A DNA stretch of 37,582 bases, taken from positions 1-37,582 of IMG/VR virus record IMGVR_UViG_3300042881_001919. The stretch is one strand, 5' to 3'. This stretch comes from a virus. Within the stretch, counting starts at the first letter, position 1. Every line of letters begins with the position of its first letter. Made by a program: the position numbers and the translations under genes. A model generated the notes under the pieces. The model saw nothing but the letters and a program-made list of their open reading frames with translations. It ran no database searches and was not told the origin of the DNA. Shown piece after piece: positions 1-37,582 of this stretch.

Positions 1-837
1 ACTTATGATATCTCTATTGGAGATATCATAAGATGTTTCAACTTCATCTACCGTAATTAGTACGTTTATTTTTTCATCATTATCGTAAAAATATAAACAT
101 ACGTCATCGTTAAGTATAACATCTTTCGTAATAAAAAAAATCAAACCGTCGATATCGGAATAATTAAATAAGTTTTCATCTTTATGGAATAAAATTAAAT
201 CATCAACTTTTTCGGATTCAATCTTATAATTTAGATCACCATTAATTAATGTATCGTAAAGCCAGTTCTCAACAATACAATTAAATTTACGATAACTCTC
301 TAATGTGATATATTGTGAAAAATTTAATAAATTTTCTTTATCTAACGCGATTAAATGTAGGCTAACTTTATGTTCGTGAAATGGAAAGAAGTTACATTTT
401 TTTTCGGATAAGAAAGTTGTTTTTACCTTATCATCTATTACGGTATCATATACGATATGATAATACCTTTCGTAATCATATGTTAAAGCATATTCGGATA
501 ACTTTTTTGTTTGATAAAGTGCTGCCCATCCATAGTCAATTACCGATCTTTTAACCACAATTTCTCTATCCTTACCCACATATTTCGCCCAAGACATAAC
601 AGATTTTTCGGGCCAATAAAGTAGTGGGTTTTCTTTTGTTTGTATGTAAAAATCACACATATCGATAACCTCAGACGGTAATGGTATCGGACTATTTAAC
701 ATCACATCCAAATTTAATTCCTTAATGGTTTTGATATTATTAATTAAGATGTTAATTTTTTCTTCAGTGTCACAATAAGAACTTATCATTACAATTCTTT
801 TACCTTGCAAAATATCCTCATTGACTATCATTCCCAT
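1..837 (-). CDS. Glycosyltransferase-like protein, C-terminus cut by window edge
   Basis: This reading frame starts at ATG 837 (MGMIVNEDILQGKRI) and stays open for 279 codons to base 1, so the C-terminus is missing. The N-terminal part (KRIVMISSYCDTEEKINIL, then a stretch on hidden 'SPIPLPSEVIDMCDFYI') resembles the start of glycosyltransferase-like proteins found in large phages and algal viruses. A second segment, ALTYDYERYYHIVYDT, resembles the donor-site region of those proteins, with aromatic and acidic residues. No clear DxD motif is visible in the part present. It is divergent from the LamG gene at 896 and sits beside a glycan-enzyme cluster, which supports a role in sugar transfer. 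The coding call is firm; the function is inferred from weak resemblance and context. A 13-bp hairpin lies inside the coding region at 2-32. Confidence 0.6.
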   Translation of the reverse strand, partial: MGMIVNEDILQGKRIVMISSYCDTEEKINILINNIKTIKELNLDVMLNSPIPLPSEVIDMCDFYIQTKENPLLYWPEKSVMSWAKYVGKDREIVVKRSVIDYGWAALYQTKKLSEYALTYDYERYYHIVYDTVIDDKVKTTFLSEKKCNFFPFHEHKVSLHLIALDKENLLNFSQYITLESYRKFNCIVENWLYDTLINGDLNYKIESEKVDDLILFHKDENLFNYSDIDGLIFFITKDVILNDDVCLYFYDNDEKINVLITVDEVETSYDISNRDIIS

Positions 838-874
838 AACCTTAAAAATAGGTGAACGGTATTCAAAATTAAAG

Positions 875-882
875 TATTTATA
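875..882 (+). promoter_or_regulatory. TATTTATA promoter-like element
   Basis: TATTTATA ends 13 nt before the ATG at 896. It belongs to the recurrent element upstream of most transcription units here. Promoter function is inferred from position and repetition. Confidence 0.5.
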
Positions 883-895
883 AAATAAAGATTAA

Positions 896-1855
896 ATGCC
901 AAATAGTATTAAATATAATGTGAGTGCCGAAACATTGGCACTTAAAAAAGGTAATTTTTGGATTGGTACCGGCGACGTAGGTAAAGGTCCGACAAGTACT
1001 ACAGGTTATTGGAATGGTATAACCCCCCCCGCTGGTGGTTATACAATATACCTAAATAAGGCATCCAATGGTCCATCAATATATGTCGCATCAAACGACG
1101 CTGAATTAATTTCACGAACAAACCAAATTGCTGGTACATCATATACCACCGCAAACGAATGTTTTAATTATTATGCGAGTCAATCGGATAAAATGGTTTT
1201 TAATAGGGATTACGATTCAATAATAACAAATGGTTTGGTATTGAATTTAGATGCCGGATTTATCCCATCCTACCCAACAAACGGCACCACTTGGTATGAT
1301 TTATCTTATGGTGTGAATAATGGAGTGTTAACAAACGGACCAACCTTTAATAGTTCAAATGGTGGTAGTATTGTCTTTGATGGTGTTAATGATTGTATTG
1401 TAGTTAATTCTAATGCGAATATATTATCTAAAACAAGTTACACCAAAATTTCATGGTTTTATATTACAAGTTATCTTTATAATATTATTAGTGGTGGTAA
1501 TAGTGGACAACATGCATTTTGGTTAGAGGGGACAAATAAACTACGTGCTGGTCATAATGGTCAATGGAGTACAGTTGTTAGTACTACCAGTTTATCTTTA
1601 AATACTTGGTATTTTGGTGCGGTTACATTTAATACAAGTACGGGATGGGTATTATATGTTAATGGTGTCCAAGAAGCGACATCTTCTAGTACCGCAACAT
1701 ACACAGGTGCTGATGAAATATTAATAGGTGCTTATGGTACTGGGTCTAATGTTTTTGCAGGTAGAATTGCGGTAGCGCAAGTTTATAATCGAGTATTATC
1801 CGCGTCAGAAATACTCCAAAACTATAACGCAACCAAAGCAAGATTTGGATTATAA
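896..1855 (+). CDS. LamG/concanavalin-fold phage structural protein (probable adhesin)
   Basis: A 319-aa protein. Residues about 115-315 form a LamG/concanavalin A-like jelly roll: GLVLNLDAGFIPSYP opens the domain, then TTWYDLS, GSIVFDGVND, a central WFYITSYLYNI strand, LNTWYFGAVTF and ILIGAYG near the end, closed by RIAVAQVYNRVLSASEI. This pattern is common in tail fibres and surface proteins of large phages and usually binds carbohydrate. The first 110 residues are a separate Gly/Thr-rich module of unknown role. There is no signal peptide, as expected for a virion protein assembled in the cytoplasm. It is the first gene rightwards from a divergent promoter region and is followed after 14 nt by a small unknown gene. 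Domain call is strong; receptor binding is inferred. Confidence 0.8.
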   Translation: MPNSIKYNVSAETLALKKGNFWIGTGDVGKGPTSTTGYWNGITPPAGGYTIYLNKASNGPSIYVASNDAELISRTNQIAGTSYTTANECFNYYASQSDKMVFNRDYDSIITNGLVLNLDAGFIPSYPTNGTTWYDLSYGVNNGVLTNGPTFNSSNGGSIVFDGVNDCIVVNSNANILSKTSYTKISWFYITSYLYNIISGGNSGQHAFWLEGTNKLRAGHNGQWSTVVSTTSLSLNTWYFGAVTFNTSTGWVLYVNGVQEATSSSTATYTGADEILIGAYGTGSNVFAGRIAVAQVYNRVLSASEILQNYNATKARFGL

Positions 1856-1858
1856 TAA

Positions 1859-1866
1859 TATTTATT
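1859..1866 (+). promoter_or_regulatory. TATTTATT promoter-like element
   Basis: TATTTATT lies between the LamG stop and the ATG at 1870, with only 3 nt to that ATG. The same string plus AATATG recurs before the HAD gene at 25515. Confidence 0.4.
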
Positions 1867-1869
1867 AAT

Positions 1870-2148
1870 ATGGAAACGCAAGTACAAGAATATGATAACA
1901 GAGAATTTATGATTTTTAATGTGAGTGAATTAAACGAAATAGATTTCACTCAAGTTTTAGAAACATCTGAGGACACCGTTAGAAAATCGGTAGACCAAAC
2001 AAAAACATTTGTTAAATGGGATGGTGTAATTCCGGAATGTGTTAGTAATCTAAATACAAAGGAAGGACCTTACACGTATGAGGAAATTTTAACAATTTTA
2101 TCAACACCAGAATGGACGGACCCAAATCCACCAATGATAATGACATAA
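1870..2148 (+). CDS. Small unknown acidic protein
   Basis: A 92-aa protein with no recognised domain, rich in Glu, Asp and Thr, with no membrane segment or signal peptide. It follows the LamG gene by 14 nt and precedes the GT9 gene by 38 nt. Its position among adhesin genes suggests a fibre-associated or chaperone protein, but nothing in the sequence proves this. If the TATTTATT element 3 nt upstream is a promoter, the true start may be the internal Met14 (MIFNVSELNEIDF). The continuous frame and tight fit between neighbours make it a real gene. Confidence 0.65.
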   Translation: METQVQEYDNREFMIFNVSELNEIDFTQVLETSEDTVRKSVDQTKTFVKWDGVIPECVSNLNTKEGPYTYEEILTILSTPEWTDPNPPMIMT

Positions 2149-2150
2149 CT

Positions 2151-2158
2151 TATTTATT
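2151..2158 (+). promoter_or_regulatory. TATTTATT promoter-like element
   Basis: TATTTATT directly follows the stop of the 92-aa gene and ends 28 nt before the ATG at 2187. Confidence 0.4.
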
Positions 2159-2186
2159 TTTATCTCATAGTCTTTATAATTAAGAT

Positions 2187-3116
2187 ATGAAAAAAGTATG
2201 TTTGGATGTTTCAGGATCAAGGGCGTTAGGCGATACCATAGCGGTAACCCCTACTCTAAGGAAACTTTACCATTCATACAATCAAAAAATTTCAATTATT
2301 ACTCACCATCCACACCTGTTTTCAAATAACCCATATGTTGATGTTATCCATAGTGAATTAACAGATGAGATTAAAAACGAATGTGAGGTTTTTAATTCGT
2401 TCAATATTGGATATCACCCAAATGGTGTTTGTTATAAACACAACGCAATGGATATAAGACAATTCCACGCAATTAATCTTGGTTTTATGTTAACCAAAGA
2501 TGAAATGGAATTGGATTACATTCCTGACGAATACGAACCTATTGAAGGTCTGCCTGAAAAATACGTTTTAATACACCCCGTTCAAAATTGGAACTCAAGA
2601 ACGTGGGGTGCAAAAAAATGGCAACTACTTACAAAACTTTTAAACCAAAAAGGAATTGCGGTTGTATCGGTAGGAAAAGATTCTTCAGAACTTGGTGGAT
2701 CTAATGTGGATAAACCAGTATTCAACTTCCCAATAGAATTAGGTATGAACCTAATGAACCAAACAAGTTTATCTCAAACTTGGCACCTCATCAATAAATC
2801 TATGTGTTTCATCACAATGGACTCAGGTTTATTACATTTAGCAGGAACAACAGACATTGACATCATTCAATTGGGTAGTTCAATAAACCCTGAGTTTAGA
2901 TCACCATTTAGAAAAGGATCTCAAGAATATAAGTACCACTACGTAAGAGGCGGTTGTGGATTGAATTGTGCGTCTGATATGAAATATGGTGTAAGAGAAT
3001 GGCAATCAATTCAAGGAATACCATCGTTAGTTAATTGTCTTGAGAGAAAGGAAACTTTTGAATGTCACCCAAACCCTCTAATAGTTTACAATAAGGTATT
3101 GGAGTTTGTTAGTTAA
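2187..3116 (+). CDS. GT9-type (heptosyltransferase-like) glycosyltransferase
   Basis: A 309-aa protein with the two-half GT-B layout of glycosyltransferase family 9, the ADP-heptose:LPS heptosyltransferase family. The N-terminal half opens with GSRALGDTIAVTPTLRKLY, matching the family's GD(x)xxxTP acceptor-side motif, and ends in a strand on FSNNPYVDVIHSE. The C-terminal half contains VLIHPVQNWNSRTWGAKKW, KGIAVVSVGKD and CFITMDSGLLHLAGTTDI, matching the family's (T/S)DSG..H.A nucleotide-sugar site. Family members transfer a sugar from an activated nucleotide donor. Here the acceptor is unknown: host surface polysaccharide or a phage protein are both possible. Length is close to the usual 320-350 aa. 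Confidence 0.85.
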   Translation: MKKVCLDVSGSRALGDTIAVTPTLRKLYHSYNQKISIITHHPHLFSNNPYVDVIHSELTDEIKNECEVFNSFNIGYHPNGVCYKHNAMDIRQFHAINLGFMLTKDEMELDYIPDEYEPIEGLPEKYVLIHPVQNWNSRTWGAKKWQLLTKLLNQKGIAVVSVGKDSSELGGSNVDKPVFNFPIELGMNLMNQTSLSQTWHLINKSMCFITMDSGLLHLAGTTDIDIIQLGSSINPEFRSPFRKGSQEYKYHYVRGGCGLNCASDMKYGVREWQSIQGIPSLVNCLERKETFECHPNPLIVYNKVLEFVS

Positions 3117-3138
3117 TAACCATAAAGTCAAAACAAAG

Positions 3139-3146
3139 TATTTATT
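3139..3146 (+). promoter_or_regulatory. TATTTATT promoter-like element
   Basis: TATTTATT ends 17 nt before the ATG at 3164. It is the last such element before the glycan cluster at 3504-9882, whose genes may be read through from here. Confidence 0.4.
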
Positions 3147-3163
3147 AAGAAAGAATTTAATAA

Positions 3164-3466
3164 ATGCCAAACATAGTTCAGATAAATGGAATAACAGGTA
3201 CATCACCATATGATATATATGTTTGTGATATAACATTGAATTATTGTTTTTCCGCATTCACCGCAACAACAATAACACCACCCTTCCAATTTCCTGTGCC
3301 ACCACCATTAGATAATACCACCGAAATTATTTTAAAGATAGTAGATTCGTTGGGTTGTGAGAAATTTATTTTATTAACTTGTGGTGTTTTATATGGTAAA
3401 CAATTCGAGGACTTTGAGGTATTCTTATTCCAAGATTCGGATATTTATCTATTTGAGGGGCCTTAA
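3164..3466 (+). CDS. Small unknown protein, probable virion component
   Basis: A 100-aa protein beginning MPNIVQINGITGTSPYDIYV. It has a Cys pair in the N-terminal third (VCDITLNYCF), a Pro-rich middle (FQFPVPPPLD), a second Cys pair (GCEKFILLTCG) and an acidic, Phe-rich tail. It is predicted mainly beta. Proteins with a similar opening occur near fibre genes of large phages, but no domain with known function is recognised. It has its own upstream TATTTATT element and lies between GT genes. The coding call is good; the structural role is inferred from neighbours only. Confidence 0.65.
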   Translation: MPNIVQINGITGTSPYDIYVCDITLNYCFSAFTATTITPPFQFPVPPPLDNTTEIILKIVDSLGCEKFILLTCGVLYGKQFEDFEVFLFQDSDIYLFEGP

Positions 3467-3503
3467 TAATTTACAACTGATTTCCTTTTAATATTTTTAA
3501 GAT

Positions 3504-4748
3504 ATGAAAATATTTGTACAGATAGCATCGTATCGCGACCCACAACTTATTCCAACAATTAAATCAATGTTGGAAAATGCGAAAAAACCAAAAAATCTTA
3601 GAATTGGTATTGCAAGACAATTTCATCCTGAGGATGGCTTTGATGATTTAACCGAGTATGAAAAGGACGATCGTTTTCGTATTTTAAATATTGATTACAC
3701 AGAGTCAAAAGGAGTTTGTTGGGCAAGACACCAAGTACAACAATTATATAAAGGTGAGGAGTATACCCTTCAGATTGATTCTCATATGAGATTTGAGAAG
3801 GATTGGGACGACACGCTTATCAAGATGATTAAACAACTCCAAAAGAAAGGACATAAAAAACCATTGTTAACAGGTTATGTTTCATCTTTTAATCCTGAGA
3901 ATGATCCTGAAGGTAGAACACAAGAACCCTGGAGAATGGCTTTTGATAGATTTACACCCGAAGGTGTTGTATTCTTTTTACCTGAAACAATACCAGGATG
4001 GAAGGAACTTAAAGAACCTGTTACAGCTAGATTTTATTCAGCTCACTTCTGCTTTACGTTAGGTCAATTCTCAACAGAGGTCCAACACGACCCTGAGTTT
4101 TATTTTCACGGAGAAGAAATCTCAATCACCGTAAGGGCTTACACTCACGGATATGATTTATTCCACCCACATAAAACCGTTATTTGGCATGAATACACTC
4201 GTAAAGGTAGAACAAAACAATGGGATGATGATAAAGATTGGTATAAAAGAAATACCGCTTGTCACATTAAAAATAGACAACTTTTAGGTATTGATGGTGA
4301 AAACTATTCTGGTAACACATCAGAATGGTTTGGTACCGAAAGAACAATCCAAGACTATGAAAAATATGCAGGTCTTTTATTCGAAACAAGAGGAGTACAG
4401 CAAGAAACAATTGACAAGACATACCCACCAAACACGTATGATTATAAAAATATTAAGGAATGGAAAAAATCTTTCTCTAGCATTTTTAAACATTGTATTG
4501 ATTTAAGTTTAAGTCAAGTACCTGAAACTGATTATGATTTTTGGGTGGTTGCATTCCACGATAAAGATCACAACACATTGTTTAGGCAAGACGCTGACGC
4601 TAACGAAATAGTTAGAATAAAATCAGATCCTGACGGATATGGGAAGGTATGGAGAGAATTCCACACAACTCAACGTCCGGCTTATTGGGTAGTTTGGCCT
4701 CACTCATTATCTAAAGATTGGTGTGAAAGAATTGTGGGTAATTTATGA
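3504..4748 (+). CDS. GlcNAc-transferase-type glycosyltransferase (PF11397-like)
   Basis: A 414-aa protein resembling the 'Glycosyltransferase (GlcNAc)' family, whose founding member glycosylates hydroxyproline of Dictyostelium Skp1. The GT-A domain begins at residue 1 with IFVQIASYRDPQL, continues with SKGVCWARHQVQQLY and the DxD-equivalent TLQIDSHMRFEKDWDD (about residues 91-106), and ends with FYFHGEEISITVRAYTHGYD and IWHEYTRKGR (about 200-240). The rest, about 250-414, is an extension of unknown role. It begins the packed part of the glycan cluster; the next gene starts 40 nt downstream. The acceptor is unknown. A protein acceptor is worth considering given the nearby Pro/Thr-rich virion proteins. 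Confidence 0.8.
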   Translation: MKIFVQIASYRDPQLIPTIKSMLENAKKPKNLRIGIARQFHPEDGFDDLTEYEKDDRFRILNIDYTESKGVCWARHQVQQLYKGEEYTLQIDSHMRFEKDWDDTLIKMIKQLQKKGHKKPLLTGYVSSFNPENDPEGRTQEPWRMAFDRFTPEGVVFFLPETIPGWKELKEPVTARFYSAHFCFTLGQFSTEVQHDPEFYFHGEEISITVRAYTHGYDLFHPHKTVIWHEYTRKGRTKQWDDDKDWYKRNTACHIKNRQLLGIDGENYSGNTSEWFGTERTIQDYEKYAGLLFETRGVQQETIDKTYPPNTYDYKNIKEWKKSFSSIFKHCIDLSLSQVPETDYDFWVVAFHDKDHNTLFRQDADANEIVRIKSDPDGYGKVWREFHTTQRPAYWVVWPHSLSKDWCERIVGNL

Positions 4749-4788
4749 TATTAATATCTCATAAAGGAATATTCAAAATACTTTCACA

Positions 4789-5625
4789 ATGATTGAGGTT
4801 ACATATCAAAAACCTAATGGGTCGACTTGGTCGGTTACTAATATGTATGATAAATTTTTCAATTATTTATCTGAAAATTATGAGTGTATCCATAACCCCC
4901 CAACTTGCGTTGGTTATGGATCACCTAATTCTCCACATCATATGACCATAAAAAATCTTTCTAACAACAAGTATTTTGTTGTTTCATATTGGGATTATAC
5001 GGGGGATATTTATAACCCTAAATACGGTTGGGATGTAGATAATATGATAGGTTTATTTACATCAAGTGGAGTTCATTATGATTTCAAGTTTACCCCATTT
5101 TCATATATGACGTATTCCACAGAATTTGAGAGTTATTCCAAAAACATTGTACCGTTTGATAAAAAACCAAATAATGAATTATTTTTTAGGGGATATCTAC
5201 ACGGGATGAGAAGAAAATTACATTTATTAAATGAGATCCCAATGAGTGAGGAAAGAATAGAACCTTTTGATTATTTTAAAGAATTAACAAATAATAAAAT
5301 ATGTTTGTCACTTAACGGTGTTGGTGAAATATGTTTTAGAGATATAGAAATTTTATCTTCAGGATCTGTTTTATTGAGACCATTATTAAAACAAAAATTA
5401 CATAACGAATTAATACCAAACGTTCATTACATACCTTTTGAAGAAAGTTTTGACCCCGCTGAACAAATGGAGATAATAAAAGAAAAATATAATGAAATAA
5501 AAGATAATGATGATCTATTAAGAGAGGTTTCTAAGAATGGATATCAATGGTATAGGGAAAATGGGACACCTCAATCTAATGTTGATATTTTAAAAAACAT
5601 ACTTAATATTGATTTAATAATGTAA
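4789..5625 (+). CDS. GT90/CAP10-like glycosyltransferase
   Basis: A 278-aa protein. The diagnostic part is the C-terminal half: ELFFRGYLHGMRRKL (about residues 126-140), then ICLSLNGVGEICFRDIEILSSGSVLLRP and VHYIPFEE. This resembles the nucleotide-sugar-binding half of CAP10/GT90-type transferases, with the FRG and the G..E-RD-E pattern followed by 'GSV(L/P)' and a Tyr-Pro-Phe stretch. The N-terminal 110 residues are less conserved, with a YWDYTGD motif. Members add xylose, glucose or similar sugars to proteins or capsule. The gene is followed by the DUF6165-like gene after 10 nt, so they are almost surely cotranscribed. Family assignment is by eye and moderately sure. Confidence 0.65.
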   Translation: MIEVTYQKPNGSTWSVTNMYDKFFNYLSENYECIHNPPTCVGYGSPNSPHHMTIKNLSNNKYFVVSYWDYTGDIYNPKYGWDVDNMIGLFTSSGVHYDFKFTPFSYMTYSTEFESYSKNIVPFDKKPNNELFFRGYLHGMRRKLHLLNEIPMSEERIEPFDYFKELTNNKICLSLNGVGEICFRDIEILSSGSVLLRPLLKQKLHNELIPNVHYIPFEESFDPAEQMEIIKEKYNEIKDNDDLLREVSKNGYQWYRENGTPQSNVDILKNILNIDLIM

Positions 5626-5635
5626 AAAAATAAAT

Positions 5636-6007
5636 ATGGAATACCCAATAAGTGAAATTTTAGATAGATACTCAATTGCAGTTTTAAAAAAACAAAGATT
5701 AGATGCTGATAATGATATTGAATTAAATGATTTATCGGAAGTAATTGAGGAATATAAAAAAATTAATTCTCAAATTATCGAAACTTATATTGATAAATTG
5801 GTTTCTATTAATGGTGATATATGGGATTTAGAATCTGACATTAGAAAAGGTAAAGAAGGTGAGTTAGGGTTAGAGGAAGTTGGTAGACGAGCAATAAGAA
5901 TTAGAGAATTTAACAAAATTAGAGTTGGTTATAAAAATATAATTGTAGAAACTTTTGGTGAAGGATATAAAGATGTTAAAATGAATCATGCAAGTTCTGA
6001 CGAATAA
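5636..6007 (+). CDS. DUF6165-like small helical protein
   Basis: A 123-aa mostly helical protein. It opens with YPISEILDRYSIAVLKKQRL and later has VSINGDIWDLESDIRKGKE, then AIRIREFNKIRVGYKNIIVE. This matches the layout of DUF6165-like proteins: a 'S..EilDk.sIl..K' start, an 'iN..lWdiE..iR' centre and a 'N..R...K..i' end, which occur beside LPS and glycosyltransferase genes in bacteria and cyanophages. Its biochemical role is unknown. It ends by overlapping the next gene by 20 nt (5988-6007), suggesting translational coupling. Confidence 0.65.
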   Translation: MEYPISEILDRYSIAVLKKQRLDADNDIELNDLSEVIEEYKKINSQIIETYIDKLVSINGDIWDLESDIRKGKEGELGLEEVGRRAIRIREFNKIRVGYKNIIVETFGEGYKDVKMNHASSDE

Positions 6008-6815
6008 GATAGTAATTTCCCTAACAACGGTTCCCGAAAGATTGTCGTATGATGTTGAGGACGGTTTTAAATCGGTACTAAAATCTATTTGTAATCAGAA
6101 TTACGATAACTATGAAGTACATCTAAATTTACCTGAAATATATAAAGTAACTGGCGAACATTACATTATACCTGAATGGTTAGATGAATTACAAAAAGAA
6201 CACCCACATTTAAAAATTTATCGTGTTGAGGATATGGGTCCTCCGACTAAAGTTATACCAACAATATTGAGAGAGTCTGATGAAACACTCCTAATTGTTG
6301 TTGATGATGATTTAATTTATCACGAAGATATGATCTTAGAACACATTAAATACCATATGGAATTACCTAATTCTGTTATCCTATATGATGGTAGAAGTTT
6401 AATGGGGTCAAAATATGGTGATTTAAGAGATTCTTGGGTTATATGTGTGACAAAACCAACAAGAATAAGAGGGATGTTGCAACATTATAAATCTGTTTCC
6501 TACCACAAAAAATATTTCCAAGAAGATTTCTTTCAAGATTTTTTAGGTAAAACAAAGTCTGACGACATTTTGATGACATATTATTTTTTACATAAAAAAA
6601 TAAAAATGTATGTGGTTCCTTACGAAAAAGATGTGGAAAAAATCCAAACCTATGATGAATGGTATAATTTTCAAGGAGTTACAACTTTTCCTGTTTTAAG
6701 ACACTCAAATAGTTTAGGAAACACAGGTTGTAATCACCCAAAAATTTTAGAATTAGAAACAAAATTTTTTATACCGGATGAGTTTAAACGAATAGATACC
6801 GAAATAATTGATTGA
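5988..6815 (+). CDS. GT-A-fold glycosyltransferase
   Basis: A 275-aa protein. The opening NKIVISLTTVPERLSYDV is a typical first strand of GT-A transferases acting like glycosyltransferase family 2 relatives. Residues about 93-107 hold ETLLIVVDDDLIYHEDM, an Asp triplet fitting the metal- and nucleotide-sugar-binding DxD. SDDILMTYYFLHKKIKMYVV (about 186-205) fits the region carrying the catalytic base (usually ED). The overlap with the preceding gene and the stop at 6815 directly before the next start show it is part of one operon. Acceptor and sugar are not predictable from sequence. Confidence 0.7.
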   Translation: MQVLTNKIVISLTTVPERLSYDVEDGFKSVLKSICNQNYDNYEVHLNLPEIYKVTGEHYIIPEWLDELQKEHPHLKIYRVEDMGPPTKVIPTILRESDETLLIVVDDDLIYHEDMILEHIKYHMELPNSVILYDGRSLMGSKYGDLRDSWVICVTKPTRIRGMLQHYKSVSYHKKYFQEDFFQDFLGKTKSDDILMTYYFLHKKIKMYVVPYEKDVEKIQTYDEWYNFQGVTTFPVLRHSNSLGNTGCNHPKILELETKFFIPDEFKRIDTEIID

Positions 6816-6816
6816 T

Positions 6817-7506
6817 ATGGAATACTTTAATGAAATTAAAAAATGGGATGATTTACATTGTGAAAAACACGTAATGAATTTGGTAAATAATATAACCGAA
6901 TTGTTAGAAAATAGGGGTATCAGTGAACTTTATTATATTGATATTGGTGCTAATGTTGGAAAAGTTTATGATTTACTAAAAGAAAGAAATAATTTAAAGA
7001 AGGTTTGGATGTATGAGGCGAGCCCAATGTTATTTGATTATTTAAAAATTAAATACGAAAAAGACGATAACGTAGTTTTATCTCACGGAGCAATTTCAAA
7101 TACAGAAGGGACTGTACCATTTGATGAAACATCAATGTTATATCAAATAAAAAACAACGTCGAAGAGTTTAATTTTGGATTATCCAAAATCGGTAACTCA
7201 CCAAATCAATTAGAAATTAACTCAAACAAAATTTCTAACCTTATAGGGAATAACGAAGAGATATTTAACAACGTATCTTTTATTAAAATTGACACAGAGA
7301 ATGTTGATTTTTTTATTTTAGATGACTTAATCTCAGTTGTTGAAAAATTTAAAACAAAACCGATCATTGAGTTTGAGGTTAACTACAAATCAAGTACAAT
7401 CACTAATGAAATGGCTCAAGATATATTGAATAAATACGTGTTGGTTGGGTATAAACCTTTACGATTAGAGGACTGCTGGGGTGACGGAATATTAATACCA
7501 AACTAA
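6817..7506 (+). CDS. FkbM-type SAM-dependent methyltransferase
   Basis: A 229-aa protein starting at ATG 6817 (MEYFNEIKKWDD), one base after the TGA of the previous gene; a TTG at 6808 in the same frame would overlap it and is less likely. SAM-binding motif I is YYIDIGANVGKVYDLL (about residues 42-57), followed by KKVWMYEASPMLFDYLK with the acidic residue expected to hold the ribose. VSFIKIDTENVDFFILDDL fits the FkbM motif (iKiDvEg.e..vl), and PIIEFEVNY follows. FkbM-type enzymes O-methylate sugars in polysaccharides and natural products. It may cap or modify a glycan built by the neighbouring transferases. Confidence 0.8.
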   Translation: MEYFNEIKKWDDLHCEKHVMNLVNNITELLENRGISELYYIDIGANVGKVYDLLKERNNLKKVWMYEASPMLFDYLKIKYEKDDNVVLSHGAISNTEGTVPFDETSMLYQIKNNVEEFNFGLSKIGNSPNQLEINSNKISNLIGNNEEIFNNVSFIKIDTENVDFFILDDLISVVEKFKTKPIIEFEVNYKSSTITNEMAQDILNKYVLVGYKPLRLEDCWGDGILIPN

Positions 7507-7510
7507 TATT

Positions 7511-8194
7511 ATGAATGAAATTTTAAAAATTGCGGAAGAATTTAACAAAATACCAAAAAAGTATTGGGATAGTATAACATTAACAGGACATCAACACGAT
7601 TTTGAGAGAAGTAAACCAGGTCCCTACCTAAAAACTGCCGCCGAAATTGCTCGGGTTCTGAATATGAAGACGGTTGTTGAGATAGGATCAACAAGATTTG
7701 CGTTATCTCAAAAATGTTTAGATTATTATAATGGTAATATGGATCCTTTTGTGTCCCCTCCGTGTTGTGCCGATGGTCACGGTGGTATAATTTGGTCATT
7801 AGAGGGGTTTGAAGTTTATTCGTGCGATATAGACCCTAATTGTAAAACTCAGGCTGAGTGGTCATTTGGTAACATTAGAATACCGTTTCCTAACAATTTA
7901 CACCTTCACATACCTGAAGATGGTATTGAGTTTTTAAGTAACTTTGATAAAACAATTGATGTTTTATTTTTAGATGGTTGGGATACAGGTACCTATGAAT
8001 ATAGAGAAAAACATCTCGAGTCTTTTATTACCGCTAAAGATAAATTAGCTGACGTTCATTTAATTCTAATTGACGATACCGACTTCAATATCGAAGGGGA
8101 GGGTAAAGATGCGTTTTTATCCCCACATTTATTAGAGTTAGGTTATTACTTGTTATTTGATGGGAGACAAAAATTATATATAAACAAAATTTAA
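7511..8194 (+). CDS. Methyltransferase-fold protein
   Basis: A 227-aa protein. A Rossmann core is indicated by TVVEIGSTRFALSQKCLDYY (about residues 56-75), FEVYSCDIDPNCKTQAEW (about 100-117), IDVLFLDGWDTGTYEYREKH (about 150-169) and LILIDDTDF (about 184-192). This is the motif series of class I methyltransferases of the Methyltransf_24-like type. Motif I is degenerate (EIGSTRFALS rather than ExGxGxG), so catalytic activity is not assured. A CC-containing loop (PPCCADGHGG) between the first two strands is unusual. It lies 4 nt after the FkbM-type gene and 8 nt before the HtrL-GT fusion. Confidence 0.6.
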   Translation: MNEILKIAEEFNKIPKKYWDSITLTGHQHDFERSKPGPYLKTAAEIARVLNMKTVVEIGSTRFALSQKCLDYYNGNMDPFVSPPCCADGHGGIIWSLEGFEVYSCDIDPNCKTQAEWSFGNIRIPFPNNLHLHIPEDGIEFLSNFDKTIDVLFLDGWDTGTYEYREKHLESFITAKDKLADVHLILIDDTDFNIEGEGKDAFLSPHLLELGYYLLFDGRQKLYINKI

Positions 8195-8202
8195 TATTAA
8201 CT

Positions 8203-9882
8203 ATGAGTGATCATAAAATTACATTAGTCACCGGTTTATGGGACATAGGTAGAGGAGACCTTACTGAGGGTTGGTCTAGATCATTCGATCATTATTTAAA
8301 TAAATTTAGTCAACTTCTTGAGGTTGATTGTAATATGATAATATTTGGTGATCGTGAACTAGAGTTATTTGTAAAAGAAAGAAGGAGTAATGATAAAACT
8401 CAATTTATTTTAAGAGATTTAGAATGGTTTAAAAGTAATGAGTTTTACGGTCAGATACAACAAATAAGAAATAACCCAAAATGGTTTAATCTTGCTGGTT
8501 GGTTAAAGGACTCCACTCAAGCAAGGTTAGAGATGTATAACCCATTAGTTATGTCAAAAATGTATTTGTTACACGACGCATTACTTATGGATAAATTTGA
8601 TTCTGATAAATTATATTGGATTGACGCTGGATTATCAAATACGGTAAATATGGGTTACTTCACTCACGATAATGTTCTTGATAAGATAGACAAGTTGTTT
8701 GATAATTTCACATTTGTTTGTTTTCCATACCATGCCGATCGAGAAATACACGGGTTTGATATTGATAAGATGACTCAAATAACAAATGTTAGGGTAGATA
8801 AAGTTGCTCGTGGAGGTTTTTTTGGTGGAACAAAAGAATCTATTAGACAAATTAACACATTGTACTACGACTTAATGAAAACAACATTAAGTAAGGGTTT
8901 AATGGGAACAGAAGAAAGTTTATTTTCAATATTACTATATAATAATCCAACCTTAACTGAGTATGTTGAGATTAATCAAGATGGGTTAATGTATAGGTTT
9001 TTTGAGGATGTTAAGAACGACTCCGCCCAAGTTAAAACAATGTCTAACGGTAAAAAAGTTGAGGTTAAAACAAATGGTGAGGTTGGTCTATACGTTATTA
9101 CATACAATAGTCCAAAACAATTTGAGACATTAATTAATTCTATGATGGATTATGATATGGATTTTATTGTTAAAACAAAAAAGTTTTTACTAAATAACTC
9201 AACGGACTTATCCACAACACCGGAATACGAAAGATTATGTAACCAATATGGTTTTGAGCACATCAAAAAAGATAATATTGGTATCACAGGTGGTAGAGTT
9301 TTTATTGCGGAACACTTTGATAAAACGGAAATGGATTATTACATATTTTTTGAGGATGATATGTTTTTCTATAATGGTGTGGATCAAACTTGTAAAAATG
9401 GATTTAACCGAAATACAAAAAAATTATTTAAGAAAGTCCTACAAATTATAAGAAAAGAACAATTTGATTATCTTAAATTAAATTTTACAGAATTTTATGG
9501 TAGTCACGAAAAACAATGGTCTTGGTATAATGTTGACCAAGAGTTTAGGAAGAATCACTGGCCGTTTAATCAAAATTTAGCCCATCACGGGGAAAGCCCA
9601 AATGTCCCAAATTTAGAATTTAAACATATAAAATCACACGAAGGTGTTCCATACGCAACGGGTGAGGTATATTTATCTAATTGGCCAATCATTTTGTCTC
9701 GTGAAGGTAATTATAAATGTTATATCGAAACTAAATTTGATTATCCTTATGAGCAAACATTGATGTCTCATTGTTATAAACAAATGGTTAATGGTAGGGT
9801 TAGTGCTGGTGTTTTATTGATGACACCGACGGAACATAATAGATTTGATTTCTATGAGGGAAGTTCAAGAAAAGAATTCTAA
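8203..9882 (+). CDS. HtrL/YibB-like + GT-A fusion protein
   Basis: A 559-aa two-domain protein. Residues 1 to about 270 resemble the HtrL/YibB (WlaTC) family: ITLVTGLWDIGRGDLTEGW opens it, then CNMIIFGDRELELFV, PLVMSKMYLLHDAL and KLYWIDAGLSNTV, whose Asp resembles the nucleotide-sugar-binding acidic motif. Residues about 290-559 form a second, GT-A-like unit: VGLYVITYNSPKQFETLINS, DYYIFFEDDMFFYNG (EDD acidic motif) and a late YATGEVYLSNWPIILSREGN. Fusion of two glycosyltransferase-type units suggests two sequential transfers. It ends the glycan cluster; a new promoter-like element follows. Confidence 0.75.
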   Translation: MSDHKITLVTGLWDIGRGDLTEGWSRSFDHYLNKFSQLLEVDCNMIIFGDRELELFVKERRSNDKTQFILRDLEWFKSNEFYGQIQQIRNNPKWFNLAGWLKDSTQARLEMYNPLVMSKMYLLHDALLMDKFDSDKLYWIDAGLSNTVNMGYFTHDNVLDKIDKLFDNFTFVCFPYHADREIHGFDIDKMTQITNVRVDKVARGGFFGGTKESIRQINTLYYDLMKTTLSKGLMGTEESLFSILLYNNPTLTEYVEINQDGLMYRFFEDVKNDSAQVKTMSNGKKVEVKTNGEVGLYVITYNSPKQFETLINSMMDYDMDFIVKTKKFLLNNSTDLSTTPEYERLCNQYGFEHIKKDNIGITGGRVFIAEHFDKTEMDYYIFFEDDMFFYNGVDQTCKNGFNRNTKKLFKKVLQIIRKEQFDYLKLNFTEFYGSHEKQWSWYNVDQEFRKNHWPFNQNLAHHGESPNVPNLEFKHIKSHEGVPYATGEVYLSNWPIILSREGNYKCYIETKFDYPYEQTLMSHCYKQMVNGRVSAGVLLMTPTEHNRFDFYEGSSRKEF

Positions 9883-9888
9883 TCGTAG

Positions 9889-9896
9889 TATTTATT
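9889..9896 (+). promoter_or_regulatory. TATTTATT promoter-like element
   Basis: TATTTATT ends 13 nt before the ATG at 9910. The 13-nt spacing is shared with 896, 10969 and 16162. Confidence 0.5.
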
Positions 9897-9909
9897 GATA
9901 AAAGGTTAA

Positions 9910-10926
9910 ATGGAATTTTTTATCAAGAAAAACGCAACACTTCCAACACTAAAAATAAATGTAATCAAAGACGGAAGAAGTGATTACGATAGATCTATGC
10001 AGTTTTTATCTGAGACTGACATATTTTTTTCTATGGTAAATACGGAGAACGACATTCCAAAAATAACATCAAGACCGGCTGGTTTAATGGCAAAGCCACA
10101 ATTAGATATAAGTGATACTACAGAATATTACGTTTACTATCAATTCACACCTTTTGATACAAGACAAGTTGGTAGATACAAAGGTCAGTTTTTATTTAGA
10201 AATAATACAGGAGTTTTAGTTCTCCCACTAAATGAAGATATATATATTAATGTTACGGATAGTTTTATTATTGACGATATGGAATATGCAAGTTGTTATG
10301 TAATTGATTATCCGTGTTGTTTTGGGTCAGGTGGGATAAATCCAGGTCCAGGTCCATCACCAACAACAACTTCAACAACTAACATACCAACAACCACAAC
10401 TAGCACTACAGGTCCGACAACAACTAGCACAACAATACCACAACCAATAGGTTACACCGAATGGGTTCTTAGTACAGGTGTTGCCGATTATGAGGATGCT
10501 TGTGCGAAAACTGATGAGTGGAAAACGGCGTACACACCTGAACTTAATTACCTACCAATAGGTCAAACATTATACTCAAGTCCTGAATTTACGACCACCG
10601 CTTTCAGTATTAATCACGGGTTCTTTAAGATTATGTTAAGAAATGGTGTCCCATATGATCCAAGTACAATAATATGTGTTGGACCGTATAATTTTTATAC
10701 AAATAATTATTGTCAAGTAATAAATAGTTATGAGTGCGGTACCCCAATACCTTGTAATAGTATGACATTTACTAAAACTGAAGATGTACCATACTCGTTT
10801 GTAATTTACAATTGTGAGGGCCGTTATAGTGGGGTGACACTTAATTATAATCAAAGTACTACTTTATGCGTTTCAACGTATGTTCCACAACCATACATAA
10901 CTAAAACTGATAATGGTTCTTGTTAA
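9910..10926 (+). CDS. Modular adhesin A: shared N-domain, Thr-rich stalk, Cys-rich head
   Basis: A 338-aa probable virion surface protein. Residues 1-140 are clearly paralogous to the next gene: both share NATLP.LK near the start, FFSMVNTE..IPKI, a YYVYY strand, GRY.GQFLF and GVLVLP/GTLVLP strands. Residues about 147-183 form a stalk dominated by Thr, Ser and Pro (TTTSTT-type repeats). Residues about 185-338 form a Cys-containing beta-rich head (GQTLYSSPEF, FFKIMLRNGV) resembling short sugar-binding-like modules repeated in large-phage surface proteins. The N-domain probably anchors to the virion and the head binds a receptor; this is inferred from the architecture. The stalk's Thr density makes it a candidate glycosylation target. 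Confidence 0.7.
   Translation: MEFFIKKNATLPTLKINVIKDGRSDYDRSMQFLSETDIFFSMVNTENDIPKITSRPAGLMAKPQLDISDTTEYYVYYQFTPFDTRQVGRYKGQFLFRNNTGVLVLPLNEDIYINVTDSFIIDDMEYASCYVIDYPCCFGSGGINPGPGPSPTTTSTTNIPTTTTSTTGPTTTSTTIPQPIGYTEWVLSTGVADYEDACAKTDEWKTAYTPELNYLPIGQTLYSSPEFTTTAFSINHGFFKIMLRNGVPYDPSTIICVGPYNFYTNNYCQVINSYECGTPIPCNSMTFTKTEDVPYSFVIYNCEGRYSGVTLNYNQSTTLCVSTYVPQPYITKTDNGSC
10351..10445 (+). repeat. Low-complexity ACA/CCA repeat coding for the Thr-rich stalk
   Basis: The DNA is built of ACA, ACT, CCA and similar triplets. An exact 11-bp direct repeat ACAACTAGCAC occurs at 10396-10406 and 10420-10430, 24 nt apart, keeping frame. Such tracts can change in length by slippage. Confidence 0.75.
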
Positions 10927-10947
10927 TACCAACTTTCAGTTTCCTTA

Positions 10948-10955
10948 TATTTATA
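10948..10955 (+). promoter_or_regulatory. TATTTATA promoter-like element
   Basis: TATTTATA ends 13 nt before the ATG at 10969. Confidence 0.5.
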
Positions 10956-10968
10956 GATAAAAGAATAG

Positions 10969-11811
10969 ATGGATTTTACTATCGCACAGAACGCAACACT
11001 TCCTTTATTAAAAATGCAAATTGTGAATGAAGGGATACAGGACTACAACTCAATGATGAAGTTCATTGAAACGTCTAGTATCTTTTTTTCGATGGTAAAT
11101 ACAGAAACTGGAATTCCAAAGATCAATACGAAGTCCGCAGGGTTTGTGGAGAAATTAGAAATGGATCCTAACGCAAGTCCCGAATATTACGTGTACTACA
11201 GATTCAATGGTTTAGACACAAGTAAACCTGGTAGATACGAAGGTCAATTTTTATTTATTAATGAGACGGGAACATTGGTTTTACCAATTAGGGAACCTCT
11301 TTTTATTAATATTGTTGAGAGTTACATTGCCGATGACTTACCTTATAATCCTTGTTATGTTTTGGAATATAATTGTTGTACAACTCCATTCCCTTCTCCA
11401 ACACCAACGTCAACACCTGATCCGGTAATTAGTCCGACACCATCACCATCGTCAACATCAACACCAACTCCTACCCCAACTCCGACTCAAACGCCAAACC
11501 AACCTATTTGTATTCACCCAAGATACGAACAATTAATTTATAGTACGGTTGAGCAAGGTAACTTTAGTCAGAATTTAGAACTTGCGTGTTATGTTTTAGA
11601 ATGTTTAAGAAATACAGATTGTACTTACAATGGTTATTACGACAGATACTTTAATGTGAACGGACCAACCGTAGGGTCGTTAGCGTTCGAAAATGAAACA
11701 ACTTGTTATCCAACTAACGACACAGGGTATTTTATAATGTGGACAGAAGGATCATTTAACCTAATTCAATTCACAAACGGGGTTTTACAAAATTCCGCAT
11801 CCCTATGTTGA
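10969..11811 (+). CDS. Modular adhesin B: shared N-domain, Pro/Thr stalk, divergent head
   Basis: A 280-aa paralogue of the preceding protein. Residues 1-140 align with it end to end. Residues about 141-180 are a Pro-Thr/Ser stalk (PTPTPTPTQTP type) instead of a Thr-rich one. The C-terminal 100 residues are a different, smaller Cys-containing head ending in NGVLQNSASLC. Same anchor with different stalk and head is the pattern expected for alternative receptor-binding proteins made by duplication followed by replacement of the C-terminal part. It has its own upstream promoter-like element with the same 13-nt spacing as its paralogue. Receptor and true function are unknown. Confidence 0.7.
   Translation: MDFTIAQNATLPLLKMQIVNEGIQDYNSMMKFIETSSIFFSMVNTETGIPKINTKSAGFVEKLEMDPNASPEYYVYYRFNGLDTSKPGRYEGQFLFINETGTLVLPIREPLFINIVESYIADDLPYNPCYVLEYNCCTTPFPSPTPTSTPDPVISPTPSPSSTSTPTPTPTPTQTPNQPICIHPRYEQLIYSTVEQGNFSQNLELACYVLECLRNTDCTYNGYYDRYFNVNGPTVGSLAFENETTCYPTNDTGYFIMWTEGSFNLIQFTNGVLQNSASLC
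11388..11502 (+). repeat. Low-complexity CCA-ACA repeat coding for a Pro/Thr stalk
   Basis: CCN-ACN codon pairs repeat through this stretch (for example ACACCAAC recurring), encoding alternating Pro and Thr/Ser. The same type of tract occurs in the sheath gene at 22961-23075. Confidence 0.75.
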
Positions 11812-11832
11812 TATCCCAATTTCTTTAACTTA

Positions 11833-11840
11833 TATTTATC
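11833..11840 (+). promoter_or_regulatory. TATTTATC promoter-like element before DNA polymerase leader
   Basis: TATTTATC ends 54 nt before the polymerase ATG, but only 11 nt before the ATG of an 8-codon leader frame at 11852. Confidence 0.45.
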
Positions 11841-11851
11841 TACGAAGGTAA

Positions 11852-11878
11852 ATGTCGACCAAATTCGGCAGTAAATAA
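11852..11878 (+). other. Possible 8-aa upstream leader ORF (MSTKFGSK)
   Basis: ATG 11852 to TAA 11878 encodes MSTKFGSK. It lies at the usual distance from the promoter-like element and ends 16 nt before the polymerase start. It has a better Shine-Dalgarno-like lead (GAAGGTAA) than most genes here. Whether it is translated is unknown. Confidence 0.35.
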
Positions 11879-11894
11879 ACCAACCGTAAATAGT

Positions 11895-14678
11895 ATGATA
11901 TCACAAGAAGAAATTAAGAATTTCCTAGAGGGTAATGACCCTGAGGAACACATCGTAGCAATCGAATACGATTACATCTCCGACCACATTTATAAAATCA
12001 AAGAAGTTCCTGGCAAAGGAAAATCAATCAATAGGGACACCCTCATTGCATTTGCTTGGGTTGGTGATCTTCGTGGTCTCAACTTTTACTCTGGGTCCAA
12101 AGGACTACAAAAGGAGGCAATGTCAAAACACGGAATCATTATCGAAAAGTTAAGAACTGATGGTAATGAACGATTAGAAAATGGTTTAACGTTCCTTGTT
12201 AAATCAATGAAAGGATACCGAGCACTTATTCAGTTTTTTCGTGATGGAGGTTTAGACCCTTGGAGTGAGAGAGCTAAAGATAGAATAATGTTATTATCTC
12301 CCGTAGAACAATACTTGGTATCAAAAGAGAAAAGATTATTCAAAGGATTTGAGGAATACAACGACATTACGAGATTTGTATTTGACCTTGAGACGACCGC
12401 GTTGGAACCGAAAGACGGTCGTATCTTTATGATTGGAATGAAAACCAATAAAGGTTTTATGAAAGTTATTGAGTGTAAGGACGCCGATGAGGAAAGAAAA
12501 GGTCTTGTTGAATTTTTTAGAATCATAGATGAAATCAAACCATCAATTATTTCGGGTTATAATTCAGCGAACTTTGACTGGTTTTGGATCTTTGAAAGAT
12601 GTAAGGCTTTGAACTTGGACATTAAAAAGATTGCAATCTCAATGAACGCTCAGAAAACAATTTCACAGAAAGAATCGATGTTGAAGTTGGCAAATGAGGT
12701 TGAGAGATTTAATCAAGTCCAAATGTGGGGATACAATGTAATCGATATCATTCACTCAGTTCGTAGAGCACAAGCAATCAACTCAAGTATTAAAGAAGCC
12801 GGTTTGAAGTATATTACCAAGTATATTGATGCCGAAGCTAAAGATCGTATTTATATTGACCACACAAGTATTGGACCTATGTACGCCAAGAAAGAAGAAT
12901 ATTGGTTAAACATACAAAATGGTAAATACAAAAAAGTTGGTGTTGACTCAAATGTTGATGACGTATGTGGGAGACACCCAAGTATATACATAAAGACAAC
13001 AGGGGACGACATAGTTGAGCGTTATCTTGACGATGACCTTGACGAAACGTTGATTGTGGATGACGAGTTCAACCAAGCAACGTTTCTATTGGCATCTTTG
13101 GTTCCAACAACATATGAGAGAGCATCCACGATGGGTACTGCAACATTATGGAAAATGGTAATGTTGGCTTGGTCTTACAAGAATGGATTAGCGGTTCCTA
13201 AGAAAGAGGAAAAAAGAAACTTCGTCGGTGGTCTATCACGATTACTTAAAGTAGGATACTCTAAGGACGTATTAAAACTTGACTACTCTTCATTATACCC
13301 ATCTATTCAGTTAGTTCACGACGTGTTCCCTGAGTGTGATATAACGGGAGCGATGAAAGGATTGTTAACTTACTTCCGTAACTCTCGTATTATGTATAAG
13401 AATTTGGCTGCGGAATATAAGGACATTGATAAAAAGAAATCCACATCTTTTGATCGTAAGCAATTACCAATTAAGATCTTTATCAACGCATTCTTCGGAT
13501 CGTTATCAGCACCACACGTATTCCCTTGGGGAGATATCGATATGGGTGAACAGATTACTTGTACGGGTAGACAATATCTTAGACAGATGTTAAAGTTCTT
13601 TGAGAAGAGAGGTTATAGTCCTTTGGTGTGTGACACCGATGGTATGAACTTCTCCTTACCACCTGAAGGTGTTGATGATAGAGTTTATATCGGTAAAGGA
13701 TTAAATTGGTTAGTTAAAGAGGGTAAGGAGTATCGTGGTTATGATGCTGATGTTGCAGAGTTTAATGACATCTTTATGAAAGGTGAGATGGGACTTGATT
13801 GTGATGGAACTTGGGATTCGTGTATTAACTTAGCTCGTAAGAACTATGCAACTATGGAACACAATGGTAAAATCAAATTAACAGGTAATAGTATTAAATC
13901 TAAAAAGATGCCAAAGTACATTGAGAAATTCTTAGATAAAGGAGTAAAACAATTACTTAAAGGTGAGGGTAAAGAATTTATTGAGTGGTATTATGAATAT
14001 ATACAAAAGATATTTGATCAAAGAGTTCCGTTGGCTGAGATTGCATCTAAATCAAAAGTTAAGTTAAGTGTTGAGGATTACATTAAACGTAGTAAACAAA
14101 CAACTAAAGCGGGTAATCTTAATTCACGAATGGCACATATGGAACTTATTATTAGAGATAAGATTCAGTCAAACCTTGGTGATATGATTCTTTATGTTAA
14201 TAATGGGACTAAAGCATCTCACGGAGACGTTCAGAAAGTTAATGAAAAAATGTCTAAGAAAGATAAGGACGCGTACTTCGCAACTCACGGTAAGATGCCC
14301 GTTCTCGGGTCTCACATTGAATTAAATTGTTATCGTATTGATCCGTCAGATTTAGAGAACAATCCTGAGATGTTAGGTGAGTACAATATCCAAAGAGCAA
14401 TTGCAACATTTAATAAACGTGTTGAGCCTTTGTTAATTGTTTTTGATGATGAGGTTAGGGATACGTTATTGGTAAAAGATCCTGAAGATAGAGGTTTTTA
14501 CACTACGGACCAATGTAAATTGATTAATGGTAAACCATTTAGTCCTGGCGATCAGGATGATGTTTATGAAAACTTAATTAAGATGGAACAAGGTGAGGTT
14601 GATTTTTGGGAATCGGTAGGTATTAATCCTGACTATATGTATGAATTGGCTGAAGAAGGATGGGAACATCACGTTTAA
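11895..14678 (+). CDS. Family B DNA polymerase with 3'-5' exonuclease
   Basis: A 927-aa replicative polymerase, close in length to T4 gp43 (898 aa). Exonuclease motifs: Exo I FDLETTAL (D164, E166), Exo II GYNSANFDWFW (N226, D228) and a probable Exo III YxxxD at Y377-D381. Polymerase motifs: A, LDYSSLYPSIQL (D463); B, KIFINAFFGSLSA (about 527-539, K527, N531); C, CDTDGMNF (D580, D582). All catalytic acids are present, so both activities should be intact. It would copy the phage genome and proofread. A 54-nt leader with a short ORF precedes it. It stands apart from other replication genes, between adhesins and neck/tail genes, and converges with a minus-strand gene after a 4-nt gap. Confidence 0.97.
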   Translation: MISQEEIKNFLEGNDPEEHIVAIEYDYISDHIYKIKEVPGKGKSINRDTLIAFAWVGDLRGLNFYSGSKGLQKEAMSKHGIIIEKLRTDGNERLENGLTFLVKSMKGYRALIQFFRDGGLDPWSERAKDRIMLLSPVEQYLVSKEKRLFKGFEEYNDITRFVFDLETTALEPKDGRIFMIGMKTNKGFMKVIECKDADEERKGLVEFFRIIDEIKPSIISGYNSANFDWFWIFERCKALNLDIKKIAISMNAQKTISQKESMLKLANEVERFNQVQMWGYNVIDIIHSVRRAQAINSSIKEAGLKYITKYIDAEAKDRIYIDHTSIGPMYAKKEEYWLNIQNGKYKKVGVDSNVDDVCGRHPSIYIKTTGDDIVERYLDDDLDETLIVDDEFNQATFLLASLVPTTYERASTMGTATLWKMVMLAWSYKNGLAVPKKEEKRNFVGGLSRLLKVGYSKDVLKLDYSSLYPSIQLVHDVFPECDITGAMKGLLTYFRNSRIMYKNLAAEYKDIDKKKSTSFDRKQLPIKIFINAFFGSLSAPHVFPWGDIDMGEQITCTGRQYLRQMLKFFEKRGYSPLVCDTDGMNFSLPPEGVDDRVYIGKGLNWLVKEGKEYRGYDADVAEFNDIFMKGEMGLDCDGTWDSCINLARKNYATMEHNGKIKLTGNSIKSKKMPKYIEKFLDKGVKQLLKGEGKEFIEWYYEYIQKIFDQRVPLAEIASKSKVKLSVEDYIKRSKQTTKAGNLNSRMAHMELIIRDKIQSNLGDMILYVNNGTKASHGDVQKVNEKMSKKDKDAYFATHGKMPVLGSHIELNCYRIDPSDLENNPEMLGEYNIQRAIATFNKRVEPLLIVFDDEVRDTLLVKDPEDRGFYTTDQCKLINGKPFSPGDQDDVYENLIKMEQGEVDFWESVGINPDYMYELAEEGWEHHV

Positions 14679-14690
14679 CGTGTTATCCCA
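14661..14690. terminator. Hairpin between convergent genes (possible bidirectional terminator)
   Basis: CACGT at 14670-14674 pairs with ACGTG at 14678-14682 around a 3-nt loop, and TGGGA at 14661-14665 pairs with TCCCA at 14686-14690 beyond an internal loop. It spans the stops of the polymerase and the 115-aa gene. No T tract follows on either strand, so factor-independent termination is uncertain. Confidence 0.35.
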
Positions 14691-15030
14691 TCTTAAGTCC
14701 GTCAGATGATAGGATATACCACACTCCACCAACATTTTGTAATTCAACACAAGCACCACGACCAACTGATATTTCATCCCAGTCGTCATCAATTCTTCCC
14801 ATATCAGGAACAATAACACAATTTGTTAAAGTTTTAATTTTAATTTTGTCGGTCATTGTAGAATCAAGTTTAATTTTACAATGACTGACATCTCTTACAA
14901 CGATTAACAATTCACCTCTTGTTGAGTAAAATTCATCACTCACAATTACGGTTTCAAAAGTATCGATACTTAATGATCTATTACCTCTTAATACGGTTTT
15001 TCTTATTGGTCTTTCTCTTAGTACTCCCAT
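14683..15030 (-). CDS. Small beta-rich unknown protein
   Basis: A 115-aa protein of unknown function. It is predicted mainly beta, with no membrane segment. The C-terminus GACVELQNVGGVWYILSSDGLK looks like the end of a beta-sandwich or trimeric spike-type repeat often seen in phage structural proteins. It starts 4 nt downstream of the gp13-like stop on the same strand and lacks its own promoter-like element, so it is probably cotranscribed with the neck gene. A virion role is inferred from this context alone. Confidence 0.65.
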   Translation of the reverse strand: MGVLRERPIRKTVLRGNRSLSIDTFETVIVSDEFYSTRGELLIVVRDVSHCKIKLDSTMTDKIKIKTLTNCVIVPDMGRIDDDWDEISVGRGACVELQNVGGVWYILSSDGLKMG

Positions 15031-15034
15031 AAAA

Positions 15035-16162
15035 TTAAATTACATATATTTGTCTTGGCATCGCTCTAAACTTAAGTGACTTATTTAAGTTTTCTGCGAG
15101 TAACGCTTCTCTTTCCATAACTTTTTCAGGACGAAGTCTTGTTAATCTTCCTTCAGCACCTATTAGTTCATCGATTAATTTTGTTTTTTCATCTTTTGCT
15201 TCTGTTGCCAAAGACGTATAATCCATAGTTAGATCTCCATCAGGAGCCTTTAAGTTACCACTAAACTTACCACGAACTCTTGATAGTGTTTCTTTACAAT
15301 AAGCGGTAAACCATCTTCTGACCCATATCTGAGCCGGATTATTAAGCCTATCCCAACTGATTTTATTAAAAGGAACATCCGATGGTAATAAGACAATATC
15401 AGGATTATCTGCTAAACATTTATCTCTATCCCCTTGTGATGTGTCATAATACCAATACCAAACTTGACCTTTAGATAATTCCGCATTACCGAAATCGAAT
15501 TTACCGCCAGGTGTATTTAAAAGGTGTAACGCCTTTTTACCACCTGGAAGTGCTGTAATATAATATGTTAACTCTCCCGCAAACATTCTTCGTTGTATGT
15601 TTACTTCTTGCATTCTAAGTAACATATCAAACGCTGGTGTTAAATAATAACTTCCTGCCATATTACCAACTTGTGCGAGTCCTCCACCCCCACCTAAACC
15701 AGTTCCTACCCCAACACCGGCAAATCCACCGATACCAAACATTGTCGTATTTAAAGTTGATGGTGTAAACCATAAAACTTCATTTATTTCACGACCAGCT
15801 GGTATCTCATAAATTTGTTGATTAGGTACTAATTGTATGTAATCTTTTTTAATTTCCCAATCACCACCGGCCTGCAGACCAACAATTTTAGAATATGCGT
15901 AAGTGTATCTAGTTTCGAAATCTAAACTTTTCGTGATGAAAGCTCGAGATAAAGATTGAGTTTCTAAATTTAAATTATTTAAAGTCGTCCATTGAGATTC
16001 AATTAACCAATCTTGAACGTATTGGGAATAATCGTCAATAGAATACTCCAATAGGGTATCCATCATTTCATCTTCTAACTCCACCGATCTTAAAGGTGCT
16101 CCTAATAAATGTCTTACTTTTTGGTAGAATTGACTTCTTTCTGGTTCGTTGATAATTGCCAT
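15035..16162 (-). CDS. Neck protein, T4 gp13-like
   Basis: A 375-aa protein (T4 gp13 has 309). The N-terminal helix pattern VRHLLGAPLRSVELEDEMMD followed by LLEYSIDDYSQYV matches the 'LGAP...VELT..Q...(C/A)I..AL..Y..Y' opening of T4 gp13. LVPNQQIYEIPAGREINEVL further on fits the beta part of that family. gp13 with gp14 forms the neck collar that closes the filled head and docks the tail. Residues about 141-168 are an unusual Gly-rich insertion (GVGVGTGLGGGGGLAQVG), probably a flexible loop and possibly part of the extra length. A TATTTATA element stands 13 nt upstream. The gp14- and gp15-like partners are on the other strand more than 4 kb away. Confidence 0.75.
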   Translation of the reverse strand: MAIINEPERSQFYQKVRHLLGAPLRSVELEDEMMDTLLEYSIDDYSQYVQDWLIESQWTTLNNLNLETQSLSRAFITKSLDFETRYTYAYSKIVGLQAGGDWEIKKDYIQLVPNQQIYEIPAGREINEVLWFTPSTLNTTMFGIGGFAGVGVGTGLGGGGGLAQVGNMAGSYYLTPAFDMLLRMQEVNIQRRMFAGELTYYITALPGGKKALHLLNTPGGKFDFGNAELSKGQVWYWYYDTSQGDRDKCLADNPDIVLLPSDVPFNKISWDRLNNPAQIWVRRWFTAYCKETLSRVRGKFSGNLKAPDGDLTMDYTSLATEAKDEKTKLIDELIGAEGRLTRLRPEKVMEREALLAENLNKSLKFRAMPRQIYVI

Positions 16163-16175
16163 AGAGTTTTTTCTC

Positions 16176-16183
16176 TATAAATA
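16176..16183 (-). promoter_or_regulatory. TATTTATA promoter-like element (minus strand)
   Basis: TATTTATA read on the minus strand ends 13 nt before the gp13-like ATG at 16162. Confidence 0.5.
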
Positions 16184-16198
16184 TCCTACATAATAACT

Positions 16199-18403
16199 TT
16201 ATTCATTTGTAGGACAAACGATCTTTTCTCTTTGGGTTGTTTTAACCGGTAATTCTTTTGTTACAAGAGTATCTTTATCCTTAAAGATATATCCTTTAAT
16301 GGAGCTATATTCAGGTTTTATTCTAAAACGAATTGATAGCCTTTTTTCGTCACAACCTCTTTGACCTTTATTGGACCAATACAAATCAATATATTCTATA
16401 GGGATAATAAAATCTCCCTCATAAATAATACCTGACATCTTTTGTTTTACTTTTTCTAAATACTCATCGGCACCTGAATTGTTAAGCAACCAAACATATA
16501 GTTTATCAATTAATTGATTATATGGGTCGATATAAATTTGTTTTTCGGGAGCTAGTGAACTCTGTTTAAATATTGAGAAAAATTCAGATAAGTAACTATC
16601 GATGAATGGATCCATCTTCTTAACTTCAAAATATGAGTTTGATGGGAATATTACTTTACCATCTTCGTCTTTAAGATCTTGTTTTGAAATTAAGTCCGCC
16701 TTAACGTAATATGTTCCACTTTTAAACGATTTTGTTAAACACGATATTATTTTATCCGCTTGAATGTCTATCGCTTCTTCTCCTGAATGAACTTTTTTAA
16801 TTACATCGATTAATTTTTCTTTTGCGTTGTCAGAACATTTATAATCCAATTGTAGTTTAGTTTGTTTTTTCTTGAAGAACTTTCCGGTAAATTTTTCTTC
16901 ATACTTACTATGTTCTTTTTGCCTTGCGTATGCTAATAAACCCTCTAAGTTATCCGGAACCGTACTTGAATATCTTTGTCTGTTTAGGATTTTTTTAACT
17001 TCATTATCTTCATAATTTTTATCAACAATAAAGTCAGAAATTAATTCTAAAAAGTTTACGGTTCTTTCTTGGTTCTGTAACGCCAATTTTATAATGACAG
17101 GAAATGTACCAACGTTCTTCTTAGCAAAAAACCCATCTAAAATAAAGATTGAATGTTCAAGTTCTCGTTTAAGGTAATCATCATTTAAATTATCTCTAAA
17201 TTTTTTTAACTGACAATATTGAGATTCTTCCGTTTTAGATTGTTTACATAAGTAATCTATTTTTGAGTGTCTTCTTGGTGCAATCTCATTAATTAATGTT
17301 GATTCATTTAATTTTTTCTTAGAAGTTCTTTTAATAAAAAGGTCATTAACAAATTCCCAATTTACAACGTCCCAAAACTTTTTAATATATTCGTCTCTTT
17401 TGTTTTGGTATTTTAGATAATAAGCGTGTTCCCAAACATCAAGACCAAGAAGTGGATAACCACCACCTTTAACGATACCCATTAAAGGATTATCTTGATT
17501 TGGTGTGGACATAATTTTTAACTTACCATCCTTTGCAAGATATAACCAAGCCCAACCAGATCCAAAACGATCTTTAGCCGCTTCGTTAAATTCATCCTTC
17601 ATCTTTTTTATGTTTCCAAAATCAGATGTTATCTTTTTTAATATTTCACCTTTCGGTAATTGTTTCTTCGGGGATAGCATTTTCCAAAACAAAGCGTGGT
17701 TAAAAGATCCGCCCGCATTATTCCTAACCTTATCGTCAAATTTACCAATGGATTTAATAATCTCCTCAAGATCCATATCACCTTCTTTGTCTTTAAGTGA
17801 TTTGTTTAATTTATCCACATAACCTTTGTAATGTTTGTTGTAGTGGATATCCATAGTTTTTGAATCAATGAATCTCTTAAGTGATGAGTACGAGTAAGGT
17901 AATTTCTCAATCCCGATTTTTTTCATTTCAACTATTAAGTTTTCCTTAATTGTTTGTTTCTCGGTTATTAAAAGTTGTTCGTTAATAATCATCAACCTTT
18001 TTTCAATACCTCTACTCTCAAACATTAACTCTTGTATCTCGGGGTGTTTTTTCTCAAACATTTTAATTAATTGACCAGCAAACGCATTTGCTTCGTCTTC
18101 ATTCTTCCCTCCAATATCAGGACCAACTTGTCTTTTAAGAATTTTCATTTGGTGTTCGTGTACCCACTCGTGAGCCAAAGTTCTCAATACATCCCTATTA
18201 AGTCTCCCTTTAGATAAGATTTTTAATTCGGAATCCATTGTTCTACTACCTGTGGACATTTCACCTTTTCTATCGCTTAAAAAAGTAACTTTTAAATCAT
18301 TCTTTAAAGGGTATTTGGTTTGTAAAAAAGCAATAAATTTTTTAGCAAGATCTTTATCTTCCTTAGACATATCGCAATTTACGTGTTTGATTGAAACTCT
18401 CAT
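16199..18403 (-). CDS. Zincin-like / Mn-superoxide dismutase / unknown multidomain protein
   Basis: A 734-aa protein with at least three parts. Residues 1-125 are a zincin-like domain with HEWVH (H78, E79, H82) and a downstream NEDEANAFAGQL whose E104 could be the third ligand. Residues about 166-358 are a complete Fe/Mn superoxide dismutase: ligands H187 (MDIHYNKHYKGYV), H236 (NHALFWKML), D322 and H326 (LDVWEHAYYLKYQNKR), gate residues H191 and Y195, and GSGWAWL. GG at 231-232 and Q303 (PNQDNPLMG) favour the Mn type. Residues about 375-734 are unrecognised. Clusters of (I/L)xE motifs flank the SOD domain. SOD converts superoxide to peroxide and oxygen. The start ATG 18403 is only 4 nt from the TATTTATT element; Met12 is an alternative start. 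Confidence 0.9.
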   Translation of the reverse strand: MRVSIKHVNCDMSKEDKDLAKKFIAFLQTKYPLKNDLKVTFLSDRKGEMSTGSRTMDSELKILSKGRLNRDVLRTLAHEWVHEHQMKILKRQVGPDIGGKNEDEANAFAGQLIKMFEKKHPEIQELMFESRGIEKRLMIINEQLLITEKQTIKENLIVEMKKIGIEKLPYSYSSLKRFIDSKTMDIHYNKHYKGYVDKLNKSLKDKEGDMDLEEIIKSIGKFDDKVRNNAGGSFNHALFWKMLSPKKQLPKGEILKKITSDFGNIKKMKDEFNEAAKDRFGSGWAWLYLAKDGKLKIMSTPNQDNPLMGIVKGGGYPLLGLDVWEHAYYLKYQNKRDEYIKKFWDVVNWEFVNDLFIKRTSKKKLNESTLINEIAPRRHSKIDYLCKQSKTEESQYCQLKKFRDNLNDDYLKRELEHSIFILDGFFAKKNVGTFPVIIKLALQNQERTVNFLELISDFIVDKNYEDNEVKKILNRQRYSSTVPDNLEGLLAYARQKEHSKYEEKFTGKFFKKKQTKLQLDYKCSDNAKEKLIDVIKKVHSGEEAIDIQADKIISCLTKSFKSGTYYVKADLISKQDLKDEDGKVIFPSNSYFEVKKMDPFIDSYLSEFFSIFKQSSLAPEKQIYIDPYNQLIDKLYVWLLNNSGADEYLEKVKQKMSGIIYEGDFIIPIEYIDLYWSNKGQRGCDEKRLSIRFRIKPEYSSIKGYIFKDKDTLVTKELPVKTTQREKIVCPTNE

Positions 18404-18407
18404 TACA

Positions 18408-18415
18408 AATAAATA
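18408..18415 (-). promoter_or_regulatory. TATTTATT promoter-like element (minus strand)
   Basis: TATTTATT read on the minus strand stands 4 nt before ATG 18403, one of four sites with a 3-4 nt gap. Confidence 0.4.
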
Positions 18416-18434
18416 TCCCCAACACTAAAAAGGA

Positions 18435-20204
18435 TTACCTTCTCTTGTTTATAAGTTTAAGGATTTCTTCCGCCACATCACCAGTACTTTCAATAACCCC
18501 ATCACCCATTACGGTTCTAATTATTTCTTTCTTACGATTAAGGATATCATAAATCGCACCCTCAATGGTATTTTCGAATAACGGATAATAAACCAATACA
18601 TTTGATTTCTGACCATAACGATATGCTCTGTCCTCAGCTTGTGCGTGTTCTGCAGGTACAAAAGATAAGTCATTCATAATAACAACCTCAGCGGCTGTTA
18701 ATGTTAAACCAACACCTGCAGCTTTTAAGTTACCAACAAATACCTTTATCTTGTCGTCGTTTTGGAACTGGTCAACAGCCTGTTGTCTCATTGCGTTAGA
18801 ACAACTACCATCAAGATAAACGGCTTGTTTACCGAAATGTTGATAGATTGTTTGGAGTGTGTCCGTAAAGTTGGTGAATATAATTACCTTCTTTCCTTGA
18901 TCTAAAATATTCTCCGCAAAATCGATTGTTGGTTTTGCTTTTTCATTTGCAATCACTTTTCTAACTTTCATTAACTTTGAAAACTGAACCGTAAGTGAAG
19001 ACGATTCATCGGGATTTTTATCGTACCAATCAAAGTATTCACCCATAAGTTCTTCATATTCTTTGGATTTCAACCTTAAATAAACAGGACTGATGATTTT
19101 ATCGGGTAAATCTAAAACATCCTCCTTCAAACGGCGAAGAATTTGTTTCGAGGTTCTATCACGTAATTCCTCAAGATTCGATGCCCCCGTTACATTCCAT
19201 ACTTTTCTTTTACCTGCTGTAAACTGAAACCCTTGACAATAACGAATCGCATAAGCTTTCCAATTTTGAGCAACAGGACTCTCAATTAAGTTTAGTAAGT
19301 TGTAATAGTTCATAGGTCGAGATGTCATAGGAGTTCCCGTTAATAACCAAACTCTATCTATTTTTTTTGCAAAACTATTAATTATTTTTGTTCTTTGAGC
19401 CTGAACATTTGAAATCATATGTGCTTCATCTAAAATAACGAGATCAAAATTACTTTGTAATAAAAGTGATTCATCTTTTTTCTTTGGGTCTGAATCGTAG
19501 AAATTCTTTAGAATATCGTAATTCATAATCACAAAATCGGATTCTGTTGAGAATTTCTTTCCTTCCGCAATAAAAACAGATCGGTCAGAATAATTCTCAA
19601 TCTCTCTTTGCCAGTTAATCTTTAAAGACGCGGGACAAACAATTAATATTTTTTTAACACCCGTCTCTAACGCGGCAATAATTGTTGATGTTGTTTTACC
19701 AAGACCCATATCATCAGCCAAAATAAATCTTTTTGACCCCGCCAATTTTTCAATCGCAATCCTTTGATGATCTAACGGTGGTCGGTGAGAGTACTTTGAA
19801 TAATCAATCTCAACTTTTTCTATCTTGTGGGTTTTAATGAGTGCCGATTTTGGAACCCAAAACTCACTTAACTTATCGTTATCAAAAAATTTACCCCAAA
19901 TATGATACGACTTTTCTTTCTCAACCAAAAGTTTTTCTATGAATATTTGTTCGGGGACTTGTAGTAGATATCTTTCTTCTGAAAACTTTTTAGCAAAGTA
20001 AGAATCCAACTCAACCCACTTTCGAGCCACCTTAGGTGTTGTGTCGTAATACGTCGTAATGTAATCTGCTTGAGTTCTTGTTGGGTAAAATTTACTTGAT
20101 ACTTCCTTCTTATTTTTTAAATAAAGTATATAGTTATTCGCACCACTATAGGTGTCGAGCAAATCCAACGCCTTATGTTCAATAAGTGATTTAGTATTCT
20201 CCAA
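18435..20204 (-). CDS. SNF2-family DNA helicase/translocase
   Basis: A 589-aa SF2 ATPase of the SWI2/SNF2 type. Motif I is DDMGLGKTT (K170), Ia is LIVCPASLKINWQRE, II is DEAH (259-262), III is LLTGTPM (287-293), IV/V regions are KVIIFTNFTDTL and GNLKAAGVGLTLTAAE, and VI is QAEDRAYRYGQ (522-532). The first 130 residues are a separate N-terminal region, perhaps for DNA binding. Such proteins move along duplex DNA and remodel forks or protein-DNA complexes; in phages they may take part in recombination-dependent replication, as T4 UvsW does. The only usable start in frame is TTG 20204; a stop lies four codons upstream and the next Met is residue 166, inside motif I. Confidence 0.92.
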   Translation of the reverse strand: MENTKSLIEHKALDLLDTYSGANNYILYLKNKKEVSSKFYPTRTQADYITTYYDTTPKVARKWVELDSYFAKKFSEERYLLQVPEQIFIEKLLVEKEKSYHIWGKFFDNDKLSEFWVPKSALIKTHKIEKVEIDYSKYSHRPPLDHQRIAIEKLAGSKRFILADDMGLGKTTSTIIAALETGVKKILIVCPASLKINWQREIENYSDRSVFIAEGKKFSTESDFVIMNYDILKNFYDSDPKKKDESLLLQSNFDLVILDEAHMISNVQAQRTKIINSFAKKIDRVWLLTGTPMTSRPMNYYNLLNLIESPVAQNWKAYAIRYCQGFQFTAGKRKVWNVTGASNLEELRDRTSKQILRRLKEDVLDLPDKIISPVYLRLKSKEYEELMGEYFDWYDKNPDESSSLTVQFSKLMKVRKVIANEKAKPTIDFAENILDQGKKVIIFTNFTDTLQTIYQHFGKQAVYLDGSCSNAMRQQAVDQFQNDDKIKVFVGNLKAAGVGLTLTAAEVVIMNDLSFVPAEHAQAEDRAYRYGQKSNVLVYYPLFENTIEGAIYDILNRKKEIIRTVMGDGVIESTGDVAEEILKLINKRR

Positions 20205-20238
20205 AATATCTTTTTAATAAAAATAACAATAAAAAGAA

Positions 20239-20246
20239 TATTTATC
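20239..20246 (+). promoter_or_regulatory. TATTTATC promoter-like element
   Basis: TATTTATC ends 14 nt before ATG 20261, within the divergent region between the helicase and gp14-like genes. Confidence 0.45.
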
Positions 20247-20260
20247 AAGAAAAACGTATT

Positions 20261-20773
20261 ATGCAAAGTAGTGTTCCTATAAGTAGATTGGGTAAATTTT
20301 TTGGAGATCGTGATTTTGAGTTAGAAATTGGGATGGGTCAAGAATGGCTTATCGGTGATATGAATTTCACTTGTGTCCTTTATAGGGTTGATAAGAACAA
20401 AATTAAAACCGACGATGTCTATGGGGAAGTAGTTCAGGATGGTATTAAATTTTTACCTCCCGTTGAGTTTAATGCTTACGTTGGGATTGCGGCTCCCGAT
20501 AATAAATTTTTGGGATCAACAAGAATGGATCAGATGGAACCCGGAAATATTACAATGTCAGTTTATTTAAAAACATTAGAGGATTTAGATATCGATATTG
20601 ATTTTGGGGATTACATTGGATATTACGATAAAGAAAATTTTGTTAGATATTATACGGTCGTTAATGATGGTCGTGTAGTTTCGGATTTAAAACACACATA
20701 TAAAGGCTTCAAACCCTTTTATAGAACAATAATAGCGGCTCCTGTTGGACCAAATGAATTTAGAGGATTATAA
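20261..20773 (+). CDS. Neck protein, T4 gp14-like
   Basis: A 170-aa protein (T4 gp14 has 256). It shows the gp14 order of elements: VLYRVDKNKIKTDDVYGEV, then a beta segment (PPVEFNAYVGIAAPDNKFLGS), then PGNITMSVYLKTLEDLDI and a GDYIGYYDKENFVRYYTV region, followed by KGFKPFYRTII, comparable with the EPYDPFYQ-type segment of gp14. The C-terminal part of T4 gp14 is missing. With gp13 it would form the neck. Its stop and the start of the gp15-like gene overlap by one base (TAATG), showing coupling. The assignment rests on both weak sequence likeness and position just before gp15- and gp18-like genes. Confidence 0.65.
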   Translation: MQSSVPISRLGKFFGDRDFELEIGMGQEWLIGDMNFTCVLYRVDKNKIKTDDVYGEVVQDGIKFLPPVEFNAYVGIAAPDNKFLGSTRMDQMEPGNITMSVYLKTLEDLDIDIDFGDYIGYYDKENFVRYYTVVNDGRVVSDLKHTYKGFKPFYRTIIAAPVGPNEFRGL

Positions 20774-21810
20774 TGGGACTACCAAAGAAATCAGTTAAAC
20801 CATTCATACCTTTGAACTACCCTAAAACTCTTTTACCGAGAAGGGAAGAAATTAAAGATATGATAACTAAGGACGGAACTTACCTTCCTAAGTCATTACT
20901 TCATGCCGATTTAGATGGGGGATTTTTAGATTTTGTTAAAGGAACTCTTAAAATTTCGTCAGAAGGTAAAACAATTCCTGTTGTTGATATTTTGGTAACA
21001 ACTCAAAACTGGTCTCAATTTGTCCAAACGTGGGACATACAAAACATTGATAAAAATATCGAACCCCCTTTTATTACGGTAATTAGAAACCCTGAAGTGA
21101 AATATGGTAATAACCCTGCGGTTATGTATAATATACCAAATAGAAGAATGTATTACTATATGGAAGTCCCAACTTGGGATGGGAATAGAGTTGGTGCCGA
21201 TATTTATAAAATACCTCAACCAGTTCCTGTTGATATAAAATACACGGTGGCAATTGTGTGTAATAGAATGAGGGAAGCCAATACTCTTAATAAAAGAATA
21301 ATGGAGACGTTCGCATCAAGACAAGCGTACCAAACAATTAAAGGACATTACATTCCAATCATTAATGATGGTATGTCAGATGAATCTTCATTAGATTTAG
21401 AGAAAAGAAAATATTATATCCAAAAATACGAATTCACAATGATGGGGTTCTTAATTGATGAGGATGAGTTTGAGGTTTACCCTGCATTATCAAGAACGTT
21501 CCAAATGTACGAACTTGATCAAAGACCGGCTAAAGGTCCACAAAAGAAACAATCTCCCATTCAACCTGAAGTTATTACATTATCTTACGTTGGTAATACA
21601 ACTCAAGAATTTTATTTTGAATATGAATGTGATTTATTATTTGAGGACTCCGTAAATTTGGACTCATATTCAGTTTATATAAACGACCAATATTATGGTG
21701 ATGACGTAAACAGAATTCAGATTAATAATGGGGATACTTTAAGAATTGATGTTGTCAAACAAGATCCATTGTTAGATGGTAGTGTTTCCTACTCTCAGTT
21801 CTTAGTTTAA
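20773..21810 (+). CDS. Tail terminator/sheath-stabiliser, T4 gp15-like
   Basis: A 345-aa protein (T4 gp15 has 272). The gp15-like core covers about residues 85-245: PFITVIRNPEV, PVPVDIKYTVAIVCNRMREANTLNKRIMETF corresponds to the 'P.kM.YElSIfTRy..Dm.QIvEqIlp.F' segment, and KYYIQKYEFTMMGFLIDEDEFEVYP to the 'R.iEwsLtFEvnGWmyPP' segment. Gp15 caps the finished tail and stabilises the sheath. The last 85 residues are an extra beta-rich region (ITLSYVGNTTQEFYFEYE onwards) not in T4. It overlaps the gp14-like gene by one base and converges by 4 bases with the small minus-strand regulator gene. Confidence 0.75.
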   Translation: MGLPKKSVKPFIPLNYPKTLLPRREEIKDMITKDGTYLPKSLLHADLDGGFLDFVKGTLKISSEGKTIPVVDILVTTQNWSQFVQTWDIQNIDKNIEPPFITVIRNPEVKYGNNPAVMYNIPNRRMYYYMEVPTWDGNRVGADIYKIPQPVPVDIKYTVAIVCNRMREANTLNKRIMETFASRQAYQTIKGHYIPIINDGMSDESSLDLEKRKYYIQKYEFTMMGFLIDEDEFEVYPALSRTFQMYELDQRPAKGPQKKQSPIQPEVITLSYVGNTTQEFYFEYECDLLFEDSVNLDSYSVYINDQYYGDDVNRIQINNGDTLRIDVVKQDPLLDGSVSYSQFLV

Positions 21811-21971
21811 TCTTCCCCGTATATATCTTTTTTCTCCTTACATTTTTCAAAAATAAGGTTCTCTAAAAACTTATACATTTTAATTCCCCTCTTATCACAA
21901 TACTTCTTTAGTGTTTCGTGAGATTCGATTGAAATTTTTAAATTTTTTATCTTCTTAATATCTTTATCCAT
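21807..21971 (-). CDS. Small ribbon-helix-helix (CopG/Arc-like) regulator
   Basis: A 54-aa basic protein from ATG 21971 to TAA 21807, overlapping the gp15-like stop by 4 bases. It has the layout of a ribbon-helix-helix DNA-binding protein: a strand NLKISIES, a first helix HETLKKYCDKRG and a second helix on MYKFLENLIFEKCKEKK. Such proteins dimerise through the strand, which enters the major groove, and often repress their own gene. It lies divergent to the tail sheath gene, with a TATTTATA element 36 nt upstream and two GGCAGAA copies just before its start. It may control the sheath promoter, itself or both. The fold is a good guess from pattern; the target is inferred. Confidence 0.7.
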   Translation of the reverse strand: MDKDIKKIKNLKISIESHETLKKYCDKRGIKMYKFLENLIFEKCKEKKDIYGED

Positions 21972-21973
21972 AG

Positions 21974-21991
21974 GGCAGAAAAAAGGCAGAA
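21974..21991. promoter_or_regulatory. GGCAGAA direct repeat, possible operator
   Basis: GGCAGAA occurs at 21974-21980 and 21985-21991, 11 bp apart, about one helical turn. It is GC-richer than the surroundings and sits directly before the regulator start, as expected for an autoregulatory site. Function is inferred. Confidence 0.3.
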
Positions 21992-22007
21992 TAAAATCAT
22001 ACCAAAA

Positions 22008-22015
22008 TATAAATA
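22008..22015 (-). promoter_or_regulatory. TATTTATA promoter-like element for the small regulator (minus)
   Basis: TATTTATA read on the minus strand ends 36 nt before ATG 21971. Confidence 0.45.
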
Positions 22016-22051
22016 CTTTCTATAATGTAAAGTTTTTCCTTTTTTCTATAA

Positions 22052-22059
22052 TATTTATA
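22052..22059 (+). promoter_or_regulatory. TATTTATA promoter-like element for the tail sheath
   Basis: TATTTATA ends 33 nt before ATG 22093. The tube gene has the same element with a 34-nt gap. Two TTTCTATAAT copies (22017-22026 and 22043-22052), each containing a perfect TATAAT hexamer, lie just upstream. Confidence 0.5.
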
Positions 22060-22092
22060 GGTAAATAAATAAGTAAAAGACATTTTTAAATT

Positions 22093-25000
22093 ATGGCAAC
22101 AAACAGTAAGGTTTTTGTTTCTCCTGGTGTATATACTTCTGAAGTTGACTTAAGTTTTGTAGCACAAAGCGTTGGGGTAACTACATTAGGTATTGCAGGT
22201 GAGACTTTAATAGGTCCTGCTTTCGAACCGATCTTTATTACAAGTTTCGATGAATTCCAAACCGTATTTGGTGGGACTTCACCTGAAAAATTTGTTAATA
22301 CTCAGATCCCTAAATACGAAGCGGCCTACATCGCAAAAGCATATTTACAACAATCTAACCAATTGTTTGTAACTAGAATATTAGGTTTATCTGGTTATGA
22401 TGCGGGACCATCTTGGTCAATAACAACGGTTGCAAACGTTAATCCTGCAACAATCAATCAATGGTGTTTAAGTTCTGTAACTGATTTTGATACTTGTGTT
22501 ACAACTTGTGTGACACCTAAAGTATTATCATTCTCAGTACCATTTACGGCTTGTACTAATGGAGAACAAACGATCGGATATAACGGATCATTCCCTTCAA
22601 TTATAGAGGATATTCTTGCACAACAATATGAAGAATTTAATGGGGACACATCAACATTAGAAGCTCAAATTAATAGTTTGATATTTGGTGTAATTACAAG
22701 TGATAATCCGTACACCGCTGAAGACGAACAAATCGCATATTTTGGTTCTATCGATACAGATGACTACAACACATTAAATGGTGCTGGTTGGACGGCAGAA
22801 ACAAACGTATTCGAAGTCCCTTCAGTTTCGTTGGATGCAACTGATCTTATGTCATCATTAAATGACTCTTGGTACTACGCATTATTTGCTAACACTGGTA
22901 ATACAAATTATTCAGGTTATTCATTCTTTACATATGTGTCAGGTTTAACGGCTTACTACCCTAACCCAACATCAACTCCTCAAGCGTCGGCAACACCGAC
23001 ACCAACACCATCATTTGTTAACCCTTGTATTACCCCATCACCTTTTACTTCACCAACACCAACACCAACACCGGTTAATATTGATTGTTATTCAGGTACG
23101 GTTGTGGGTAAAATTTATTACTACACGGGGACATCTTATGTTGATTACGATAACGTAGTTGTTGCAACTTTAAGATCAAGAGGTTTATCAACTTATACCA
23201 CAGACACAAACCCAATGTATTCAGTTACGGGTGTAACAGATGTTTCTTTAGATATGACAGGACAATATTCTGGTGTTCTTAAGAACCCTTATTTAACATT
23301 TGCGGTAAATGCAAAAGATAAATTTGGAACAAACTTTACGTTTGAAACATCATTAACACAAAATGATCCTGAGTATATCACAAAAGTGTTTGGAGTTAGT
23401 AACTTCCAAAAACCAAGAATTGAGGTTCCAATATTTGCGGAAGAAGTATTCCAATCATTCTTAAATTATTCTTGGAAAAAAGGATACATTAGAGGATTAA
23501 ACTCTGAGTTTATTGAATTAGATTCTGCTCAAAGCGGTGACCCTAATTCAATTGGGTGGTACTTAGACAGATGGCAAACACCTAACTCACCTTGGGTTGT
23601 ATCTGAATTAAGAGGTAATAAAGTTTATGACTTATTTAGATTCTATACAGTTTCTGATGGTGATGCGGCAAACACATTAGTTAAAATATCGATTATTAAT
23701 CAAACATACAACAACTTAACGTTTGACGTATTAATTCGTGATTATTTTGATACCGATGCAAATCCAGTGGTTATTGAGAAATACACTAATTGTACGATGG
23801 ATCCGGGACAAAATAACTTTATCGGTAATAAAATCGGAACATTAGACGGAGAATACATATTGAATTCTAAATATGTTATGGTTGAAATGAATGAGGACGC
23901 ACCTATCGATTCACTTCCTTGTGGATTTAATGGATTTAATTTTAGAAATTATGCGGGAGCTAACTCACCATTCCCAATCATTAAAGGTAAATACGATTTC
24001 CCTGGTGAAGTTATTTATAACCCACCATTTGGTTTATCAACAGGTAACGATGATGCTTTAATTAGCCCAGGAGACAATGTAAGAAGAACATACTTAGGTA
24101 TATCTAATAGCCTTGGATGGGATCCGGCTTACTTCGAGTATGTTGGTAAGAGAAATCCAAACAACACTTGTGATATAGATGGTTTACCATTTAATTACAG
24201 GTCAGCAGGTTTCCATATGGATGTTAACGCTAGTGGATTAACAATCGGACCTGAGTTCTCAACAAGTGGTCAAACAAGATTTATTTGTGGTAACTCACCG
24301 TTCATTACAGATCCTGAATTACCAACAAATGCTTACTACAGATTATTCGCACGTAAATTTACATTCTTAGTACAAGGTGGATTTGACGGATGGGACATCT
24401 ATAGAGAGTGGAGAACTAACACGGACGAATTCGAAATCGGTAGAAGAGGGTTCTTACGTGGATCTTGTCCATCAACTAGATACCCTAACGCAACAGGATG
24501 GGGAGCATTTAAACAGATTTCTCTTGGTGATGGTACTCAGAATTGGGCGAATTCAGATTATTACGCATACCTATTGGGTCAACAAACATTCGCTAACCCT
24601 GAGGCAACAAACATTAATGTATTCGTTACCCCTGGTATTGATTATGTTAATAATAGTAACTTGGTTGAGTCGGCAATTAATATGATCGAATTCAGTAGAG
24701 CGGATTCACTTTATGTGTGTACAACTCCTGATTATGATTTGTATTTACCAACAACAACAGGTATTGACGGATTTATTTACCCAACAGAAGCGGTTGATAA
24801 TTTAGATAACACAGGTATTGACTCTAACTACACGGCAACTTACTACCCTTGGGTATTAACTCGTGACAGCGTTAACAACACTCAAATCTATATTCCACCA
24901 ACGGCTGAGGTAACAAGAAACTTGGCGTTAACCGATAACATCGCATTCCCTTGGTTCGCGGCGGCAGGTTACACTCGTGGTATTGTTAATTGTGTTAAAG

Positions 25001-25443
25001 CTCGTAAGAAGTTAACTCAAGAAGATAGAGACATTCTATATGTTGGTAGAATTAACCCAATCGCAACCTTCTCTGATGTTGGTACGGTAATTTGGGGTAA
25101 TAAAACTCTTCAAGTTAGAGAATCTGCACTTGATAGAATCAACGTTAGAAGATTGTTATTACAAGCTCGTAAATTAATTTCAGCGGTGTCTGTAAGATTA
25201 TTGTTTGAACAAAACGACGCACAAGTAAGACAGGACTTCTTAAACGCGGTGAATCCAATCTTAGATGCAATCAGAAGAGATAGAGGTCTTTACGACTTTA
25301 GAGTAACGGTTTCTTCAAGTCCTGAGGATATTGATAGAAATCAATTGACAGGTAAGATTTACATCAAACCTACAAGATCTCTTGAGTTCATCGACATCAC
25401 ATTCTACATTACTCCAACAGGAGCATCGTTTGAGAATATATAA
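22093..25443 (+). CDS. Tail sheath protein, T4 gp18-like, with Pro/Thr-rich insert
   Basis: An 1116-aa contractile sheath subunit, much longer than T4 gp18 (659). The N-terminus VFVSPGVYTSEVDLSFVAQ and FEPIFITSFDEFQTVFGG, then AYIAKAYLQQSNQLFVTRIL, are typical sheath motifs. The C-terminal domain from about residue 955 is also typical: PWFAAAGYTRGIV, ILYVGRINPIATF, GNKTLQ, NVRRLLLQARKLI and a closing IDITFYITPTG. The conserved ends polymerise around the tube; the middle carries surface-exposed domains. Residues about 290-328 form a Pro/Thr-rich stretch between domains, followed by a Cys (NIDCYSG). The gene has a strong upstream region and ends just before a good intrinsic terminator, consistent with very high late expression. 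Confidence 0.95.
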   Translation: MATNSKVFVSPGVYTSEVDLSFVAQSVGVTTLGIAGETLIGPAFEPIFITSFDEFQTVFGGTSPEKFVNTQIPKYEAAYIAKAYLQQSNQLFVTRILGLSGYDAGPSWSITTVANVNPATINQWCLSSVTDFDTCVTTCVTPKVLSFSVPFTACTNGEQTIGYNGSFPSIIEDILAQQYEEFNGDTSTLEAQINSLIFGVITSDNPYTAEDEQIAYFGSIDTDDYNTLNGAGWTAETNVFEVPSVSLDATDLMSSLNDSWYYALFANTGNTNYSGYSFFTYVSGLTAYYPNPTSTPQASATPTPTPSFVNPCITPSPFTSPTPTPTPVNIDCYSGTVVGKIYYYTGTSYVDYDNVVVATLRSRGLSTYTTDTNPMYSVTGVTDVSLDMTGQYSGVLKNPYLTFAVNAKDKFGTNFTFETSLTQNDPEYITKVFGVSNFQKPRIEVPIFAEEVFQSFLNYSWKKGYIRGLNSEFIELDSAQSGDPNSIGWYLDRWQTPNSPWVVSELRGNKVYDLFRFYTVSDGDAANTLVKISIINQTYNNLTFDVLIRDYFDTDANPVVIEKYTNCTMDPGQNNFIGNKIGTLDGEYILNSKYVMVEMNEDAPIDSLPCGFNGFNFRNYAGANSPFPIIKGKYDFPGEVIYNPPFGLSTGNDDALISPGDNVRRTYLGISNSLGWDPAYFEYVGKRNPNNTCDIDGLPFNYRSAGFHMDVNASGLTIGPEFSTSGQTRFICGNSPFITDPELPTNAYYRLFARKFTFLVQGGFDGWDIYREWRTNTDEFEIGRRGFLRGSCPSTRYPNATGWGAFKQISLGDGTQNWANSDYYAYLLGQQTFANPEATNINVFVTPGIDYVNNSNLVESAINMIEFSRADSLYVCTTPDYDLYLPTTTGIDGFIYPTEAVDNLDNTGIDSNYTATYYPWVLTRDSVNNTQIYIPPTAEVTRNLALTDNIAFPWFAAAGYTRGIVNCVKARKKLTQEDRDILYVGRINPIATFSDVGTVIWGNKTLQVRESALDRINVRRLLLQARKLISAVSVRLLFEQNDAQVRQDFLNAVNPILDAIRRDRGLYDFRVTVSSSPEDIDRNQLTGKIYIKPTRSLEFIDITFYITPTGASFENI
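22961..23075 (+). repeat. Low-complexity CCA-ACA tract in the sheath gene
   Basis: Repeated ACACCAAC-type units encode TPTPTP and related runs at sheath residues about 290-328. The tract resembles that of adhesin B at 11388-11502. Confidence 0.75.
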
Positions 25444-25467
25444 GATGGTTTATTATTCAAATACAAA

Positions 25468-25492
25468 GGGGGACGAAAGTTCCCCTTTTTTT
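25468..25492 (+). terminator. Intrinsic terminator after the tail sheath gene
   Basis: A GC-rich stem (GGGGAC pairing with GTTCCCC, one bulged base) closed by a GAAA tetraloop is followed by seven T. It lies 25 nt after the sheath stop and just before the element driving the HAD gene. Confidence 0.85.
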
Positions 25493-25503
25493 ATTTATGG
25501 TGA

Positions 25504-25511
25504 TATTTATT
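25504..25511 (+). promoter_or_regulatory. TATTTATT promoter-like element
   Basis: TATTTATT ends 3 nt before ATG 25515. The string through the start codon (TATTTATTAATATG) is identical to that at 1859-1872. Confidence 0.4.
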
Positions 25512-25514
25512 AAT

Positions 25515-26342
25515 ATGAATTACAAAAAAATTGTTAGAGAAGTTATATCTGAGATCATTCACGATCAAATGAAACCTACAATGAAGTATTATGCTTTTGA
25601 CTGGGATGATAATCTAATGTATATGCCAACTAAAATTTATCTTAAAGACGATAAAGGAAAAAGTGTTGGTATGTCGACGGAAGATTTTGCAGAGTATAGA
25701 ACCGAAATCGGTAAAGAACCTTTTGAGTATGAAGGACACACTATCGTATCGTTCGATGAGAACCCTTTTAGGGACTTTAATGTCCCGGGTGATAATCAGT
25801 TCTTAAAGGACGCGATGAAAGCTCCTACAGGTCCTGCATGGAGTGATTTTGTTGAGGCGGTTAATAACGGATCAATATTCTCAATTATCACAGCTAGAGG
25901 TCACACACCTTCAGTTCTTAAAAATGCGGTTTACAATTTAATCAAGAAAAACAAACACGGAATAAGTGAAAAAGAATTGGTTAAAAACTTAAGAAAATAT
26001 CGAGAGTTGGCAGATGAAGAAGATTTAAGTGATGACGAATTAGTAAGAACTTATTTAGATATGAACAAATATCACCCTGTAAGTTTCGGAGAAGGTTCGG
26101 CTACCAACCCTGAAGAGTCAAAAGTAAAAGCAATGAAAGGATTTATGACTTATGTTCAAGACCTTTCTAGACAATTACAAGAAAAGGCATTTATGAAAAA
26201 CAAGATAAGTAATTACTTTGTACCTAATGTAGGCTTTTCAGATGATGACTTAAGAAATGTACAAGCTATGAAGAAGCATTTTAGTGATGAAGAAGGATTA
26301 GATATATATCATACTACTAAAGGAAAGAAAACTAAATATTAA
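25515..26342 (+). CDS. HAD-superfamily phosphatase-like protein
   Basis: A 275-aa protein with the four HAD motifs: I, YYAFDWDDNLMYMP (about residues 26-39, Asp nucleophile DWD); II, SIITARG (about 123-129, Thr); III, a Lys in EESKVKAMKG (about 199-208); IV, GFSDDDLRNVQ (about 237-247, acidic pair). HAD proteins hydrolyse phosphomonoesters, including DNA 3'-phosphates and nucleotides; the substrate here is unknown. I chose ATG 25515 rather than the in-frame ATG 25497, because the latter would precede the promoter-like element. The first 13 residues (MNYKKIVREVISE) end in I-S-E and resemble the short T4 head-targeting peptides cut by prohead protease. Position between sheath and tube is unusual. 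Confidence 0.82.
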   Translation: MNYKKIVREVISEIIHDQMKPTMKYYAFDWDDNLMYMPTKIYLKDDKGKSVGMSTEDFAEYRTEIGKEPFEYEGHTIVSFDENPFRDFNVPGDNQFLKDAMKAPTGPAWSDFVEAVNNGSIFSIITARGHTPSVLKNAVYNLIKKNKHGISEKELVKNLRKYRELADEEDLSDDELVRTYLDMNKYHPVSFGEGSATNPEESKVKAMKGFMTYVQDLSRQLQEKAFMKNKISNYFVPNVGFSDDDLRNVQAMKKHFSDEEGLDIYHTTKGKKTKY

Positions 26343-26348
26343 TAAATT

Positions 26349-26358
26349 CTAGGCCTAG
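26349..26358. repeat. 10-bp palindrome CTAGGCCTAG
   Basis: A perfect palindrome with a GGCC centre stands 6 nt after the HAD stop in otherwise AT-rich DNA. Its role is unknown; it has no T tract. Confidence 0.4.
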
Positions 26359-26413
26359 TAAATGTATAACCCAAAAAATATTTGAAGTAAATAGAAAAAT
26401 TTTTATTTCATAC

Positions 26414-26421
26414 TATTTATA
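26414..26421 (+). promoter_or_regulatory. TATTTATA promoter-like element for the tail tube
   Basis: TATTTATA ends 34 nt before ATG 26456. The leader between is almost pure A with a few T, giving an unstructured 5' end, which suits high translation without Shine-Dalgarno. Confidence 0.5.
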
Positions 26422-26455
26422 ATAAAAAATAAAACAAAAGTAAAAAAAAATAGAT

Positions 26456-26944
26456 ATGGCTGATTTGTTAATGAAAATGCCGATTCCTTACGAACCGAAA
26501 AGAGAAAACCGATGGATTTTAAGATTTCCATCATCACTTGGTATTAATGAGTGGTATGTTGAATCATTCGCAAGACCTAAGATGACTATCGCATCAAAAG
26601 AGATTGAATTCTTGAATACTTCAACATTTGTTGCGGGTAGATTTAAATGGGAACCACTTACGGTAAAATTCCGTGACCCGATCGGACCTTCAGCTTCACA
26701 AGCGGTTATGGAATGGATTCGTTTATGTGCTGAGTCAGTTACAGGACGTATGGGTTATGCCGCTGGTTACAAGAAAAATGTTGACCTTGAGATGTTAGAC
26801 CCAACAGGAGTTGTTGTTGAGAAATGGATTTTAGAAGGATCTTTCTTAACAGGATACGATGGAGGTTCGTTAGCTTACAATAGTGATAACATTGCAGGAA
26901 TCACTTCTACTATCCAAATGGATAGATGTATCCTTGTGTATTGA
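26456..26944 (+). CDS. Tail tube protein, T4 gp19-like
   Basis: A 162-aa protein, the same length as T4 gp19 (163). It has the gp19 sequence pattern: PYEPKRENRWILRFPSSLGI, WYVESFARPKMT, the strand pair VAGRFKWEPLTVKFRDPIGP, then AVMEWIRLCAE and YKKNVDLEMLDPTGVVVEKWI, which match the 'kW.l.G.f' end of the family. Subunits stack as hexameric rings to make the inner tube that carries DNA, inside the sheath. The gene has its own promoter-like element and A-rich leader and is followed by three inverted repeats, so its mRNA may be produced alone and in high amounts. Confidence 0.92.
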   Translation: MADLLMKMPIPYEPKRENRWILRFPSSLGINEWYVESFARPKMTIASKEIEFLNTSTFVAGRFKWEPLTVKFRDPIGPSASQAVMEWIRLCAESVTGRMGYAAGYKKNVDLEMLDPTGVVVEKWILEGSFLTGYDGGSLAYNSDNIAGITSTIQMDRCILVY

Positions 26945-26950
26945 TTTTTT

Positions 26951-26975
26951 TTAGGTACTACTAAAATATACCTAA
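26951..26975. repeat. Inverted repeat after the tail tube gene
   Basis: TTAGGTA (26951-26957) pairs with TACCTAA (26969-26975) across an 11-nt loop, just after the tube stop. The T tract lies before, not after the stem, so it is at best an atypical terminator or a processing or stability element. Confidence 0.45.
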
Positions 26976-26977
26976 CC

Positions 26978-26995
26978 ATTTACAATATTGTAAAT
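26978..26995. repeat. Perfect 18-bp palindrome upstream of homing endonuclease
   Basis: Bases 26978-26995 read identically on both strands (ATTTACAATATTGTAAAT). It shares its last 4 bases with the next hairpin, so the two cannot fully form together in RNA. Confidence 0.7.
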
Positions 26996-27023
26996 TCCCA
27001 TATATTTATATGTATGGGAATTT
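26992..27023 (+). promoter_or_regulatory. 14-bp hairpin enclosing promoter-like element and start codon
   Basis: Bases 26992-27005 pair with 27010-27023 (13 Watson-Crick pairs and one G-T wobble) around a 4-base loop. The right arm contains the homing endonuclease ATG (27014-27016); TATTTATA (27003-27010) spans the loop. In a transcript read through from upstream, the start codon would be locked in the stem. Confidence 0.7.
27003..27010 (+). promoter_or_regulatory. TATTTATA promoter-like element inside the hairpin
   Basis: TATTTATA ends 3 nt before ATG 27014, within the hairpin described for 26992-27023. Confidence 0.4.
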
Positions 27024-27907
27024 TTATTTGTAAAATATGTCAAAAAGAATGTGGTAACATTAATTCGTTAAGGTCACACTCCATTCAGAAACATAATATT
27101 TCTTCTGAAAAAATTTATCTTAATTACGTTTTAAATGGTGTAAAACCTAAATGTGAGTGTGGTTGTGGTGAAATACCTAGTTTTATATCGGTAGTTAAGG
27201 GGTATTCTAAATTCGTCCAATCACACCATAATAGAGTACCCGGTAAAAATAATTACCACAAAAATCCTGAAACTCATCAAAAGGCAATTAAGACCCAAAA
27301 GAAAAATTGGGAAGAAGGAAAGTATAAAGGTTGGTGGGAAGATAAAACACCGGAGACAATAAAAAAAATTGAGGGTATTAAGGATAAATTGAAAAACAAT
27401 AAAGAAAGAGGTAAAAAAATATCTAAAAAATTAAAAGGAAAACCAAAATCTGAGGAATCTAAACGTAAATTATCAATTACTCAAAAGAAAAGATACGAAG
27501 GTAACCCACAACTTAGAGAAAATTCATCAAATAAAAGAATTATGTGGTTAAAATCAAAACAATCTAATAAAAAAACTAAATTAGAAATTAAGTTTGAAAT
27601 GATGTTAAATTTAATTGGTGTTGAATTTGAGATTCAATTTGAATTTAAAAAAAGATTATTTGATTTTAAAATTAAAAACAAAGACATATTAATAGAAGTT
27701 GATGGAGATTTTTACCACTCCAACCCCAATACAAAACATTCCGAAATGTTATACGAGTCTCAAAAAATGACAAAAAAAAATGATCTATTTAAAGATGAAT
27801 TATGTCAAAATCACGGAATAAAATTACTTAGATATTGGGAAAAAGATATAAATGAAAGACCTGAATGGGTCATATCAGAACTTAAGAAAGAATTATCTTT
27901 ACTATAA
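27014..27907 (+). CDS. Free-standing homing endonuclease (zinc finger, NUMOD3-like, Vsr-like nuclease)
   Basis: A 297-aa protein with three parts. Residues 5-27 are a C2H2 finger (CKICQKEC...HSIQKH), followed by a Cys cluster at about 49-54 (KCECGCG). Residues about 133-160 (KKISKKLKGKPKSEESKRKLS) match NUMOD3, a DNA-binding module typical of homing endonucleases. Residues about 190-285 form a Vsr/DUF559-like nuclease: KLEIKFEMMLNLIGVEFE, then FDFKIKNKDILIEVDGDFYH with acidic catalytic candidates, and HGIKLLRYWEKDI. Such enzymes cut DNA lacking their gene and spread by repair. It is inserted between the tube and chaperone genes, which are otherwise neighbours in tail modules. The very Lys-rich, AT-rich composition differs from the flanking genes and supports transfer. 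Confidence 0.85.
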   Translation: MGIFICKICQKECGNINSLRSHSIQKHNISSEKIYLNYVLNGVKPKCECGCGEIPSFISVVKGYSKFVQSHHNRVPGKNNYHKNPETHQKAIKTQKKNWEEGKYKGWWEDKTPETIKKIEGIKDKLKNNKERGKKISKKLKGKPKSEESKRKLSITQKKRYEGNPQLRENSSNKRIMWLKSKQSNKKTKLEIKFEMMLNLIGVEFEIQFEFKKRLFDFKIKNKDILIEVDGDFYHSNPNTKHSEMLYESQKMTKKNDLFKDELCQNHGIKLLRYWEKDINERPEWVISELKKELSLL

Positions 27908-27941
27908 CTTCGCCACAACTATTATTAAAACAAAAACTATT

Positions 27942-28712
27942 ATGGAGCAAGATATATATGCAGCAGGTCAAGAAGGGTTTAGCCTCCCACACGATGTAAT
28001 ACAATTACCAACGCAAGGGGTGTTCTACAAATCAAAGAAAAAATCAATTAAAGTTGGTTACTTAACTGCGGTGGATGAAAATATCCTTTCAGATTTTGAT
28101 GGTAGAAAAAATATTACCGAATCAATTATCTTACCTTTATTGCGAAACAAACTTTATGAAAAAGATTTAAGACCTGAAGAACTTCTTGATGGAGATGTTG
28201 AGGCTATATTACTTTTCTTAAGAAATACCGCGTTTGGACCTGAGTATAGGTTAACACTTGTTGATCCGAAAACAGAAGAAACTTTTGTTGCGTCAATAAT
28301 GTTAGATGAATTAAATTACAAAAAAACAGAACACCAAGTAGACGAGAATGGATTCTTCAACACTGAATTACCTGTATCAAAAAGAAAAGTAACTTTAAAG
28401 TTATTATCGTTGGCTGATAGAATGGAAATTGAGAGAATCATTAAATCGTATCCCTCTGAAAGAGTTGCTCCGACAATTACCACAAGATTAAACAAACATA
28501 TTGTTAGTATTGACGGTAATGATGATAGAGTTAATATTTCCACATTTGTGGAAAGTATGCCGATTGGGGATTCTAAATTCATTAGAAAATTTGTATTAGA
28601 TAATGAACCAAGATTAGATTTAAAAAAAGAAGTTATCGCCCCGTCAGGAGAAAAAGCAGTAGTCGATGTTGCTTTTGGGGTGGAGTTTTTTCGGCCTTTC
28701 TTCGCAATATAA
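27942..28712 (+). CDS. Tail assembly chaperone-like protein, T4_baseplate (gp26/gp51) family
   Basis: A 256-aa protein beginning at ATG 27942 (MEQDIYAAGQEGF). A longer frame from 27852 would add 30 residues read out of the endonuclease gene and is rejected. VIQLPTQGVFYKSKKKSIKVGYLTAVDENILSD (about residues 17-49 in full) matches the family opening 'LPS.G..Y......v..r.lta.eE'. RPEELLDGDVEAILLFLRNTAFGPEY then matches the 'd..L...D...ll..lR...yG' part. These proteins in T4 relatives work in baseplate hub assembly, and the position just before the tape measure matches the G/GT-type tail chaperones of other phages. The gene's last 47 bases overlap another frame, and a candidate frameshift site lies at 28686-28694. 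Confidence 0.8.
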   Translation: MEQDIYAAGQEGFSLPHDVIQLPTQGVFYKSKKKSIKVGYLTAVDENILSDFDGRKNITESIILPLLRNKLYEKDLRPEELLDGDVEAILLFLRNTAFGPEYRLTLVDPKTEETFVASIMLDELNYKKTEHQVDENGFFNTELPVSKRKVTLKLLSLADRMEIERIIKSYPSERVAPTITTRLNKHIVSIDGNDDRVNISTFVESMPIGDSKFIRKFVLDNEPRLDLKKEVIAPSGEKAVVDVAFGVEFFRPFFAI

Positions 28713-28848
28713 GATAACAATTCTTGATGAATTTTATTATTTCTCTAAAATTTTCAGAACTCAATACTCAGAGTTTATGAGAATACCGACTTATGCTAGA
28801 AAATATTTGATTAATAAGTTTGTTGAGGAAACCCAAAACAAACAATAA
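28666..28848 (+). CDS. Overlapping small frame, probable frameshift extension of the tail chaperone
   Basis: An open frame offset by +1 (or -2) from the chaperone, ending 25 nt before the tape measure start. Its useful part after the overlap (KITILDEFYYFSKIFRTQYSEFMRIPTYARKYLINKFVEE) shows the helical 'Y...M(P/R)..E/AR.(Y/F)(F/L)...(L/F)' pattern of small proteins that follow the chaperone in T4-like phages. It may be made as a fusion of about 301 aa through slippage at TTT TTT CGG (28686-28694), or from its own ATG at 28666. The residues before the slip site would then be non-functional. The frame is real on position and composition; the mode of expression is inferred. Confidence 0.65.
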   Translation: MLLLGWSFFGLSSQYKITILDEFYYFSKIFRTQYSEFMRIPTYARKYLINKFVEETQNKQ

Positions 28849-28850
28849 AA

Positions 28851-28858
28851 TATTTATA
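28851..28858 (+). promoter_or_regulatory. TATTTATA promoter-like element
   Basis: TATTTATA follows the stop of the small frame by 2 nt and ends 15 nt before the tape measure ATG 28874. Confidence 0.5.
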
Positions 28859-28873
28859 AGATAAAGAATTACA

Positions 28874-30703
28874 ATGGGAATTGGTAATAGAATTGGTCGG
28901 AATAAAAAAGAAGTCGATAAAGCCGAATACGATAAATATCAAAAATGGGAAAAGGAACAAAAAAGTTTCCAAGAAAAATCCCTAAAGTCCAATGACGAAT
29001 ACATTAAAAAATATTCCATTGGTATAGATTCATTACCTAATATTTTTGGCAAGTTAGCCAGTGCCGCAAGTTCTTTCCTTAGTGAAGGGGCTTTAGATGG
29101 ATCAATACAATTATTGGAGGGACAAGCTCAGGATGTTGCAAATAGTTTTGGTGTTGCAAGAGGTAGGATTGAAGAATTTAAACAAGTTATTGCCGATGCT
29201 TCACCTGAATTGGTTAAGATGGGTATTGACCAAACTAAGGTTGCTGAAAATTATGGGGCGATCGCCAAAGAAATGGGCGGTGCTGCTAGTTTGGGGACTG
29301 AAGCAATTGTTGAAATGTCCGCAGCGGCAAAAGTGTCAGGTCAAGACGTTGGAAAGTTAGCTCAAGAATTTAGAAATGTTGGTGTCTCAATGTATGATGT
29401 TGGTGACCAAATGAAGGAAGTTGCTAATTACGCTAGAAGTGTTGGTGTTTCGGTAAGTGCGGTTTCTGCGGGAGTTGTTGGGAATTTAGGTAAATTAAAC
29501 ACGTTCAACTTCGACGGAGGTGTTAACGGGCTAGCTAAAATGGCGGCTCAAGCATCTCGATTAGGGATTGATATGGGTAAAGTATTTAAGATTGCGGACG
29601 ATTTGTTCTCACCTGAAAAGGCAATTGATATGTCTGCCGCACTACAAAGATTAGGGGTAACAAGTAGTGGATTACTAGATCCGTTAAGAGCGATGGATAT
29701 GGCTCAAAATGACCCTCAAGCCTTACAAAATGAAATTGTAAACATATCAAAAGAATTTACCAAATTTAATGAGCAGACAGGTAAGTTTGAAATAATGCCA
29801 GGGTCAAAAAGAAGATTAAGGGAAGTCGCTGAGGCTATGGGTATGACCGCCGAAGAATTGGCGGGAATGTCAATTAAGGCTGCCGATTTTGATAAAAAAA
29901 TGTCACAAATTAAAATGCCGAATTTTGCTGAAGGAGATAGTGAAACTAAAGAATTAATTGCGTCAATGGCTCAAATGAAAGGTGGTGTTGCTACGATTAA
30001 CGTTAAAGATGAAAAAACTGGTGAGGTTACCTTAAAACAAGTTGACCAACTAACCCCTGAAGATATTGAAAAATTAAAAAATTCACAAGCGGAACAAGGA
30101 AAATCAATTGAACAACTAGCTGTTGACCAATTAACTCAATTACAACAAATAAACGCTGGAATAAGTGGGGTTGAAACATCATCTAAATTTGGTGTTGCAA
30201 CAAGTGAACCAATTGAAAAATTATACAATGCGTCGATGGAAATGCAAAGAGGTATTGTTAAAACTTATTCAGAAAAAACAGGAACCAAAGATTTTAGAGA
30301 TGTTGGTAATCAAATCACTCAACCTGTAGAGGACTATATATCTGCTAAAATAAAAGGTGATGAGAAGGGAGAATCTGCCGCTATAGATAATTTCCTATCA
30401 ACTATGGTTAAATTTGAGCAGGAACAAAAAGAAAAACAACAAAATTATTTTATGGAAGCGGTAAAAAGTGTTCAAGATAATTTTAAAGCAAGTTATGATA
30501 AGCCAAAAGAAGTTAAAACAACTTCAGATGTTAATATGAATTGGAAAATTGATGTTAGTGGTAATGCCGATGGTAAAACTAGAGAGGAAATATATAGAAC
30601 GTTGGATGAAAGAATGAAAGATCCTTCGTTCCTTGCTGAATTTAAAAAACTATTGGGAGGTGGAACAGCACCAAGTGCAACCACGGGTGGTAAAAATCAA
30701 TGA
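28874..30703 (+). CDS. Tail tape measure protein
   Basis: A 609-aa, largely helical protein, close in length to T4 gp29 (590), which sets tail length. The central part (about residues 55-330) is Ala/Gly-rich and amphipathic (KLASAASSFLSEGAL, IVEMSAAAKVSGQDVGKL, VSVSAVSAGVVGNLGKL, AMDMAQNDPQALQNEI), as in tape measures from large myophages. SGSKRRLREVAEAMGMTAEELAGM-like text near 300-330 is also typical of them. The C-terminal 200 residues are Gln/Lys-rich. At about 0.15 nm per residue it would specify a tail near 90 nm, comparable with T4. The gene lies after the chaperone, its normal position, and before baseplate genes. Confidence 0.85.
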   Translation: MGIGNRIGRNKKEVDKAEYDKYQKWEKEQKSFQEKSLKSNDEYIKKYSIGIDSLPNIFGKLASAASSFLSEGALDGSIQLLEGQAQDVANSFGVARGRIEEFKQVIADASPELVKMGIDQTKVAENYGAIAKEMGGAASLGTEAIVEMSAAAKVSGQDVGKLAQEFRNVGVSMYDVGDQMKEVANYARSVGVSVSAVSAGVVGNLGKLNTFNFDGGVNGLAKMAAQASRLGIDMGKVFKIADDLFSPEKAIDMSAALQRLGVTSSGLLDPLRAMDMAQNDPQALQNEIVNISKEFTKFNEQTGKFEIMPGSKRRLREVAEAMGMTAEELAGMSIKAADFDKKMSQIKMPNFAEGDSETKELIASMAQMKGGVATINVKDEKTGEVTLKQVDQLTPEDIEKLKNSQAEQGKSIEQLAVDQLTQLQQINAGISGVETSSKFGVATSEPIEKLYNASMEMQRGIVKTYSEKTGTKDFRDVGNQITQPVEDYISAKIKGDEKGESAAIDNFLSTMVKFEQEQKEKQQNYFMEAVKSVQDNFKASYDKPKEVKTTSDVNMNWKIDVSGNADGKTREEIYRTLDERMKDPSFLAEFKKLLGGGTAPSATTGGKNQ

Positions 30704-30735
30704 TAATATACTATTCAAAAAAATACCCTATCATC

Positions 30736-30743
30736 TATTTATA
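30736..30743 (+). promoter_or_regulatory. TATTTATA promoter-like element
   Basis: TATTTATA ends 10 nt before ATG 30754. Confidence 0.5.
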
Positions 30744-30753
30744 AAATAAAAGT

Positions 30754-33700
30754 ATGGCTGAAAGTTTTTTATCGTTTGATAATTCAGAATCGTTTAGACA
30801 AAAATTGTTAGTTAGGAATCTAACACCATACAACGTGCCAGGAACCTACACTTCACCGGGTAATCCAATTAATTATGAAACCAACCTTACGGTAAGTAAT
30901 GTTATTGATTCACCTAATAATTTAGTATCTACTAATATATTTGCAACTGACCTATATCCATTGAATGAATATGGACCTGAAGGTGGTTTTGGAGATCCTA
31001 TTGGTGTTAATAGTGTTGCGTCAACTAATAATCCCGAAGGTACTAATCAAGGTCCATACCAACCGATCGATACGGCTTTAGATGTGATTAACGAATTCTT
31101 TATTGAATCTGCTTATGTTACAAATAAATGGGGACCTGAAGGTGGATACAAAGATTTAATTATTATAACAGACATCCAAAATGGTGGTAACATTTATCAA
31201 CCATATTGGGATCCAGGGTATTTCAACTACTCGTCTTACCCAACATTTAACATAGTATTCCAAGATGATCCTATTGGGTCTAACGGACCTTTGTCGTCCG
31301 ATAGTTTTTTAGCTAAAATCGGAGCGTCTCAATTAAAATTTGCGTTTAACGAAAGAGTTTCTCAAGAAATACAACAAGCGACAATAGGTGCGATTAATCT
31401 TGATACGATTAGTGATCCCTTTTCTGCGAGTTTATTAGCGACAGGACAACAACCTTTCTTTATTAGAAATTGGAAAATTACGGTTCCTGAGAATCCGGTA
31501 CTTGCTGCGGTATCATTAGCAAATAGATTAACGGGAACATATTTCCCCGTTTCTTTTATTCCTGGTGATTATTTTGATGACGACAACCCAGTTAATAAAC
31601 CACAAACCGAAGCGGCTCTTGGGGTTGCAAATAATTTAACGGGTGGGTTATTAGCCCCTATAATGAATAGGTACCGTAACCCTTCTGAAGTTTTTGTTGC
31701 AAATACAGGGAACGGACAAAGATCTGCTTTATTCTCGGCACTTGATTATAACCTTTATAGACCGGCATACAATCGTGGGATTATTGGTGGTCTTATTGCT
31801 GGTGCTTCAGCCGCGGTTAATAGATTATTTAACCAAGATAAGGCACAATCTTCAGGATATTACGTAGGTAGTGAAAATGCTGAACCATCTCAAATAGATA
31901 GTCCACCAAATCAAGTACCTGTAAATCAGTTCGGAGTCCAACAACAAACAATTGTTTATGGACCACAAGAATTGGCGATACTATATGAAGGTAATGAAAG
32001 CTCAATTAATTTTGGTTTAAAAGGTAGATCATATACTGACGGAGGTGGAACCTCAGGTCAAATGGTTTGGACTTCACCAAAATATAAAGGTAATGCAGGA
32101 TTTAGAGCAACTCAAGGTGGTGGTGCTGGTAGTTTAGATGACGATTTTAATCAGATATCTGCCGACTACTTAAGATACCAATCTACTGACGTTCCGTTCA
32201 GACCGGGATCTATTCTATATGAAACTCAAAGATTAGTTGATTCTGCGGACCAAGTTCAGGGACAGGCGAGATTAAAACACGTAGGGACGGCAATTAACCA
32301 AGTGTCTAAGGTGTTTAACGACGGATATAAGGAACTAACTAAAGGTTCTCAGGTATTATCGTATGTAAATCAAGCCGATGGAACACAAGCTGGTTTAGAG
32401 TATTGTAGAGTGTTCCAAAAAGATACACCATATTATACTTACGCTGATTTACAAAAATCAGATGGTATTACAACTTCTGGTAGAAGATTTGATTATTCAG
32501 TATTGGATAACACTTACAACTTAAACATTGCGCCATTAAGAAACCCGGGGTCAACAAACATTGTTGATGGTAAGGTTAAGAAATATATGTTCTCAATTGA
32601 GAACTTGGCTTGGAGAACTTCAGATAGACCTGGATTCACTTATGATGATTTACCTGTTTGTGAGAAAGGACCGAATGGGGGTAGAGTTATGTGGTTTCCA
32701 CCGTACAACTTAAAATTTAGTGACGACTCAAAACCCGACTTTAATGCGACTAACTTTATTGGTCGACCTGAACCAATTTACACTTATAAAAACACAAGTA
32801 GATCTGGTCAGTTAAGTTGGACAATTATTGTTGATAACCCATCTATGTTGAATACGATCATTGAAAAACAAATGAAAGGTATTAACAAAGACAGAGTACA
32901 AAGTGTTGTTGATTCATTCTTTGCTGGTTGTATGAAATATGACCTATATGAATTAGGGATTAAATTTAACACAATACCATCTAAGGATTTATTTACGTAT
33001 CAACAAATATTAAATAACCCTAGATTAACCACAGAAGAACAAGTGCAAGTATTGCAAAGTATTCCAGTGAATGAGGAAACTACAAACGATGGTAAGTCTG
33101 AAGGTGCCGATGGGACTCCAAATACTACCGCAGTTGGGACACAAACCGCACAAAATGTTGAGTATGTTGAAACTGATTTAAGTGGATATGTTGGGTATGG
33201 TTTTTATTTTGAAAATGATATACCAAAAGGAAACCCTTCTTCTGTTGCGGCATCACCATTTAACGTATATTACAATAGTTACATTGGTTTAAAAAACACA
33301 ACATATGCGGGGTCTAAACCACCTGCCGAAGTTAAATCAGGCTCTGACACATTTACTAAAGGGGGTATACCAAATTTCTTTGATTCTGTAATTACAGGAA
33401 ACTTTAACTTAATTGAATCCGAATTGATAAAACAAAAGATAGATGAGGTATTAGTTAAAAAAGGTGGTAAAATAGAAATTGAACTAGTTGGTTCCGCATC
33501 GGCACCTCAAACGGTTTCATATAACCAAAAGTTATCTGAAAGAAGAAATGATTCTGTTAAAAAATGGTTCTTAAGTCAAAAATTATCTGATGGTAAAACT
33601 ATAGAACAATACCAAACTATGGGTAGTTTTAAAATTATCTTTAATGCGAATGGTGAACAATTAGTAATACCAAAAACTAAAGAACTTGCTTCCGCAACAA

Positions 33701-35838
33701 CTGAGACTAATGATATTAGTGTTACTAACGCTCAAGGGGGTAATGTTTTAAGTGCAAGTATAAATTGTAGTCAAGATATTGTTGCAATAAATTCTCAAGG
33801 TCAACCTATACCTGATCAAAATTCACCTAATGAAGCGCAATGGTATAGTATACCGGCGATGGCTTGTAGGAGAGTTGCAATTCAAAGAATAAAGGCTGAA
33901 ATACCTAAAGAACAAACAACCACAACAACTACAACTCAAGTACAAAAACCTAAGGTGGATAACGTCGCAAACGTGTTAACACAACAAACCCAAAGTATTA
34001 AACCTGAAGCTAAAATAACGATACAACAAAAAATTAAAGAGGGGATATCTAAACAGATATTAAGAAACCTATTTACTGAATGTGACTATTTCCAAGTGAT
34101 AAAGGAAACGGATCCTATGGTGTATGAAACTATAAAGGATAAAATTAAATTCTTTAGTCCTGCGTTTCACTCTATGACACCTGAAGGTTTGAATGCTAGA
34201 TTAACATTCTTACAACAATGTACTAGACCTGGTCAGACCATTCCTATTATAGGACCTGATGGTAGGCCAAAATATAATGACGCGTTAAATACGTCATTTG
34301 GAGCACCACCGATATTGGTGTTAAGAATTGGTGACTTCTATAATACTAAAATAGTACCAACTAGTTTAGCAATTAGTTATGACCCACTTACTTTAGATTT
34401 AAACCCTGAGGGGATCGGAGTCCAACCGATGATGGCAAACATAAGTATGTCATTCAATATAATTGGAGGTATGGGGTTGAAAGAACCCGTACAAGAATTA
34501 CAAAATGCCCTATCATTCAACTATTACGCCAATACAGAAATATACGATGAGAGAGCAACTGCAACGGAGGATACTAGTAAAATGGACCAATATGTTGTTG
34601 AAAAAATAACAAGTGCTTTACCAACATTAAGTTCGGAAAAGGCGGATCAAGTAAATAACATACAACCTAAAAAAGGTGGTAGTACAATTGGTGTTATTGC
34701 TAGTAATACCGATATGGATTACACAACGGTACTTGGATCCCTACAAGAAGGGATGCAAGGATACTTTAAATCTTATTATGACGCGATTAATAAAATTAAC
34801 ACTGACTATAATTTTGGTGTTTTACAAATTGCGTTAAAAAATAGAAATTACACTAATGGTGTATTGTCTGAGTATACCGCAGATAAGGTTGAAATTAATC
34901 TTTATGGTAAAACAAACTCATATCAAGAATATGTTGAGAATTTAATTAAAGACGTTAAGAAGGATATTGAAGGTAATAAAGACCCAATACTTAATGGTTT
35001 AACCAATATGACTAATAAACAAAAACGAGAATTGGAAGATAAGTTACAAAATTACGCAACTCAAAGACAAACACCGATTTTAGATGTCATATTAAATAAT
35101 ACCGCAAATATTACAAAGGTTGAAACGGAATTAAATTTTGTGTTTAGACAATTAGATGTGGTTGCATCAAAATTAGATGGTGAATTAGGTTCTAACAACG
35201 AACCTGTTACTTATGATTTAAGTGGTGACACGTTCTTTGGGTCATCAACAACCGATGGATCTTTATTGAAACTTTATACTAAAGATGTTCCCGACGCAAT
35301 TAAAGTGTTTGAAGATTTATTATTAAAAAATCAAGTAACATCCAAAGACGGATTTTTTCAAACTAAAAGCTCAACCATTGAAAACGGAACAGGGTGTAAG
35401 TATGTGATTAATGGTGTTGATTTCTTTGGTACTGGTAATGGTAATTGTCCGTATAATAGATTTTATATTGCAATGTCGCCTTTATTTACAAAATCCGACT
35501 CACTAACACAATTAAAAAATGATTTAACAAGCGGTGAAGAAGTTAAAAAATCACCTAATTTGGTTGAACAAATAAATAAAGCTTGCGATAATTGGGCGGG
35601 TGAATGTAATAAATTCCAAAAAGTATGGACAGACATTTTTGATGTTATTGCAAAATCACCTGAGTACGATACGGTATCTAAATTTAAATTACCTGACAAC
35701 CAAATAAAAATCTGTCAATACGTTAAACCCGCAACAAACGATTTAAATACCAAGAATAAAAGGATTAAAGATCTGTATTCAAACGCAAATTTAAATAACG
35801 ATAAAAAAACCTTTAATGGTAAAGTAACTTTTAATTAA
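30754..35838 (+). CDS. Giant baseplate/tube-initiator-like protein with internal OmpA-like domain
   Basis: A 1694-aa protein. Two segments resemble the halves of tail-tube initiator or cap proteins (gp48/gp54-like): FIGRPEPIYTYKNTSRSGQL to SFFAGCMKYDLYELGIKF (about residues 670-735), and VLRIGDFYNTKIVPTSLAISYDPL to ANISMSFNIIGG (about 1188-1237). Between them, about residues 880-985, is an OmpA-C-like domain: a helix (SELIKQKIDEVLVKKGG), then IEIELVGSASAP and YNQKLSERRNDSVKKWF, matching the 'v.G(h/y)aD....n..LS.rRa..V' pattern that binds peptidoglycan. A Thr/Gln-rich linker follows. The N-terminal 600 and C-terminal 400 residues are unrecognised. It is followed after 2 nt by the gp53-like gene. 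Baseplate location is inferred from order and these likenesses. Confidence 0.75.
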   Translation: MAESFLSFDNSESFRQKLLVRNLTPYNVPGTYTSPGNPINYETNLTVSNVIDSPNNLVSTNIFATDLYPLNEYGPEGGFGDPIGVNSVASTNNPEGTNQGPYQPIDTALDVINEFFIESAYVTNKWGPEGGYKDLIIITDIQNGGNIYQPYWDPGYFNYSSYPTFNIVFQDDPIGSNGPLSSDSFLAKIGASQLKFAFNERVSQEIQQATIGAINLDTISDPFSASLLATGQQPFFIRNWKITVPENPVLAAVSLANRLTGTYFPVSFIPGDYFDDDNPVNKPQTEAALGVANNLTGGLLAPIMNRYRNPSEVFVANTGNGQRSALFSALDYNLYRPAYNRGIIGGLIAGASAAVNRLFNQDKAQSSGYYVGSENAEPSQIDSPPNQVPVNQFGVQQQTIVYGPQELAILYEGNESSINFGLKGRSYTDGGGTSGQMVWTSPKYKGNAGFRATQGGGAGSLDDDFNQISADYLRYQSTDVPFRPGSILYETQRLVDSADQVQGQARLKHVGTAINQVSKVFNDGYKELTKGSQVLSYVNQADGTQAGLEYCRVFQKDTPYYTYADLQKSDGITTSGRRFDYSVLDNTYNLNIAPLRNPGSTNIVDGKVKKYMFSIENLAWRTSDRPGFTYDDLPVCEKGPNGGRVMWFPPYNLKFSDDSKPDFNATNFIGRPEPIYTYKNTSRSGQLSWTIIVDNPSMLNTIIEKQMKGINKDRVQSVVDSFFAGCMKYDLYELGIKFNTIPSKDLFTYQQILNNPRLTTEEQVQVLQSIPVNEETTNDGKSEGADGTPNTTAVGTQTAQNVEYVETDLSGYVGYGFYFENDIPKGNPSSVAASPFNVYYNSYIGLKNTTYAGSKPPAEVKSGSDTFTKGGIPNFFDSVITGNFNLIESELIKQKIDEVLVKKGGKIEIELVGSASAPQTVSYNQKLSERRNDSVKKWFLSQKLSDGKTIEQYQTMGSFKIIFNANGEQLVIPKTKELASATTETNDISVTNAQGGNVLSASINCSQDIVAINSQGQPIPDQNSPNEAQWYSIPAMACRRVAIQRIKAEIPKEQTTTTTTTQVQKPKVDNVANVLTQQTQSIKPEAKITIQQKIKEGISKQILRNLFTECDYFQVIKETDPMVYETIKDKIKFFSPAFHSMTPEGLNARLTFLQQCTRPGQTIPIIGPDGRPKYNDALNTSFGAPPILVLRIGDFYNTKIVPTSLAISYDPLTLDLNPEGIGVQPMMANISMSFNIIGGMGLKEPVQELQNALSFNYYANTEIYDERATATEDTSKMDQYVVEKITSALPTLSSEKADQVNNIQPKKGGSTIGVIASNTDMDYTTVLGSLQEGMQGYFKSYYDAINKINTDYNFGVLQIALKNRNYTNGVLSEYTADKVEINLYGKTNSYQEYVENLIKDVKKDIEGNKDPILNGLTNMTNKQKRELEDKLQNYATQRQTPILDVILNNTANITKVETELNFVFRQLDVVASKLDGELGSNNEPVTYDLSGDTFFGSSTTDGSLLKLYTKDVPDAIKVFEDLLLKNQVTSKDGFFQTKSSTIENGTGCKYVINGVDFFGTGNGNCPYNRFYIAMSPLFTKSDSLTQLKNDLTSGEEVKKSPNLVEQINKACDNWAGECNKFQKVWTDIFDVIAKSPEYDTVSKFKLPDNQIKICQYVKPATNDLNTKNKRIKDLYSNANLNNDKKTFNGKVTFN

Positions 35839-35840
35839 CT

Positions 35841-36164
35841 ATGGCACTACAATATTGGAATAGATATACTAACTTTTTAATTAATGGAGAGCAAAATGTT
35901 GTCCCGTATGTTGCGTTACCATCTAAAAGTTCAGATAAGAACTACATTTATATAATCAGTCAATCTAGGTTAGATAAGATATCACAACAATTTTACGGGT
36001 CACCATATTTTGGATGGTTAATACAGGCTGCGAATCCACAATATTCAGGTAGTGAATATGCTATTCCGGACGGTGCGGTACTTACAATCCCATATCCTTT
36101 AGTTGCATCACTACAAGATTATAAAAATTCTTTAGATAATTATTTCTTCTATTATGGCAGATAA
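35841..36164 (+). CDS. Baseplate wedge protein, T4 gp53-like with LysM-type fold
   Basis: A 107-aa protein, about half the length of T4 gp53 (196). It opens ALQYWNRYTNFLINGEQ and has SQSRLDKISQQFYGSPYFGWLIQAANPQ (about residues 43-70), then AIPDGAVLTIPYP. This is a LysM-like pattern ('D.Is...YG....w..I..aN....p..i..G..L.IP') found in gp53 and in baseplate proteins of other contractile-tailed phages. It probably links wedge and hub, or contacts peptidoglycan. It starts 2 nt after the giant protein's stop and overlaps the next gene by 11 bases, so all three are translated from one message. Confidence 0.82.
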   Translation: MALQYWNRYTNFLINGEQNVVPYVALPSKSSDKNYIYIISQSRLDKISQQFYGSPYFGWLIQAANPQYSGSEYAIPDGAVLTIPYPLVASLQDYKNSLDNYFFYYGR

Positions 36165-37582
36165 CGGTGAAAATATTTTAGTAGAGTTTGATTATGATAA
36201 TATTACCCTTATTGATCCGAATAAATTAGTTGACGAACAAGGTAATGTTAAAGATAGATTAGTCAAACAAGAAGATTTGGTGTATTACGCCAATCTTGAG
36301 TGTAACGTATTGCCAAGAACAAAACTTGCGGTTGGATCCGCAATGAATGATTCTCAGAGAACTATCTCTGTTGGTAAGATCAACTTCTTAAACCCGGGTA
36401 ATAAAACCTTTATGGATACCGCTTGGAGTGATGAGTTGACAGGTAAAGGTACTTTACAAGGTAAGGGAGTTAATCAGGTTAATCAAACGTCCGTTAAAAA
36501 CCCGAACAAATCAGATGATTATTACATAACACAGAACACATATTCAAACGGAACACCAGGCGCTGTTGATAATGGATTTTTAGGTATGAAAAATATTAGA
36601 TTATCTATTGGAACAGATTTTTTACCTGTTATTGATGTTGAATTGGAGGATGTTAAAGGTAGAGCATTATTTGAGGGTGGAAATAATTCACCATACTCTG
36701 CGTTCTTCCAACTTCCGTATCCCCAATTTACGTTAACCTTAAAAGGTTATTATGGTAAGGCGGTTAAGTTTCCTATAATGCTACAATCATTTACGTCAAA
36801 ATTTAACTCCTCAACACACAATTTTGAGATATCGTTAAAGTTTTACGGGTACAAATACACATTATTATCGTATGTTAATTTTGGATCGTTAATGGCGGTT
36901 CCACATATGTATAACAATGTTGTGAACCAAACGCAAGCAACTGTAACTCAAGGGACAACAACAAACGATTCAGCAGCTCAAGCCCCAACGATCGTTAGTA
37001 GAGGATTCCAAAAAATGAAAGAGGTTTACTCTAATTATAAATCAAAAGGTTTAATACCCGATGACTTCCCTGAAATTACGTTAAACCAACTAAACTTTAG
37101 ATTACAAACATTTATTAACACAATCTTAAATGACTTTTCTAAAGAGAATTTGGGTGTAATGACTGAGATGACAAATTATGTTAATTCATTATTAAGCTAT
37201 CAACAAAAAGTTTTTGTATATAACTCATCTTGGTTTAACACTTATATGGATGCTAAAACACCTATAGTTTTAAAGAGTGGTCAAAAAGTTTTTACATTTA
37301 AACCAAATTTGGATGCTCAAAAACAACAAACCGCTTTAACGGAATTGGATGGGTTGGTAAAAGACAATAACGCTAAATTAAATGAGAATAGTGTTTTTGG
37401 GGTAAATGGTTCGTATACCGTAGGTGGTAAAACTATACAATCGAAAATAGACGTTCCTATTAAAATGTCTACGTTTACTAAGACCGAAACTTTATCTAAC
37501 ATCGATTTGGAGAAAACGTTTAGGTCTCAGGCGAATTCACCTAAAGGGGTGATATCACCACCAAACACACCGGCTAGCGGTT
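36154..37582 (+). CDS. Baseplate-like protein, C-terminus cut by window edge
   Basis: The frame runs open from ATG 36154 (MADNGENILVEFDYDNI) for 476 codons to the window end, so the C-terminus is missing. Residues about 150-260 hold GMKNIRLSIGTDFLPVIDVELEDVKGRALF, SPYSAFFQLPYPQFTLTLKGYYGKAV and FEISLKFYGYKYTLLSY, a beta-rich domain resembling unnamed baseplate proteins of large myophages; the YGKA and 'pYp.f.LTvKGyyG' strings are characteristic. No enzymatic motif is seen. It begins inside the gp53-like gene (overlap 36154-36164), so translation is coupled. A hub or wedge role is likely from gene order. Confidence 0.75.
   Translation, partial: MADNGENILVEFDYDNITLIDPNKLVDEQGNVKDRLVKQEDLVYYANLECNVLPRTKLAVGSAMNDSQRTISVGKINFLNPGNKTFMDTAWSDELTGKGTLQGKGVNQVNQTSVKNPNKSDDYYITQNTYSNGTPGAVDNGFLGMKNIRLSIGTDFLPVIDVELEDVKGRALFEGGNNSPYSAFFQLPYPQFTLTLKGYYGKAVKFPIMLQSFTSKFNSSTHNFEISLKFYGYKYTLLSYVNFGSLMAVPHMYNNVVNQTQATVTQGTTTNDSAAQAPTIVSRGFQKMKEVYSNYKSKGLIPDDFPEITLNQLNFRLQTFINTILNDFSKENLGVMTEMTNYVNSLLSYQQKVFVYNSSWFNTYMDAKTPIVLKSGQKVFTFKPNLDAQKQQTALTELDGLVKDNNAKLNENSVFGVNGSYTVGGKTIQSKIDVPIKMSTFTKTETLSNIDLEKTFRSQANSPKGVISPPNTPASG

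Follow-up and report, generated by a model that had tools for sequence, protein, structure and literature searches.

An OmpA-like domain predicted inside the putative tail-tube initiator of a family of aquatic tailed phages

Does a phage baseplate protein carry an OmpA-like, peptidoglycan-binding-type domain, and, if it does, does that domain hold the cell wall? The question is raised by the 37.6-kb IMG/VR virus record IMGVR_UViG_3300042881_001919, analysed here as one stretch of 37,582 nucleotides (the window), the right part of which is a contractile-tail gene cluster. The protein concerned, ORF1694, is encoded in the following setting:

22093-25443: tail sheath, 1116 aa
26456-26944: tube
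27014-27907: homing-endonuclease-like ORF
27852-28712: T4-type hub protein
28874-30703: tape-measure-like protein (TMP)
30754..35838, plus strand: ORF1694, tube-initiator protein with an insert, 1694 aa
35841..36164, plus strand: LysM-like small baseplate protein (gp53 / A-1(L) gp16 type), 107 aa
after the 107-aa gene: open ORF running to the end of the window

The order sheath, tube, hub, TMP, ORF1694 and LysM-like gene is that of the tail genes of the phages immuto and Mel-JY01. The sheath domains are confined to the last ~280 residues of the sheath protein, which thus has a very long N-terminal extension, and the homing-endonuclease-like ORF, located between the tube and hub genes, overlaps the start of the next ORF. 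Elsewhere in the window, residues 166-356 of a 734-aa protein (16199-18403, minus strand) form a complete Fe/Mn superoxide dismutase domain (E 1.7e-61); the protein also has long extra regions and is unusual among phages. Glycosyltransferases are encoded at 3504-4748 and 8203-9882; one resembles beta-glucosyl-HMC-alpha-glucosyltransferase, and DNA modification is possible. ORF1694 itself has an N-terminal region (residues 1 to ~600) and a helical C-terminal region (~1280-1694), with the following features between them (all on the plus strand):

32566..32883, plus strand: first half of the tube-initiator domain, residues ~605-710, from a discontinuous structural alignment and a profile match
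32884..34314, plus strand: whole insert, residues ~711-1187, with conserved helical segments either side of the OmpA-like domain
33160..33906, plus strand: OmpA-like domain, residues ~803-1051, from Pfam, PDB profiles and the AlphaFold model
33499..33501, plus strand: Ser916, in place of the diaminopimelate-binding Asp, with Ser in 142 of 142 sequences
33523..33546, plus strand: Asn924, Leu927 and Arg931, equivalents of TagL Asn494, Leu497 and Arg501
34315..34470, plus strand: second half of the tube-initiator domain, residues ~1188-1239, from structure only

The OmpA C-terminal motif SASAP...YNQKLSERRNDSVKKWF, on which a preliminary description of this DNA had based an OmpA-like domain at residues 880-985, is present in ORF1694; it starts in frame at 33391, position 33390 being out of frame. 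The domain stands, but its span is wider, since the first strand (GFYFEND, 816-822) and the last (CRRVAIQRI, 1038-1046) extend it to residues ~803-1051. Pfam OmpA (PF00691) matches the whole of ORF1694 at E=2e-4 and the module alone at E=1.7e-5 (25.5 bits, below the gathering score of 27.2). The same family matches 33 of 36 relatives at E<=0.01 (best 3.3e-6), as well as the ORF1694 counterpart in all 17 large relative contigs, two of them above the gathering score. These E-values and the repeated matches among relatives indicate that the match is not due to chance. When the PDB was searched with a profile of the module, OmpA, Pal, PorE, OprF and YfiB structures headed the list (best E 9e-4), and a more diverse profile gave a best OmpA-type E of 2.9e-5. 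An NCBIfam search pointed to the same type of domain. A second OmpA-like ORF, of 286 aa, was seen in a 272-kb relative contig (228950-229249, minus strand); it, too, has Ser (GSSS) near the position of the Asp.

Two AlphaFold models were built from family alignments, one of residues 500-1694 and one of residues 590-1280. The flanks of the first are poor (pLDDT ~30-50) and improved in the tighter crop, for which 101 sequences were used; the OmpA part was predicted with confidence both times (pLDDT ~80-97 in its core), except for a long loop near residues 980-1000. The best structural matches of the second model are tail-tube-fold proteins and OmpA-like domains, and nothing else; the first had these two kinds of match as well, with lower Z. 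With VIA-align, OmpA-like chains align solely to the insert of the second model. The closest is A. baumannii OmpA 3td3 (Z 9.2, rmsd 3.0, 120 of 120 residues aligned), followed by 3td5, with a bound peptidoglycan peptide (Z 9.1), 3td4, with diaminopimelate (Z 9.0), PorE (Z 8.8) and TagL (Z 8.5); Pal was overlaid as well. Foldseek searches of the PDB with both models returned no match at E below 0.001, so that the claims about fold rest on VIA-align and the sequence profiles. The structure prediction for which the preliminary description had called thus gave an OmpA-like fold (Z up to 9.2), and, as modelled, the ORF1694 insert includes a real OmpA-like domain.

The flanks of the insert align with tube initiators on both sides of the interruption. 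The best match, aligned across the insert, is Pvc7 (Z 10.7, 143 residues, rmsd 3.7), and Afp7 (Z 10.6), diffocin (10.6), phiCD508 (10.3), Mu gp43 (9.2), P1 (9.2), T4 (8.9) and pyocin R2 (8.7) follow; these chain names (Pvc7, Afp7 and the like) were assigned by us from entry titles and chain sizes. The tube strands in the second model have a pLDDT of just ~60-84. In the model the flanks form one tube-initiator domain with the OmpA-like domain inserted between its two halves, as had been suspected from the sequence. A profile comparison of residues 600-770 with uninterrupted relatives gave a probability of 90.9 (E 1.4e-7), and the Mel-JY01 homologue shares the first tube half by BLASTP (E 2e-5); for the second half, profile comparison with insert-free relatives found no sequence-level match. 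The suggested comparison with relatives lacking the insert was also made. In the Mel-JY01 and immuto homologues the tube-initiator domain is uninterrupted: the segment read as the second half directly follows the first, and there is no OmpA-like segment. The insert is therefore most simply an addition in the clade of the window. The Mel-JY01 homologue (positions 26577-33344 of that phage) is 2255 aa long and has many 'LYDTKY..ESSIFDWDGK' repeats before its tube-initiator domain.

Each of the 142 distinct sequences in the alignment has the insert, even where overall identity falls to 46%; as the ranking was by similarity to the query, more distant insert-free members may exist. Its length over the counted span is 217-278 residues. 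No IMG/VR family member among the 142 is without it, and insert-free homologues were met solely in more distant phages. The family is a large one, of aquatic tailed phages, and is common in IMG/VR, with at least 600 pattern matches and contigs of up to 322 kb. In an annotated phage collection, tblastn gave no match to the whole protein at E 1e-5 and none to the module even at E 10, and a bacterial genome collection (host genomes, prophages) contained no match to the family. The UniProt entry A0A6J5L6C4, from an uncultured phage, is a relative of ORF1694 and is uncharacterised. The module is far more variable (mean entropy 1.97 bits, mean column identity 51%) than its flanks (0.73 and 0.61 bits). 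Cysteines 551, 636, 726, 1005, 1038, 1110 and 1156 are invariant in 142 of 142 sequences; two of the seven lie within the OmpA-like domain, and disulfides or a metal site are possible.

In TagL, diaminopimelate is contacted by Asp486, Asn494, Leu497 and Arg501 (PMC8253398). The spacing of these residues, 8-3-4, is exactly that of Ser916, Asn924, Leu927 and Arg931 in ORF1694. Asn924 and Arg931 are invariant (142/142) and Leu927 is Leu in 136 sequences and Ile in 6, so that the Asn, Leu and Arg of diaminopimelate-binding OmpA, Pal and TagL domains are found here and their Asp is not. The alteration of the Asp of 'GH(T/A)D' had been noticed beforehand, the Arg then being taken as partly recognisable; the alignment has Ser at the former position in every sequence and keeps the latter fully. 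Judged by its residues, Ser916 is a substitution that has become fixed at a critical position, the rest of the crevice being constant while the module varies; the crevice is conserved, yet is no canonical wall-binding site. From calorimetry with D271A and R286A, A. baumannii OmpA is reported to depend critically on Asp271 and Arg286 in associating with diaminopimelate (PMC6572160). The proposal that the usual diaminopimelate pocket ties the baseplate to the cell wall is accordingly not supported in that form. The crevice may have an altered ligand, wall or protein, because Asn, Leu and Arg, three of the four residues with which TagL contacts diaminopimelate, are kept in exact register. With one key wall-binding residue changed throughout the family, the OmpA fold probably serves a new purpose within the injection apparatus.

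The gene downstream bears on what that use may be. A similar small ORF directly follows the initiator in 120 of 121 loci. The profile of the 107-aa protein matches the LysM of Kbp (1.3e-4) and A-1(L) gp16 (0.08) in the PDB, and it is matched by PHROG 7145 (wedge); its immuto and Mel-JY01 homologues are matched by PHROG 232, also a wedge family. Pfam LysM has no match within ORF1694 and occurs in 1 of 17 large contigs, elsewhere, although baseplate LysMs may escape Pfam. The tube initiators Mu gp43, Milano gp25 and AlgoCIS Alg7 have a LysM module as a structural component, which extends to the wedges in Mu and AlgoCIS; the separate LysM protein gp16 of A-1(L) fills the gap between hub and wedge and connects the two. 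In view of the LysM-like gene directly downstream, the idea that the OmpA-like domain replaces a LysM was dropped; since that protein is encoded next door, the domain is an additional module.

The reading to which we tentatively incline, its chances close to even, is a joint one: ORF1694 initiates the tail tube of a contractile phage, and its OmpA-like domain docks a neighbouring baseplate protein. Judging from the fold, six copies would make up the ring from which the tube is assembled. In the model, the OmpA-like domain, with its helical flanks, comes after the helix of the tube fold and before the last strands, and its place after that helix would make it project outward, towards the wedges and the base of the sheath. 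With a ligand crevice that is conserved but modified (Ser for Asp, Arg and Asn retained), it may hold a neighbouring baseplate protein, in a role comparable to that of LysM in other tube initiators. Docking within the baseplate is tentatively preferred to wall anchoring through the standard diaminopimelate site. Several observations count against docking. The LysM-like adaptor next door argues against a plain substitute for LysM, the variability of the module would be no less expected of an exposed, rapidly changing surface than of an internal contact, and the invariance of Arg931 and Asn924 would fit wall binding as well. The main rival, possible if doubtful, is that after sheath contraction, with the tube tip past the outer membrane, the six OmpA-like domains of the initiator ring hold the wall through the Ser-variant crevice during DNA ejection. 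The TagL-like register of Asn924, Leu927 and Arg931, all (nearly) invariant, the overlay on peptide-bound 3td5 and surface-like variation of the module would agree with this, but Ser replaces an Asp that is critical in A. baumannii OmpA, and LysM, where other tube initiators carry it, is a structural piece. No description of such a wall-anchoring step in contractile phages was found in the literature, and we regard it as unlikely that a tube initiator takes hold of the cell wall, or of a peptide from it, by a Ser-variant OmpA crevice during injection.

It could also be that an OmpA-like fold was gained once and kept for its shape alone, as a spacer or relic with no ligand. Loss of the Asp and the greater overall variability of the module relative to its flanks would be expected of such a fold, but the insert has been lost in none of the 142 sequences, and Ser916, Asn924 and Arg931 are invariant in spite of the low mean column identity, which makes this account improbable. 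Very improbable is a domain that faces outward in the virion and binds a component of the host surface before contraction. Its variability has the pattern of an exposed domain; tube initiators, however, lie at the baseplate centre in solved tails, and an invariant crevice is unlike a host-range determinant.

No published description of an OmpA-like domain in a phage baseplate was found in the literature searched, which was that available without subscription. The domain of ORF1694 has the fold, strand and helix order, motif register and Asn, Leu and Arg of OmpA, Pal and TagL domains (PF00691), but differs in the Ser for Asp throughout, in longer loops between strands, and in lying inside a phage tail protein, whereas those domains belong to envelope proteins. 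TagL of type VI secretion likewise attaches an OmpA-like domain to a contractile injection machine; in contrast to ORF1694, it forms part of the membrane anchor of the producing cell, retains the Asp and lies outside the tail. Mu gp43, Milano gp25 and AlgoCIS Alg7 combine, as ORF1694 does, a tube-initiator domain and a peptidoglycan-binding-type fold in one protein. Theirs is a LysM located after the tube fold, whereas that of ORF1694 is OmpA-like and within it, and the ORF1694 locus, unlike those of LysM-bearing initiators, has a separate LysM-like gene next door. The OmpA-like domain would be the second fold of this type to form part of a tube initiator in a contractile injection machine, LysM being the one previously known, and two independent uses suggest a recurring need at this position of the baseplate. 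The Flavobacterium phage immuto and the Microcystis phage Mel-JY01 share gene order and first-half sequence with ORF1694 and differ from it in having no insert; such natural relatives with and without the insert, together with a defined residue change, make wall binding and structural use directly testable against each other.
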